Shown: piece after piece, positions 1 through 64,000 of the stretch
How the letters are laid out: every line of letters starts with the position of its first letter
Numbering within the stretch: the first letter of the stretch is position 1
Assembly (NCBI GenBank): GCA_963854735.1
Contig: OY978100.1
Coordinates: forward strand, 558,001 to 622,000
Source: Marvania coccoides
Taxonomy: Eukaryota; Chlorophyta; Trebouxiophyceae; Chlorellales; Chlorellaceae
Length of the DNA: 64,000 nt
Direction of reading: 5' to 3'
Position numbers and translations under genes: made by a program
The notes under the pieces: model-generated
The model's input: the letters and a program-made list of their open reading frames with translations, nothing else
The model's database searches: none
Told to the model about the DNA's origin: nothing

Positions 1-655
1 AGGGCATGGGCTTTGTTAATGTATTTTGTGCGGGGGAGTAACAAACGAAGAATCTTTCAGTCAAACTCGAATGTTCAAGTCTTTCAATTTTCCTTCACTT
101 CATTTTGTTTTTTTCCTGATTCAAGCATAACATTAAATTTAAAATATAGTGGCGGTGCCGAGCATTTTCGCAGGCTCCCCCGTCTTCCATTTATCTTTCT
201 CAAATTATGGCCTTTATTTAAAAGTATGAACCCTGCATTCCCAAATGTGTATGCGTGGGGTTTTCTGTCTGGTCCTATTTGAACTTGGCCAACTTGGTTG
301 AACTAGGAACTCGTTGTCTTACTAACTAGTAGTCCCCAAAGTGATACGTCTCCTAACAATGATTTCAATAATAATTTGATCTGCATCCATTACAAAACCG
401 CGATGCAGCTTTGACGCATGCTTTATAATAGCCAGCTGGCAGTTCCCCCCCCTTTTTTCCCTTTTTTTTGTTTGTTTTTCATGTGTCCATGCATTTGTAA
501 ATAGTTAAGTATAATAAGTCTAACCAAGAGGAATGTGCGGCTGCAACATGCTGGAGATGAGCAGTGCTACATTAGCCCACGAAGAAGATGAGCTCAGTAT
601 GGAAGTTTCTTCGAACGAAATGAAAAAACCGGTTAATTAAACAGACCTTGATCTA
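1..655. other. gene-free 3' flank
   Basis: AT-rich sequence beyond the 3' end of the coiled-coil gene. I see no exon with coding character, no tRNA and no repeat. The open frame at 13-282 begins with TTG and looks like chance. A TTACA (TGTAA on the minus strand) near 391 could be the poly(A) signal of the minus-strand gene ending at 656, but it lies some 265 bases away. Confidence 0.6.
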
Positions 656-2649
656 TTAAAGAGACAACTCCATGCGCGCCAGGTCAAACAGAGACTGCTT
701 CCTAGGCTGTCTCCCACCATTTTGAGCCCCATTCTGCTGCGCCGATCCCGTTTCTTGAGCTCCCCGCAAAGCAGGGCTCCTCCTCGTTGCCCTCGGCAGA
801 AGGAGAGAAGGCCCTGCCTCCAACTCCTCCAGACTACCTTCAATGGACCCAGCCAGCCAGTCTGCGCTGCCATTAGTAAGAATTTCAGGGTTCAACAGCC
901 GGTTGCTGGCAATGCCTGGGGAATGTTGCGCGGCAGGCACCTCAACCGCCAGCCCTCCTCCTGACTCCATCAGCCCTCCATTTCGCTGAGTTTCAGCGGC
1001 AGCGGCAGCAGCAATGGGGCTCGGCAGCTCAAGCGACCGAGCTGCAGAGAAGGCGCTCCTTCGCTGCTCCTTCGCTGCTGCTGCGCCGGCAGCAGCGCTA
1101 CTCTCAAGTCCGCTCCACGCCGTCCGTCGCTGCTGCTCCATCTGTCGCTCCAGCACCTGCCAGACAGCTTCAGAGCCCGTAGGTGCCATTACCGCCGCCG
1201 CCGCCGCTTGCATTGGCGATGCTTCTCCTCCATGAGGGCTTGCCAGAGGGTTGGTGTGCCACCTGCCGCCTGCTGCTTGGATCCTGCGCTGCGGGGAGGT
1301 CAACGCAGATACCCCCGCTGAGGGTACCATTGGTGACAACACCACAGACGCAGGCCTTGCTACTCTTCCCACCGCTGCTGCAGCTTTACTTGCTGCTGCA
1401 GAAGGGGGGCACATCCTCGCGAGTTCCTCCTCCAGCTGCGTGATGCTGTCTTCTACGCTCCTGCGAAGCAGAGGCCGTCGAGATGACGGCGGCGGCGGGG
1501 GAGGGGTGGCAGCAACAGCTGTGGCCGTCAACACTGCGTTCTTCTGCTGCTGCCGCCGCAGTGCCTCATGCAGGGCCCTGGACTTGCCCTCCAGCTCCTC
1601 TCGCGCGCTCTTCTCGAGCTCCAGGCGGTGCGCCACCGCCTCATGCTCCCTGCCTGCCTCTGCAGCATACGCTTCTGCTGCCGCCACCTGCCGCCGCAGC
1701 GTCTCCACAGCTTTGCGCTCCCGCTTCAGCGCCACCTCCCGCTCCGCAGCTTCTTTTGCGCGCGACGTCTCCCACTGCTGCCACTGCTGCAGCGCGTCGT
1801 GCTGCGCTTGCAAGTGCGAGCGAGCGGCCGACAGCGCCGCCGCCATTTCGTCGGTCTGTCCCTGGGTGTCTGCCAGCTGCGACGCCAGCTCTTCCGCCTC
1901 GTGTTGACGGGAAGCCACCGCCATGAGCAGCTCGGTTGAAACCTCGTGCCCGCTGCCGACCAGCTGCTCCGCCGCAACCTCAATTCCGCGGCGCAACAGC
2001 TGCGCCTCGGCCTGCGCCTCCGCGGCGTCGCTCTCAACCGCATCTGCCCGCATCTCTGCTTGTCGTAGCGAGCTTCGCAGTGCGTCAATTTCTGCCTGAA
2101 GGTGAGCAACCAGGTTGTGCAATGCGGCGGAGCTCTTCATGCCAGCGATTCTGGCCTCCAGCTTCTTGATGTAGATCTTTTTGGAGTTTTCGGCTGATTC
2201 TAGAGACCCTCTTTCGATGGACAGCCGCTCGATGGAGCGGTGCGCGAGCTCCAACTGTTTGTCTCCAATGGCGGCGTCGGTCCGCAACTGCTTCAGCTTG
2301 GCTCGCAGATCGGCAACTGTGGCCTCCTGCCGCTCGTACATCTTCACCATATTCTGCAGTGATTACGGTATTGGTGAAGGTATTAGTGTACAAGCAACAT
2401 TGGGTGCAGATCGCAGGATTTGCGGGATTTTTTCACTACCTCTAGGTCTTTCTCCAGGCTAAATATCCTCCGCCTCAACTGCACCATGTCTGGGTTTTCT
2501 CTTGTGGTGCGCTGCTTCCAATACGGCACCTGAGAGAGAGGAGGGGAGTTGGGAGATGACACGGTTAATTTCCGTTGATTAAAAAGAAAAAAGTGAGAGG
2601 ATGCGCTGCTTACCGCCGCAGTGCGATTTATATTTTCACCCAAAACCAT
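656..2649 (-). CDS. long coiled-coil protein, function unknown
   Basis: Three exons on the minus strand: 2614-2649 (ATG at 2649), 2440-2529 and 656-2353, all joined in phase 0 by GT-AG introns of 84 and 86 bases, giving about 607 residues. Residues about 15-300 are nearly continuous heptad-type coiled coil, starting around LRRRIFSLEKDLENMVKMYE. The remainder is Ala/Pro/Ser-rich and low in complexity, with a PPPPPP stretch, and ends in the short acidic/hydrophobic tail SLFDLARMELSL. I do not recognise the family. A structural role (cytoskeletal, centrosomal or ciliary) would suit the shape, but nothing in the sequence fixes it. The splice model is supported because both joins keep the heptads in register. 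It is followed on the same strand by nothing else. Confidence 0.75.
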
Positions 2650-3050
2650 GTCAAGCGTATGTTCCAGAAAAAATATTCACACAACTGTTTTAATTCATCG
2701 TTGGTTGCTTATTCAACAAAACCGGGCTGTGGTGGGCTGCTAATAGCTAAACACATATTTGTTTAATTTGCTTAGAGCTGCAAAGCATGAATTCAGAGCG
2801 GACGACGCCGGCAGGTTTGGGACACTTGAAACGAGCACACGTCGTGCACAGCAGGCAGCCAAGCTTATCTGGCTATCAAGAAAATAATATGATATGGAGA
2901 ATGTTGAATGAGCTAATTCCCTAGAGACCTGATCTTAAGGTCATAGCGCTCGGCTTGACCAGAAGAGGGCCAAGCTCTCTGCTCTTGCCAGGTGGCCGGC
3001 CGCCGCCACCAGAAAAAGAAACTCCTCGGATAAAAAGAGAAAATCACGCA

Positions 3051-3055
3051 TTACA
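3051..3055 (-). terminator. TGTAA poly(A) signal, secreted Cys-rich gene
   Basis: TTACA on the plus strand is TGTAA on the sense strand, 33 bases after the stop at 3088. It sits inside a 16-base sequence shared with the 3' end of the next gene (3750 region). Confidence 0.5.
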
Positions 3056-3087
3056 ACAGAAAAATAAATTAATTTGTGAGCCACCAT

Positions 3088-3648
3088 TCAGCCCCGGGAG
3101 GTGGTGGTGCAGCGCCCACAGCCGCAGTTTCCGTCTGGCAGGCACCGGTACTTGTTCCCACGAATGCTGCACTCGTTTTCGTGCTCGTACGCCTCACAAG
3201 AGGCCTCGTTGCAGGCGCAGTTGGAGTCTTTTTGGCACGGGTTGCATGAGGAGAAGGTGCAGATAGATTGGTCTCGCGGGGCCCTGTCGGACCTTGGCCA
3301 ATCGTTACCGTCCACTCATCATTCTTCTCGCCAGGGTAGTCAGTGCACTGAATCGCGGAGCCGCGCTCGACGTCGCTGTCGTAGACACAGTAACAGGGGT
3401 TGACCTCCAGGCATTGTCGACCCTGAGTGTCGGAAAATTTGAAAAGTTATGAGGAGAATGGCGCGTGTGGGCATTTCATGGTAATGCTACAAAGTCAAAA
3501 ATGTAAGTTGAGGTTGGTCTTCTGCTTCTGTGGAATTGCAGGAGTGTGAATAGAATGAAAATTATTTTCAAAGTAAAACAAAACACCTGGAGATCCCTGC
3601 GTAGAAGAGCGCCAGAGCGGTGCAAACAACGACAGCTTGCAGCTTCAT
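3088..3648 (-). CDS. small secreted cysteine-rich protein, frame disrupted
   Basis: An ATG at 3648 opens a classic signal peptide (MKLQAVVVCTALALFYAG, basic start, hydrophobic core). After an intron, an exon starting at 3422 reads Cys-rich sequence (RQCLEVNPCYCVYDSD, then IQCTDYPGEKNDEWT). A second Cys-rich stretch (CTFSSCNPCQKDSNCAC through GNCGCGRCTTTSRG, stop at 3088) lies in a different frame, with the shift somewhere near 3285-3320. Both halves look coding because of their dense, regular cysteines. The exon 1 donor is also uncertain: AG|GTG at 3587 gives the wrong phase, while a weaker GTTTTA donor at 3580 gives the right one. Possible explanations are a 32-base intron (GTGGAC to CGACAG), an assembly indel, or a decaying gene. 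The mature protein would be an extracellular disulfide-rich domain of about 110 residues; no family assigned. Confidence 0.5.
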
Positions 3649-3751
3649 TGTAATTTTTTTAATGGAGAAATGATGCAAGGCTTCAGGCAGGGGCTCCTTG
3701 CTCAAACCCGGTTTCTTTTCTTATTGAAATCTACTTGAGAAAAGCCATGCA

Positions 3752-3756
3752 TTACA
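3752..3756 (-). terminator. TGTAA poly(A) signal, MBD4-like gene
   Basis: TGTAA on the minus strand, 128 bases beyond the glycosylase stop at 3884, within a sequence nearly identical to the 3' end of the preceding small gene. Confidence 0.4.
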
Positions 3757-3883
3757 ACAGAAAACAAATTAAATCACACATTGAGCCCAACGGAATGAGC
3801 TCTCGCAACTGCTCTCAATGCCTTTCAGCCTCCAAGAATTCATTCATTCATACATTCATTCGTTCGGTATCCGCCCATTTCTC

Positions 3884-5353
3884 TTACTTTGCGCCACCGC
3901 CGCTGCCACCAGAGCTCCCCAAGTGCCGCGTTAGCCCCGTGCCCTGCCCTCCCGTCGATTTCAGCCACTCCAGGTACCGCTTCAAATCCTTATCCTCCGG
4001 TTTCACGTCCTGCCACCGTCCTCGGCAAAAGATCCCATACGCATCTGCCGCATACTTTCCAATACCGTACAGCTCAGTGGGATCGTCCCACTCCTTGATC
4101 AAGTACTCCTGGGACAGCCGTTGCACCGCCACCGCCCGCTTGCGAAAGAGACCCAGCGGTTGAATGAGTGCCTCGATGGCTGCGGTGTCAGCGGCTGCCG
4201 CAGCCTGCGGTGTGGGGCACAGCTCGAACAGCGGCCAGATGACCTTGCGGACCTGTGCCGCGGTGGTTTTATTGAGCAGCATGCAGGAGACTAGAAGCTT
4301 CCACGGGTCGGCAAACAGCTCCTCTTCCAGCAAGCCGTAAGGTGACACAGGCGGCTCCCATGTGGGCAGCCGCGGGTCCTCGTAGACGCCGCCCGCTGGT
4401 TGACCCAGGTGTGAAGGAGCAGCGGCAGGGTTGCGGCCGCGGTGGCTTGAAGGAGGCGTCCCCGCTGCAGCATTCGGTGCCTTTCTTCGCTTGGCCGCAG
4501 GTGTGGATGCAAGCTCCTGGAGCGGGGACGAGGCGCCAGAAAGGCGGGCCTCCCGCCGCGCGTCCATGTTGATTTCCAGCATATCCAGAAAGCGTCGCTT
4601 GCGGGCATTCACGCCCTCGTCTGCTTCTCCTCCTCCTTCGGGCTGCGTTCCTCTCTCTCCGCTACTAGCTACCCCTCTGCCAGAATTAATTATCTGCGCC
4701 GTCTCTTCTTCCTCCACATCCATCATTTCTACGTCCGACAACTGCTGCTGCTGCTGCTCCGCTGGTGGCAGTGGGGGCGGGTGCGATGCTGTAGCGGCGG
4801 TGGCGAACGTATCCTTACGCCGGTCGACTCGCCGGTATTTTGAGGGCGGCGGGATGGCGTCAGCTGGGGTGGAAAGTGCGGCAGCAGTGACCGTGCGTGC
4901 TCTTTCTTTAGCAACAGCAGGCTCAGCAGCAGAAGGCCCCGCTGCTGCTGATGGTGGTTGTGCCGGGCGATTGCCGCATTTTTCGTCCGATTCGGAGCCA
5001 AGGTGGTGCCTGAGGCGTTGAATGAGGCTGCCTCGAGCTGCTTCGCTCTGCAGCGTGGTCTCCTCCGCCCGCTGCGCCTTCAGCCGCGCGCCGTGGTGGC
5101 GCTTCTCGGCAGCGAGGACCTGCCGCCGCTCGGTCAAGTGGGACTGCGAGAGGGCGCTGCGAGGGCGGAAAGAGGGGTTGCGGCAGCGGGAACAGCCGGT
5201 GGCAGAAAAGCGGCACCTGCTGCAGCCCAGCTCGCGCCGAGGGGGGCCATCGTCCTCCCGCCCCGCATTAAAGTTCAAAGAAGCGGGATCCAGGTTGTGT
5301 GGGGCGAAACAGCAGGCAGGAGCCACCCTCTTGGATTGTTTGGAATTGGACAA
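3884..5353 (-). CDS. MBD4L: MBD4-like mismatch-specific DNA glycosylase
   Basis: One long exon whose C-terminal third (about residues 335-475) is the HhH-GPD glycosylase domain of the MBD4 family: WKLLVSCMLLNKTT, the helix-hairpin-helix ELYGIGKYAADAYGIFC, and KPEDKDLKRYLEWL, whose PED holds the expected catalytic Asp. Such enzymes remove T or U opposite G in the nucleus and start base-excision repair at deaminated (methyl)cytosines. The N-terminal 340 residues are disordered and lack a methyl-CpG-binding domain, but have a paired Cys motif, GCSRCRFSATGCSRCR, near residue 44, plus a poly-Gln/acidic patch. The start is unresolved: the frame is open to the TTG at 5353 and beyond, and the first in-frame ATG lies about 200 residues inside. 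An upstream exon that I could not place, or a non-AUG start, is implied. It diverges from the BRM gene. Confidence 0.85.
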   Translation of the reverse strand: MSNSKQSKRVAPACCFAPHNLDPASLNFNAGREDDGPPRRELGCSRCRFSATGCSRCRNPSFRPRSALSQSHLTERRQVLAAEKRHHGARLKAQRAEETTLQSEAARGSLIQRLRHHLGSESDEKCGNRPAQPPSAAAGPSAAEPAVAKERARTVTAAALSTPADAIPPPSKYRRVDRRKDTFATAATASHPPPLPPAEQQQQQLSDVEMMDVEEEETAQIINSGRGVASSGERGTQPEGGGEADEGVNARKRRFLDMLEINMDARREARLSGASSPLQELASTPAAKRRKAPNAAAGTPPSSHRGRNPAAAPSHLGQPAGGVYEDPRLPTWEPPVSPYGLLEEELFADPWKLLVSCMLLNKTTAAQVRKVIWPLFELCPTPQAAAAADTAAIEALIQPLGLFRKRAVAVQRLSQEYLIKEWDDPTELYGIGKYAADAYGIFCRGRWQDVKPEDKDLKRYLEWLKSTGGQGTGLTRHLGSSGGSGGGAK

Positions 5354-5717
5354 CCGAGTTGTTTCTTGGGAGCAAGTGAACAGCTGACAATTGCGAAAAT
5401 GTAAAAAAACGCCTGTATTAAATGCGCATGAACGCTTGGACGCTCGGCAAGTTCACTTCATCACACTGGTGTGTTCGAAAAAAAGTTCGCAAAATAATAA
5501 TTTTATAAATTAAAAAATTCAAACTGCAGTGGATTGCAAAGCATAGCTTGAACATCACCCCGCACGCTAAAAGATAGCTACATAGTTCATTTTCTTGGTT
5601 CTTGGTTTATTTTCATCTTCTTCGTTTTTTAGGACGCCTGAGGCAATACTGCTGGTGTACGATCACACAAGCGCAGTATTAGGCCAGCCTGAGGCTGCGC
5701 CTGCGCATTGACCACGA
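5354..5717. promoter_or_regulatory. divergent interval between glycosylase and BRM genes
   Basis: AT-rich 364-base spacer that must carry the 5' ends of both flanking genes. It may also hide the missing first exon of the glycosylase. No clear TATA box or repeated motif was seen. Confidence 0.4.
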
Positions 5718-8700
5718 ATGACGTCGCCAACTGCATCTTCAAAGGCAAGCAAATTATTTTGGTTTTTGTTGCACCTCTCCTCATCTTCGATTTTGAATCC
5801 TTCTAACTTAACACCACCAAAACCGCCTCTTGCAGTCGTACTTCACCCCCGCCCAGCGCGTGATCGTGTCCAACCAAGTCCAGGCGGTGAAGCTGTTCAG
5901 CCAGGCAGCCAAAGTGGGCTACCCCTGCCCCATCCCCGAGCGCTGGCTGCCGCTCCTCACCCCTCCCGCGCTCGACTCCCCCTCCCAGGAGGTGGAAGAC
6001 ATCAAAGATGAGGCTCGCGCGCACCGCGACGCATGGACGCTGAAGGTAAAACAAGCCATCGCAAAGCAACGCGCGCAAAAGGGGCTTCCGCCGCACGGCA
6101 GCAGCGCGGGGAGCAAGCCCCCGCGGCAGGCCGCATCCCAGCAGATGAGCTCCCCCATTGAGCAGGGCAATCGCGATCCCTCTCCTTCGGCGGTCACCGC
6201 TCCGCCGCAGCCGGCAGCGCCCCGCAGAGACGTCGCCCTCATCCCCCGGCCCGGCCCAATCTACAACATTGCCACCCCTGCCACGCGGGGCCCTTCTGCG
6301 GCGCCGGTCGGCGGGCAGGGCTACTTGCAGTCTCACTCATTGGAAGTTGACGTTGCCAAGTTGATTCAAGAGGAGCACGCCCGCACCGTGAACCGCGCGC
6401 TGCTTTCCAAGGTGCAGGAGCTCAAGGCGGTGATCGTGGACCCTGTGGCGGACCCTGGCATGAAGTATCGAGGCCCCCGTCCGCCACTGGGCACGGCAAT
6501 GCTGCAGATGAATATGCTCAAGGTGCGGGAGAAGCAGCGGCACATTCGGCTGCAAGTGGAGGTTGAGGGGCAGGAGCTGACGCTGATGCAGGAGAAGGCG
6601 TACAGGGCGCTGCTCAAGGGCCACCGCTCCCAGCGCATTGAGACTGCTCGTCGGGACATTGCAGTGAAAACTGAGCTGGCGGCGCAGCGGGCGCGGGAGA
6701 TCAAGTCCTACCGGTCCGAGGTGATGGGGGAGCTGGCGTCGGGGCTGAAAGACCTGCGCGTGGCGCGCAGTCGCGGGGTGTTGAAGCTGCATGAGCGCCT
6801 GGCGAGGAGCCGGGCCAAAATGGGGGATGAGCAGTCGCTACGGATGGCGGCGCTCAAGGCGCACGACTTTGAGGCGTACCAGGAGATGCTGCGGCAGAAG
6901 GCGGGCACGACGTCGGCCTCTGGGGAGCGCTACGAAGCGATTTCTAAGTTTTTGGCCGACACCGAAGCCTACCTCAACCGCCTGGCGTCCAAGATCGCCA
7001 ATGTGAAGGTCACGGCGGAAGCTTCCAGTGCCGCCACGCGCGCCATGGCGGAAGCCCGCGCGCGGGGGCTTTCTGAGGAGGAGGTGCAGGCGGCGGCGGC
7101 CGCTGCTGCCTCAGAGGCGGCTATGGGCAATGAGGCGCTGCGTGCTGCGGCCGAGGGCGCCACGGACGCGCAGTCTCGGTACTACGCGCTGGCTCACTCC
7201 ACCACGGAGGACATTGCGGACCAGCCGCGGCTGCTGCGGCCGCCCAACAACGCCCGGTTGCGCGAGTACCAAATGGTGGGCCTGCAGTGGATGGTGTCGC
7301 TGTACAACAACCATTTGAACGGCATTTTGGCGGACGAGATGGGGCTGGGGAAGACGGTGCAGGTGATGGCTCTAATTGCCTACTTAATGGAGAGGAAAGC
7401 CAACTACGGGCCTCACTTGATCATCGTTCCCAACGCTGTGATGGTCAACTGGAAGAGCGAGCTCACGCAGTGGCTGCCGTCGGCGCGGTGCGTGTACTAC
7501 GTGGGGTCGCGGGAGGAGCGCACGCGCAAGTACGCGCTGGAGGTGCAGCCGCTGCAGTTCAACGTGCTGGTGACGACGTACGAATTCATTATGCGGGACC
7601 GGGCGAAGCTGTCGAAGATCGACTGGTCGTACATCATCATTGACGAGGCGCAGCGCATGAAGGACCGCCAGAGCAAGCTCGCCAGCGACCTCGACCGCTT
7701 CACCGCCACTCGGAGGCTGCTGCTGTCGGGCACTCCCCTGCAGAACGACCTGCTGGAGCTGTGGTCGCTGCTCAACCTGCTGCTTCCCGACGTGTTCGAC
7801 GACAAGAAGATCTTCTCCGAGTGGTTTGGCAACTCCAACAGCGGCGGCGGGGCGGGCAGCGAGGACGACTGGCTGGAGAAGGAGAAACGGGTGGTGGTGA
7901 TCCACCGGCTGCACCAGATTCTGGAGCCGTTTATGCTGCGTCGGCAGGTGGAGGACGTGGAGAGCAAGCTGCCGCAGAAAACAACTCACACGGTGCGGGT
8001 TGCAATGTCCGCGCACCAGTCGGTGGTGTACACGTGGGTGAAAACTACAGGCACCCTGCGGCTGGATCCTGCGGCGCCGCTGATCGGCAAGATCCGCCGC
8101 GAGTTCGCCAGCCTGCAGAACAAGTGCATGGAGCTGCGCAAGCTGTGCAACCACCCCATGCTGTCGTATCCGCCGCCGCACTGGGCGGTGGGTGACCACA
8201 TCGTGCGGCAGTGCGGCAAGTTGGTGGTGCTGGACCGCATGCTGGTGAAGCTGCGGGCGACGGGTCACCGGGTGCTGCTGTTTTCCACCATGACCAAGCT
8301 GCTGGACCTGCTGGAAGTGTACCTGCAGTGGCGTGAGTTGCCGGCGGCGGCGGGCGGCGGCCGCATGCGCTACCTGCGCATCGACGGCTCCACTTCGTTG
8401 GACGACCGCGAGACCGCGATCAGGGAGTTCAACGCCCCGGGCTCCGACGCGTTTATCTTCCTGCTGTCCATCCGCGCTGCCGGGCGCGGGCTCAACCTGC
8501 AGTCCGCCGACACCGTGGTGATCTACGACCCGGATCCCAACCCTAAGAACGAGGAGCAGGCCATTGCACGGTCCCACCGCATCGGGCAGACCAAGGAGGT
8601 GCGAGTGTTTCACCTGGAGGCTGTGACTGATGCCGCGCAGCCGGCCAAGCCGGATGGCGCGCCAGCGGCGGGGGAGGGCCCTTCTGAGCCGCCCAAGCGG

Positions 8701-9699
8701 ATGTACGGCGACTCCATCGAGTCTGTGATGCGCAACCAGATCCAGGCGATGAAAATTGAGATGGCGAACGAGGTCATCGACGCTGGGCGCTTTGATCAGC
8801 AGACGTCGATGGAGGAGCGGCGAAAGACGCTGGAGACGCTGCTGCAGGACCAGGACAACGCGCGCCGGGCCGCCAACGAGCTGCCCACCAACGCAGAGCT
8901 CAACGTGATGCTGGCACGCAGCCCCGAGGAGGCGGTGTACTTTGAAAAGCTCGACGCGGACCCCGGGGCCTGGTTTCAGCCCACCCGCGGCCAGGAGGTG
9001 CCTCCCTGGATGCAGTGGCGGGAGGCGGACCTGCGCACGGCGCTGGAGACCAATGCGCGGCACAAAGTAGACATCGAAGCTGAAATGGCGGCGCTCACCG
9101 GCATAGTGATGCACCACCACCACGCCCCAGAGGCCAAGAAGCCTGCGGAGCCGGTGGCGGGGCGTCCCCCGCGCCCGCCTGTCAGCGCTGCGCCGTACGC
9201 TGCTGTGCCTGCTGTGTCTGCGATGACGACGACCACGATGCGGAGTGGCATGGAAGAGGACGAAGATGAGGTGGGAATGGCGGACAACGACGAGGAAGAG
9301 GAGGTGCTGGGTGAGTTAGAATTCCGCGCGTATTAAATTCCCGCTGTTTTCATTACTTAAGGAAGAAAAACATAGGGGAAATGGCAAATTGCGAATGTTT
9401 CGCGAGCTTATTTTTGGGGGGTTTCTTTCGCAGAGCAAAACATTGTGACTGATGACGCGACGACCGAAGGCGGCCCCAGCGCGAGCGTGGGGGGGCTGCA
9501 GCACGTGCAGTCCACCGCAGCCATGGTTGCGCCGTTTGACGGCGCTGGGGCGCCCTCCCCGTTGGGCAAGCGGCCCTCGGGCGCAGACGACGGCGAGGCG
9601 GCGCTGAAGAAGCGCAGAATGCTGAGCGTGCACTTCCAAGACGAGGAAGACGGCCCCAGGCCCACCCAGAGCGATGACAGCGGCGATCTCACTCCTTGA
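5718..9699 (+). CDS. BRM/MINU-type SWI/SNF chromatin-remodelling ATPase
   Basis: Exons 5718-5744, 5836-9310 and 9434-9699; about 1255 residues. The first intron begins with GC (AAG|GCAAGC) and ends TTGCAG; the second is GT-AG in phase 1. Domains in order: a QLQ-like segment (about residues 10-45, YFTPAQRVIVSNQVQAVKLF), a charged HSA region (260-350), the SNF2 ATPase with Walker A LADEMGLGKTVQ (about 505) and Walker B DEAQRMKD (about 610), the helicase C lobe with RAAGRGLNLQSADTVV and ARSHRIGQTKEV (800-930), and a SnAC-like region (975-1085). There is no bromodomain and no AT-hook; the C-terminus is acidic. This matches the plant MINUSCULE class of Brahma ATPases, which slide or evict nucleosomes within nuclear SWI/SNF complexes. 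The frame 5' of the TCGTAC acceptor exon contains no usable ATG, which supports the small first exon. Confidence 0.93.
5745..5835 (+). other. GC-AG intron in BRM gene
   Basis: A 91-base intron with donor AAG|GCAAGC and acceptor CTCTTGCAG. Phase 0 on both sides joins MTSPTASSK to SYFTPAQR. No GT donor in range would preserve both the ATG and the frame. Confidence 0.7.
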
Positions 9700-9839
9700 G
9701 TGAAGAGCGCTGCTGGCGGTGGGGATTTGAGAAATAATTAAATCCTATCTTTACCGTAAAAAGCATTTGACAAAAAGAGTGCTTCCGCATACGTATCAGT
9801 TGTTATTTTCGTCATTTTTCTGTTTTACTTGTTCGTCTA

Positions 9840-9844
9840 TGTAA
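9840..9844 (+). terminator. TGTAA poly(A) signal, BRM gene
   Basis: TGTAA 141 bases after the BRM stop codon and 14 bases before the convergent stop at 9858, so the two convergent transcripts probably overlap. Confidence 0.4.
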
Positions 9845-9857
9845 AAATATGACATCA

Positions 9858-11037
9858 TTATTGGTGCAATGGAATTGCATCGCCCGAATACGATTTAAAA
9901 AATAGGGCGGTATGGTCATTCAATAGGCAATAATGGCGCAAAAGGGGGGTGAGAACCTGAATCGACACCCCTTGTTCCTGTCGCAACGTGCTTAGGGCCT
10001 GTGCCACGGAGCTGGCCACCTCAAAGGACCTTCGGCTGGCTTTTGCGAGCACTGGCGGCGGCACCTCCAAAACAAGCTGCGGCGAGGATTGCAGCACGGT
10101 TTTGAGGCTTTGACACACCGAGACGTGCCATGTGACGGCTGCTGAACCTCCCACAGCAGGCGCGGCAGGCCCAGGCAGTCTTGGCTGTGGCGGCAAGCGG
10201 CTTTTTTCTGCACTCCGTGTGATTGGGGCAAGGCACAGCGCCATCGCCAGGCATTCGCAGTAGAATTGTGCGCCGGCGCTCAGCAAGGGTGCCGCCGCAG
10301 CGTCTGGGGCGTCGCTCCAGGCGGTCTGCGGCTCATTTTGCGGGGCTGCAAGCTTGAGGAGCTCCGCCGCTGCGGCAGCGTTCAGCGCCCGCGGGCTGGA
10401 GAAGTACGCGACGTGCTCTGCGGCAATGGTATGCGGGGAACGGAGCCAGCTTGGGGCGTGGTTTGCCAGTTCCAGCGCTCTCGCAGGGGACCCTACGGAG
10501 CGGAAAATTTCTTCAAGCATTGAGGCGTTGGCAGAGGCCTGGCGGAGTTGGTGCACCGTGGTGTGGACGTCAGCTGTGTGGTGGGGATAGGGCAGCGCGC
10601 AGGCGGACAGGTGTGCTGCGAGGACCTTTAACGGCCAGTCTTTTCGGTGCTGCGGCTTCTGTAAAAGGCGGCGGAGAAGAAGTGAGGCAGGTGACTGAAG
10701 AGCCTCCTCCAAGGTTTCCACGACGTGCCATGGAAGCTGATGATTGGATTTCATGGTCTGGATGGTGAGAATGGAAGTGAGGAAACCAAATTTATATAAG
10801 AGGGAGCAGCAGGGGCGGCGGAGAGAAAACAGCTAATAGAGTCTTTACCTGCGCCAGTTGGAGGATCTCTGCGGAGTGGGTGGCATTCTGGGCGATGTTC
10901 TCGAGCGCCATGGCCCACTCGAACCCCGCGTGCAGGTCGGCAGGGCCCATTTTATGATCGCTCTGGGCAAAATTGAGAACTTCCAAGTAGCCCTCAAGGG
11001 CTGTGCGAGCAGGGATGGAAACAGCAGCCGCATCCAT
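9858..11037 (-). CDS. uncharacterised alpha-helical protein
   Basis: Two exons, 10849-11037 (ATG at 11037) and 9858-10757, joined in phase 0 by CAG|GTAAAG and CATCCAG; 362 residues. The composition is Ala/Leu-rich and predicted fully helical, with repeated amphipathic helices suggestive of a HEAT- or ARM-like solenoid. It has no signal peptide, membrane segment or catalytic motif that I can recognise. Possible conserved points are the N-terminal LEGYLEVLNFAQSD and the central VAYFSSPRALNAAAAAELL. It is convergent with the BRM gene and shares its promoter interval (11038-11318) with the kinesin gene. I could not name it; a subunit of a larger assembly would be a guess. Confidence 0.7.
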
Positions 11038-11318
11038 ATCGATGGTAGGTAGTGTGATAAATAAACAGATGAAATTGGTGTTTTATCGAGTTTCAACTGG
11101 AGTCGTTTCGGGGTGAGTTTTTATTTCCCCTCGTTTGAGAAGCACGGCGCCTGGTTCTTTATTTTATTTATTATTACAGCCGTGTTTTATCTATGCACGC
11201 TTCAATGGCCTCTGCTCAATAAAATGTCTCTTAACTAACCAACTAAATTTTAACCTGCGAGCAAACGGGCTGTTTTGCTTTGCCGTGTTGCTTGTTTCGC
11301 GCTGATTCTTGCACCGCC

Positions 11319-14300
11319 ATGGATGGCAAGAGCACACTCAGCGGAGGAGACGATTCAGAGGCAGTTCTCGTCGCCGCGCATGTTCGTCCCCTCGTTCAAG
11401 CAGAAATAGAACAGGGTTGTGACGAGTGCCTGGAGGTCACCCCTGGAGAGCCTCAGGTGTGTGGCGCCCGTATCCGCAGCCGTCGACCCTCTCCCACCCA
11501 TCCTTCCCGGTTTTTCTCCAATTCACGCCGCCTCAACTGCTACTTTTTACTGTATTGTTCTTTCAGGTCGGCCATGGCCCTCACCGCTTCACCTACGACA
11601 ATGTGTTTGGCGGGGACTACGGGCAGGAGCCCAGCCAGCTATACCCTCGATGCGTGGCGCCGCTGGTGGACGGTCTTTTCAAAGGATTCAACGCAACGGT
11701 GAGATATAAAAACATACTGGCGAAATAAAGAGCAATTTCCATAGGAAATTCTATGTTTTCTTTGCACACGCAAGTAGTTCAACGTTAGTATGATCTTTTT
11801 CCAATGCGTTTCAGGTCTTTGCCTACGGTCAAACAGGCTCAGGTAACTTTGTTTGATAAAATTTCCGCCGCCACCCCGCCCTACACCTATCTGATTCGAA
11901 GCTGCCCTCATTTCCTCTAAAACCCGTCCACATTTTCTAGTTTTTTGTAAATTGCGCAACAACAAAATAAGCTGTTTTGAGGTACTTGAATCACTCTTCA
12001 CCGGTTTTCTCCTACTTTCCACCGCAGGCAAAACCTACACCATGGGCAGCGCCTTCCCTCAGGACCCCCACAGCCACTTCCAGGGCGTCATTCCCAAGGC
12101 CATGGACTCCATCTTCGCGCGCATCGCGGAGACCGAGGGAGTGGCGTTCAGCGTGAGGGTCGGATTTGTCGAAATTCACAAAGAGGAGATCCGCGACCTG
12201 CTGGCGCGCCGACAGAGTGGCGGGGTGCACATCCGGGAGCTCCCCAGCGGGGGCATCGTGCTGGCAGGCGCCGTGGAGAAGGAGGTGGCCACCAAGGAGG
12301 AGATGGTGCAGGCGCTGGCAGCAGGAACTGCTGTGCGAGCCACCGCCGCTACGGGGATGAACAAGCACTCCTCTCGTTCCCACGCCATCTTCACTATCAC
12401 CATTGAGCAGCGCAAGGTGCGGGCAGAGCCGTCTGCTTCCAACGGCAACCCTGCCTCAAGTCGATCGAACAGCCCAGAAGGTGGCAGCTCTGAATCGGAT
12501 GGAGAAGAGGCCCGCGAGGAGGAGGACGAGGGGCTGGACGACTACCTCTGCGCCAAGCTGCACCTGGTGGACTTGGCGGGGAGCGAGCGGGTGAAGCGCA
12601 CAAAGGCGGAGGGGCAGCGCCTGGCGGAGGGGATCAAGATCAATCAAGGGCTGCTGGCGCTGGGATCTGTGATCAATGCGCTGTCCGAGGGGAAGGCACA
12701 CGTGCCGTACCGCGATTCGAAGCTGACGCGGATGCTGACGGACTCGCTGGGCGGAAATTCTAGGACGGTGATGATCGCCTGCGTCTCGCCAGCTGATGTG
12801 AACTTGGAAGAGAGTTTAAACACGCTGCGGTACGCCAACCGCGCGCGCTCCATCACGAACAAGCCCACGGTGAACCGAGACCCCGTGGCGGCGCAGCTGG
12901 CGGCGCTGCGGCAGCAGCTGGCGGCCGCGCGGGCAGAGAACGCTGAGCTGCGGCGGCGGCTGGGGGTCACGACGACGAGCTCGGGCGACGAGGTAGCGCT
13001 CCTGGCGGGTGATGACGGCTCCTCCGCGGAGCTGGCGGCGGCGCTGCGGGTGTCTGAAGCCCGAGTGGCGACGTTGGAGCGGGAGCTGATGGAGGCTCGC
13101 GCAGAGGCTGAGATGCTACGGGAGGTACAACAACCAACGATTTAATAGAGTATAGATTTCATTTTGTGTATTAACAACTAAATTAGAGTGTTTTTATTGT
13201 TTTGTGTGTAGGAGCACCGCGCGGCGGTGGAGAGCCAGCTGCTGGCGGCGCTGCAACGGGACAAGCTCGCGCGGTCGCTGGCGGCGGCGGCAGGGCCGGA
13301 GGCGGCGATGGCGGCGCTGGAGGAAGCTGCCGCTGGGCCCCACGACACCGAGCGTCAGCTCACCGACAAGGTGCTGGAGCTAGAGGAGGAGATTCGGCGG
13401 CTGCGGCTGGCAGGCGTTCGTGACGTGGCTGCTGTGATCAGCCCGCCTGGCTCTCCGCTGCCGCTGCGGCTGTCGGCTTCGCTCTCCCCTTACGACCCTT
13501 CCACCATCGAAGAAGGCGACGAGGAGGGGGAAGAGGGGCATGCGGACGCTGAGGAGCTGGCGCACCGCGCAGAGATGGCTCGCGTGCAGTCCGAGATGGA
13601 TCTGCTGGAGCGGCAGCTACTCAGCAAAGAGGCGGCGATCGCGGCTGTTTCTGGCCACGTGTCGATGCGGGAGAGCCTTGAGGTGGCGCTGCGCGACCTG
13701 GCCAGCGAGCGCGACGCGCTGGCGAGGGAGAGGGCGGAGCTGCTGGAGAAGCTGCGGGCGCTGCAGGCGGCCAGCGTGGAAGAAAGGCATCGGCTGGAGA
13801 GGCAGTACAAGGAGCGGCTGAAGGAGCTGGATGCGCGGGCAAAGGGCGTGGACCGCAAGGAGCGCCGCATTCGGGAGCTGGAAACCGCGCAACAGCGGGC
13901 GCTCACCACTGTGAACCAGCTGAAGACTGACATTCAGGGCATCAAGGAGCAAAAGGCGGCGCTGCAGCGGCAGGCGCAGCGCGTGGCGCGGGAGCACGCG
14001 GTGTGGGCGAAGGACAAGGACCGCGAGCTGCAGCAGCTGCGGAAGAAAGGCCGAGCGTCGGCGGCGCAGCTCATGCGCATGGAGGCGCTGCATGCGAAGC
14101 AGCTGGAGGTGCTGCGGCGAAAGACCGAGGAGGCGGCGGCTGCGCGCAAGCGGCTGCAGCTGCTGGAGGGCCGGCGGGGCGGCAGGACGAACAGCGGCGG
14201 TGCGGGGCAGCCCTCCTCACGGACTGCCACTCCCCCTTTGGCAGCTGGGCTCAGTCCTGATGGGGTATTCAACCCTGGCGCGGCGGCTACCGGCGCTGTC

Positions 14301-16304
14301 ACCCCTAGCGGGTTTACTGATGAAGCGCAGCGGCGGGACTGGGTGGAATCGGAGCTGGATGCGTGCTGCTCGTCGTATGAGCTTCAAAAGGTGTTGGAAG
14401 GCGAAAAAGCGCTGCGCAGCGAGGCGGCACGGCAGCTGCGGGAGGTGGAGCGCCGCCTGGCAGCGGTGAAGAACCCGCAGTGGTGGGGCCCGACTCACGG
14501 AGGGAGAAAAAGCTCAATCGGCGGCGACGGGGAGGGCGGCTCCAAAGAGGAGGCACTGCTGCGGAAGCGGGCGCGGCTAGCGGCGGCGGCGGAGAAGCAC
14601 GGCCGCCAGATCCAGGAAGTGCAGCTGACGCTGGTGCAGGCGAGAGCGAGGGAGGAGGAGCGGGGGGGCGGGGCGGCAGACGCTTCTCGCTGGAGCGCCT
14701 TTTCTGGCGCGCCCGAGGTGCGTGCGATGCTGACCTCGCTGTTCCGCAGCGCGAGCCAGTACAAGGCGCAGTCGTACGAGGCGCAGCTGGCGTTGACTGA
14801 GATGAGCGAGGAGGTGGAGATGCTGCGGCTGAAGCTGGAGGTGGCCGAGGCAGAGAAGCTGGAGGCCTCCATGCGGGCGGCGGAGGCGCAGGCGGCGCTG
14901 GATGTCGTGTCGGAGGGGCAGCCCAGAGCACCAGCAGCAGCTGCTGCGCCTCAGGGGGTGAGCTGCGATTTCAACCGTTTTATTTTTTTTGTTGCTTTTG
15001 ACTGTATTCTGAAATCCGGCGAATTTATGCCGCTCGATAATTGACTCGTTCCTCTTCACCCGCGTTATTTTATTGTGCAGATGGCGCCGACGCAGGAGTC
15101 TGAGGCCGTGGGCAGTGTGCTGCAGGAGCTCAACCGCTTCTCCAGCGGTGGCGGTGGCCGGGCGCTGGGCGAAGACGCGCCCACCACCGACAGCCAAGAG
15201 TTGGAGGTCGCAGCAGCCGGAAGAGAGAGCGTGCAAGAGGGAGAAGGAGTCGCCACTCCAGCAACGGTGGCCAATGAAGACGACCAGGAAGAATATGCAG
15301 AAGACGAGGAGGACGGTTTTTTTATGGATGCCGACGATGAAAGCAGCGATGAGGACGAGGCGGACGCATGGGACCCATCCCAGGCCACCCCGCTGGTGCA
15401 GCGCGCCAAGACTCGCCGCCGCCGCCACCCCGAGGCTGAGGCCCTCTCTCAGTCGCAGTCCGCGCCTTCAGTCGCCGAAATAGCGGCGCTGGAGCACCTG
15501 AACGCCGTCAGGGCGGCGCGGGGGGACCCTCCCGTGGCGCGGCTCACCGTTGCGGAGCTCCGAGCGGCGCTGAAGGGTGCGACTGTAAAGGGCGCTGAGG
15601 TTCGCGTGAGCCACAGGAAGCGCGAGGAGCTGCTGCAGGACTACATTGCGGTGATAGAGGAGGGGAAAAGCGCAGCAACGCTGGGTCCTCCAGCAGTGGT
15701 TGCAGCTGTAGAGCCAACAGCGCCGGCTGTGGCTGCTGCAGAGCAAAAAGGGGGGGTGGCGTCTTACCTTGTGCCCACAGAAGCCACAGCAACGAACCGC
15801 ACCCCCGCAAAGGCTGCGTTCACCCCTGCTAAAGCTGCCACTGATAGCGCGACGGCACTCTCCGGCTTTTCTACTGCGGGGGGCACTGAAGTGCAGCAGC
15901 AGAGCCAGCAGCGCTCGGGTGGGTCGTCCGGCTCCGGCCGGCGCTCCCCTTTCAGGCACTTGAAGGACGTCCTGCAGCGGCGGGGCTCTAAATCTATAGA
16001 CTCCTCTTCCCCACCCACCACCACCCACCACAACGCCAGCATCAGCTCCGCCTCGTCAGTTGAGAAGCGGGGGGGCCTGTTTGGGTCGCTGAAACGCTCA
16101 GCCTCCCCCGCCTCTGCAGTTTCAACGGCTAGCCCCTCTGGCGGGGCATTTGATGGCAAAACCAACGGCAACGATGATGTTGATGATGAGTCTCCTCTGG
16201 AAATCGTAGTGCCTAGGCCCGGGTCAAAGGAAGAGGCTGAGAGCGTGGTGGGAACGGTGCGGCAGCTCAACCTGGGGGGGAGCTCGGCCGATGTGGTGCT
16301 GTGA
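11319..16304 (+). CDS. kinesin-4 family motor (chromokinesin/FRA1-like)
   Basis: Six exons: 11319-11456, 11567-11698, 11815-11842, 12028-13124, 13212-14957 and 15081-16304; about 1454 residues, all GT-AG. The N-terminal motor has VFAYGQTGSGKTYTMGS (P-loop, split across the 28-base third exon), NKHSSRSHAIFTI (switch I) and HLVDLAGSERVKRT (switch II). LRYANRARSITNKPTVNRDP (about residue 373) is diagnostic of kinesin-4. A coiled coil runs from about 385 to 1040, followed by an acidic segment (DADDESSDEDEADAWDP), a basic patch RRRRHP and a SAP-like helix pair (LTVAELRAALKG ... KREELLQDYIAVIEE, about 1200-1240). Kinesin-4 proteins are plus-end motors acting on spindle midzones, cortical microtubules or cilia. 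The Cys-rich C-terminal motif of KIF4/FRA1 is absent. Confidence 0.93.
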
Positions 16305-16323
16305 TGCAGCGGACAGTACAGAC

Positions 16324-16339
16324 GGGGGGGGGGGGGGGG
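16324..16339 (+). repeat. G16 homopolymer in kinesin 3' UTR
   Basis: A run of 16 G just after the kinesin stop codon; on the transcript it would be a G-tract able to form G-quadruplex-like structure. Confidence 0.8.
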
Positions 16340-16528
16340 AATAACAATCGAATATTGATATAAGACTGTTTTTTTGCGTGGTGCCAGTGGTAGTATATAC
16401 TACAAAAACTCCACCGGCTTTATTTTCTATTTTGCCGTGACGCCTAGTTGTTAAATGACCCTCACGTTTTGCTCCCCTTCCGTTGTACGTACACATGTGT
16501 TTTTCCAAAAATTTTGTTCCTGTTAATT

Positions 16529-16533
16529 TGTAA
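16529..16533 (+). terminator. TGTAA poly(A) signal, kinesin gene
   Basis: TGTAA 225 bases after the kinesin stop, in the 326-base convergent gap before the homeodomain gene. The rest of the gap is AT-rich and shows nothing else. Confidence 0.4.
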
Positions 16534-16630
16534 TCATTCTGCGTGCTATCAGTACAAATGGAAACATTTTTGCCATTGTTCCCGCAAATTAAAGTAAAAG
16601 GGCAGTAGTAATACATGATCAACTAAGATC

Positions 16631-17167
16631 CTAGTCATCTTTACTTTCATTTTCGATGACAGCGGCTGCTGAACTTCCATTGCTGACGCCGCCTTCCCAC
16701 TCCGCGTCCCAATCCACCACTTCTACCTCTTCTTTGCTGCTGCTACCGCCGCTTCCGCCGCTGCCTTTTCCGCCGCCCCGCTCTGTCTTTCTTCGTTCCT
16801 GAAACCATGTGATCACCTGCTCTCGCCTCACCCGATGCAAATCCCACATGCCAGCTATTGTCTCGTCACTGGGAAACTGCGTGCGCTCCCATATCGTCTC
16901 CAGCGTGGCCTCTGCCTGCCGCCCCAGCCCCTTTTTCTGAAAGCGCTTCCACGGCGGAAGGCTGCCGTCGTTAGTTTTATAACCTGAAAAAATATGCAAA
17001 AACTTGAGAGTTAGAGGCTTGCTGCAAATTTAAATCGATGCAAATGCATGGGATGCACTGATTTGACGCCCTGGCGCACCTCGCTTTTCCGATTTTGCGG
17101 CATGCACTTGCAATGTTAGTGTTCGCGAAGGCCGAGCCTGGCCTGCTGCGACTGGTAAAGCAAACAT
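16631..17167 (-). CDS. plastid-targeted homeodomain-like protein, OCP3-like
   Basis: Exon 1 17080-17167 (ATG at 17167) and exon 2 16631-16983, joined in phase 1 (GCGAG|GTGCGC, TTTTTTCAG); 146 residues. Residues 1-28 look like an algal chloroplast transit peptide: MFALPVAAGQARPSRTLTLQ followed by VHA|A. The body (about 40-100) is a homeodomain-like three-helix fold, KGLGRQAEATLETIWERT, then FPSDETIAGMWDLH and REQVITWFQERRK in the recognition-helix position. The tail is Gly/Ser then acidic (VVDWDAEWEGG). This arrangement resembles the plant OCP3 (overexpressor of cationic peroxidase 3) homeodomain rather than classical developmental homeodomains, but the plant protein is longer. The start was chosen because it gives the transit peptide and correct splice phase. 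Confidence 0.7.
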
Positions 17168-17834
17168 TTTTTATTAATATAATGTATATTTAAATACTGT
17201 AAAAAAATGAGGTTTCGTGTTTTAAAATGAGGCTGTCTTAGTCGTCTGCGTTATTAAAAAGTTGGACAGCTGTTTGTTCTGAGCAGAGCTCGCATATATA
17301 TATATATATATATATATAGTCTTGCTAATGTGTAAAGCCCTCAAACAGCTATTTTATCCTCCAAATTGGGCCCAGCCATCCTTCTAAACAAGTGGCGGCG
17401 AATTATTTTTCGACACCGCCGACAACTGCAGTTGAACTCATGTAGCTTCTGAGTGGCTTGTTGGGTGGAGATCTTAGTCTGCCCACAACCGTATTATGTC
17501 GTTGAAGATTCAAGTTCGCATGATAAAACAGTTACGAGGTCAACAACCGGGGAAACGCCACAAAATCTCTCTTCATCAGTCCATGGCAATGCTGGTAGCA
17601 ATTAAGAGTGTAAGAGCCCCGGGTAAAAGTCAGTGATTGAGCATGGTCAAAAAGTCGGGGGGGAGGGGGGGGGAAGAGGGGAATAGGAAAAATAAAGAAA
17701 CATTAAATAGAAAACACACAAGAGGAAAACAAACAATTGGCTTGCCCGTGGCGGAATAAAATTGAAGAAAGTATCAGCCCCAACAGCGTCGAAGAATAGA
17801 GCACAAAAGAAATCCATAAAATAACTATCGTTGA
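17168..17834. other. tandem-gene spacer with TA microsatellite
   Basis: AT-rich 667-base gap between two minus-strand genes. It holds the (TA)n tract at 17294-17318, G-rich runs near 17656-17675 and the 3' UTR of the upstream zinc-binding gene. No coding signal was seen. Confidence 0.6.
17294..17318. repeat. (AT)12 microsatellite
   Basis: Perfect alternating AT tract of about 25 bases upstream of the OCP3-like gene. Confidence 0.9.
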
Positions 17835-18538
17835 TCACGTTGCCGCCACGCTTAGCAACGCTGCTGCCGAGCCTCCCCCGCCAGCGCTGCTGTGCACGCT
17901 GCCGCTGTGCACGCTGTCGCTGTCCGAGTGCAAGCTCTCCTCTTCCACAATCTCCAACTCTTCGTCCAGCTGCTCCAGCGCTCTGCCACCGCTGCCGCCC
18001 CTCGTCATGCCCTGCTGCTGCTCCTCCTCTCCGTCTCCCGCTGCTGCGCTGGCGCCAGAAGTGGTGTTCACCATGCCTGTGCTCTTCCTCTCCCCCATGC
18101 GAGGGACCAAGTGAGCCAGGGCTGAAGGCAGCCGCCACGAGGAGTAAAATGAGCTCGTTCCCTCCCACGCTTCGCTGCTGTGGATGCGTTTGAGGGTGCG
18201 CTGGTGCTCCGGGCGAGGGTACAGCTGGTCCCCCGCCTTCTTGTAGTATTCCCGATCTTTTTCATACCTAATTTTTTCCACTTTCTCTTTAAAGAAGCAC
18301 CCCTTGCAGATACAGGCGCCCGCTTTATCCCAACGCCACAGTGCCTTTTCTTGGGAATTCATAGTGTGCCACTCCTTCTCGCCGGTCTTGCCGCACTGAT
18401 CACACTTGGGGATGCCCTGCGTGAGAGGGGCGAAGGAGGAAGGGGTGGGAAGAAGCATTGTTCTTTTGGGGGGAAAAGTAGCAAAATAATAGGTTGTGTC
18501 GTGCGCACCTCTGGTGCAAATGAAATGCAGTTCCCCAT
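17835..18538 (-). CDS. predicted N-myristoylated Cys-motif protein
   Basis: Exon 1 18509-18538 and exon 2 17835-18416 join in phase 0 (CCAGAG|GTGCGC, TCACGCAG); 203 residues. The start MGNCISFAPE carries a Gly2/Cys4 context typical of N-myristoylation plus palmitoylation, so membrane anchoring is likely. Next comes a putative zinc-binding unit, CDQCGKTGEKEW ... ACICKGCFFKEK, with spacing C-x2-C-x26-C-x-C-x2-C; the spacing rules out a standard GATA finger. A basic/aromatic stretch follows (KIRYEKDREYYKKAG, YPRPEHQRTLKR). The C-terminal half is Ser/Gly/Glu-rich and probably disordered. I do not recognise the family. The start at 18538 was chosen over other ATGs because only it matches the phase of exon 2. 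It is divergent from RAD51D. Confidence 0.65.
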
Positions 18539-18804
18539 TGCATGCGAGCGTCAATGCAATGTCATAGAACTTTAAACAAACGACGATTTAATTAAAGCAT
18601 TCGCTAATTGTGCCCTCGCGCAGTGCAATCCGCGAGCGTATCTAATCAGGGGAAATTTACAATTGAATAAAAAAAAAAATTTTGCAGCCTTGTGCCTTCG
18701 AGAATCGCAGAAATTGTAAATATTCTGTGATTAGCTGATTTTTTTTTTCGCAAGCGATTGCAGCTGTATATCTACGATAATTTAATTGTATAAATTTGAG
18801 AAAA

Positions 18805-20127
18805 ATGCCGAGATTCACCCCAGATGATGGTCAGGCAGCATCGACCGTGTTTCGGACAGGTAATGAGATGATCACTATTTTTTTTCAAACTCGTAGTTGC
18901 TTCAACTGTCGGTGATTAACCCTACGCAGTGGAGGGGTTTATCGCCAATGCGATAGACAGCACGGCCGACGAAGAAGCCCTGAGGCAGGCTTACGAGGCG
19001 ACCCGGCAGCGGCACGCCCCTGCGGTGCAAACCGGCACAGCTCTGCTGCATCAGATCGAGACCCAGTGCCGCTTCCTGCCCTCCGGCTGTGAGACGGTGG
19101 ACTCCATCCTCGGCGGGGGCGTGCGCGAAGGCCAGGTGCTGGAGCTGTTTGGCGAGTCAGGTAGGTGGGAGCGGTATAAGTTGCAGAACAAAATGGGAGC
19201 AAAGGAAAGTTGCCTATTACTTTTGTTATTACTCTAGTTTTGTTTTATTTGACATTTGGTTTTGAGTTTTGTTGCTATTAGGAGCTGGCAAGACGCAGTT
19301 ATGCATGATGGCCGCTGCCAGGGCCGCTGCCCGAGGTGAGCGCGTGGTGTACGTCGACACCAGCAACGCGTTCACGGCGACGCGGCTGCTGCGCTTGCTG
19401 CGCAGCATTCGAAACCCAGTGGTGGTAAGAAAGAAACAATGTTTAAAGAAGAAATAAAAGGAAACCTCCCCCAATCTCCCCACAAGACCGACACTAATTT
19501 TTTTTTATTCTGTTTCAGACGGTGGAGCAAGCGATGTCCTGCGTGGAGGTGGCGAGCAAGTACACCGCGCATGCTGTGCTAGCTGCCCTCGATGCTTTAC
19601 TCCAACAGGGCCGCGACGCTCCCAATTCAAATGCAGCTCAACCGCCAAACGGACAAGCAGAGCCCCCTCGTCGGCTGTCTCTCGTAATATTGGACTCTCT
19701 GGGCGCAGTTATCACTCCAATACTGGGCGGGGGATCGCACAGTCAAGGCCACGCTCTGCTCGCTTCAGCGGCGATGATGCTGAAGCAGGTGGCGCTACAG
19801 CTGCGCGTGGCGGTGATGGTGACGAACCACACGGTGGGAGGGGGTGGCGACAGGAAGAAAGGAGGCGGCGCAGACGGTCCCAGGCAGTCTTCTTTCGTCA
19901 CGTATGAGAAACGGCCAGCGCTGGGGGAGAGCTGGCACTGCCAGGCCCACTGCCGGCTGCAGCTGAGCCTGCCTGCGGCGGAGGGCGGCGCTTACACTGT
20001 GGCAGTACGTTCCAGCACAATGGTGCCTCCTGGAAGGACTGCTCAGTATTGGTTAGTGCCTGAGGGTGTGGTGTCGTCGGTACCGCCACGTGCAGCTGGA
20101 GGAGACAACAGAAACGCACCACAATAG
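18805..20127 (+). CDS. RAD51D: RAD51 paralogue RAD51D
   Basis: Four exons, 18805-18859, 18930-19160, 19282-19424 and 19519-20127; 345 residues. The RecA-type ATPase core shows RFLPSGCETVDSILGGG, Walker A GESGAGKTQ (split by intron 2), VVYVDTSNAFTATRLLRLL, Walker B LVILDSLGAV, ITPILGGGSHSQGHALL, AVMVTNHT and the RAD51D-type KRPALGESWHC. These place it with RAD51D rather than XRCC2, XRCC3 or RAD51C. RAD51D belongs to the BCDX2 complex, which promotes RAD51 loading during homologous recombination in the nucleus. Length is close to the human protein (328). A TGTAA lies 34 bases past the stop. Confidence 0.92.
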
Positions 20128-20160
20128 TAGCAATGCAGTAGATGCTGATGTATTCTAGTT

Positions 20161-20165
20161 TGTAA
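20161..20165 (+). terminator. TGTAA poly(A) signal, RAD51D
   Basis: TGTAA 34 bases after the RAD51D stop, an ideal distance for the chlorophyte signal. Confidence 0.6.
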
Positions 20166-20456
20166 AATAGAATTGCCGCGTTTCTAGAGAGTTTACATCA
20201 CCTCGAAAAGAATTCACGAAGTCCTGGCGCCAGATTTGAGAAGGGGGAGCACAATAAATGCAAGGCGCAAGGAAGGGATACTCGCCTCCGCAGTCTCATC
20301 CCGACGTCCGCTCCTCCATTGCAGGAGAAAAAGCTTCTCCTCTCCCTCAAATTTTTTTTGCCGCTCTCTCAAATTTTCTTCTTATATATTTCAAATCTAA
20401 CACTAGGCTCCTCCTCGCACGCATACACTCACCACCACCACCATCACAAATTACTG

Positions 20457-21953
20457 CTACTCCACGTCCACTACCTTTGACAGCTTCTGCAGCTTGTTCA
20501 ACAGGTGGTCGCCCTGGCGAATGGCCGCCTGGTACTGCGCATTCTTAAAGTCAGGCCGCGTTGTCTCCACCACACCCCCCACCCGATCGATCCTGGCTGC
20601 CAGCCGCCCCGCTACGATGAAATCCGCGAGCTCTGCGTCCAGGAAGTCGGAAGAAACGCCAAAGGCGGTGGCCATGGCTGCGAGGGTCACGGACTTGTAG
20701 GATTCAAGGAACTGGGAGTAGGCGACGGCGCGCGCCTCGCGCATGAAGAAGCGGAAGTGCGGGTGCAGGGCGCGATCGCCGCGCACTGCGTCGGTGAGCC
20801 CGGCAAAGGCGGAGAAAAAGTCGGAGTAGCGGCTGGAATAGAGGGCGTCCAGGAAGGCGTGGAGGTGGGGGACGGAGTCGATGACGGACAGAATCTCGGG
20901 GTTGTCCACCACACGAGACTGCAGGGGGAGGGGAGGCAGAAAGGAGTTAAAGCGGGAGTGAGGCATGAAATGTCGGTTTAAAATATTTAATGGGTTGTTC
21001 TCGAGGTTGGGAAGGTAGAAAAGGAACGTTTGTATCGAAACATAAGTAAATTTTAAGAGAGGTAGAAGGCCCAAAAAGTAGAAGAAGAAGGCGGAGCAAG
21101 ACTAAAAAGAAATATCTTCCAATCTCACTTTGAGCGTTGGCCTGTCCAGGGCCACCACCGCCAGCGCCACGGTGTAGAACACGCAGCGCTGGTAGCTCAT
21201 GATCTCGGTGGCGGTGAACGTGGCGATGGAGTCCAGGAAGAGCTCCGCAGCGCGGCGGAATTGCCGGGTGGCGGCCAAAAACAGCGCCTCGTACACTTTC
21301 AGCTTGTTCTTGCGCTCCCAGTCGCCGCCCTTGGAGCAGAGCACCTGGGCGCGCTCCAGGCCATCCTTCACGGCGTTCCAGTCGCCCAGGAAGATGTCCA
21401 GACGCAGCAGGGACAGCGTGAGGTCCATTTTAGGCCCCGCCCCAACGGTCTTGGCTTCTGCGGCTGCGTACGCGTCTGCTGCGGCGCTGCGGTCCCCCAC
21501 GTCTGCCAAGTAGTCGGCCTTGGCCTGCAGCACGTCGCGCACCTCCATCTCCCCCAAGTTTTCCTCTGCGTCCTTGATCTTCCCATCCAGCTCCTCCAGG
21601 CGTGCCGCGATGGCGCCGCGCATCCGCTCCAGCTCAGCGGCATCCACGTCCCACCCCAGGTCGCGGCACGTCTTCTCGTAGACCGGCGCCATGTTGTGCG
21701 CAGAGAGGGCCTTCAGAATGTCCTCCTTAAGCGCGGGCCTGTCCGCATCAGGCACATCTGGCGTCTGGTACTCAAAGATCTGCAAGGGGGTGGTGCGATG
21801 GGGACGTCAGAGGCGGCAAGGGTGGCCCGGGAGCAGTTTGGTTGGGCTTTGATCAACTGAATATGAAAAAACAAAAACAAAGCCGACCTTTTGGGCGAGC
21901 TCCAGCTTGAAATCCAGAGGCACTTCTTCCAGAGATCCGTTTTCCGCCACCAT
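20457..21953 (-). CDS. RPN7: 26S proteasome regulatory subunit RPN7 (PSMD6)
   Basis: Exons 21888-21953 (ATG at 21953), 21129-21779 and 20457-20918; 392 residues, matching the usual ~390. The N-terminal TPR-like/RPN7 helices (LDIFLGDWNAVKDGLERA, ATFTATEIMSYQRCVFYTV) lead into a C-terminal PCI domain (SYKSVTLAAMATAFGVS, FLDAELADFIVAGRLAARID) and the helical tail DHLLNKLQKLSKVVDVE. RPN7 is a structural subunit of the proteasome lid. All introns are GT-AG and phase 0. It is convergent with RAD51D and divergent from the RSH fusion gene across 281 bases. Confidence 0.96.
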
Positions 21954-22234
21954 GGCTGCACGAGGTTCAGTTGTTTCAGATGATCACGTCGTCAAAAAAA
22001 TGAATTTTGTTTGTAAATGGATAATTAATGGCCCGCCCTTGTTTTATTTCTAATACGACAAGTTTTTAAAATACCATGTACTTGTAATTGAAAAGAGTAA
22101 AAAATTAAAATGAGGGAGCCAATGGCTCAAAATCAAAAAAGATTAGCCATTCATTTCCAGTTTATTTTTAGTTAATTTTAATATGATGGCAACATTCAAT
22201 AAGTAACACCCACATAGAACAGCAGCTAGGAGCC

Positions 22235-25200
22235 ATGGACTTGCCGAGCACTGGTGGGGCTCCATTCCATCGAACACCTTGCCCTGCCAGACCCTCCTTT
22301 GGGAGCCAGCGACCAGTCCTTGCATTTTTGAGCACCAAATACGTCGCGAGAACGGCCAGGCCGGCCCCAAGCAGACAGTTTTTGGACCGAAAAGCGAGTG
22401 GCGTTCAAAAGGCAGCCCTCGCAGAGTCTGCCACAGACGACAGCGCGGCTTCCCACCCCAGCAGTTCGTTCAACATCACATATGTGAGTTGCCACGCCGC
22501 GCGGGAGAGCCACCCTACTCTACCACCACCACACCTGTGGCTTGTGGTTATCATTCATCTCATTTCCCCCAGTGCCCCATTTTTTCACGCCTCTCACCGC
22601 CCCAACCACCCTCATTCGCAGGTCACGTCCTCTGTGGACGCTGTTAGCACGTCTGGCCGCGGCCTGGAGGCCCGACCAAGCAGTCCTCCGTTTGAGCAGC
22701 TCGTCGCCGCCTGGGACTCTCTCTCCGCCCGCCTGCCGCCTCATTCAGGCAACGGCGCGGACGCCGACCTACTCGTGGCCACGCTCAAGCTCGTTCTAGC
22801 CGGCGCGCCCCCCGACGCGGCTGCCAGAGCCCTGGCCCTGGCCAAGACGTTGGCGGAGCAAGCAGGGGTAGGAATTCCGCTTAACGCGCGGGCCATAGCG
22901 GCTGGCATCCTGGCAGAGGCCTTCCCGCGGGGGTACCCTGCGGGTGGGGAGGCGTTGGAGCTGCGCCTGGGTCCAGAAGTACTGTCTTTAATGGCGGACC
23001 TTTGGAAAGTTCGCCGGTTGCCGTCCAGGATCGAACTGTACGACGACGAAGCGGCCGCGGCGCTGCGGGAGCTGTGCCTGGCGTTCTACGACGTGCGCGC
23101 GACGGCGGTGGAGGTGGTGTCCCGCCTGCACTCGCTGCAGCAGATCAGCCGCTACAATGTGCACGCTGAGCACCAGGTCGCGGCTCTGGAGGCGCTGCAG
23201 ATCTACGCGCCGCTGGGGCACGCCCTGGGGCTCAGCGGCGTGGCCTCTCGCCTCGAAGACACCTGCTTCCAGGTGCTTTTTCCAGCGTCCTACGAAGCGA
23301 CGACGGCGTGGCTTCGGCAGCAGGCGGACGCCAACCAGCAGGCGCTGGAGGGGTGTCGGGCGGCGCTGAAGCGCGAGGTGGAGGCCTCCCCGCGGTTTCA
23401 ACTGCTGGCGAGCGGCTTAGAGGTGTTTGGTCGGACGAAAACCCCGTTTAGCATGCTGAAGAAGCTGCTGCGGCTGGGGGACACCGCGCGGGGCGGGCGT
23501 GCGCGCAGCGAGGTGCACGACGTCATCGGCATCCGCGCGGTGGTTCTGCCGCGGCGAGATCTGCCGGCGGCGGCGGCGGAGGCAGCGGCGGTGGAAGCGT
23601 GCTACTTGGTGGAAGCTGCTGCCCATGCCATGTGGACAGCAGTGGAGGGACGCAGCAAAGACTACATCACAGCGCCCAAGCCCAACGGCTACCAGAGTCT
23701 GCACTCTGCAGTAGTGCTGGAGAGGCAGCAGCAGCAGGCGGAGGAGGAAGGCTCTCCGTCAACTTTGGCATCAGCATCGTCGTCATCATTATCTAGTGAG
23801 GATGGAGTGGCCACTCTGGAGCTCCAAATCAGGACTGAAGGTAAGCAATCGAGTAAATTCAATTTTATGCAGTGCTTTACTGAGTGGTCTATCTTCGGTA
23901 AGAGAAAAATTACGCTGCTAATAACCCTTCCTCTTCTTTTTTTTGCAGCCATGCACGCGCAGGCCGAGAGCGGCGCGGCCGCGCACGCAGCGTACAAGGG
24001 CGGCCTCAACTCCTCCCAGGCAGCGCAGCTTCGAGACTGGACTAACTCCCTGTTGCTGGGGGGCGGAGTCGCCTCTTCTTCCGCTTCCGTCTCAGCAGCC
24101 AACCCTACCTCACCCGCAGCAACCCTCGTCGACCGCGCGTCTCTGTCTTCCAGCGCTGTCGATGCGGAGGGAGGGCGTCAGCAGTGGGAGCCTCACACAG
24201 CGGCAGCGGCTCTTTTCCGCAGCCTGGATCTGGACGGCGACGGACGGGTGTCGCTGGAGGAGCTGCGGCACGCCGTGCAGGAGCTCGGCGGCAGCGGGCT
24301 GGACGCAGCGGCGGCGGCGCTGCTAGCGGCGGCAGACACCAACGCCGACGGAGAAGTTTCGCTGGAAGAGTTCCTCGAGTTTCAAGCCCGGGTGGGAATG
24401 GTGCACGCCGCCAGCGCCATGGACGAAGCCACCGCCGCCGACCTGTTGGGGTCGATCGACGTAGAAGAAAGCGCGAGTTTGGGAGAGGCAGGAGCTGCTG
24501 GCCTCCGCCCCGCCGACCCCTCTGCCAGCAGCAGTGATTGGGAGGTTGGGCCCGTGGACAACGGAGGGATGGGCATGTTCCTGCACTCATGGGCGGACGG
24601 CGACGCTAGGCGGCGCAGCGGTAAGGGCAAGAAGAGCCTCAGCCAGGGTCGGCCGTCCGCTCGTGCCTCCTTCATTGAGCGCAACTCCGACTCGATGAGT
24701 GGCAGCAGCCTGGACGACGCGCTGTTGGACAGCAAAGCTCTTGAGGTAGACCCTCAAGCTGTGGGAGGTCCCTCTTCGCATTCCCCCAGCGCCAATGGCC
24801 GAGTCAACGGCAACGGGGCGCTACGGCTGTCTCCCCCCCAGCAGCAGGAGGAGCAGTCATCAGATGAGGAGGACGAAGAAGGGTACTCCACAGCATCAGC
24901 ATCATCGCCAGCGTTCTCCAACGACGCCAGCTCCCAGCAGCCACCACCACAGCGGCCGGAGTTGGCAGCTAAGCCCGACCGCCGTCACGCCGCGAAATCC
25001 TCCAAAGCAGACCGCGCAATGCACGGCATCTATCGCATTTTCAACCGCGCGGGAGTTCCCGATCTGGCGGCGCAGTGGCAGCTCGTTCCTGTGCCCACAG
25101 CTGGCTTGCCGGCCACTGACGCTGCTGGCCAGCCGCTGCCGGGCGGCGCCATTTCGCTGCCGCGGCACGGTCCCTGTGTGGTGGGCGCGGTGCGCGACAA

Positions 25201-26870
25201 GGATTGCGACGTTGTGCTGGATCTCCCCACCGTCTCAGGCCGCCACGCGAGGCTGGAAGTCATTCGCCAGCGTGCGGTTGGTATGTCTAAATGCGTCATC
25301 ATGGATCTGGGGTCTACAAACGGCACCTGGGTGAACCGCGCGCGGATCGTGCCGTTCAAGGAGGCCCCGCTGTACCCTGGCGACGTGGTGTGCATCGCTG
25401 AGCCCCCCATTGCCTTTGAAGTGAGGGCGGTGGAGCCGGAGGAGTTCGAGGACGAGGAGTGGGAGACGGGGCACGGGCCTGCTGTGGCCGCTGCGCTGAG
25501 GGCGGCGGCGGCGTTGGAGGCGGAGGCCGCCTCGCGAGGGGTGTTTGCCCCCCAGGAGGCGCCCCCCAAGGTGGGCGAGCGGGCTAGGAAACTGTTGACC
25601 GGTAAGAAATCCGGTTAGTTTATATCATACGACCCCATTTATCAACACTAATCAATTCCGAGACAAAAACCCCGTTTTTTTTAAACCCTCCGTTAATATA
25701 TATTCCATTTTTTTCAAATCAGGCGGCGAGTACCAGGCTGCGTATATGCTGCTGCTGGGCGGCGTCATGGCCGCCCCGCAGGACGCAGGGCTCTGGGCGC
25801 AGCTGGCAGCGCTGGAGCGGCAGCGAGCGCGGCGCTCCCAGCAGGGCAGCTCCCCCGCCACCGCCAGGACCTTCCTGCGGGCAGCAGCCGAGCGCTTCGA
25901 CGCGGAGGCCGACCCCGCGGTGCGCCGCTCGGGCCTGGCTTCCGTCTTCTCCACCTGGGCGCAGCTAGAGTACGACATGCGAAACGATGGCCCCGCACGG
26001 AATCTTTTCCAAAAAGCGATCCGCATGGCGCGCTCCCACCCAGCGGGGCCCATCGCCGCTGGTGCAGCGAAGCTCACCTTCACGTGGGCCTCCCGCGAGT
26101 GGCGCATGGGGGACGCGCCCTTGGCTGCTCGGCTGTGCAGAGAAGCGTTGGACTTGGAGCCGACTAATCCCTACGCGCTGACGCTGCTGGGCAGCATTCA
26201 GGTCTCCACAGGCGATATGGAGGGCGCGCGGGCGCTGTTCCGCGCCGCGGTGGCCTCCGACAAGCGCTACGTCACCGCGCTGCAGTGCTGGGGGCGGCTG
26301 GAAGCGGGCGCGGGCAACATGGAAGCGGCGCGGGGGCTGTTTAAACGCGCGCTGCGGCTGGAGGAGGGCAACGTGTTTGTGTGGCAGGCGTGGGCTGTGG
26401 CGGAGGCGCGCGCGGACAACGTCCCCGGCGCCAGGGTGCTGCTGCAGCGTTGCACGCAGGTTGACCCCGAGTGCCGGGCAGCCTGGCACGCATGGGGGAA
26501 GCTGGAGGACGACGCGGGCGAGGTGGACCGCGCGCGGGAGCTGTACTCCAAAGTTCTGCAGCTCAAATCCAACAACGTGGTGACCCTGAGCGCGCTGGGC
26601 CGGTTGGAGCGGCGGGCAGGCAACCTGTCGGCAGCCAGAAAGCACCTCGAGGCGGCACTGGAGAGGGACCCCAAGCTGGCGTCGGCGCTGAAGGAGATGT
26701 CACACGTGCTGCGTGAGGAGGGGCAGGACGCGGAGGCCTACCGGCTTGAGAAGAAAGCCGCTGGAGTCAACAGAGACCGTCAGGCCATGATCGCGCAGGT
26801 GGGTTCCCCTGGTAGGCGGCACATAGAGCAGGCACACGAAAAGCAACAACAGCAGAAGCAGAAGCAGTAG
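22235..26870 (+). CDS. CRSH: CRSH-type (p)ppGpp synthetase fused to EF-hands, FHA domain and TPR array
   Basis: Exons 22235-22483, 22622-23840, 23949-25601 and 25723-26870; about 1422 residues. In order: a Ser/Ala/Arg-rich N-terminus resembling a plastid transit peptide; a RelA/SpoT HD-like domain (about 140-330) that lacks the metal-binding His-Asp (AAGILAEA in place of an AAxLLHD-type motif) and the second Asp (VSRLHSLQ for ADRLHN), so hydrolase activity is not expected; an intact synthetase domain (350-505: GRTKTPFSMLKK, DVIGIRAVV, APKPNGYQSLHS, LQIRT, MHAQAESGAAAH); two EF-hands (DLDGDGRVSLEE about 583, DTNADGEVSLEE about 620); a disordered Ser-rich linker; an FHA domain (890-955, SGRHARLE, STNGTWVN); and at least six TPR/HAT repeats (1045-1390). 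The synthetase end, EF-hands and FHA lie in one uninterrupted exon, and the TPR exon joins in phase 1. Ca2+-activated alarmone synthesis in the plastid is inferred from CRSH. The TPR part may have been a separate factor ancestrally. Confidence 0.85.
22484..22621 (+). other. stop-free, in-frame intron 1 of the CRSH fusion gene
   Basis: The intron is 138 bases (46 codons), starts TAT|GTGAGT, ends CATTCGCAG, and has no in-frame stop. Retention would simply insert 46 hydrophobic, His/Pro-rich residues into the targeting region. It is called an intron because of the strong sites and non-conserved composition. Confidence 0.7.
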
Positions 26871-27515
26871 AAACAGTCTTTTCCCCCGCCTCTTTCTGAG
26901 TGAAAAGTGAGTTCTTGAACGATCGAACCGCCCCCTCAAAAAAGGATACTCGGCCACGCACTTACACTGTACCATCAATTCTTTCTTCCTTCTTTTCAAT
27001 CTTTAATGATCACCCAACCCCAACAATCGAATGCCCCATTTTTCGAGCCAGCAGCTGTTGAAAAATAAATCTTTCCAAGGAATTTTCTTTCCGGTTGTCT
27101 GAGCTTCTCTGTACTCTCTTATCCTCTTCTCTCTTTCCAGAACCGACATTCTGGAATTTATTTACTTAATTTCTTTCGGTAGTTAATTAGCTTTCTGTTT
27201 GGAAGTGCTCCAGCGTTGATTTGATTTGTGTCTAAAAAACACCAACAGAAACAACGAAAAGAAGACGGGGGTGTGGGGGGTGAGAGGTTTTTCTACCAGA
27301 CAGGAGAGAAGCGTCACTAAGTCAAACCAGAACAGAGGTCAGTCAGAGAGGAAGAGTGTTGAAAATTGTGAAAGCATTAAAAAAAAAAAAATGCTGGCAA
27401 TTTTCGAAAAAGGTTCTGAAGCATCAACCAAAGGGGGTTGCGTGAACTTGGTTGAAAGCACCGTCCCCAAGATTTAAAACAAGCGGGTCTAAAATTAAAG
27501 CTCCTCGCGGAAAAT
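26871..27515. other. convergent gap after CRSH fusion gene
   Basis: AT-rich 645-base interval between two convergent genes, probably 3' UTRs. The CRSH frame could also splice out at GCGCAG|GTGGGT near 26800 to a further exon, but I found no convincing one here. Confidence 0.5.
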
Positions 27516-28973
27516 TTACCGCCGGCCTCTAGAGCGCCGCCGAGCGCTGCTGCCGCTGCCAGACCCCGCATCTGGAGACTCTGGAGGGGGAGTGAGGGTG
27601 CCTGCCACTCTGTCCTCGATGTAACCCTCGTCAATGAGCTTGTGATAGGTCCCCTTTCCTATGCCAATCGTCTTCCCAGTTTTAACGTTCAACAGGAGGC
27701 CTTGCTCCACCAGGGGGCTCACGGGGGGCGTCGGTGCCGCGGCAGCGGGGGTGACGGGGCTTGAAGGGGTCACAAGCACGAGCCTCACACGATCTGCGGC
27801 GATTTCTTGCTCTGCCGCTGCAGGCGGAGGAATGCTTTCTTGGAGGTCGAGCTGGACGGCCAGCCGCGCGCGGCGCAGCGCGGGGAGCACCCCGTGCTCT
27901 TGCGCCACCAGGAGGACCAGTCGAGAGCCCAGCGCGATGGCTAGCGCCAGCGCTGAGCCCTCTCGAGAGGAGGCACTCAGAGTCAGCATTGTGAGACCTG
28001 CCAGCTGCAACGCCACACGCAGCATGGTGTTCACCTGCAAGCGAGTAATCAATGCATTGCCATATTGATTATATTTGATCGAAACAAAGTAAAAAGGAAG
28101 GTCAAAATAAGAATATATGTGGATACTGGGTTTGTAACAACTAAACGCTCAATTGATTTCAAGCCGTGCCTTTCGGTTGGTTTCGTCGTTGTAGTAGTAC
28201 GTGATGGCCAGCCCCATGAGGGCGCTCATTGCCGCGTACCCCAGCACGATGGGGTTCTGCGCCATCTGCGCCAGCGACGGCAGCCACGTGCCAAACGCCC
28301 ACCGTGCTGCGCCAGCCATGCTGGACCCTAGCACAAGCGCACCTGCCGCGAACCTGCGTTTGTGCGGCACGCTGCGGTACATGATGAACAGCACCACCAC
28401 CGCGGACAGCGCGGCGAAACCCAGGCTGCCACCAGCCAGCCGAAAGGGTGTGGACTCTGCGAGCTGCGGAGCGGCATAGAAAAGGAAAGCGCCCATGACC
28501 GCAGCCAGCACGCGGGGCGTGGAGAGCTCCTCCCGATAGTCCATGTAGCACGCGGTGTCGGCAGCATCTTTGGAAAACCACCCCTTGGGCTTTGAAACGG
28601 CGACGAAAGAGGAGCCAACTGGCGGGATCGGTGTGACACACACCTCATGATTTCTGGCCAGGAAACGGTCCCAGCCGCACCAGGCGCGGTCTTTTCGGGC
28701 GTACGCGTCCTTCACGCCTTGCAAGGTGCGCGCGGTGAAGACTTGGAAGTCGGTGTGGCCGGGGCAGCGCACGACGACAGAGGTAGAAGTGAAGAGATAG
28801 CGGAAGAAAGCCCATTTATGCGCCCCCGGGAATTCGCTGACTTGGATGTGGGAGCCGTCCTCCAGCTTGATGACTTCCCGAAGGCCGTAGACGGTGGCAG
28901 AAGCGACGGCAGGGGATGCCAGAAAGAGCAGCTGGACGGTGATTGCGGCGATCTTCAGGCTGTGAAGCGACAT
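27516..28973 (-). CDS. NEMP-family nuclear envelope integral membrane protein
   Basis: Exons 28170-28973 (ATG at 28973) and 27516-28034; about 440 residues. A signal peptide (LKIAAITVQLLFLASPAVAS) precedes a lumenal domain with conserved Cys (VVVRCPGH, AWCGWDRF, EVCVTPIPP), then four or five membrane helices (VLAAVMGAFLFYAAPQL, FAALSAVVVLFIMYRS, IVLGYAAMSALMGLAITYYY; in exon 2 LRVALQLAGLTMLTLSA and ALALAIALGSRLVLLVA). The order matches NEMP1/TMEM194 and plant PNET proteins of the inner nuclear membrane. The cytosolic/nucleoplasmic tail has LLNVKTGKTIGIGKGTYHKL. Exon 1 runs to an in-frame TGA without a usable GT; the only phase-0 donor is the GC at CGAAAG|GCACGG, so a GC-AG intron (28035-28169) is inferred. 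Confidence 0.82.
28035..28169 (-). other. inferred GC-AG intron in NEMP gene
   Basis: Donor AAG|GCACGG, acceptor CGCTTGCAG. It restores the typical NEMP order of membrane helices by linking ...NDETNRK to VNTMLRVAL. The donor is weaker than the other GC donors in this window, so an alternative site remains possible. Confidence 0.5.
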
Positions 28974-29252
28974 TTTTGTAATTGATGCGCGTGTTAAATG
29001 AACCTGGGAGGTCGGGTATAGACAATATTAGTTGAATCTTTGATCGAGCAGAATTTTGAATTTGGAGATGAGCGCATGCCGCGCTACTGTGCCATTCATG
29101 AAAATATGAGTATCCAAGGTCATAAAATATTGAGAGAGGAAGTTAAACGAAGGTGAGGAAGTCAGAAGTGCCATAGAAAGAGTTGTTTTCCAACTTTTGA
29201 ATGCGTTCAACCGCTCTCGAGCACCATTTAAATTGAAACATTTTTTTGCAAA

Positions 29253-30766
29253 ATGATGCTGTCTCGACACATTGCAGGAGCCAATGCGGTACGCAGGCCT
29301 ACACGGCCTCGGGCGGTTTTTACTTTAACAAGACATGTTCGACCTACCCGCCTCTCCCGGCCCATGACCACAACCGTTAGAGCCATGGGCGAGCAGGGGT
29401 CGTCTTTTGACGTCAACATGTACTACGAAGCCAGCATTAGCGAGTGAGGAACAGGATAATCTATTTTTTTTTTGAGAAAAAATGTGGTGATCTGGGTCCC
29501 GAAACTTGCCCGTCGCCCTTACATTCTCACAATAACATGTTTCTGATTTGTTGCAGAGTGCGATCCGCGGACCGCGAGGGGCATGTCATTCTTCTCCAGC
29601 TCAACGATGGATTGAACTCGCTGTTGCGGGTCTTTGTGGGCAAGTTTTTAACCCACATTTGTCCTCACTCGACTGTTTTCACCGTCATCCATGCTCTAAA
29701 CTCGCCGCCCACTCGCTTCCCCCCCTCTTTTTGCAGGCGAATTCGAATGCGAAGCCTTGGTGAAAAAAATCAACAGCAAAGCCACCTCGGTACGCCCTCT
29801 CCATTTTCCACTCGCCCACCCACATGAGCCCCTGTGTTTTTGCCTACTTCCACCCCTCTTCCCTCCCCCTCTCCCTCCCTGTTCACTTTTATTTTCCCTC
29901 CACGTTCACCCTCTCTACTGTTTATTCCCCTCCAACCACCCTCCCTTTAGATGCAGGACCGCCCGGGCACCCACGACCTGATGAAGAACATGCTCGAGGC
30001 GCTGGGCTACCGCGTCACCAAGGTTCGCATTGCTGCGCTGGTGGGCAACACCTACCACGCTCGGGTGCACTTTGGGCGAGGACGGGGCATTAAACTGGCT
30101 GATGGCGCCCCCTCTGCCACCGAGATTGACATCGACGCCCGCCCCTCCGACGCCCTCAACTTGGCTGTGCGCTTCAAAGCCCCCATCTACGTCAACAAAG
30201 AGGTGGCAAACAAAATGGTGAGCGGAAATAAGAAAAACTCCATTTCCGCCATCGGATTCTCCTTGATTTTTTTTCCGTTTTCAATGCCTTTCTTGTCGCT
30301 CGTTTTTTTCGTTTTATACCCTGGACCAGTATTAACACCAATACCTTCTTATTCTGCAAATTCTGCAATATTTGCGTAGTCCCTGCCCCCTTTGGTTTAC
30401 GACGAGCGTACCGTCTCCGCCGCCGCTGCCGCCGGCGCCCACGCAACCGACAGCCAGACCGCCGCCGAGATCGCCGCCTCCTGCCGCGAGGAAATCTCGC
30501 AGCACGCTGACCCCACCATCATGAACAAGCTCGCCCTGGAGGTGGCCATCAAAGAGGAGCGGTTTGAGGAGGCGTCGCGCCTGCGGGACGCCATTGAAAA
30601 AACGCTGGCTTCTGACCGGCCGCTGGGGCTGGTGGTGGCCATGGAGTCGGCGCTAGAGGACGGCAGGTACGAGGAAGCTGCCCGGCTGCGGGACGAGCTG
30701 CGCCGTCTGCGGCTGGAGGCGCACCGCAATGGCAGCAGGGTGGCTTCCGACGTGCTGGACGTCTGA
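29253..30766 (+). CDS. BBD: bifunctional nuclease (BBD-type) with UVR repeats, predicted plastid
   Basis: Five exons: 29253-29443, 29557-29639, 29737-29789, 29951-30217 and 30380-30766; 326 residues. An Arg/Thr-rich transit-like N-terminus (first about 45 residues) is followed by the BFN domain (about 60-195: LRVFVGEFECEALVKKI, RPGTHDLMKNML, DARPSDALNLAVRFKAPIYV) and two UVR-like helical hairpins (EVAIKEERFEEASRLRDAIE; ESALEDGRYEEAARLRDELR). In Arabidopsis, BBD1/2 nucleases with this layout act in wound/defence responses. Intron 2 has a GC donor (GTGG|GCAAGT) that is required to keep the family motif VFVGEFE intact. The gene is head-to-head with the NEMP gene. Confidence 0.9.
29640..29736 (+). 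other. GC-AG intron in BFN nuclease gene
   Basis: Donor TGTGG|GCAAGT is the textbook GC-donor consensus; acceptor CTTTTTGCAG. Phase 1 joins V|G|EFECEAL. Reading through instead gives a non-family sequence. Confidence 0.8.
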
Positions 30767-31559
30767 AAAGACAATCCCTTATTGTAGCCCCCGAAAGAAA
30801 GAAATAAGACAGTAAATATGACGGTTTTGGTTGTTGAATGTCCCCTTTGCTAGAAAATCTTGCAGTAGGTACTGTACTTGTACTCAACGAGGAAATTGTA
30901 CTGTATCTCACTTCTTCGCCCCCAAAAAATATCGAGAAAGAATCTCCCCCCCTTCCTTCCTTGCCGTCACAGCGGCGCCCCGCACAGTTTTTTCTTTTTG
31001 TGTTTTTTCTTTCCGTTTTTTTCCTTTGTTATTTAGCGCGGGGCCCCTGTCGCGATTTGTATTTGTATATGGTGGATCGTCGCCTGCATACTTTCTTTTT
31101 CTTTCTACAATAGTGGTAAAATAAGGCGCTCCCTCCCTTCCCAACCTCCGACGCCATCTATACCCTTGCGTGCGCCAGCGAGCCATTTTGTGTTGTGTGG
31201 CAATCTCTTTTCTTTGTTTCGTGTATCATTACTATAAAAAACAAATCCGCTTACGTATCGTATCGGTTCCCCACTTGCGCCCCTTTCTTTTTATCCTCAC
31301 AGCTTTTAGTGGCTAGGAGCGCTTTGTATCTGGCCCAACCATGCTGCTGAGGCTGCATGAGGGCTGTCACCACCCCCTCTTTTGTGTTATTTTCATCTTC
31401 GTAGTTAGTTTTAGCATGGAAGTGTTTTTTTCTCTCTATCCATCCTCGCGCTTTTCCATATTAAACCTTGCTTCCGTTTTGTTTCCTTTTGTGCTTGTTC
31501 TCTTCTGTGTGTACCTAGTACTTGTGTAATATTTGAACGAGCAAGCAACAAAAGGAGAG
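30767..31559. other. pyrimidine-rich non-coding stretch after BFN gene
   Basis: T/C-rich plus strand with many CTTTCTTTTT-like runs, probably a long 3' UTR. Open frames here are low-complexity Phe/Ser/Pro and unlikely to be real. Confidence 0.5.
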
Positions 31560-31935
31560 ACGTTGATGGGGCGGACGCAGCGAGTGCTCAAGCAGTTGCA
31601 ACCACAGGTCTCCCTGGACGTCAACGAAGGGTGAACGTCGCAAAAACCCATGAACATCTCTCGATTACCAATTTTAATATTGCGCACATACGGCAGCAGC
31701 GTGCCAAGTTGACGACCTCCCTCTCTGTGCATTAGCTGGGCGTGGGACAGCTGGGCTTGCCGCGCTCCATCACAGCCTCGGCCAAAAAGATCCAAAGAAA
31801 CGGGCGCTGCAGCTGCAGCGCGCGGGCGTGGACCTGCCCGGCAACTCGGACGTGCAGCTGATCAAGGAGCGCAAGGCGCCGCCGCAGGAGCGGCTGCCTG
31901 ACAAGCAACAGCGAATAAAGTTCATTAGACGACAA
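31560..31935 (+). pseudogene. coding-like GC-rich fragment, identity unknown
   Basis: Two short islands of GC-rich, codon-like sequence in an AT-rich region. One reads GRTQRVLKQLQPQVSLDVNE (31568-31633). The other reads GQLGLPRSITASAKK and then, in a shifted frame, KKRALQLQRAGVDLPGNSDV to ERLPDKQQRIKF (31740-31925). No GT-AG join repairs the shift. This looks like exons of a gene that is truncated or decaying next to a retroelement remnant; I cannot name it. Confidence 0.35.
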
Positions 31936-32106
31936 ATGGAAGAAAGGAGAGGAGGAAAGGGAGGAAGAAGGAAAAAGAGGCGGGGCACAAAAACCAGCTG
32001 CAGCCAATGCTGTGTCACTATTAATGGCAGCCAAACGTCTATAATTTTGCCTAATTTTCTCAAGTGTTGTGTCCTTGATGTCTTTACGGATGTCTCCAAC
32101 GGGATT

Positions 32107-32560
32107 CTATTCTACGGTGTTGTCAACTAGTCGTGGTGTAGAGAGCCAGTTGCGTCCCTTTCCTGCTTCGTTTGTGATGGGGGCATTTAATGTGATTTCA
32201 AGGGTTGCTTCATTCGCATGGTGTCGTGACGCTGCCTGGTCTGCTTGTTCATTGCCGTGGATGCCCGCATGGGCTCGTACTTTATGGAGGCGGAGTGGAG
32301 TCGTGCGGCTTAGGAGCAAAAGTTGGTGATTCTTTTAAGGATATGCTAAAATTTGTGGGTGGTGTACCGTTGTGGGTTATAAATAATGGATTGGAGGCTT
32401 TGGAGGAGGCTGAGACTGTCTGAGAAGATTTGGAGCTCGTTAGTTTGGGGGGTATCCTGGATTGTTGTGGTGATGGCATGTAATTACATGCCTGCTGCTT
32501 CTGCTCTAAATACCGAGTGGAGGGTGTGTTGGTGCCCTATCAATGAAATATGTGTTTTGG
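32107..32560 (-). mobile_element. decayed non-LTR retrotransposon fragment (RNase H domain)
   Basis: On the minus strand the three RNase H signatures appear in order: SVFRAEAGM (catalytic Glu region), ELQIFSDSLSLLQSLQ (catalytic Asp) and HKVRAHAGIHGNEQADQAA (terminal Asp region). Two in-frame stops and at least one frameshift separate them, so the copy is dead. The arrangement is that of the C-terminal RNase H of LINE-type elements. No reverse transcriptase or endonuclease part is left in the window. Confidence 0.8.
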
Positions 32561-32583
32561 TATTTGTATTTGTGTTGTAGGTT

Positions 32584-32632
32584 CCACAAACCCTTTAGCC
32601 AGGGTAGTACACCACAAACCCTTTAGCCAGGG
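32584..32632. repeat. 21-bp direct repeat, 28-bp period
   Basis: CCACAAACCCTTTAGCCAGG(G) occurs at 32584-32604 and again at 32612-32632, beside the retroelement fragment. Confidence 0.9.
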
Positions 32633-32983
32633 GTTGAGTGACCGCTGTAGATGGGAGGGGTGCTGGGCGGGCCAGCATTGCCCAAGCGCGAACCCCAAAC
32701 CGGACGGGCCGTTTGCCGTCCGGAGAGTCCTGCTTTCCCCCCCCATTTTTTTTATTCATGTCGGTCGCGCCGTTGGGGGACTCAGGAAGGCAGGGGCCAG
32801 AGCCTTATATTGTAGGCGACGGTGCGGTCGCCGACGCAGTGGCAGTATTCGTACGTCCACAGTACCTGGGGTCGATCCCACCGGTGGAAGGGGGTACTCC
32901 GCCTTACTGTGGCGGGGTGAGTGGCACGTCGGCTTGCAGGTCTCTATAAGAGCGCCTTCGGTAGTAGACGTTACAACGATATG

Positions 32984-33007
32984 TAAACCCATAAACCCAT
33001 AAACCCA
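32984..33007. repeat. three copies of TAAACCCA
   Basis: An 8-base unit repeated three times in tandem, followed at 33046-33080 by an (ATTT)n/(ATT)n microsatellite. Possibly part of the boundary of the retroelement insertion. Confidence 0.8.
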
Positions 33008-33569
33008 GCTGAGATTGAAGCTTCTGTTTTGCTTCCATCTGTGTAAATTATTTATTTATTATTTATTTATTATTTATTTTTCGTTGTGGGGAGGTTGGTG
33101 ATAAAAATTTGAGATTTGCTCGTCAGTTTGTGGAGTTTGGAGTTGCGGGAATAGTTTATTAATCGCAATACTGTATTCATTCGCCACAATAGCCTTAAGG
33201 GCTTGCCTTCAAGCTTGGCGCCAATTTCAAACATGTTCCTTCGTGCCCGTCTGTTTGTAAAAGTCTCTATTGAAGCTCCGTTACAAATAAACACCCGTTA
33301 GTTAAATAAAACTGAATCATTTCTAGGACAAAGCGCAAAAGGACTAGAATTTACGCGTTCTCTGAGGCAAGCCATCATTCCGGAAATTTAAAATCGCGCA
33401 CTGCCATTTTGCTGCTTTTCCCGAGCCCTGCACGCCCTCATTTCCATCTTTTATCCTTAATTCACATCATGAAGCGCCTGTTCTCCATCCAACGCTGGGT
33501 TTTGCCCAACTCCGAAACTCACTGGTCGCCACCTTTTGGCTCCTCCAGGCCACCTCACTCCTCAAAAAC
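33008..33569. other. region upstream of malate synthase
   Basis: AT-rich with the ATTT microsatellite near 33046-33080. An ATG at 33469 opens a short frame that overlaps the malate synthase start out of frame (upstream ORF). No gene was recognised. Confidence 0.5.
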
Positions 33570-35669
33570 ATGGCTTCAACCCCGACCACCGTGGGTGGCG
33601 TCACCATTCTAGCCCCCCTCCGCCCCGAGTACCGCGACATTTTAACGCCTGGGGCCCTGGAATTCGTTGCCACGCTCTCTCGGACATACTCCAGTCGTGT
33701 CACCGAGCTCCTGGCGCGGCGGAGCGAGATGCAGGCGCGCTTCGACGCGGGGGAGCGCCCCCACTTCCTCCCTGAGACCCGCCACGTGCGGGAAGGCAAC
33801 TGGAGGGTGGCCCCGCTGCCTGCTGACCTGCAGGACCGCCGCATCGAGATCACCGGGCCCACCGACCGCAAGATGGTGATCAACGCGCTCAACAGCGGGG
33901 CCAACGTGTACATGCCCGACTTTGAGGACTCCAACTGCCCCACCTGGGACAACCTGGTCGCGGGACAGGTGCAATAAACCGATAAGCGCCTCACCGCTTG
34001 ATTATTTTGATATTCGCGTATTCCTGACATTATTTAAAAATATTCTCAAAACGAAAGCCGTTTTTTTCCTTATTATTAGAGGACCTTCGTTTTAACGACT
34101 CATTTCCTTCCAACCCCAACAACAAATCATTCTTTTTTCTTAAACTATCTTCAGGCCAACCTTCGTGACGCCGTGCGGGGTACCATCTCGCTCTCCGCCG
34201 GCGGCAAGACCTACAGCCTGGGGCCCAAGCGCGCCGTCATGCTGGTGCGCCCCCGCGGGTGGCATCTGTGGGAGAAACACGTGCTGGTGGACGGCAGCCC
34301 CGTTCCCGGCGGCATCTTTGACTTTGCGCTGTTTTTCTTTCACAACGCGCGCGCGCTGGTGGCCGGCGGCTCCGGACCCTACTTCTACCTGCCCAAGATG
34401 CAGAGCCACCTGGAGTGCCGGCTGTGGAACGACGTCTTCCTGGCTGCGCAGCGAGCGGTGGGCCACCCTTTCTTTTCTTTCTCTCTTTTTAATTCAAATA
34501 TCCATCTGTCAATCGTATCGTGTAATGTTTGTAATTCCTTCAAACACAGGTCGGCCTCCCTTCCGGCACCATCAAGGCCACCTGCCTCATTGAGACCCTG
34601 CCCGCCGCGTTTGAGATGGACGAGTTTCTCTACGAGCTGCGCGAGCACTCGGCGGGGCTCAACTGCGGGCGGTGGGACTACCTCTTCTCCGCCATGAAGA
34701 CCCTTCGTGCCGACCCCACTCGCGTCTTCCCTGACCGCGGCTTCCTCACCATGGACATGCCGTTTATGCGCGCCTACACCACGCTGGTCATCAAAACCTG
34801 CCACAGCCGCGGGGTGCACGCCATCGGCGGCATGAGCGCCTTTATTCCCATCAAAAACGACGCCGCTGCCAACAAGGCGGTGATGGACAAAGTGAAGGCG
34901 GATAAGCTGCGGGAAGTGACGGATGGACATGACGGCACGTGGGTGGCCCACCCGGGGCTCATTCCCGTGGCGAAAGCGGTGTTTGATGAGCACATGAAGA
35001 CCCCCAACCAGCTGCACCGGCTGAGATCGGACGTGGTGGCAGACGGGGCGGCGCTGCTGGCGGTGCCGGACGGCCCCCGCACGGTGGGCGCGCTGCGCAG
35101 CAACGTGAATGTGAGCGTGCAGTACCTTGAGGCGTGGCTGGGTGGCAACGGGTGCGTGCCGCTGCACAATCTGATGGAGGACGCTGCCACCGCCGAAATC
35201 TCGAGGACCCAGGTGAGGGGAGAAAAAGAAAGAAAACACATTTCTTCTTATCGCTGGTTTCAATTGAATTTTGGTATATAGCTGCTGTTGAAACAGATTT
35301 TAAGCCCGCCCTCAACTGTATCTGTATTATTACTGAAATAATGCCGTTACATTAATATAACCAATATTGGTGTGTATTCATTCACAGGTGTGGCAGTGGG
35401 TGCGGCACGGTGCAGTGCTGGACGACGGGCAGCGTCTGACCCGGGACCGCGCCGCTCGCGTCATCCTGGAGGAGCTGGACGCGCTGCGAGGAGAGGTTGG
35501 GTCAGCCCGCTTTGCCACGGGACACTACATGGAAGCTGCGGCACTGTTCAAGCAGATGGTCACCGCCCGCGAGCTGCCCGACTTCCTCACGCTGCCCGCC
35601 TACGAGGCGCTGCTGGTGGAAGAATTTGCGGCCGAGGAGGGCGGCGGAGCGGCGCGGGCGCGACTGTGA
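33570..35669 (+). CDS. MLS: malate synthase, glyoxysomal/peroxisomal
   Basis: Four exons, 33570-33968, 34155-34457, 34550-35212 and 35388-35669, all phase 0 GT-AG; 548 residues, the usual length of the A-type enzyme. Family signatures include [116 protein letters not shown] and the catalytic-Asp region [14 protein letters not shown]. It condenses acetyl-CoA with glyoxylate to malate in the glyoxylate cycle, allowing growth on acetate or lipid. The C-terminus ARL is a type 1 peroxisomal targeting signal variant. An out-of-frame upstream ATG (33469) could affect translation. Confidence 0.97.
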
Positions 35670-36163
35670 AGATGAAAGAAAGAAACGAAGACAGCGACAG
35701 TCGTTCCTTTTTTATGAAAATGAAAAATAAAACCATAATCGTGGAGTATCCACGGTTTCTTCGCGAGCAGCAAGCACGTCAGTAGCGATATTGGTGTAGA
35801 GCGGGCGCAAGCATCTTGCGTTTTTTTTTTTTGAAGTCTAAATGCATTCATTTCATGCCGAAAGGCGTATTCCTTCTCTTCATTTTTCTATCACCTCAGA
35901 TTTTGTTTGTTTTTTCACCTTATTTCCGGCTTTACTCAAAGCGGTTACAAGCGTGCATGCCAGCATAGTAGTAGTAGTGTTTATAAAACAGGTCTAGTGT
36001 CATTTTCCCTGTAAATTTAGCGAACAAAAGCGTTTAAAACGACGGAAAAAATCGTCCGCAAAGAGCAACGCCTTCAAATATTTCATTCTCCCGCTGTGCT
36101 CTCAACGCCCAGATTGCCCAGCATGACCGCTATTTCCTCCCCCTCTCCCGGCTGAGCATCCAC
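35670..36163. other. convergent gap after malate synthase
   Basis: Probable 3' UTRs of two convergent genes, AT-rich, with a TGTAA at 36010-36014 on the plus strand, 340 bases past the malate synthase stop. Nothing else was seen. Confidence 0.5.
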
Positions 36164-36718
36164 CTAAAATTCCTCCTCCTCCAGAGCAGCACCTGCCGGG
36201 GTTTCTTCCTTTGCGCTCGCTTCGGAGCCTTTCTTTTTGGCTGCCGCTCTCTTTTTTGCCTTTTTCGCAGCTTTCTTTTTGGCAGCGGCCTCCTTCTTCT
36301 CAGATTCTTCCTTCTCCGCTGCCATCAGCTCTTCGTAGGCAACCTCTGCCCTTTTTGCTGCTTCTTCGTCGACAGCCACCGACGCTGCTCCTGGGCCTGT
36401 GTTGCTCCCCATAACACGCAGATAAAGAGGAGGGAAGAGATGTTGAGTATATAAAATAAATAACTGACCCTTGGCCTTCTGCAAGTATGGGAAATAGAGT
36501 GAGATGTTGATTAGAAGAGCCACGAGGGCAGTGACGAGGGCGGTGAAAATAAATATCTAAAAAATCAGGCTTACCCCCTTGGAGGGCTTTGAACGCCGCA
36601 GGCTGGTGCCCTCAAAACTATCATTTTCTCCTGTGTTGTCACCAAAATGGAGCTTCAGGTATGTGAAAAGAAGCAAGCAGTTTTTTCCCTTCAAGTTGCA
36701 ATTTTCCTCACCCTCCAT
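36164..36718 (-). CDS. small single-pass membrane protein with Lys-rich tail
   Basis: Four exons: 36712-36718 (7 coding bases, ATGGAGG), 36575-36630, 36469-36556 and 36164-36396; 127 residues, with all phases matching (1, 0, 1). After a polar N-terminus (MEGENDSFEGTSLRRSKPSK) there is one membrane helix, IFIFTALVTALVALLINISL, then an Ala/Glu helix and a strongly basic block KKKAAKKAKKRAAAKKK, ending in the acidic EEEEF. The layout suggests an ER or other endomembrane tail exposed to RNA or ribosomes, but no family was recognised. The tiny first exon is supported by GG|GTGAGG and ACACAG sites and by the absence of another in-phase ATG. Confidence 0.65.
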
Positions 36719-36926
36719 GACGAATGCAAATCTCGCACCCGCAATGTTCTGGCTATCTGATTTAAAATATAAGAAAAAAGGGAGAAACGGAGCAATGCCA
36801 GCGGAAGCCGAGAGGAAATTGCTAGCATGAAAAAAAAACCAAAAAAAAAACTGTTTTTTCACTCAATTCTCTTCATTACTTCCTTAACCGTCCCAATTCA
36901 TTATATTCATACACATTAAATAAATA

Positions 36927-39900
36927 TTAAATATTTGCAGCGTGCTTGGCCGCCATATACTTTTCGTTCAACTCTTCGACCTCCCGCCTCAACGCGGCCA
37001 CGTCACCCCTCATAGGGTCCCCCTGCGCCGCAGCCAGCTCCTTGGCGCGCTCAAACAGCTCCCTCTTCAGCACCTTCACTTGCTGCTGTTGGGGACCAAC
37101 GCCTCCTAGTTGCGCCTGCACACTACTGGCCGCTGCTGTTGCCACTGCAGGCGCCGCTGCTGCAGTATAAGGTACAGATGGCAGCTCGAGTGGAACGTCA
37201 AGCAGCAGTGAATTGGGGCTGCTAGGCCGAAGCTGGGAAGCTGCTGCAGGTCTCAGAGCAGCTGCATTTTCAGGGAGCGCAGCTGCAGACGAAACGGAGG
37301 CGGCAGTAGTAGCTTCTCGTTGAACTCCAGCCTCCAATCGCGCCTCCTCCTCCTCCCTCTCCGCGTTTAACGCCTCTTCAAACGCGCCCCGCTCGTCCAT
37401 GCTGGGCAGCCGCGCCAGCTGGCTCTTCAGCTCTCCTAGTTTCATCCTAATTTTTGCTCCGCCGTCGGACAGACTTCGCACCAGCGTGGGATTCGCCAGC
37501 AGCGCCTCCTGCTTCTCCACCTGAATCTTCAACAGCGCTTCCGCCACCTGGTAGTCTCCGCTCTTCGTCCGCTCCAGCGCTACTGCCGCATCTCTGGCAC
37601 CCGGTGGACAGTCTCCACTCAGCGTCAGCGCCCTAGAAAACATCGCAGCGATGTCTCCTCCACCACCGCTCCACTCCTTTCCTCCCCGCACCACCGCAGA
37701 CCCCCCTGCGCGGGGCTTCCTGCTAGGAGTAACCGCTGCAAATGCTCCGCCGCCGGCGCGATAGGCGGCCCCTTTAGGACCCTCAGGAGGGCCTCCTGCG
37801 CCCCCACCCTCCACCTCTTTCACAGAATAGAGCAGGTCGTGGTCTGACACCCCTGCGAACCCTTCCAGGGTGCCTAGAAACGAGAGATGCGCGTCGAGTT
37901 CCGGCGTTGACTGCCGCTGGTGGGCGTGCAGCTTCGCGAGGTGCGCCTGAGTGGAGCTGCGCACAGCCTCCGCAGGTTCCAGTTGGAACATGTCCCGCAG
38001 CTCCGCGGCCGAAAAGTAGCGGAACTGCTCTCCTTCTTCGGTGCCGGTGCGGGACAGGCCGCCCTTGAAGACCTGCTTGCGGTAGATCTTGTCCTCGACC
38101 GTGCCGCAGGAAATGAGGCGGTACACCACCACGTCACGGGTTTGACCCAGGCGGTAGGCGCGGTCCACCGACTGGGCGTCCACGCTGGGGTTCCATGCTG
38201 GGTCGACGACGCTGCGGAAAAAGAAAAAGGTGGAAATGGAGGGGCTGTTAGTCAAAACAGGTATTTTTTTACGTTATGTGTGTTTCCATTGCAAAAACTC
38301 CCGAGATGGCGATGAAAACGTATCCAAGAGAGGGGAAATGTCAAGAAATCAGCGCGAGAGAATTTGTGTTTATTTTGTTTAAACAATAGTAACAACCGAA
38401 AGCTTACATGACGCGGTCGGCGGCGGTAAGGGTGAGCCCCAGCCCACCCACCTGGGAGGTCAGCAAGAACACAGGGATGCCAGGGTCGCTCTGAAAGGCA
38501 TCCACGCGGGCGGCTCGCTCCGTTGCCGGAATGCCGCCGTCAATGCGACACAGCCGCCACCCCTCCGCGCGGGCTGCCGCCTCCAGGATGTCCAGCATCA
38601 CCCGCGACTGGGAGAACACCAGGGAGCGGTGACCCTCGGCCACCAACCGCCGCAGCAGCGCCAGAACAAATGCCGTCTTGCAGGAAGCTGCCAGCCCGTG
38701 GGAGTGAAGGTTGCGCATCACCACTTCTTCCGCACCTTTGCTCGACCACAGCGCCCGGGCGTCCGCCTCCTCCTTCTCCGCAGCAGCAGCTGCAGCCGCC
38801 ACTTCTTTCATCCTTTTGCCCTCCCTCGGCAGCCGAACTTCGCCGTCTTCAACCTCTTCTTCATCTCTCTCGATACATTCACCCTCAGAGTCGCTCCCGC
38901 TGCTGCTGGACGCGTCCTCACCGCCGCCAGCGGCTCGTCTCACCGCTCGCTCTGCCCCCGCAACAATCGTCTCGGCTGCCTTCTCAGACAGCAGCGCCGG
39001 GTGGTCGCAGATTTTCTTCAGCACCGTGAGAGAGGCCAGCGGCGAGCGGGTACGGTTGAGCACCTCTCGCACCGAGTCTGAGTGGAGGAAAGCTTCGTAG
39101 AGCGAGCGTTGATTGGGTTTCAGGCGCAGCCACACCACAAAGTCGTTCTTGCGGGGCATGGCGCCGGGAGAGGCCGCGGAAGAAGCAGAAGAAGAAACTC
39201 CCGCAGCAGGCGCCTCACCAGAGGACGACACAGAAGGCAATGCGCGCCCTGTGCCAGCAGCATTCGTTGCGCCAGCAGCTGCGGAGGGAGGGAGGGAGCT
39301 GGAAAAGGAGGTGATCGCGTCAGTGCCCCCAAACACATCTTTTTTTTCCCGGCGCAGCATGTAGGGCGCCACGATTTTGCGCAGCTCGGCGGCGGTGGCG
39401 GCCCCCGCCTCCCGCTCCCTCGCCGTGGCGTGTTTGTCGCTGCCGGCGGTGATGCGGCGCTCGAACCGCGCCTTGAAGTCGCGCGCGTCGCCCAGCAGCT
39501 CGGGGCACACCAGGTCGAACAGCGCGTGCATCTCCATCAGGTTGTTTTGGATGGGAGTGCCGGAGAGAATGATGCGCTGGCGGGTGGGCAGCAACTCCAC
39601 GCGCGCTCGTAGCTGCATCTTGGGGTTCTTCAGCTTGTGGCCCTGTTTGGTTTTGGTTTAGGGAGAGAAAGAGCGATGAAACAATGCATTTTAGGAGGAA
39701 AGAAACAATGCATTTTTGGAGGAAAGAAACACGAAACAACGAAACTGGCTGGTGATGTCTTCTGTCGAAATGGTGAATGAAGAGCGACTTCTATTGATCA
39801 TGAATATAAAGCAGTACAGTTAAGAGGAAAAAAGTAAGAAAAGCTTACCTCGTCCATTACAATCAGATCCCACAGCGGGCCGTCATCCGGATCATGCTCT

Positions 39901-40856
39901 GCGTGCTGGGCCAGCGCCTCTGCGTTGTGCTGCACCATGCCATACGTGGCCAGCAACACTCCGCGACCCCCCGAGCCCGCCACCCGCCGCATCGCCCTTT
40001 CCCTCTCCCCTGCTGTCCCGATATATTGCCTGGTCTCGCCGCCCAGCCCACATGCCTTTAACTCCTTCTCCCAGGTGGGAATCAGCGTAGTTGGCGCCAA
40101 AATTAGCGCGCGCCGAGCCAGACCGCTGGTTAACAGTCCTGAGAGGAAGGCAGAGGTCTGCATGGTCTTTCCCAGGCCCATATCGTCGGCAAGAATGCCG
40201 CCAGAGCCGACCCGCCATAACCCAAACAGCCAGCTCATGCCTGCGATCTGATGGGGGTAGAGCTTGGCGCTGAGGGTGGGGTCCAGACGAAACTCGCCCC
40301 TATCCCCCAAAACCAGGCACCCCTCCTCTGCTGCGGCAGCAGGAGGCGGGGAAGCGACGCTGGGGGATGCAGAAGGAGCGCGATTGTGGGACTGGTGGGT
40401 GTTAAATGTAGAAGAAGGGTGAGGAGGCAAGGAAGAGGAGGGTTTGGAGCCTCCTTTGTCGCCCGTTGGTTTGTTTTTTAAAGTTGGAGGAGCAGCAAGA
40501 CCGAGGCGAGAAAGGTCGGCTGCTAGGTCGTCTGTGGTGGTCGTGGAGGGCTCTTTGCGGGTGGGGATTGAAGCAACGTTCTCCCTGGTGGCTCTGGGCG
40601 CGTCGCCGTGCCTTCGAATGCGGGAAAACGTTGGCTGTTGGTGGGCTGCAGCAGTTGGATGTTCATCGTCGCTGGAGTCCACCTGAAAGCCAGCTTGGAT
40701 GGTGTTCTCATCCTCTTCATCTTCACTGTCTGATAGGCCAATGATTGGGCGGCGCTTTGTCGCGCTCCCGCTGCTCTCTTTGTCTTTTCGGGCCTCAGCA
40801 AGCCTTTGGATTAAAGCGAGCTTGGACGCTCGGTCCTCACTGATTCCCCTCCTCAT
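36927..40856 (-). CDS. SNF2-family ATPase, ERCC6L/CHR24-like
   Basis: Exons 39849-40856 (ATG at 40856), 38408-39642 and 36927-38211; about 1175 residues. After a disordered N-terminus, the ATPase begins near residue 195 (LYPHQIAGMSWLFGLW, Walker A ILADDMGLGKTMQ). Walker B is IVMDEGHKLKNP, formed exactly across intron 1. The second lobe has SGTPIQNNLMEMHALFDLVC, a low-complexity Ser/Ala insertion, VLKKICDHPALL, FSQSRVMLDILE, TSQVGGLGLTLTAADRV and DRAYRLGQTRDVVVYRL. The C-terminus is helical, with GDPMRGDVAALRREVEELNE. This is the ERCC6/RAD26-like subgroup, closest in layout to ERCC6L (PICH) and plant CHR24: DNA translocases in repair or chromosome segregation. The start is the ATG five codons inside a TTG-initiated frame. 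Confidence 0.9.
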
Positions 40857-41120
40857 TGTGAACTCATACAAAAAATAAATAACATAAAAATAATTAATAT
40901 TTCCAAATTCCGACGTAAATGGCCACGCAGCTTTGGAGAAGTTTAAACAGAAATTCAGCCAAAACTAAATATATGCTGGCTTTTGGGTAGAGCAAAACCA
41001 TTTTTAAAGCATTTATGCGATTTTGGACTCCAAATGAGCCTCAAAACACGCATTACATATATTTCAAAGAAATTCGTCCTCCAATTTTTGTGATCAGAGC
41101 ACCAAAGTCGCCGTGCCGCA

Positions 41121-43385
41121 ATGGAGGACGATTATCAGCAGGTACATACGCTGTTGCATTAAGCGCTACGCCGCCATTTCCGTATTTCTGTCCCTGCCTC
41201 CTCTCCTCACTCTTCTCCTCGCCGTTTCATTCTCTCTCTTCAAATTTTGCAGCAATTCAGCTCACACGGTCCGTCAGGGTCCGCAGCCAGCGACGCACCC
41301 TTCTCTTCCGAGGGAAACGACGCCGAGAGCTCCGGGGGCGCCCCCAGTAGCGCCCCTGTGCCGCAGCCCCATGCCGCCGCTGCCCCGCCGCTGGCAGCTC
41401 ACTACGCAGAACCAGACCAAGCCGCGCGGTTGAACGAGCTGGAAGCCACGCTGCGCCAGCCTGATGCGGTGCTGGAGCCCACCATTCTGACTAGCTTACG
41501 TGATTATGTGGTTGCCCAAGGCCACCCACAACAGGCAGTAGACATGTTGACAGAGCATTACGTAGGGTACGCCCAAATGGCGTCCCTGGCATGCGATTGG
41601 CTCAAGTTTGTGGACGCGCAGACCGCGAGGGACGCAGCAGCACAGCCTGCCCAGCTCAGAGCTGCAGCGCCAGCAGGAAGTAAAGCAGGACCAGAGTCTC
41701 GGCAATTTTCTTCTTCTGGCGGCGCTGCTGCGCGTGCTGCGGGGGGCAGCGACGCCCACGCCGCGCCGGCTCTGTCCGACATGGACGAGGCTTACTTCCT
41801 GAGCGAGCTTGTGCGCGAGCAGTTCGACCCTCAGCGCTTTGCTGGGATTTTTTCGGCAGGCGGGAGCGGGGCGCCGCAGTGGCTGAACGCGCTGATTCAG
41901 AACCGAGAGGGGCGGCAGCTAATCTATGACTTGTCGGCGCGGCACCAGAGCAGCTTGCTGCTGAATTTCGCCATGCAAAAGATCCTCATGCAGCCGGGGA
42001 GGGACGCAGAAGCTGCCTCAATGGGGCCAGCGCTTGTAGGCACATTTGGAGTGTACCACAGGCTGCTGGGGGCGCGATTGCGCCAGGCGGCGGCAGCGCA
42101 GGACGAAGCCACCTTGCAGCGGCTGTGCAAGGAGCTGTGCGACGGGGCAGTGGGCAGCCAACATGCTTACGCCCACGCGCAGCAAATGCTACAAGAGTTG
42201 GCTGCAGACGACGGCCCTTGGGCGCCGCGGTTCCGGCGCATGGCTCAGGAGCTAGAGGCATCGGTTCCCGGGCCTGTGGTGTGCAAAATGCACCGCTGGT
42301 TTGTGAGAGGCGTCAGCAAAAATGTAGAAGAAGAGAGGGAGGTGTCTGCGGCGGCATGGCTGGTGTCTGACGTGCTGGCAAATGCTGCGGTCGCGGGTGG
42401 GACTTCCGCCACGTCTGACGTTATGAAATTGTACCGCATGTACTGCAATGATGTGATTGAGAGTGGCGGAGGGACTCCGCCGGCGGAAGACAGCGAAGAG
42501 CGGCCTTCAGTGGAGCTGCTGCGGCACCCGCGACTGATAAAGAGCCTGCTACATGCGCTGTTTTCGCCTGGCAGGCAGCTCCAACCCGAGGCGCAGGCTG
42601 CTTTCACAGGACTCGCAGCCCTGGCGGTGGCAGCGGTTGACCCCATCAACAGCCCTTCAACCGCCTTAAAAAATGGCAGCATCCTACTGGAGCAGCCCGC
42701 GGTAGTGGCGGCGCGCTCCGCGCTGCAGGAAGCCGTGGATTTGGCGCACAAGGCGCTACGAGATGAAGTACTGACCGATGCCGACCGGGTACGAGCAGAA
42801 CAGGCATTACGAGAGCCGTGCTGCGCTCTAGGCCTATTGGGCATGCTGCGTTCGCGTCTGACGTCGTCAGAGTACTGGTCCACGGCGTATCACATTCACA
42901 AAGAGCCGCCGTTTCTGTCGATGCTGCTGGCTGCGGTGCAGCAGCAGCCCAGCTTGCACGCCGATATTTTAACGCTGGTGTCGGACTCTCTGGCGGCTAT
43001 GGGGCACGCACCGTCCGGCCCAGACGTGGCGCGGGGCCTGCTGCAGGTGGCGGTGGCGATAGCGAGCGCCGGGCGAGCGGAGGAAGTTTTGACCTGGGCA
43101 GACGTCTGGGCTCGAAACGCAGACTCAGGGCTGGTGCGGCACCTGCTTTTCAGCTTACTCGAGATCGCTGCGCCGCCGTACAGCCCTCGTTTCGCCGCCA
43201 GCATGCTCCGGCTGGCCAGCGCCTGCGGTGCCAGGCGGCAGCGAATGGGGGGCAGGGAGTGGGCCGCCAGGGCGCCGCTGCTGGCGGAGTTTGCGGCGGC
43301 GTGCGCGGAGGTGGCGTTTGATCCGTCTTTAGGGCGGGATGAGGCCAGTTTCTTGCGGGAGCTCAACATTAGCTTGAAGAGATAA
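41121..43385 (+). CDS. NELFCD: NELF-C/D (TH1) homologue, negative elongation factor subunit
   Basis: Exon 1 41121-41141 (MEDDYQQ) and exon 2 41253-43385, phase 0; 717 residues. Blocks collinear with animal NELF-C/D: AVLEPTILTSLRDYVVAQGH, MLTEHYVGYAQMASLACDWL, LVREQFDPQRFAGIF with WLNALI, a LLNFAMQKIL block, the RHPRLIKSLLHALFSPG block, and near the end LLEIAAPPYSPRFAASMLRL. In animals NELF-C/D pairs with NELF-A in the complex that holds RNA polymerase II at promoter-proximal pauses with DSIF. The protein is about 125 residues longer than human, mostly in Ala-rich insertions (residues about 130-185). NELF is usually described as missing from land plants, so this is notable. It shares a 264-base divergent promoter with the SNF2 gene. 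Confidence 0.82.
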
Positions 43386-43804
43386 ACAAGAGGCGAAAAG
43401 AATGTTTGACAGACCTGTGTAAGACTGATTTGCTGTCTTTATATTTACAGTTTGGCAGCAAGGGGTATAGTGCGGTGGGGTTGATAAAAAAGAAAGGAAC
43501 AAGTGCGGTGGTGTGGTTTAAAAAAAAAGATTTGATTTGTCCACAAGTGAGGAAACTGGGTAATAAAGAGAAAAGACGAGAGGAGAAGAAGGCCATAGAC
43601 TCAACATAACTAGGAGACGTAAAGGTGATGCCCCTTTCTTTGGATTAAGATTGCGTCAAAAAATGTCAGCAGATGATTGGAGCGGAGCGCTGTTCCCCCC
43701 AGTCAGAAAAGTGATCGAATCGTTTTTTTTTGTGCATGCGTGTTTTATTATTGTTACCAGGATAGGTAGAGCAGTGTAGTGTTTCGCAGCACGCCCTCGC
43801 TCGT
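43386..43804. other. convergent gap between NELF-C/D and LACS genes
   Basis: 419 bases, AT-rich with an A9-type run near 43520 and a T9 run near 43723; probable 3' UTRs. No gene was seen. Confidence 0.5.
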
Positions 43805-46800
43805 TTATTTCTTCATGGCTGCGTACATGGCGTCGATCTCCGCCTGGTACTTCTTTTGCAGCTGCGGGCGCTTGAGCTTGAAGGTGGGGGTCAGCAGGTC
43901 GTTCTCCACCGCAAACAGCTCAGACTCGAGGTAGATGGCGCGCACCATCTCGAAGCCCTTGAGCTTGCCCTCCTTGGCGGTGGCGGTGAGCGACTCCAGC
44001 ACCTTGGCACGCACAGCAGGGTCCTTGCAGGTATCGGCGTCGGAAGCGCCAGAGGCAGCCAGCCCGCGAACAGTGCCCATGACGGGCACCACCACGGCCA
44101 CCAGCGAGCTCTCGAAGGAGTTGCCTGCCAAAAAAATATTTCATTGACGAAAAAATATCAATGTTTAGGAAAATATCAAGGAAAAAATTGTCAAGCAATG
44201 TTTTCTTCCTTTACTATCGGTATTTTTGCTACCTACCATACACCCAGATCTGCTCCACGTGGGCGTCCTTCGAATAGATGCCCTCGATCTTTTCAACCGC
44301 GATGTATTCGCCCTGGCTGAGCTTGAAGATGTTCTTCTTGCGGTCGATGATCCTCAGGGCGCCAGTGGGGGTCAGCTCGCCCACGTCGCCGGTGTGGAAC
44401 CAGCCGTCGGATTCCAGAACCTCGGCGGTCTTGTCCTGCAAACAAACTCAGCAGCGCAACGCAACGCAAATAAAAAAGTAAGGAGGGCCCCAGGACAGAT
44501 GGAAAAATGATGAAGAAAGAATAATCAATTGTTCTTCCCCGATTTCAAATAGAAAGACGTAATTTTGGATTGCATGGGTCCCTTCATTTATTTCTTCATC
44601 AAAACAAAATCGTTCCCAGCCTGGAGACAGGGGGGGGGGGGGATCTCTGAAAAAAAATCTTTTGATTGAACTCACGTCCGCCTTGTAGTAGCCGGTGAAC
44701 ACCGCGGGGCCCTTGACGCAGACCTCTCCGCGCGGAGGGTTGCCCATGGGGTCGTAGTTCATCTCGGGGACAGCCTCCAGGCGGAACGACAGCACCGGCT
44801 GCGGCGGCCCCACCGTGCCGGCGTGCTCAGCCTCGTCGGGGACGGCGATGAAGGAGGCGGCGCAGGTCTCGGTGAGGCCGTAGCCCTGCACTACGCGGCA
44901 GCACATGGTGACGCGCAGGAAGTCCTCCACGTGGCGGGACAGCGGGGCGCCGCCTAGGAGAAAGAAAGAAGAAGGAAAGAAGGAAAAATAGCATTAGAGA
45001 AGGGTGACAATAGATAGCGTCAAGATGAAGATGCTATAGCACTACACCCGACTCAAAGATACAGCAAAATACTTTTATACTGTAATTAATTTTATTATCT
45101 TCGTTCGTATCTACCGCTGCTACTCACCGGACACCAGCAGGCGCACGCGCCCTCCCAGCCGCGCCTTGATCTTGGAGAACACCAGCTTGTCGAAGAAGGG
45201 CGCCGCCTTGTCGTAGTGGATCCCGCTCTGCAGCGCGTGCAGCTTGCGGCTGAAGCCCCAGTTGAACAGCGTCTTGGCGATGAAGGAGCCGTGGGACACC
45301 TTATCCACGACGCCGGTGTAGATGCGGTCGAACACGCGGGGCACGCCGCAGAAGAGGGTGGGACGCAGGGCGCCAATATCGTCAACCAGTCCCTTGATGT
45401 CGCCGCGCCAGTAGCCGATGGAGCCGCCCAGGTGCAGCATGTACTCCTCGGTGGTGCTGCAAAGGGGGGAAAATGGAGGAACGAGGGAATATTAGCCCAG
45501 TGCAGCTGCGAGAGAAGAGCATTGAATGTTGTTTGTTTGTATTATGCCGCCCCCCCCCCCCCCCCCCCCCACACACACACACAAATCCCCTCCCCAGGTT
45601 TCAATATTGGATACAGAGGGAGAAGAAGGGATGAAAAAGAAGCTGCAAGTACGAAAAAGACAGAAAGAAAAAAGTACCGCCCAAAAATATGTGCCAGCGG
45701 GAGAAAGCTGAGCACAGAGTCGTGGGCCCCCATGGGCACAGCGTGGCAGATGCAAAAGTATGCCATAGAAATAATTGCCCCCAAAATGGCGGCGTGGCTC
45801 AGCTCAACGCCCTGCGAGAGCGGTGAATGGGGAGGGGGGAAATAATTCCGCTTCATGCGATTGTAGTATCAGGGAAAGAAAAACAACAGCGCTGGAGTGC
45901 ATCATCGGGCGGTGGATTCAAGGACGCAGAATCATGGGCAGTGGCGATGGAAAGTCTGTGAAAGGAATGTGGGCTCCCCCCCCAAAGGAAGGATGTCGAA
46001 CCAATCGACTAGCACGGAAAAACGTTTATATTATAGACCACCACGAAACGACTGCCAAAAGTAGAAAAAATGGCGTTTATAAACTCTGGGATTTATGTAT
46101 GGTCCCTCATTCCCGAAGAAAGGAAAGGGAGAAAAAGTTGAGGAGCAGCCTACCGCTGGAAAATGTGGGCCAGCGGAAGGTAACTCGGCACGCAGTCGGT
46201 GGCGTCCATCGGCTTATCCGGCGCACAGTGGGCCATCATGAAGCTCCATTGAGAGGAAATGGTCATCACAACAGCGTGGTGCGTCAGCGTGCTGCCCTGC
46301 ACCACCGCTTGACGAAAAAACATATTATTGATTTTCTTGGAAGAAGGAGGCAACGCAATCAAACTATTGTACTGCTGCTGAAATAATGCAGAAGACGGTG
46401 CATCGGGCGGCAGCTATGTACAGCGGCAATTCAAAACGGGGCCGTGGAGGCGGTGGCAGCATGGGGAGCGTTTCAATTTGTCAATGGCGATGAGAAGGAG
46501 AACGGAAGAAGAAATCCCAAACACGAAAATCACAATGTCAAAAACAGTGAAGATGTCATATATGTCGTCCAAGCCAGACAGCTCGCCAAAGACTCATGTA
46601 ATGTATGTATGTATGTATGTATGACGAACAGGAGGAAAAAACGGGGTGGAATTTCTAGAATACCCTGAATCAAAACTTTTCGATTGTTTCCCCCTTTCCC
46701 AAACCAACCATATTAAGTATATATATATATATATATATATACATATTAGCAGCCTACCGATCGAAGATGTGTGCCAGAGGCAGGAAGGACAGGAACACGT

Positions 46801-47992
46801 CGTTTTCATCCTGATCGGCGCCGACTGAGTGAACAAATGTCTTCAGGGACACAATGGTGTCCAGAACGCCCTTGTGGTTCAGCTCGACACCCTTCAGACA
46901 CAGTGGGGGGTAATTGGGCAGGGCGGAGGGACGGTTGGTTGGATTTGGGCAATGAAAAATTTAAGCCATGTGGGGGGTGGGTGACATTCAACATTATAAA
47001 ATGGCAAGCGGAAGAGCAAGGAAGGACAAGGGCAGTGAATTTTGCATTATAATGGAATGCAGATAACAGTCATGCATGCCTGGGCCGCCCGATTGCACCT
47101 CGGAAGAAAAAAAAACTAAAAGAAGCTGTGTTCAAAATACTCACCTTGGGGTCGCCGGTGGTTCCTGAGGTGTACATGATGGTGCAAAGGTCCGTGGGCG
47201 CGGGGGGCACGGGATCAGCGGGCTTGGAGCGGCCCATCTCCAGGAACTCATCAAAAGAGTGCACCGCTGCACCGGCAGCCTTGGCGGCCTCAGCGGCGGC
47301 GGCGTCGCCCTCGCCCCAGTACACCACCGTCTTCACGCCCGAGCAGCGCGGCAGCGCGCCCGCCAGGCTGTGGAACTTGGAGGTCTGGGTAAAAATGATG
47401 CTAGCTTCGGAGTGGTTGATGATGTACTCGATGGCGTTTTCGCCCAGGGAATCGTACAGTGGGATGCAGTAGACGCTCTGGCGGTTGCAGGCCTGCATGG
47501 CGAGCATCCACTCGGGGCAGTTGGCGCCGTAAATGCCGGCGCGGGCATGGGGGGCCACTCCGACCGCAGTCATGGCGCTGCCAATGGCCGCAGCGCGCTC
47601 AGCGGTCTCCTTATAGGTCAGCCACACGTAGTCGCCATCAGGGCCGCGGTGCCCCAAGCAGTTATTGCCGCCATACTTCTCCACGGAGGTGTTGAACATC
47701 TCGTAGAGCGTGGCGACGCCGGGCAGCTCGGGGGGGCCGTCCTTGGCGATCGTGGCCCTGTGTACGGCAAAGCAGATCGTGTGGAAGGTTAGAATTTGCG
47801 TTGATCAGCGCGTAAAGAGTAGGATTTGGCGTTATTTACGGTGCTGAAGAGTAATCTAGGATGGTCCAATCTGAAACCCGGGCGTTGGAGACCCTGTTCC
47901 CGAGGTGCTCGTTACCTGTACTCGGGCCCAGTGGCAGGCTTGCCATTGGCAGCGGGCTTGGGAGGTCCCACCTCAGTGATGAACGACTTCAT
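43805..47992 (-). CDS. LACS: long-chain acyl-CoA synthetase with three alternative gate exons
   Basis: Constitutive exons in transcript order: 47916-47992 (ATG at 47992), 47145-47757, then one of three cassettes (46758-46891, 46154-46296 or 45678-45811), then 45128-45456, 44676-44953, 44237-44435 and 43805-44124; 649 residues (652 with the middle cassette). Motifs: [13 protein letters not shown] (ATP P-loop, ending at the cassette boundary), PLAHIF-R (in each cassette), [59 protein letters not shown]. It activates free fatty acids to acyl-CoA with ATP. No peroxisomal signal (ends AAMKK), so ER, lipid droplet or plastid envelope is possible. Only one cassette per transcript keeps the frame, predicting three isoforms. 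Confidence 0.93.
44630..44642. repeat. G13 run in a LACS intron (C13 on sense strand)
   Basis: Homopolymer of about 13 G on the plus strand between the fifth and sixth constitutive coding blocks of the LACS gene. Confidence 0.8.
45550..45583. repeat. C21 run plus (AC)n in LACS intron
   Basis: About 21 C followed by alternating AC on the plus strand; on the LACS sense strand it is (GT)n then G21. It lies between cassette 3 and the next constitutive exon and could affect splice choice. Confidence 0.85.
45678..45811 (-). other. LACS cassette exon 3 (mutually exclusive)
   Basis: 134 bases, acceptor CTCTCGCAG|GGC, donor GGGCG|GTACTT, entry phase 0 and exit phase 2. It encodes [20 protein letters not shown] ... 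[12 protein letters not shown]. No stop. Closest to the standard plant/animal sequence after the P-loop. Confidence 0.8.
46154..46296 (-). other. LACS cassette exon 2 (mutually exclusive)
   Basis: 143 bases, acceptor GGTGGTGCAG|GGC, donor CAGCG|GTAGGC, phases 0 and 2. It encodes [20 protein letters not shown] ... [12 protein letters not shown], three residues longer than its sisters and the most divergent (GVEL replaced by GSTL). No stop. Confidence 0.8.
46597..46623. repeat. (ATGT)n microsatellite between LACS cassettes
   Basis: Six to seven ATGT units between cassette exons 2 and 1. Confidence 0.85.
46719..46746. repeat. (AT)n tract beside LACS cassette exon 1
   Basis: Alternating AT tract of about 22 bases immediately downstream (sense strand) of the cassette 1 donor site. 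Confidence 0.85.
46758..46891 (-). other. LACS cassette exon 1 (mutually exclusive)
   Basis: 134 bases, acceptor GTCTGAAG|GGT, donor GATCG|GTAGGC, phases 0 and 2. It encodes [20 protein letters not shown] ... [12 protein letters not shown]. Its acceptor (GAAG rather than CAG) is the weakest of the three. Confidence 0.8.
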
Positions 47993-48096
47993 GTGGGATA
48001 ATCTTTATGTTTTTTCACCAGCGCTCGTCTTAAACGCTCTCTTCTCTGCGCCTTGTGATCTAACCACCCAAGAACACTTCTCAGAAAATCCTTGGT

Positions 48097-48101
48097 TTAC
48101 A
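48097..48101 (-). terminator. TGTAA poly(A) signal, RPF2
   Basis: TGTAA on the minus strand, 98 bases past the RPF2 stop at 48199 and just upstream of the LACS start region. Confidence 0.5.
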
Positions 48102-48198
48102 AAAAAAAGTTTAGCACACGCCAAAACACCACTTCTGGATTAATTTCTAGCTGGTCCTTTGGGTGCAGCTACCACTTCATTTTCTTTCAGTTCAACTC

Positions 48199-49455
48199 CT
48201 ATTCTCCGTCCGCAACAGCCGCCTTCCTGGCCCGTTTCGGCCGCCCCTCCACAGCTGCCGCGCCCTCCTCTCCTTCGCCGACTGCTTTGGCCGCCGCCCC
48301 CGCCCTGCGCTCCCGCTTCAGCCCCTTCATTTTGTGCAGCGCAATGGTGCCCACGTCCTGCTTGGGCATGTAGATGCGTCCCACCTTGCCCTCCAGCATG
48401 TCTCCCGCCACGTTCTTCTGCTTTTTCGGCGCCACCTTGGGCTTGGTCAGCGCCTCCTTCTCCAGCTCAACCGGCGCCGCTTTTGACCTCCTAACCTCCA
48501 GATCCATGCTGGGCCCCATCTCTGACAGCTCCACACGCGGCACCCGCGTCCCAGACTTCTTCATCTTCACAGAGTACTGCCGAAAGAAGATCCGCTGCTG
48601 CTGCTGCTGGGGGCCGCCGCCGCCGTCGCCGCTCTCAGCTGCGCCAGGGGGCGCATACGTGACGAACACCACTCGATCCAGTCCCTTGAGGTTGATGGCA
48701 TCCACCTGCCGCCCGCGGAAGTAGTCCAGCATCAAGCTGCGCACCTGGCGCAGCCCTGGGTTGCTTGTGAAACCTTCCCCAACAAAAACAAACGCCGGCT
48801 TGTTACCCAGCTGCGCGCCGGTGCTGCCGGGGAATTTCGCGACGGGTTTGAAGCTGAGCACCCCAAACTCGATGGCATCGTACAGCCTGAAGTCGTAGAG
48901 CCGCCCCATGATGAGGTTGTTGGGACGTTTCTTCGAGTGAGAGCCCAGCGCAAAAAGGCTGCAGTTGGCGCGGCCAGCCAGGATCTCCAGCTGCACTTCG
49001 CCTCCGGACTCAAACGGCCGCAGGTTGGGGTTCTTACGGCTGTATTTTAGCGAGTCCACCTGCGTTTTTCAGTGTAAAAAAGGAGAACCCAAAAATATCA
49101 GAGGGCGGGGTGGCAAAGAGGGGGATTAAAATGTGTGCACGCATTGAAAACGCACCCCCTTGAGCTTGTTGATGTCTGTGAGCACATCCTTTATGAGCTG
49201 GCTGGTCTTGTTGGAGTAGAGTATGAGCGATCGGCGGGGGTCCTCAATCTGTGAGTGGGAAATTTAAATTAGTTAAAAGACAATAAATTGACTGCTCTGA
49301 GGCTCTGACGGTCAGATTCCTGCCCGCACGATGCTGACAGCCAAGCGTGAACCTACGATTTTGGGGGCCCTCCTCTCCAGAACTCGCTGGCCTTTCTTGG
49401 TCTTCGGCTTTTGAATTCTTGTGCTGGGTGCCTTGTTACCCCCTTTGCCGGACAT
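48199..49455 (-). CDS. RPF2: ribosome production factor 2 (Brix domain)
   Basis: Exons 49357-49455 (ATG at 49455), 49156-49248 and 48199-49059, phase 0 throughout; 350 residues. A basic N-terminus (APSTRIQKPKTKKGQRVLER) leads into the Brix domain: RRSLILYSNKTSQLIKDVL, RKNPNLRPFE, CSLFALGSHSKKRPNNLIMG, RLYDFRLYDAIEFGV and RVVFVTYAPP, followed by RQYSVKMKKSGTRVPRVELS and a basic tail. RPF2 works with RRS1 in the nucleolus to load the 5S RNP on pre-60S ribosomes. Tandem with LACS and divergent from the NIN-like gene. Confidence 0.95.
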
Positions 49456-49705
49456 TTTTATAATATGTTCAATAGAAGATAAAACGATTCGTTGAAATGG
49501 GAGGCTAAATTATGCAGGCGGCTTTATAATTTAATTTATTTTTTTTGCATTCAATATGCAAGCGCGAGTTTTTTAATTTGCTCTACTACTTTAAGCTTTT
49601 AAATATATTTTAATATATGTGAAATTTTTAATAATCGCCTTTATGCGCCGCAATGCGCAATGTGGTCGGCTTTCCAGCCTCCTCCAGCTGTCTGCAAATT
49701 TGAAA

Positions 49706-51546
49706 ATGTCTGGCCTGTCTGCGCCTCGGGCTCGTCAGTCAGCAAGGTTGAAGAACCTGTGGCCTGCTCACACGCTCGTAAGGTTTGTGCTTTTTAGTTG
49801 TCAGTGAACCGGAATGGGATAGTGCTAACTTGCTAAACCTTGACGCCTTTGCCGAGTGCTTGATAAACATGCTGAAAGCACCCACTGCTGCTAACCTCGT
49901 AGTGAGTTCATTACTCTTTTGTGTCGAGCCCTTCATAAACCTCGTCGTAGTCTGCCTTGCGACTCAACCCCTCGCCCCTCAGTGCCTGCGCGCCATGAAA
50001 TACCCGCCCCCCCCCCCCCCCCCCCTTTAGTCACCATTCATTTCATTGCAGATGGACGCCTCAGGCCTACCTGTGCAGCTGGAGAGAATAGTATGGATGA
50101 TAAAATCGTATCTCTCCGTTTTCAACACTCATTAATAACCTTCCAAATCTAAATTGATTTAGGTTGCCTCGCTCGCGCTGCAAACGGGGAGGCACGGCTC
50201 GGTTACCCACATCCAGGTGTGGATACCCTCTAAGGGTGCCACCCCTGAGTTTCTGAGCACTAAAGACCAGCCTTACGCTGTCATTGGCAGGGGCGACGTC
50301 AGCTCCTTTCTACATTTCACGTCGACTCGCTACCAGCTGCCGCTTTGTCAGCCCCAGGCGGACATGCCATCCTCCCCACTAGCACAGACGTTCGCCTGTG
50401 GAGTGGGAATGTACCATGCGGATTTGGCTGGGATTTGCACAGGCATTCCTTCATGCCCACAAACGGTAGACGCAATTGCGTGCGGGTTCCGCTCAGCCGT
50501 GGCGCTGCCTGTGTGGACGCACCCCGACACGCTCTGTGCAAGGCCCGCAGCAGGCGAGAATAAAATGCCCAAATGTGGGGGAGGGAAGGGGGTGGGATAC
50601 TTGATGCCAGCTTTGTCATCTTTCTTTCTTAATTCGCGCAGTGTTTGAGATCCTCTCCACCTTTCCTCGCATCCCTCCGTCCTCCATCCTCGTCGCCAGC
50701 GCTGCAGCGGCAGCAGGGGCCCAGCTGTACGTCTCCTCGACTCCGCTGCAGCCGTGGCCGGAAGTGCCGGCAGTTTTCCCAGCAGACGCCAGGGCCGTCA
50801 GAAATACTGCATATTGCCCGATTCACACGCAGCTGTCGCCCTTGCAAAGTATAGCTGGTACTGTAGCTGCACCTGAAATCATCGGAAGCCCCACTGCCGA
50901 CTCTCCCGCTACCACGCATCACGAACCCCACCCCTCCCCTACCCCGCCCTACCCCGCATCCGAAGGGGATGAAGAGCAGGCGGGCTGGATATCCGACGCA
51001 GCTAAAAAAAAAAAGGAGACACCCTCCCCTCCGATTCCATTATTTCAGGACACCAAACAAAAAACTAAAAAAACTGGACGCCCTCGGGGGACAGCTTTGG
51101 AGCTCCCCATGCTGCAGGAGCACTTCGGGATGACATCCCCCGAGGCTGCCCGCCGCCTGGGTGTGTCTCTCACCACCCTCAAGCGCTGCTGCCGGGAGGC
51201 TGGAATTCAGCGGTGGCCTAGGCGAGAGCTGAAGAAGCAGCGGACGCCTGCTGCAAACCAGGAGAGAGGTGCTGCAGCTCTTCCCGGCTTGAGCAGCTTC
51301 AAGACGTCCCTGGGGCCCACTGCCCTGCACGGGCTGTCTCCAGCAGAGCGCATTCGCGCCTTTGGCGGCGGCCTTGGGTCTTCCTCCTCTCATGCAGCTC
51401 TGCAGGCTGCCACCACAAATGCCACCTTCTCAAGGAAGGAGCTCAGCACGCTGGAGGCTCTGGCGCAGATGCCTAGTTCTGCAGCTGCTGGAAACCGGGT
51501 CCTGCAACTACCCTTCGCGCTGGTGGGTCCACCGCACTCCACTTAA
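49706..51546 (+). CDS. NIN-like / RWP-RK transcription factor
   Basis: Best model: exons 49706-49746, 49805-49901, 50052-50090, 50163-50553 and 50642-51546; about 490 residues. An in-frame ATG at 49643 would add 21 residues. The N-terminal half has the GAF-like NLP region (VTHIQVWIPSKGATPEFLST, PYAVIGRGDVSSF, ACGFRSAVALPVW, VFEILSTFP). The C-terminal half carries an RWP-RK domain at about 345-400 (LPMLQEHFGMTSPEAARRLG, TLKRCCREAGIQRWPRRELK). The core motif reads RWPRRE, not the consensus RWPxRK. No PB1 domain follows. NLP proteins are nuclear regulators, typically of nitrate response. Intron 4 probably uses a GC donor (GCAG|GCGAGA), though a GT donor 20 bases on is possible; introns 1 and 2 are short (58 and 150 bases). 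Confidence 0.82.
50007..50025. repeat. C19 homopolymer in NIN-like gene intron
   Basis: About 19 C upstream of the TTTCATTGCAG acceptor of exon 3; it extends the polypyrimidine tract. Confidence 0.85.
50554..50641 (+). other. possible GC-AG intron in NIN-like gene
   Basis: Donor GCAG|GCGAGA with acceptor TTCGCGCAG, phase 1, 88 bases. It gives ARPAAVFEILST, resembling NLP proteins at this point. The competing donor T|GTGGGG near 50573 gives a less typical junction. Confidence 0.45.
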
Positions 51547-51817
51547 TACCCTTATACGTGAGCGATAGTTTAAGAAACCTGGATGAATGAAATTTTTGAT
51601 AATTTTTCCAACGAGTACCTCGCACAAGGTTTCAAGGTTTCAACAGCTTCATAGAGAAACTATCCTCCTAATTACGGCCTCCATCCTCCTTCTTCTCTGC
51701 CCACGTCCCCCCTTCACATGCACACTCGCTGGTTTTACGAAAGCAACTCGCCCAGCGAATGCTGCTTGTCAATTAACACAAAATTAGCACAGCTGCAATG
51801 TTGTTTTCAGTCAGAAA

Positions 51818-53139
51818 TCACCACAGGAAGGGAATGATGGCGCGCCTTCCCTTGGGGTACTTTCCTTTGAAGTGGTCCAGGTACCACAAGTGGTGCTTGT
51901 ACCCCCTGGGTAGCAGGTTGGCGAGCGTGAAGAAAGAAAAGGCAGTGGCGGGGAGGCTCCAGGCAGCCACAGCCCAGCCCAGCCACTCTAGACACTCGCC
52001 AAAGTAGTTCGCGGCAGAAACGTAGTCAAACCTGTGTGGACCAGGTGGACATTCTGAAAATTGTGAGCTTAAAAAAAAAAAAAAAAAAAAAAAAAACGCT
52101 GCACAACTTAATAACAAGGACCCCATAACCGAAACCGTGCAGCATTGCTTACATGCCGGCCCTTGGGATCTGGTAGTCACTCTTCTTTCTGCTCCCCTGC
52201 TTGGGTTTGCGCAGGGAGATGAGGTGGTAGTCAGAGTGAAGGTTGACAAGCCATCCCGCCAGCCACGCTGCCATGCCAGCAATAAAGCGAGGGCTACGGT
52301 GGAAAGAAGAGTCCGTGGGAGCCTCCTCAAGAAAGTACCGCGTTTGCATGTAGCCCTGCATGGCAGAACAAAGAAGCAAGAGAGAAACTTAACGAGCTTT
52401 TTCCATATGCCCAATAAGCACCGAGAATAATTAAGCGCAGTCTTATTTCTCAACAAAGATAAGATTTAAATAGACCCCAGGGGGAGGACGCCTATGAGCT
52501 TGGGTTTTCACATTTGTGTGAGTCCTTGCTTGCGACTGCAACCTCCCGAAGGATCTCTTCTGAGGGCAGAAATAATGATTAAATACCACAGTTTGCCAAT
52601 TCTTACGTTGTAGACACAAAAGACTGCCGCACTGAGGAGCACCGCCAACGGCGTCGGCTTTGAAGACTTCAGCCGCCAGGGATATATTAAGTCTCGGTGG
52701 AAGTAGTGCAACAAAAATGCGGCCATGAGGATGGCGTTGGCTGGGACCGAAATGCGCTGCAGCTGCGCTGGGGACGCGAAGAAAGCAAGCCAAATGACGG
52801 GAACTGCAAACGATCCTATCTCCTGCACGAACCAAGCGACCTTGCCATTGATCATGGGCCCCCAGCCCCCGGCAGAGTACCTGGGAGAAGAGGAAGAGAG
52901 AAAAGGAGCATATATTAGGCCCAGCGGTGACAGCAGTCGGGCAATAAAAAGAGCGACGCTGGCAGGTCCTAGGGTCTGTGTGAAGTAGCATCGACAATTC
53001 CACGTGGTTTTTACCTTCCATACGGCGCAGACACCACGAACAGGAGAAAAAATACGAACAATCCATTTAAAATCATGATGTTCGCAAGCACGTCTGGCTG
53101 GAGGAGCCACTCTATTGTTGGAGCCATCATCTCCAGCAT
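51818..53139 (-). CDS. DET2: steroid 5-alpha-reductase (DET2/SRD5A-like)
   Basis: Exons 53015-53139 (ATG at 53139), 52607-52880, 52153-52355 and 51818-52031; 271 residues, the family's usual size. Seven or so membrane helices and family motifs: APYGRYSAGGWGP, LLHYFHRDLIYPWRL, GWLVNLHSDYHLISLR, the NADPH-binding ANYFGECLEWLGWAVA, and ATAFSFFTLANLLPRGYKHH with the C-terminal WYLDHFKGKYPKGRRAIIPF. Such enzymes reduce the delta-4 bond of 3-oxo steroids in the ER; in plants DET2 serves brassinosteroid synthesis, in algae the substrate is uncertain (phytosterol intermediates). Intron 3 contains a run of about 26 A (plus strand), i.e. poly-T before the acceptor on the sense strand. Confidence 0.94.
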
Positions 53140-53509
53140 TGCAGGAATTTCTTAAATATTTAAAAAACAGCAACATGCACGACAACGCAATAATTTGAGC
53201 TGTATTGTGGAGCGTTGGCCCACGGCAATGCTGGAATGGCAATTTTAGTAAGGGGGGTGCTATTCTTGCTTTGGTTTACGACATATGCTGCCAACTGGTG
53301 CTGCTGTGGGGAGCTCCACTCCAGTCAAACACCTCTAGTCGTTTCATTTATCTCCCACCCAACTCATTTCACAAAACTATCTAGATTTTGTGTGTGTTTG
53401 TGTGCATGCTTTTACATGGACCAAAGTGGTTTTCTGTACTCCTCCCGCTCAAGAATAAGCAATAGTTGCCAAGGAAACTCCAAGCAATTAAGCACCAGCA
53501 CCAGCACGC
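53140..53509. other. spacer between DET2 and RPS27A genes
   Basis: 370 bases: promoter side of DET2 and 3' UTR of RPS27A, both minus strand. A TTACA (TGTAA on minus) is present near 53412, about 100 bases beyond the RPS27A stop. No gene was seen. Confidence 0.45.
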
Positions 53510-54562
53510 TTAAGCGGTGGCTCCCTCCTTGTCGTACACGTAGGTCAGATGGCACGCACCGCTGCAAGAAAGAGGGGGGGGAGGGGAAATGTATGTGTCA
53601 GCATGTCGTCAAACATAATAATTTTGGGGGGTCAAAATGCAAGAAAATGCCCATGAGAGCACCCCAAATGCGATCATTTCCCGCAGTGATGCGAGGAATA
53701 AGGTGCGGAAAATGAGGGACAGCAGTTGGGCATGTATGCAATTCTGCCTGCAGCCGCTGCCCCAAAAACCTCGTCTCCGACAAAAATTAGGATGCTGCTA
53801 CGAACAAACGCTCACCAGCTGCAAAGAGAAAAAGAAACAAAGAATAGGTCAGAAAACATCAGAATACATAGAATTAGGGCTCGAAACCATGAAGTTGCTG
53901 CTCTACACCCAGATATAAGACTCACTAAACGCGGTTGAAGTGCGTAGCCATGAAGATGCCCGGGCCGCAGCTGGGGCAGACCTTGCGCAGGCGCTGCACC
54001 TTGCCGGAGTCGTCCACCTTGTAGAACTTGAGCACGCGCAGCTGCACCTTCTTGTGCTTGTGCTTCTGCTTCTTGGGCTTGGTGTAGGTCTTCTTCTTGC
54101 GCTTCTTGGCGCCGCCCAGCAGGCGCAGCGACACGTACAGCTGGGAGTCGTCGGAGACGCCGCAGGCGGACAGGCAAGCCTCGTCCTCGAGCTGGCGGCC
54201 GCCGAAGAGGACGCGCTGGTCCACAGCGGCAAGGCCCTGGCGCGCCTCGATGGCGGCCTTGATGTCGGCCACGGTGGCCTGGGAGCCGAGCTCCAGGACC
54301 TGGGTCCGGTCTGCGAGAGAAGGGTGGGGGAGAGTGAGTAAAATGGCGAAAACAGTGGAAAATGAAGAGCACTTCAGGATTAACTTTAGATGGAAAACAA
54401 CTGAAGGTCACACGCAATAATGAATTATCCAGGCATTGCTTTTGAAGGTAACAAATAGAACAGCGCGAAGGCACGCTTGGTTTTGAGCTTCGAATCCAAA
54501 AAATAAATCCCCTCCCAAAATGAGGTGGCGGCTTTCGCACCTGTCTTCACAAAGATCTGCAT
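53510..54562 (-). CDS. RPS27A: ubiquitin-like-RPS27A fusion with degenerate ubiquitin
   Basis: Exons 54541-54562 (MQIFVKT), 53926-54310 and 53510-53561 (phases 1 and 2); 152 residues. Residues 1-74 are a ubiquitin fold two residues short in the first loop and strongly altered: equivalents of K11, K29, K33, K48 and K63 are lost (GGRQLEDE at the K48 site), and the end reads LRLLGG rather than LRLRGG. Residues 75-152 are eS31 (S27a): [59 protein letters not shown]. The zinc ribbon normally has four Cys; here it reads CPSC then YGAC, so only three are seen, the missing one falling at the exon 2/3 junction. eS31 sits in the 40S head. The fused moiety is probably a folding chaperone rather than a ubiquitin source. 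Confidence 0.92.
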
Positions 54563-54756
54563 TTTAGTATCGACCTCAGCAAATTATTGCTGTCCTCAGT
54601 CGAAAAAAAGGCCGGGACAGGCGAGGCCGCCGCTTTTGGGGAGACAAAACTTTCCACCTCGGGCTTGGCAAAGCACTTTGTAAAGCACTCAAATCGCAAT
54701 ATGCTGCTTTGCAGACATTAGCATATCAGCCGTGCAACGTTAATGCCTGCAAACCG

Positions 54757-56302
54757 ATGAAAATGACGATGTCTGAAAATGAGAAATGGATCAACTCTTT
54801 GAGGGTGGTTGATCTCAAAGAAGAGCTGAAAAAGCGAGACCTTCCAACCACTGGCAAGAAGAACGAGCTGGCAGAGCGCCTGACTGCCTACATAAAAGAA
54901 CACGAGGTACGAGATCATTAAACTATTTAAAATTAATATTTCTCCTCGGTCTGTGCATGCGTTCCCTTAGCTCTACGCGCATCTTATTATATTTACGTAT
55001 GCGCACTGTTTTTTGCAGGCATCGGAGACGGCCGCCCCTAGCGATGCACCTGCAGGGGTAGGAGAGGAGCCTGCAGCTGAAGCTGCTAAGGAACCTGAGG
55101 CTGCAGCCGAGCAGCCAGCTGAGAAAGCTGTCGCCGAGTCTCCTGTCCCCGCCGAGAAAGTTTCTGCGGAGCCAGCGGCTGCAGCTGAGGGTCCTGCCGC
55201 CGAGAAAGTTTCTGCGGAGCCAGCCCATGTTGCCGCTGCAGTAGAGCCCACAGCAGCTGCGCCCAACGAGAAGGAGGCGCCCGATGTCGACATGGAGAAA
55301 GCTGCCGACGAGGACAAGAAAGAGACGCCAGCGAAAGAAAACGAAGCAGCAGCGGCGGCAGCTGTGGTTCCTATGGCTGTAGAAGAGGTGAAGGCCCCCG
55401 CCGCCGCCAAACCTGCGAAGGAAAACAACAAGAAGCGGGCACCTGAGGGGGCACCCAAGGCCGCCGACGCCCGTCCCGCGAAAGCGCCCAAAATTGTCTC
55501 CGCCTCTGCCGCAGCCGCTGCTGCGGCAAAGCCCGCCAAAGCGGCCCCTGCTGGCGGCGTCCCCACCCGCGCGCTGTTCATCACCGGCTTCGTGCGCCCC
55601 TTCACGCCGATGGCTGCCCGGGAGCTGTTGAATAAAAGCGGGACGGTGGTGTCGATGTGGATGCCTGCTGTCAGAAAAGACATCTGCTACGTTATCTACA
55701 AGACCAAGGCGGAGGCGGAAGCCACCCATGTTGCACTGTGGGACCTGCAGTGGCCTGCCAACAGCGCCAGCCGGCTGTCTCCCAAGTATGTGGCCTTGAC
55801 GGCGGCGGAGGCGGCCATCGGAAGGGGCGCCGGCAACCCGGATTTCAAGGTGGAAAGAACGGATGAGGATGATGCTGACCCCCAGCCGGCGGTGGTTGCT
55901 GCTGCTGCTGCTGCTCCGGAAGCTGGACCCTCCAACGCTGCGGCTGTTGAGAAGAAACCGCAGCAGGCCGGTGGTGGTGCGAACAAGGCGGGGCCGCAGG
56001 GGGTGAAGGACCTGCGGCAGCTGCTGGAGGAGAAGCGCAGGAACGTCGGCAAAGCGCCGGCTGCTGAAGAGGCAGCCGAGGAGAAGCCGGCGGCAGCGCC
56101 GGTTGCAGCGGTTGAGAAGGCAGTGCCGGCAGCAGCTGCAGTGGCAGTAGACGACGAGCCGATGAATGCAGCTGGCGTGGCAATGGAGGATCTATTCAAG
56201 CGGACCGAAGCCAAGCCTGCGATCTTTTGGCTGCCGCTGGCTGACGATGTCGTAAGCGAGAGGAGGAAAGCAAGGCTAGCAGCAGGAAAAGGCACTGCTT
56301 GA
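54757..56302 (+). CDS. ACIN1: Acinus-like protein (SAP, RRM-like, RSB motif)
   Basis: Exon 1 54757-54906 and exon 2 55019-56302, phase 0; 477 residues. Exon 1 encodes a SAP domain (SLRVVDLKEELKKRDLPTTG, KNELAERLTAYI). An Ala/Glu/Pro/Lys-rich repeat region (A-E-K-V-S-A-E-P units) leads to an RRM-like fold at about 235-320 (RALFITGFVRPFTPMAAREL, VVSMWMPAVRKDICYVIYKT) and the RSB motif near the end (EDLFKRTEAKPAIFWLPLAD, then ERRKARLAAGKG). This order is that of Acinus, the scaffold of the ASAP/PSAP complex with RNPS1 and SAP18, associated with the exon junction complex and splicing. The start is the first in-frame ATG. Head-to-head with RPS27A over 194 bases. Confidence 0.9.
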
Positions 56303-56349
56303 AGGAACGTATTGGCTTTGATGGTATTATTACCGGGTGTCGAAATAAG

Positions 56350-56354
56350 TGTAA
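56350..56354 (+). terminator. TGTAA poly(A) signal, Acinus gene
   Basis: TGTAA 48 bases after the Acinus stop codon. Confidence 0.6.
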
Positions 56355-56517
56355 TAATGATTCTATTAAAACAGTAAGTATGTCAGTGGGTGAAAATTAT
56401 AAAAACAGATAGGGATTCGTTTCGGAAGAAAATAAATGGGTTTGTGTTGGTTTCAGGGTGGTTATGGACAGGAGCGATTTCTTGCCCATCCAGTCAACCT
56501 TTGGGTCTCTTTTCCCT

Positions 56518-57035
56518 TTAAGACTTGCTGGATAGCTGTTGCTGGTCCCTGAGCTTTCCCAAAGCAGTTTGGTACGCCAGGCCTGCCTCTCCCGCCCGCG
56601 TTTGGATCCACGTCTTAAGCGGGTCTGCAGAGAAGCACAATGAAATGCTTTTAAATAATAAATAAACAGCAATTAAACAGCAAGCGAGTGAGCACCGACA
56701 AAATATTTCCCACTTTTAGTATTAAAGGTTTCGAAGAATAGCGCATGCAACGCACCTTGATCTACCTCCAGGGAAAGAAAGCCAGCCACGACGCCGCCAA
56801 GGAAGGAGACGGGCTCTGCCAGGGCAGCTTGAAGTATAATGAAGTCGTCGTCGGAATTTCGTTGTTGCTGCTGCCGCCCGCTCGAGGAGGCATCAGCGCG
56901 GGTGGAGGGGGTTTCCAGGCTGAGTACTGCCCTTCTTGATGGTACCCTCAAGCCTGGCGATACAAAGGGTCGCTGGTGAGGCGACGATAGTGATCGAGAG
57001 GAAGATGCTTGTGAGACAATCATGGGGACGCCCAT
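56518..57035 (-). CDS. UPF0426-family chloroplast protein
   Basis: Exon 1 56756-57035 (ATG at 57035) and exon 2 56518-56624, phase 1; 128 residues. A Ser/Arg/Pro-rich transit peptide of about 55 residues (MGVPMIVSQASSSRSLSSPH) precedes the conserved core IILQAALAEPVSFLGGVVAG, FLSLEVDQDPLKTWIQ. This matches the small plant/algal plastid proteins annotated UPF0426 (for example Arabidopsis At1g28150), whose function is unknown. One possible membrane-associated helix lies in the core. The open frame read past the donor (to 56673) is intron. Divergent from the MYB gene. Confidence 0.88.
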
Positions 57036-57214
57036 TGCGACATGTGGTCGTTGCAGGGAGATGGTTTCGTGTGTAGCAATATTTGAAACACTTCAGTACT
57101 TGTGCATTTTCGAATATTTTGTGGTTGAAAGGGCATGGTTTCCAGTTTCCACAAAACCTGGCTGCCGCAGAAATGTGGTCATTATTTTCCCCCGTTAGGG
57201 CTTAACGCCCGATA

Positions 57215-58493
57215 ATGCCGATCTTCAACAGTATGGACCACTCATTTGATACCGAGGGACCTCACAGTCTCTCGCATTCGCAAAATTACTCATTTCAGCC
57301 TTCACTCAACTTTTTGGCTGATCTGCGGCGCAAGGACTCCGCAATGAACAAATATATGAGCAGCAAAGGTGAGAGAGAGCACGCCGTGTCGCTCGCCGAA
57401 CTTCCCGCCGGTGAATAATTGAAGTCCGCACACACCCCGGTTGCTGTCAGCCTAAACGCCCCCTCCTCGTGTGTTGTTCTACAGGTGTGGCCTGGAGTGA
57501 GGCTGAACACCTCGCGTTTCTGCAGGGCCTCAAAGCGTTCGGCAGAGTGAGTCTTTTAGTAATTCAAATGAATACTATTTAATTAAAACGCCTCCACAGC
57601 GCTCCCGTTACTACCCTCTCACCCCCATTCCGCTTCTCCACATTTCGCAGGGCCAATGGAAGCAAATCAGCCGGCTGTACGTCCCCTCCCGCACCCCCAC
57701 CCAGGTTGCCAGCCACGCACAGAAACATTTTCTGCGGGTCCAAGGTGCCTCCAAGCGCCGCTCCAGGTTCGCAACGCTCGAGGAAACGCAGGCCGCCACC
57801 GTACTGGCCTCCCCACCGCCGCCGCAGGACGACCCACGCTCGCCAACAGTCTCCGAGGGCCCTCAGACCGCCAGCTCCACATCTACACCCCCTGCTGCCG
57901 CCCTCAGCGGCCTCTCCCACACCGCCACGCTGCCCTTCTGCGCCGGGTTCCGCTTCCCCATGCCGCCGCCGCCGCCTGACGCCAACGGCATGGCCCTGGG
58001 CATCCCTGCCCTGCAGCCGCCACCGCTGGTGCAGGCGCCCACTAGCAACACCCGCATTCCCATGCTCAAGGTGCTTCCAGGGCGGCTGGACGTGACCAAG
58101 CCCGCGACCTACGCGGGCAACGGCGCCTACAACAACAGCAGCGCCGCTGCAGTGCGGGGCACCGCCGAGAGCAAGCCGCTCTCGCCTGCGCCCCGCCAGG
58201 GGCTGCGCCGCCGCGCCGCCGCGCCCTCCAAGCGCGCGGCGGCCGCGCTGGCGGCGGCTGAGGACGAGGACGAGGCGATGGACGAGGAGGAGCTGCTAGT
58301 AGAGCGGATGCAGCAGCAGCGGTACGCCCGACGCGCCAAGCTCACCCACCACTCTGCCCCCACCGCCTCCCCCAACGGCGATTCGTACTCGGCGTCGGTG
58401 TGCAGCGACGAGACATCTGCCGCGCACTCCATGCTGGACGCGCTCGCGGGCATCGCAGCGGCGCTGGCCGATTCTGCAGATTCGCCGCTGTGA
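57215..58493 (+). CDS. single-repeat MYB transcription factor, SHAQKYF class
   Basis: Exons 57215-57368, 57485-57546 and 57651-58493; 352 residues. The MYB repeat spans the introns: VAWSEAEHLAFLQGLKAFGR, GQWKQISRLYVPSRTPTQ, then VASHAQKHFLRVQG, a His-for-Tyr variant of the SHAQKYF motif. The C-terminal region is Pro/Ala/Ser-rich, with a basic patch RRRAAAPSKRAAAA and an acidic stretch (AEDEDEAMDEEELL). Members of this class are nuclear regulators including circadian and starch/sugar-response factors. A very long T/C-rich 3' region follows; the first TGTAA is about 1.7 kb downstream. Confidence 0.9.
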
Positions 58494-60362
58494 TAAAAAC
58501 TATCACAGCATGGCGGCGGTAAGGGTGTCCCTTCTCTCCACCTTTCTTCTACTCGAGAACGATACGATACGACCTAAGTTGGGAACGGAGCGGGTTCAGA
58601 AGGTGGCCATCATTTTGGCGCTCTTCTTCCGCCGCCTTCTCTTTTCTTTTACATAATCGCTTTTTCTTCTTCTGCTCTTCCCGTTCCCGTGGGAACGAGT
58701 TTCCAAGCCAATTCTTTCTTTCTCTTTTCAACCCCTTCTCCCAAAGATATTCTTTTATTTTTTTCTCCTTTTGCTGCGTGATGAACAGCGGCACCGCGAC
58801 GAAGCTTTGCACGCATTTCTGTTTCGGTACCGTGAGCGAATCTCTCTCAAAAAAACCTCTCAATCAAAACGTTACCCTACTGTACCCAAAATTTACTCAC
58901 AAACAACGATGCACACCATGGTAGCTTCTTGTCCTTTCACACATATTCCATTTTCATTGATTCTTTCTTTTTAGATCTTTCTCTTTTCATGTGTACAGTG
59001 GCAGTAGGTTTTTCCTCCCTTCTTGCTAGTTGATCGATCGAAAAAAGGCGGCGGCAACCGTGTCTCTGCGAGGCGGCTCTTCCTGTAGTTTATGTAGTAG
59101 ATGTGATGAATACACGATCCCTCTCTTCCGACACGTTTGCCGTTCGTTTCCCGGTTCTCCCTCTCCGCAGCGACGCTTTTATGCTGCGGTGGAGGGCGGG
59201 CCTTCTGATTTTTTATGATGTCAAAAATATTTCCTCTTTATTCTTTATATTTCCCCCCTTTTTCGATTCTTTGATTTGACCCTTCTCTTTATTTGGCTTT
59301 GGTAGGTGTATACGATGGATAATAACAAACTTTGGTGTACTTTGTCTCACCCCCTGCAAACTCTGCAAGGCGGCGGCGGCCGTTTCAGCTGATTTTTTTC
59401 TTTTCTTCTGAAACTTGGCTCCCTGCCTTGTGCATGTTGGGAGGGCTGATCTTGGTGATTAGATGGATGGACGGATGGAATAATAATAAGAACCCCCCCC
59501 CCTGGATGACTTTCTTCGACAACTCTCTCTTTTTTCGTTCCGCATATCCTTTCTACTGTTCTTTTCCACACACCTACACACCCAAAAGTTTCCGCGATCT
59601 TTGCCTCTGTGTTATCTCTTGTTTTGCCCCTTTCTGTTGGCTCTTTGAAGCCTTCAAAAATGAATCGTTGTGGCTAGTCTTGTTACTAAAAAGTGACGAT
59701 ACAGCCCCATGAAAAATGCCGATCCGATCAATATCCATTTTACCTCAGCTGGAGGCGACCAGCTGGATGCCCTCGTTCAAACTTGTCTGATTTTTTTATT
59801 CCCCACGCTTGATTTTTTTTTGTCGATATGATGATCATTTTTTTTCTTAATAGTTGTTGCGTGGCGTTTTGCGTGCGTGATGCGATAAGATACGATACTA
59901 TACACTCCTTTTTCCCCCCCGTGCTGTACTTGTTCTCTTTGCCTCCTCTCTACTCGTTAAGAATTGACGCCTAGTCAGCGCATACTCTCAATCTGTTGGT
60001 ACTTTCCCCTTTGCTTCCTTTCTTTTTTATCTTCATTTCTGTCTCTGTCTGTCTGTTTGTGCGTACTTTCCAATAATTTTTTCTTTTGCATTCTTTCCTG
60101 TTACCTTTTTCTGTGTTAGGAAATTTGCCGCTCTGCTGATGATTCTGATGATGCTGATACGAAAGTAACTGTGCTCAATCTAGAGGCACTTTGAGACTGT
60201 AAACCCGTAATTCGTCGCTAGCTATAGCGGGGTTTAAGAAAGCACTGATAAAAGAATCCAGGGAGCTGCTTTCCAGTAACGGTGACTAATGAGAAAATAA
60301 AAGAAAATCCAAAGTCGATAATGTGCTATGGCATCACCCCTTGAACTAGAAATTATCAATCG
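58494..60362. other. 1.9-kb pyrimidine-rich region without genes
   Basis: The plus strand is rich in CTTTTCTTTT-like runs with scattered poly-T and poly-C, unlike other gaps. A TGTAA at 60198-60202 may mark the end of a very long MYB 3' UTR. Open frames (for example 59332-59712) are Phe/Ser/Pro-rich and look like chance. The repeated phrase ACGATACGATAC (58558-58570) recurs in part near 59885. No ncRNA fold was recognised by eye. Confidence 0.5.
60198..60202 (+). terminator. possible distal TGTAA poly(A) signal, MYB gene
   Basis: First TGTAA on the plus strand after the MYB stop, about 1.7 kb away. Confidence 0.35.
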
Positions 60363-61894
60363 TCACTTTTTGCTCTTCAAGGCTTCTTCCAGCGCACTGC
60401 CGCCGCTCTGCCCCTTTTGCTCTTTGCCGCCTGCCGCCAGAATCATGTCAGCAATAACGGCGTACGTGTCCTCTCCTTCGTCGCCCTGAGGAGCAGCCAG
60501 CTGCGACTTTCGCCGCTTTGGCTTCCCTTTCTTCTTCTCTGCCGTTGCCTTGCTGCCACCGTCTCCTTTCTCAGCATCAACCTCCATCTTCTCCGCCCCT
60601 GCTCCGCCCCCTCTTCGCTTCCCCTCTTTAGCCGCCGCACCCGCTGTTGCTGCCTCCTGTCCATCCTCTTCTTCTGCCATGGTCATTTCATTACCACCTC
60701 CCGGTTCGGCTAGTTCTTCCTCCTCCTCGTCGCTGCTACTGCTGTCCGGCGCCGCAGCGTGTTCCACCATCCTCCGAATGTCGTCTGGCAGCTGCAACGC
60801 GTCCAAATCCGCCGCTTTCAACTCTCCAACAGCTGCCAACGGCGGCAACGGAGGGCCGGCAGCGGGGCCCTGCATGGGCCCTTCTGCCCCTGCGCTCTGA
60901 TGCGGCCCCGCATGCCGCCGCCGCACCCTGGCAGCCACCCTGGCCACGTCATGCGCCGCCAGCGCCTTTCGCAGCTTCTCCGTGACTTCCTTGGCTTTTT
61001 CCACAGCGATGCGCGTGCACTGCATCACCTGCGCCGCTGCTACCCCCACCCCGCTCGCCTTCTGCGCCGCGCACACCTCCCCGTGCGGGTTCACCACGAC
61101 CGTGAACCCCCCAGCAGCCGCAGTCTCTTCAATTCTTGTGGGGTCCACTGCCACGATTTCGCCACTGTCAAAGAAAGCAAAGGTCACAGGCAGCGGCAGG
61201 TGGTGCAGCGTGAGCGCCACCGCCTCGCGGTCCGCGATGGGGTGCACCGTCACCCCGCCAGGCGCGTCAGCGTCGACGGTAACGTCGGGACGACGAAACG
61301 CACACAGCGCGCCCAGTGCGGCCATCCCCGCGGCGTCCGTGGCGTTGCCGCACCCGTCCAGCACCCGCACCGCCACCTGGAGGTGCCAAACCCGGCGCCC
61401 GGGCAGCACGCACAGCGCTTCGAGGTCCACCGCTCTGCTTTCCTTTAGTCCCCTTTCCACCAGGCGCGCCATTTCCACGGCGTCCTCCGCGACGCGCCCC
61501 GAGTCGGGGGACATGGCGAGCGCCGGGGGAGGGCGCACGTCGATGCGCATGGAGCCTTCGCTGGGGCGGTCGCCGTAGGGATGATCTAATGAGGCGCTCA
61601 CAGAGGCCATGGCCACGGTTTGGCCCAGGCGCACGATGCAGGAGCTGTCGTCCAGCGAGAACTGGAACTCGATGGGGCGGTACTCAAACGCGCGCCTGCC
61701 ATCAACCCTGTGGTCTGCCCTGACAGCCTGAAAAAGAAGAAAAATGATAGGCGGCGGTGGTGAAGAAGTGGATGGAGGGCGGGGTTTGGGGCATGGGGCG
61801 TGGGCAGTGCGGTGGGCATGGTGAGACGCACCTTGACGACGAACTCTCGCTCGTTGTTTGATATTGCAGCGCCTTTATATCGCTGCACAGCCAT
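60363..61894 (-). CDS. RRP45: exosome component RRP45 (EXOSC9)
   Basis: Exon 1 61832-61894 (ATG at 61894) and exon 2 60363-61727, phase 0; 475 residues. The RNase PH fold begins AISNNEREFVVKAVRADHRV, then DGRRAFEYRPIEFQF, SCIVRLGQTVAMASV, GCGNATDAAGMAALGALCAF, LHHLPLPVTFAFF and VVNPHGEVCAAQKASGVG. It belongs to the RRP45 branch, a structural ring subunit of the nine-subunit RNA exosome that degrades and processes RNA in nucleus and cytoplasm. After about residue 310 an acidic/Lys-rich tail (EEEEELAEPGGG, KKKGKPKRRKS) extends the protein beyond the human length (439). Divergent from NDUFA13 across 341 bases. Confidence 0.93.
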
Positions 61895-62235
61895 CTTTGT
61901 TCAAACTTTCTTGGGGACTGAGCGGCTGGTGGCGCCTGGGGATGAAAGAGATAGGGTTCTTGTGTCGATCGGGTATGCTAGCAAAACCAAAAAGATGATA
62001 AACTGCAAATGAGAGCCAATTTTGTTGACTGCATTTGGAAAGCAAAAAATTCAATGATATCCCACTTCTCTGACACTCCCCCACTTTTTTTCTATTTAAG
62101 ATAACAGTTTTGCAGACGTCTTGGGCGTGAAGACAAGAAGCGGGCTGATATTCGCAAGAAGAACAATTAATTTATAGCTGTTCGTTCTGAACCCGGGAGC
62201 ACAAAAGGGAAAGACAGTCGCACAGTTCAGCAGCA
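61895..62235. promoter_or_regulatory. divergent promoter interval RRP45/NDUFA13
   Basis: 341 bases between two start codons; must contain both promoters. No distinct motif was recognised. Confidence 0.4.
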
Positions 62236-63051
62236 ATGACGGAATTCTTGCGGCGTGGAAGCCCTGGGATGAAGGTGCGAAATTAGGCTTTCAATTGCGA
62301 AATCAAGCCCTCTTCAAGCGCCTGTGCCGCTGTTCAATGCCAGCTGCGCACCCCAACTATACTCACATTAGCCATTATCGATTTGGAGCGCAAAAAAGCG
62401 CCATACTGCTCCACCCTGGCCAAAATTTCGACCCAAACCCAGGTTCATTTATCTCACCTCTGTTCTTTTCGCTTGCGTTGCAGTCCGTCAAGGACATGCC
62501 CATCGTCCAGGACGGCCCCCCTCCCGGCGGGTTCCCTGCAGTGCGCTACGCGCGGCGCGTGCCCAGCACTGGGCCCTCTGGCGTGACGCTCTTTGCCGTC
62601 GGCGGCATCGTCATGGCCTACGGATTCTATAAAGTGGGCCAGGGCAACCGCATCAGGAGGGCGGAGACCGAGGAGAAGATGCAGGCTAGGAAGAGCCTCG
62701 TGCCGTTCCTGCAGGCGGAGGAGGACCGACGGTGCGTCATTTTTTTTTAATTTTTAATTTTTACCTCTAAGGAACCAAAATGGACAGCGTTCTTTTTTCC
62801 AATGCACGTGCAGATGGGCCAAGGCGTACTCGCACTTCAAAGAGCGGGAAATGGCGGTGCTGAAGAACGTGAGCTGGCTGCTTTTGAAATTGCTTTTCTT
62901 CACCTCCGTCGCCTTCCTGCTTCCTGCTCTCACATCCTCCGCCTCTCTTTCTCTGCAGAATCCCGACTTCAATCCGGCAGAGCCCATCTATAAGACGCGG
63001 TGGATGCCGCCTGCACAGCCAGTGGGCGCCTGGGGTCCCCAAGGCTACTAA
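62236..63051 (+). CDS. NDUFA13: mitochondrial complex I subunit NDUFA13 (GRIM-19/B16.6)
   Basis: Exons 62236-62274, 62484-62731, 62814-62868 and 62959-63051; 144 residues, the normal length. After MTEFLRRGSPGMK the family core follows: VKDMPIVQDGPPPGGFPAVR, YARRVPSTGPSG, the single membrane helix VTLFAVGGIVMAYGFYKVGQ, RRAETEEKMQARKSLVPFLQ, EEDRRWAKAYSHFKEREM, and the C-terminal YKTRWMPPAQPVGAWGPQGY. It is an accessory subunit of NADH:ubiquinone oxidoreductase in the inner mitochondrial membrane. TGTAA lies at 63163, 112 bases past the stop. Confidence 0.96.
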
Positions 63052-63162
63052 GAAGAAGTCTGTGGAACAATGACTGTTTCGTAGGGGCTGCCGCCCTTCA
63101 GAAGAGCTTGATGCTGCCCATTTTTCTTGTTTTTGTTTGTTCTCTTTTTTGTTCCAATTGAT

Positions 63163-63167
63163 TGTAA
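63163..63167 (+). terminator. TGTAA poly(A) signal, NDUFA13
   Basis: TGTAA 112 bases after the NDUFA13 stop, 75 bases before the next gene starts. Confidence 0.55.
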
Positions 63168-63242
63168 AATATCATTATCAATGCTCAAAACAGATCAAAT
63201 GAATATTCGGAGTTGAAATCAATGTTGCGATGAACTCGAATT

Positions 63243-64000
63243 ATGCTCGGAAGGTCCTGCATTATGGCCAGTAGTTTGTCTAGCAGAGTGAACATCAATC
63301 AATTCGTCATGAAGCTCATCGAGCGGCCTTCTGTGGAGGCCATTAGGGCGGCGATGGCCACGCCCGCAGAGCCCGACTTGTGGGCGTCGCTGCCAGAGGA
63401 TTTCACCGGCATGGGGGCGTGGGTGGAGCACATCTCCTCGCCCAAGGCCGGCCTGGTGTCTGCTCTCATCGAAGAGAACCTGCAGCTGCCTCAGGCAAGG
63501 CCTTAATTTTAAATTTTGATAAATAACGGTTTCTCCCTCCCTCCCCCGCCTCTCCTCCCCCCAGCCCCCAGGCCCCGAAACTAACCATTTTCTCTCATTT
63601 CCCCCCGCAGGCTATCATCGAGAAGCTCTTCGAGTTCGGGGCTATTTACACCTGCCCCATAGTCCCAGAAATTCCATCCACAGCCATTTCGAAACTCCCC
63701 AGCGCTGCAGTGCGCGATATGTACAAAAGAAGGGAGTTGGCGCTGGCCAACGCCTCCCGGGAGGACCTCAACATCCCCCCCCGACGTCTCACCGCCGACG
63801 CTCACGTGGGGGAGCACGCCTACATTCGAATTCACTTTTCCCCGAAGAGATTTCCGGTGTTTCATACCACACACTGGCCAGGGCGAGTGGTGGCCGAAGG
63901 ACCCGACTACGTGGTGCTGGACAAGCCGCCGTATCTTCCGGTAGCGCCTACGGTGGATAACGTGCTGGAAAGCGCGCTGTCAGGAGCTGCGAGAGCTGTG
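63243..64000 (+). CDS. RluA-type RNA pseudouridine synthase, 5' part
   Basis: Exon 1 63243-63494 and exon 2 63611-64000, open at the window edge; 214 residues visible. The intron donor is GC (CCTCAG|GCAAGG); the unspliced frame stops at 63506 and no GT lies before it, so the GC site is needed. The visible part includes the plant-type N-terminal extension (EPDLWASLPEDFTGMGAWVE, EKLFEFGAIYTCPIVPEI), an S4-like segment (RRLTADAHVGEHAYIRIHFS) and the start of the catalytic domain, VVAEGPDYVVLDKPPYLPVA. The catalytic Asp motif lies outside the window. These enzymes convert uridine to pseudouridine in rRNA or tRNA, often in organelles. Resembles plant RNA pseudouridine synthase 6-like proteins. Start ATG at 63243; a second in-frame ATG follows seven codons on. 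Confidence 0.85.
63495..63610 (+). other. GC-AG intron in pseudouridine synthase gene
   Basis: Donor CAG|GCAAGG, acceptor CCCCCGCAG, phase 0, 116 bases, joining LQLPQ to AIIEKL. In-frame stop inside the intron; no alternative GT donor precedes it. Confidence 0.8.

Follow-up and report, generated by a model that had tools for sequence, protein, structure and literature searches.

Three homologous exons stand in tandem inside a single gene of this alga, and the question that the locus raises is whether they are spliced as alternatives, exactly one per transcript, and how that one would be chosen.

Gene structure and reading frame

The gene lies on the minus strand of the window, the whole 64-kb stretch of DNA that was analyzed, and encodes a long-chain acyl-CoA synthetase (LACS), as indicated by an AMP-binding domain and by close LACS homologues over the full length. 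The LACS4 model P0002 of Nannochloris sp. 'desiccata' matches with 79% identity over 100% of the query, and Nannochloris is, judging by sequence, the nearest relative of the host alga among the matches listed. The gene model runs from coding exon 1 with the ATG start (47916..47992) through exon 2 (47145..47757, phase 0), which ends at the P-loop TSGTTGDPK, to the three cassettes, followed by a constitutive exon (45128..45456) that starts in phase 2 and completes an Arg codon, two further coding exons (44676..44953 and 44237..44435), and the last coding exon including the stop (43805..44124). All introns have GT-AG borders, and judged by these border dinucleotides, mixed U2/U12 splice sites are unlikely. 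A long G run occupies positions ~45540-45575 in the last cassette intron.

The original prediction of three homologous tandem exons was borne out by open reading frames (ORFs), splice sites and homology comparison: cassette A (46758..46891, 134 nt, Phe gate), cassette B (46154..46296, 143 nt, Tyr gate), and cassette C (45678..45811, 134 nt, Phe gate), each with an AG acceptor and a GT donor. All three begin with GG in phase 0 right after TSGTTGDPK and end in phase 2 with LPLAHIF-(D/Q/G)-CG in the order A/B/C, as had been claimed, and the three lengths are each 2 mod 3. Only inclusion of a single cassette keeps the frame, giving products of 649 (A), 652 (B), and 649 (C) amino acids with near-equal PF00501 scores (290.9, 285.4, and 293.8 bits). 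Skipping all cassettes or joining AB, AC, BC, or ABC shifts the frame, with stops at codons 255, 279, 279, 282, and 279, respectively; from there the last junction follows 734-1073 nt downstream.

Such exon sets are scarce in the window. Among its 1117 stop-to-stop ORFs of at least 35 amino acids, the only same-strand pairs less than 3 kb apart at E<=1e-3 were A-C (3e-10), B-C (9e-8), and A-B (4e-6). A 200-kb background (20 pieces of 10 kb treated individually, 3415 ORFs) yielded 25 same-strand local pairs, confined to pieces L093, L103, L107, and L108; those of L107 and L108 look like tandem ABC-transporter genes, and those of L093 seem to belong to an internally duplicated large helicase. 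A search of the 22.46-Mb assembly with cassette B gave three candidates at E<=10, namely B, C, and A, so there is no sign of the cassettes as separate genes, a possibility raised with the original prediction.

Frame logic, identical phases, location in one locus, and an intact domain with each cassette support mutually exclusive splicing, and the cluster, a product of tandem duplication by this reading, probably works in this way, whatever the means of choice. Exactly one cassette would be joined between exon 2 and the constitutive exon, and wrong combinations would be removed through their premature stops. Steric exclusion through short introns was rejected, since the inter-cassette introns measure 461 and 342 nt. 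That collapsed alleles or paralogues were stitched into one gene during assembly is barely credible. The G run in the last cassette intron could point that way, but the cassettes differ from each other at more than half of the aligned residues, the flanking exon has no second close match in the genome, and protein models from relatives' own assemblies contain second cassettes.

Divergence of the cassettes

Synonymous change has left the LPLAHIF motif of the three cassettes intact. Codons differing synonymously compared with identical codons numbered 10 versus 9 for A-B, 12 versus 8 for A-C, and 8 versus 13 for B-C, and dN was below dS (NG86) for all three pairs. Third-codon GC was lower in the cassettes (97/135 versus 532/605, p=1.3e-5). 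It is an unlikely alternative reading that A is the sole working exon, with B and C as duplicates in decay or poison or noise exons. It would fit the departures of B and C at conserved positions (a GST start and Q for D in B, G for D in C), the low third-codon GC of C (0.659), shared by A (0.705), and the fact that A is the nearest to a cassette of a relative (31/45, Nannochloris). However, decay would be expected to cost frame or splice sites, and B and C are open, phase-correct, bordered by GT-AG, scored by Pfam like A, and retain LPLAHIF despite synonymous changes; C also has a close counterpart in the gene of another species (26/45).

Cassettes in related algae

Relatives were compared as protein models only, 120 listed of 7978 matches. 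Among these, second cassettes were found in models of Nannochloris 'desiccata', Chlorella variabilis, and P0009, which fits mutually exclusive splicing, and no third cassette was seen among the listed models. The Nannochloris LACS4 models P0001 and P0002 are identical in the flanks (601/601) and have two cassettes and one cassette, respectively; both resemble the present gene as close homologues with cassette 1, P0001 carries a second, Tyr cassette directly after it, and the two models differ from the present gene in having two cassettes at most. The double cassette of P0001 is kept in frame by a piece 4 nt longer, so a relative might splice two cassettes together. The C. variabilis model P0022 runs into the start of a second cassette after ...LQ, and P0009 fuses two cassette starts. 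P0007 (C. ohadii) and P0035 share 450/485 flanking residues and only 27/45 in the cassette, Tyr versus Phe, an indirect hint of a second cassette; the difference could, however, lie between species because the two come from different sources.

Among 15 hand-picked cassettes, A and Nannochloris cassette 1 were reciprocal best matches (31/45), as were C and the second cassette of P0009 (26/45). The orthology of B was weak: Nannochloris cassette 2 (23/46, score 104) nearly tied with P0008 (103) and ranked below P0008 when the comparison was confined to the variable part, and Nannochloris cassette 2 was itself closest to P0007 (118) among the picked cassettes. A protein search with cassette B alone gave no match, no candidate sharing three words; a viral contig scan found 6 stretches fitting the pattern, none encoding a relative; the best 80 kept of 581 relatives in a genome contig scan had bacterial or archaeal titles, none algal; and the best 120 of 2231 matches in a fragment search, read by eye, held no clear further isoform pair.

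Complementary elements in the introns

The intron upstream of all cassettes contains, 46 nt from its start, a predicted docking-like element, GGTGCAATCGGGCGGC (47084..47099, minus strand). Selector-like elements predicted to pair with it lie on the same strand 100 nt upstream of B (46397..46411) and 85 nt upstream of C (45897..45912), the latter using the same docking bases. Pairing energies were -33.1 to -35.8 kcal/mol with selector B and -27.0 kcal/mol with selector C. In the folded 1708-nt region, the docking-selector B stem had a mean pair probability of 0.93 and was present in the minimum free energy (MFE) fold. A possible selector upstream of A, CCGCCC (46921..46926, minus strand), is weak, its pairing at -19.7 kcal/mol being no better than chance as judged by shuffle means.

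The significance of the shared pairing was assessed in several ways. A single 15-nt element before A was complementary to elements before both B and C, and 0/2539 shuffled sets were as good, a figure that, like the other shuffle tests, overstates significance because the selectors of B and C lie in GC-rich patches and any likeness between them may stem from common descent. An exact-word test of the shared complementarity gave 11/10000. The words CCGCCCGATG and ATCGGGCGG have two and three copies in the 64 kb, all of them explained by the docking element and the selectors of B and C. Among 28 intron pairs, i2A-iAB was the best (z -5.05, 0/600) and i2A-iBC the fourth (z -2.84, 6/600); the role-less pairs i1-iC4 (z -3.97, 0/120) and i1-i2A (z -3.07, 0/120) stood out as well. 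Whole-intron duplex energies placed i2A-iAB below all 60 shuffles but mixed in many weak pairs, and that test was superseded by local windows and masked tests. The poly-G tract in the last cassette intron also gave strong pairings; these were set aside because of its low complexity, and the tract was masked when intron pairs were compared.

The arrangement resembles that of Dscam exon 6 (PMC8042237, PMC6071210), where the docking site lies between the upstream constitutive exon and the first variant and selectors precede the later variants, competing for common docking bases, as B and C would here. It differs in having three variants, in being known from one alga, in a selector A at chance level, and in that the pairing here is predicted.

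Choice of the cassette by docking/selector pairing during splicing may operate in this gene, with arguments on the two sides about evenly balanced. Pairing of the docking element with selector B would loop out A, and B would be used; pairing with selector C would loop out both A and B; and the unpaired docking element would leave A as the default. It is a real possibility, although somewhat below an even chance, that exclusion is genuine and enforced only by frame-based decay, splice-site strength, or protein factors, the complementarity being chance or a by-product of duplication. In its favor, the premature stops of the wrong combinations precede the last junction by 734-1073 nt, the acceptor of A (tctgaag) seems weak on visual inspection, pairing is inflated by the GC-rich patches of the AT-rich introns, and the role-less intron pairs i1-iC4 and i1-i2A stand out too. 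Against it, no shuffled set equaled the shared docking pairing, the copies of CCGCCCGATG and ATCGGGCGG are accounted for by the elements themselves, and the position and polarity of the elements agree with the Dscam exon 6 layout. The competing pairings also fit mutually exclusive use of the cassettes.

The gate residue and the mammalian parallel

The residues before LPLAH are DVFLSF in A, DCVPSY in B, and DSVLSF in C, giving Phe, Tyr, and Phe gates. The ACSL-type pattern D-x4-F/Y-LPLAH is thus present with Phe in some cassettes and Tyr in another; the final x2-E of the published gate motif is absent, D, Q, and G replacing E in A, B, and C. Mammalian ACSL1 and ACSL6 switch between Phe and Tyr gates by mutually exclusive exons of 26 codons each; the isoform with neither gate exon has no detectable activity, and the gate forms are reported to differ mainly in activity, about tenfold on oleate, with the Phe gate the more active (PMC1543647, PMC2868784). 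The original prediction had drawn a parallel with gate-region exons in these genes, and the parallel proved closer than claimed: enzyme family, protein segment, and the switched gate residue are the same, and the Phe exon lies upstream of the Tyr exon. The algal gene differs in having three exons, no in-frame skip, and a piece that starts at the P-loop.

The switch had been proposed to be either independent or ancient, and of these an independent origin is the more likely, since the mammalian exons are 26 codons long and skippable in frame and the algal ones of 134, 143, and 134 nt are not, skipping leading to the stop at codon 255. A switch inherited in common with vertebrate ACSL1/ACSL6 is very improbable. 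The common protein segment, the Phe/Tyr gate, and the shared order of Phe exon then Tyr exon (PMC1543647) would speak for it; the exon sizes and in-frame skipping confined to the mammals speak against, as does the predominance of Tyr in 97/121 gate motifs of the 120 listed proteins, although clustering at 90% would hide isoforms in that count.

We tentatively propose, as slightly short of an even prospect, that the algal lineage independently evolved both the Phe/Tyr gate switch and a Dscam-type docking/selector device choosing among three gate exons, which would be the first RNA-pairing exon selector outside animals among the open-licence literature matches listed. No earlier docking/selector system in the green lineage and no three-gate switch appeared among those matches. 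A green algal precedent for the exon arrangement is Volvox cyn23, for which two mutually exclusive exons of equal length, 106 nt, are reported with RT-PCR verification (PMC4378016); alternative exons with a length not a multiple of three are common to both, and cyn23 differs in having two exons and in being a different gene, and RNA pairing does not figure in the passages describing it. If the proposal holds, a single-celled alga would select among three versions of the gate in one metabolic enzyme at the level of RNA, evolution would have made the identical gate residue switchable on two occasions, and the green lineage would possess a docking/selector splicing device that acts over long range. 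The isoforms may differ in activity or acyl preference, the original prediction having suggested three substrate preferences, and the cellular role of Phe versus Tyr gates would become testable in a small single-celled system.

Each cassette reaches from the P-loop to where the next helix begins and contains the aromatic gate for fatty-acid entry. In a structure of P0002 predicted from 12 sequences (mean pLDDT 76.5), the cassette corresponds to residues 235-279 and comprises a strand (234-239), a helix (240-256), a second strand (266-269), and the start of a helix (276-287), with moderate pLDDT values of 66, 80, 74, 81, and 67 in successive blocks of ten.

Gene structure and reading frame

The LACS gene on the minus strand was rebuilt complete, with GT-AG borders at all introns and seven coding positions, the third of which is one of three cassettes, A (46758-46891, 134 nt), B (46154-46296, 143 nt), or C (45678-45811, 134 nt). 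The three in-phase cassettes of the original prediction were confirmed, the protein having 649, 652, or 649 amino acids with cassette A, B, or C, respectively, and matching the AMP-binding enzyme family PF00501 with 290.9, 285.4, and 293.8 bits. Among the best 120 of 7978 matches in a protein collection clustered at 90% identity, the top relatives included P0002 of Nannochloris sp. 'desiccata' (79% identity over 100%) and Micractinium, Chlorella, and Picochlorum proteins, several of which bear the name long-chain acyl-CoA synthetase. The upstream neighbor (48200-49460, minus strand) is presumably an RPF2-type ribosome-biogenesis gene, which it resembles by sequence.

The claim that exactly one cassette keeps the frame was borne out, as transcripts with none, AB, AC, BC, or ABC lose it and reach a stop at codon 255, 279, 279, 282, and 279, respectively. 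Each of these stops precedes the last exon junction by 734 nt or more, and mRNAs of this kind are in general usually unstable through nonsense-mediated decay. Judged from the sequence, this arrangement supports mutually exclusive splicing.

The triplet was compared with chance by comparing the window's 1117 stop-to-stop ORFs (35 amino acids or longer) all against all, where only A-C, B-C, and A-B reached E ≤ 1e-3 as same-strand pairs less than 3 kb apart. The whole assembly (15 contigs, 22.46 Mb) gave no sign of cassettes existing as separate genes, as with B as query the candidates at E ≤ 10 were B, C, and A. The flanking exon had no second close match in the assembly, the next best showing 41% identity. 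A motif scan of two other LACS-like loci found the gate motif once in L089 and not in L088, hence no sign of tandem cassettes at either. In a background scan of other loci, tandem, diverged ABC-transporter-like genes were seen by eye at L107 and L108 (G000:C1:270001-290000), and L103:2105-3281 contains short protein-like repeats on a single strand (E 3.7e-6 and 1.9e-5).

Where two cassettes encode the same residue, synonymously different and identical codons are about equally frequent (10/9 in A-B, 12/8 in A-C, and 8/13 in B-C). By NG86, dN/dS values were 0.65/1.27, 0.56/2.00, and 0.53/0.98 for A-B, A-C, and B-C, with dN below dS in each pair, a rough estimate because dS is near saturation. 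Third-codon GC was lower in the cassettes (97/135 codons) than in the constitutive exons (532/605; Fisher p 1.3e-5). Codon usage in Dscam alternative exons is the subject of PMC2741454, as far as its available text goes.

Gate segment

According to the available parts of PMC1543647 and PMC2868784, human ACSL6 and ACSL1 each carry a mutually exclusive pair of 26-codon exons. Both exons of a pair encode the motif D-x4-(F,Y)-LPLAH-x2-E, in which the aromatic residue acts as the gate, and the exon with Phe lies upstream of the one with Tyr. The rate of oleoyl-CoA formation is about 10 times higher for the Phe form than for the Tyr form (45 versus 5 nmol/mg/min), and an isoform without the gate domain had no detectable activity. 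The predicted parallel with this swap held, since the same motif residue varies here, being Phe, Tyr, and Phe in A, B, and C. Unlike in ACSL1/ACSL6, the final E is replaced by D, Q, and G in A, B, and C, the exon lengths are other than 26 codons, and an in-frame skip is impossible. For these reasons, the cassettes probably work like the ACSL1/6 switch without being the same exon pair, and are probably of independent origin. Among the best 120 of 7978 relatives, the motif occurred 121 times, with Tyr in 97 and Phe in 24, and one protein was without it. In the predicted structure of the Nannochloris relative (mean pLDDT 76.5; 66-81 across the cassette in blocks of ten), the cassette is modeled as a strand, a helix, and a second strand, reaching from where the P-loop ends into the first turn of the helix that follows.

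Second cassettes in protein models of relatives

Of the exon set expected in related algal LACS genes, apparent second cassettes were seen in three protein models, and probable counterparts of A and C, with a weak case for B. In Nannochloris, the flanks of P0001 and P0002 are identical (601/601), with one cassette in P0002 and two consecutive ones in P0001. The second is of the Tyr type and, if the borders are the same, has 45 codons plus two bases (137 nt, 2 mod 3); by arithmetic on the protein sequences, the P0001 model stays in frame only via four extra bases. The C. variabilis model P0022 has a first cassette, out-of-place residues, and then ...LQ-GVLISHRQVATTIGSKRAFLD, with which a second cassette begins; P0003, whose contig has 2,568 bases, is cleanly built with a single cassette, identical to the first one of P0022 (45/45). 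In P0009 (EukProt), 17 residues of one cassette start are joined to a complete second cassette. In these models (P0001, P0022, and P0009), annotation appears to have bent splice sites so that a single protein accommodates both cassettes, which would be expected if the cassettes are 2 mod 3 there too.

Isoforms differing in a 45-residue cassette alone are merged by the 90% clustering. P0007 (C. ohadii) and P0035 (jgi), which come from different sources, a qualification of their contrast, share 450/485 flank and 27/45 cassette residues, one having Tyr and the other Phe. Their flank-minus-cassette identity of 0.33 exceeds the 99th percentile of compared pairs (0.23) and is the most extreme with flanks above 85%, the window's own isoforms aside; pairs with less similar flanks go higher (P0007-P0003, 0.38; P0008-P0003, 0.34).

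Among 15 hand-chosen cassettes, A and Nannochloris cassette 1 (31/45) and C and the second P0009 cassette (26/45) were reciprocal best matches, which suggests that cassettes of the A and C types already existed before these species diverged. B was nearest to Nannochloris cassette 2 (score 104), with P0008 at 103, and in the variable part alone was closer to P0008 (58 versus 51); Nannochloris cassette 2 was itself nearest to P0007 (118), so orthology of B is weak. Among the matches listed, four LACS fragments (P0208, P0213, P0235, and P0240) end exactly at ...LPLAHIFDR, as read-through into an intron starting there (CG/GTAG) would produce, and these ends suggest that the downstream intron position is common to other organisms.

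Predicted intron pairing and its possible role in cassette choice

Steric exclusion was ruled out, the inter-cassette introns of 461 and 342 nt being too long. A local pairing scan identified a docking-like element, GGTGCAATCGGGCGGC (47099-47084, minus strand), in the intron that follows exon 2 (46892-47144), 46 nt from the start of that intron. Complementary to it are selector-like elements GCCGCCCGATGCACC (46411-46397, minus strand), 100 nt before B and with one bulged base, and CCGCCCGATGATGCAC (45912-45897, minus strand), 85 nt before C. Because they share their docking bases, the two pairings exclude each other. In the predicted fold of the 1708-nt region, the minimum-energy structure contains the B pairing, with a mean pair probability of 0.93, and the C pairing is then practically absent. 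One docking window paired with both introns at ≤ -27.0 kcal/mol in 0/2539 dinucleotide-shuffled sets, and 11/10000 sets had a 9-base word in the first cassette intron with complementary words in each of the other two, statistics inflated by local GC patches. Only the docking/selector triple reaches such a word among the 168 intron triples of the gene. Of the 28 intron pairs, docking intron and A-B intron ranked first (z -5.05, 0/600 shuffles) and docking intron and B-C intron fourth (z -2.84, 6/600). The intron at 47758-47915 also exceeded shuffled complementarity with those at 45457-45677 (z -3.97, 0/120) and 46892-47144 (z -3.07, 0/120), with no role assignable. Before A, only a short CCGCCC was found (-19.7 kcal/mol), no better than shuffle means. 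Selectors B and C could be alike by descent.

Pairing of the docking element with selector B would loop out A and join B, pairing with selector C would loop out A and B, and neither pairing would leave A. We give cassette choice by such pairing during splicing about an even chance. The layout, with the docking-like element after exon 2 and selector-like elements before B and C, is that of Dscam exon 6, where the docking element lies downstream of the constitutive exon, ahead of the first variant, and selectors precede variants (PMC8042237 and PMC6071210, available parts); similar pairings are present in vertebrate genes (PMC8042237). Decay of wrong products may contribute, not for multiple-of-three exons or clusters of more than three, according to the available part of PMC6071210, and neither limit applies to A, B, and C. 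Among the open-licence papers listed for algal or acyl-CoA synthetase cases and for docking/selector systems in plants or Chlamydomonas, none described an algal LACS switch or a docking/selector system of the green lineage, an absence that is weak evidence. Mutually exclusive exons are already known in a green alga, from two 106-nt exons of Volvox cyn23 seen by RT-PCR (PMC4378016, available part); new here is the LACS cassette triplet with a specific but unproven RNA-pairing mechanism.

The first ten intron bases after A and B (46748-46757 and 46144-46153) are identical, GTAGGCTGCT, with only these two copies in 64 kb and none after C; they may be left over from a duplication or may act as a common splicing signal. 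The intron after C contains a long G run on the gene strand (45540-45575), preceded by a GT repeat; the strong pairings of this run with C-rich introns are of low complexity.
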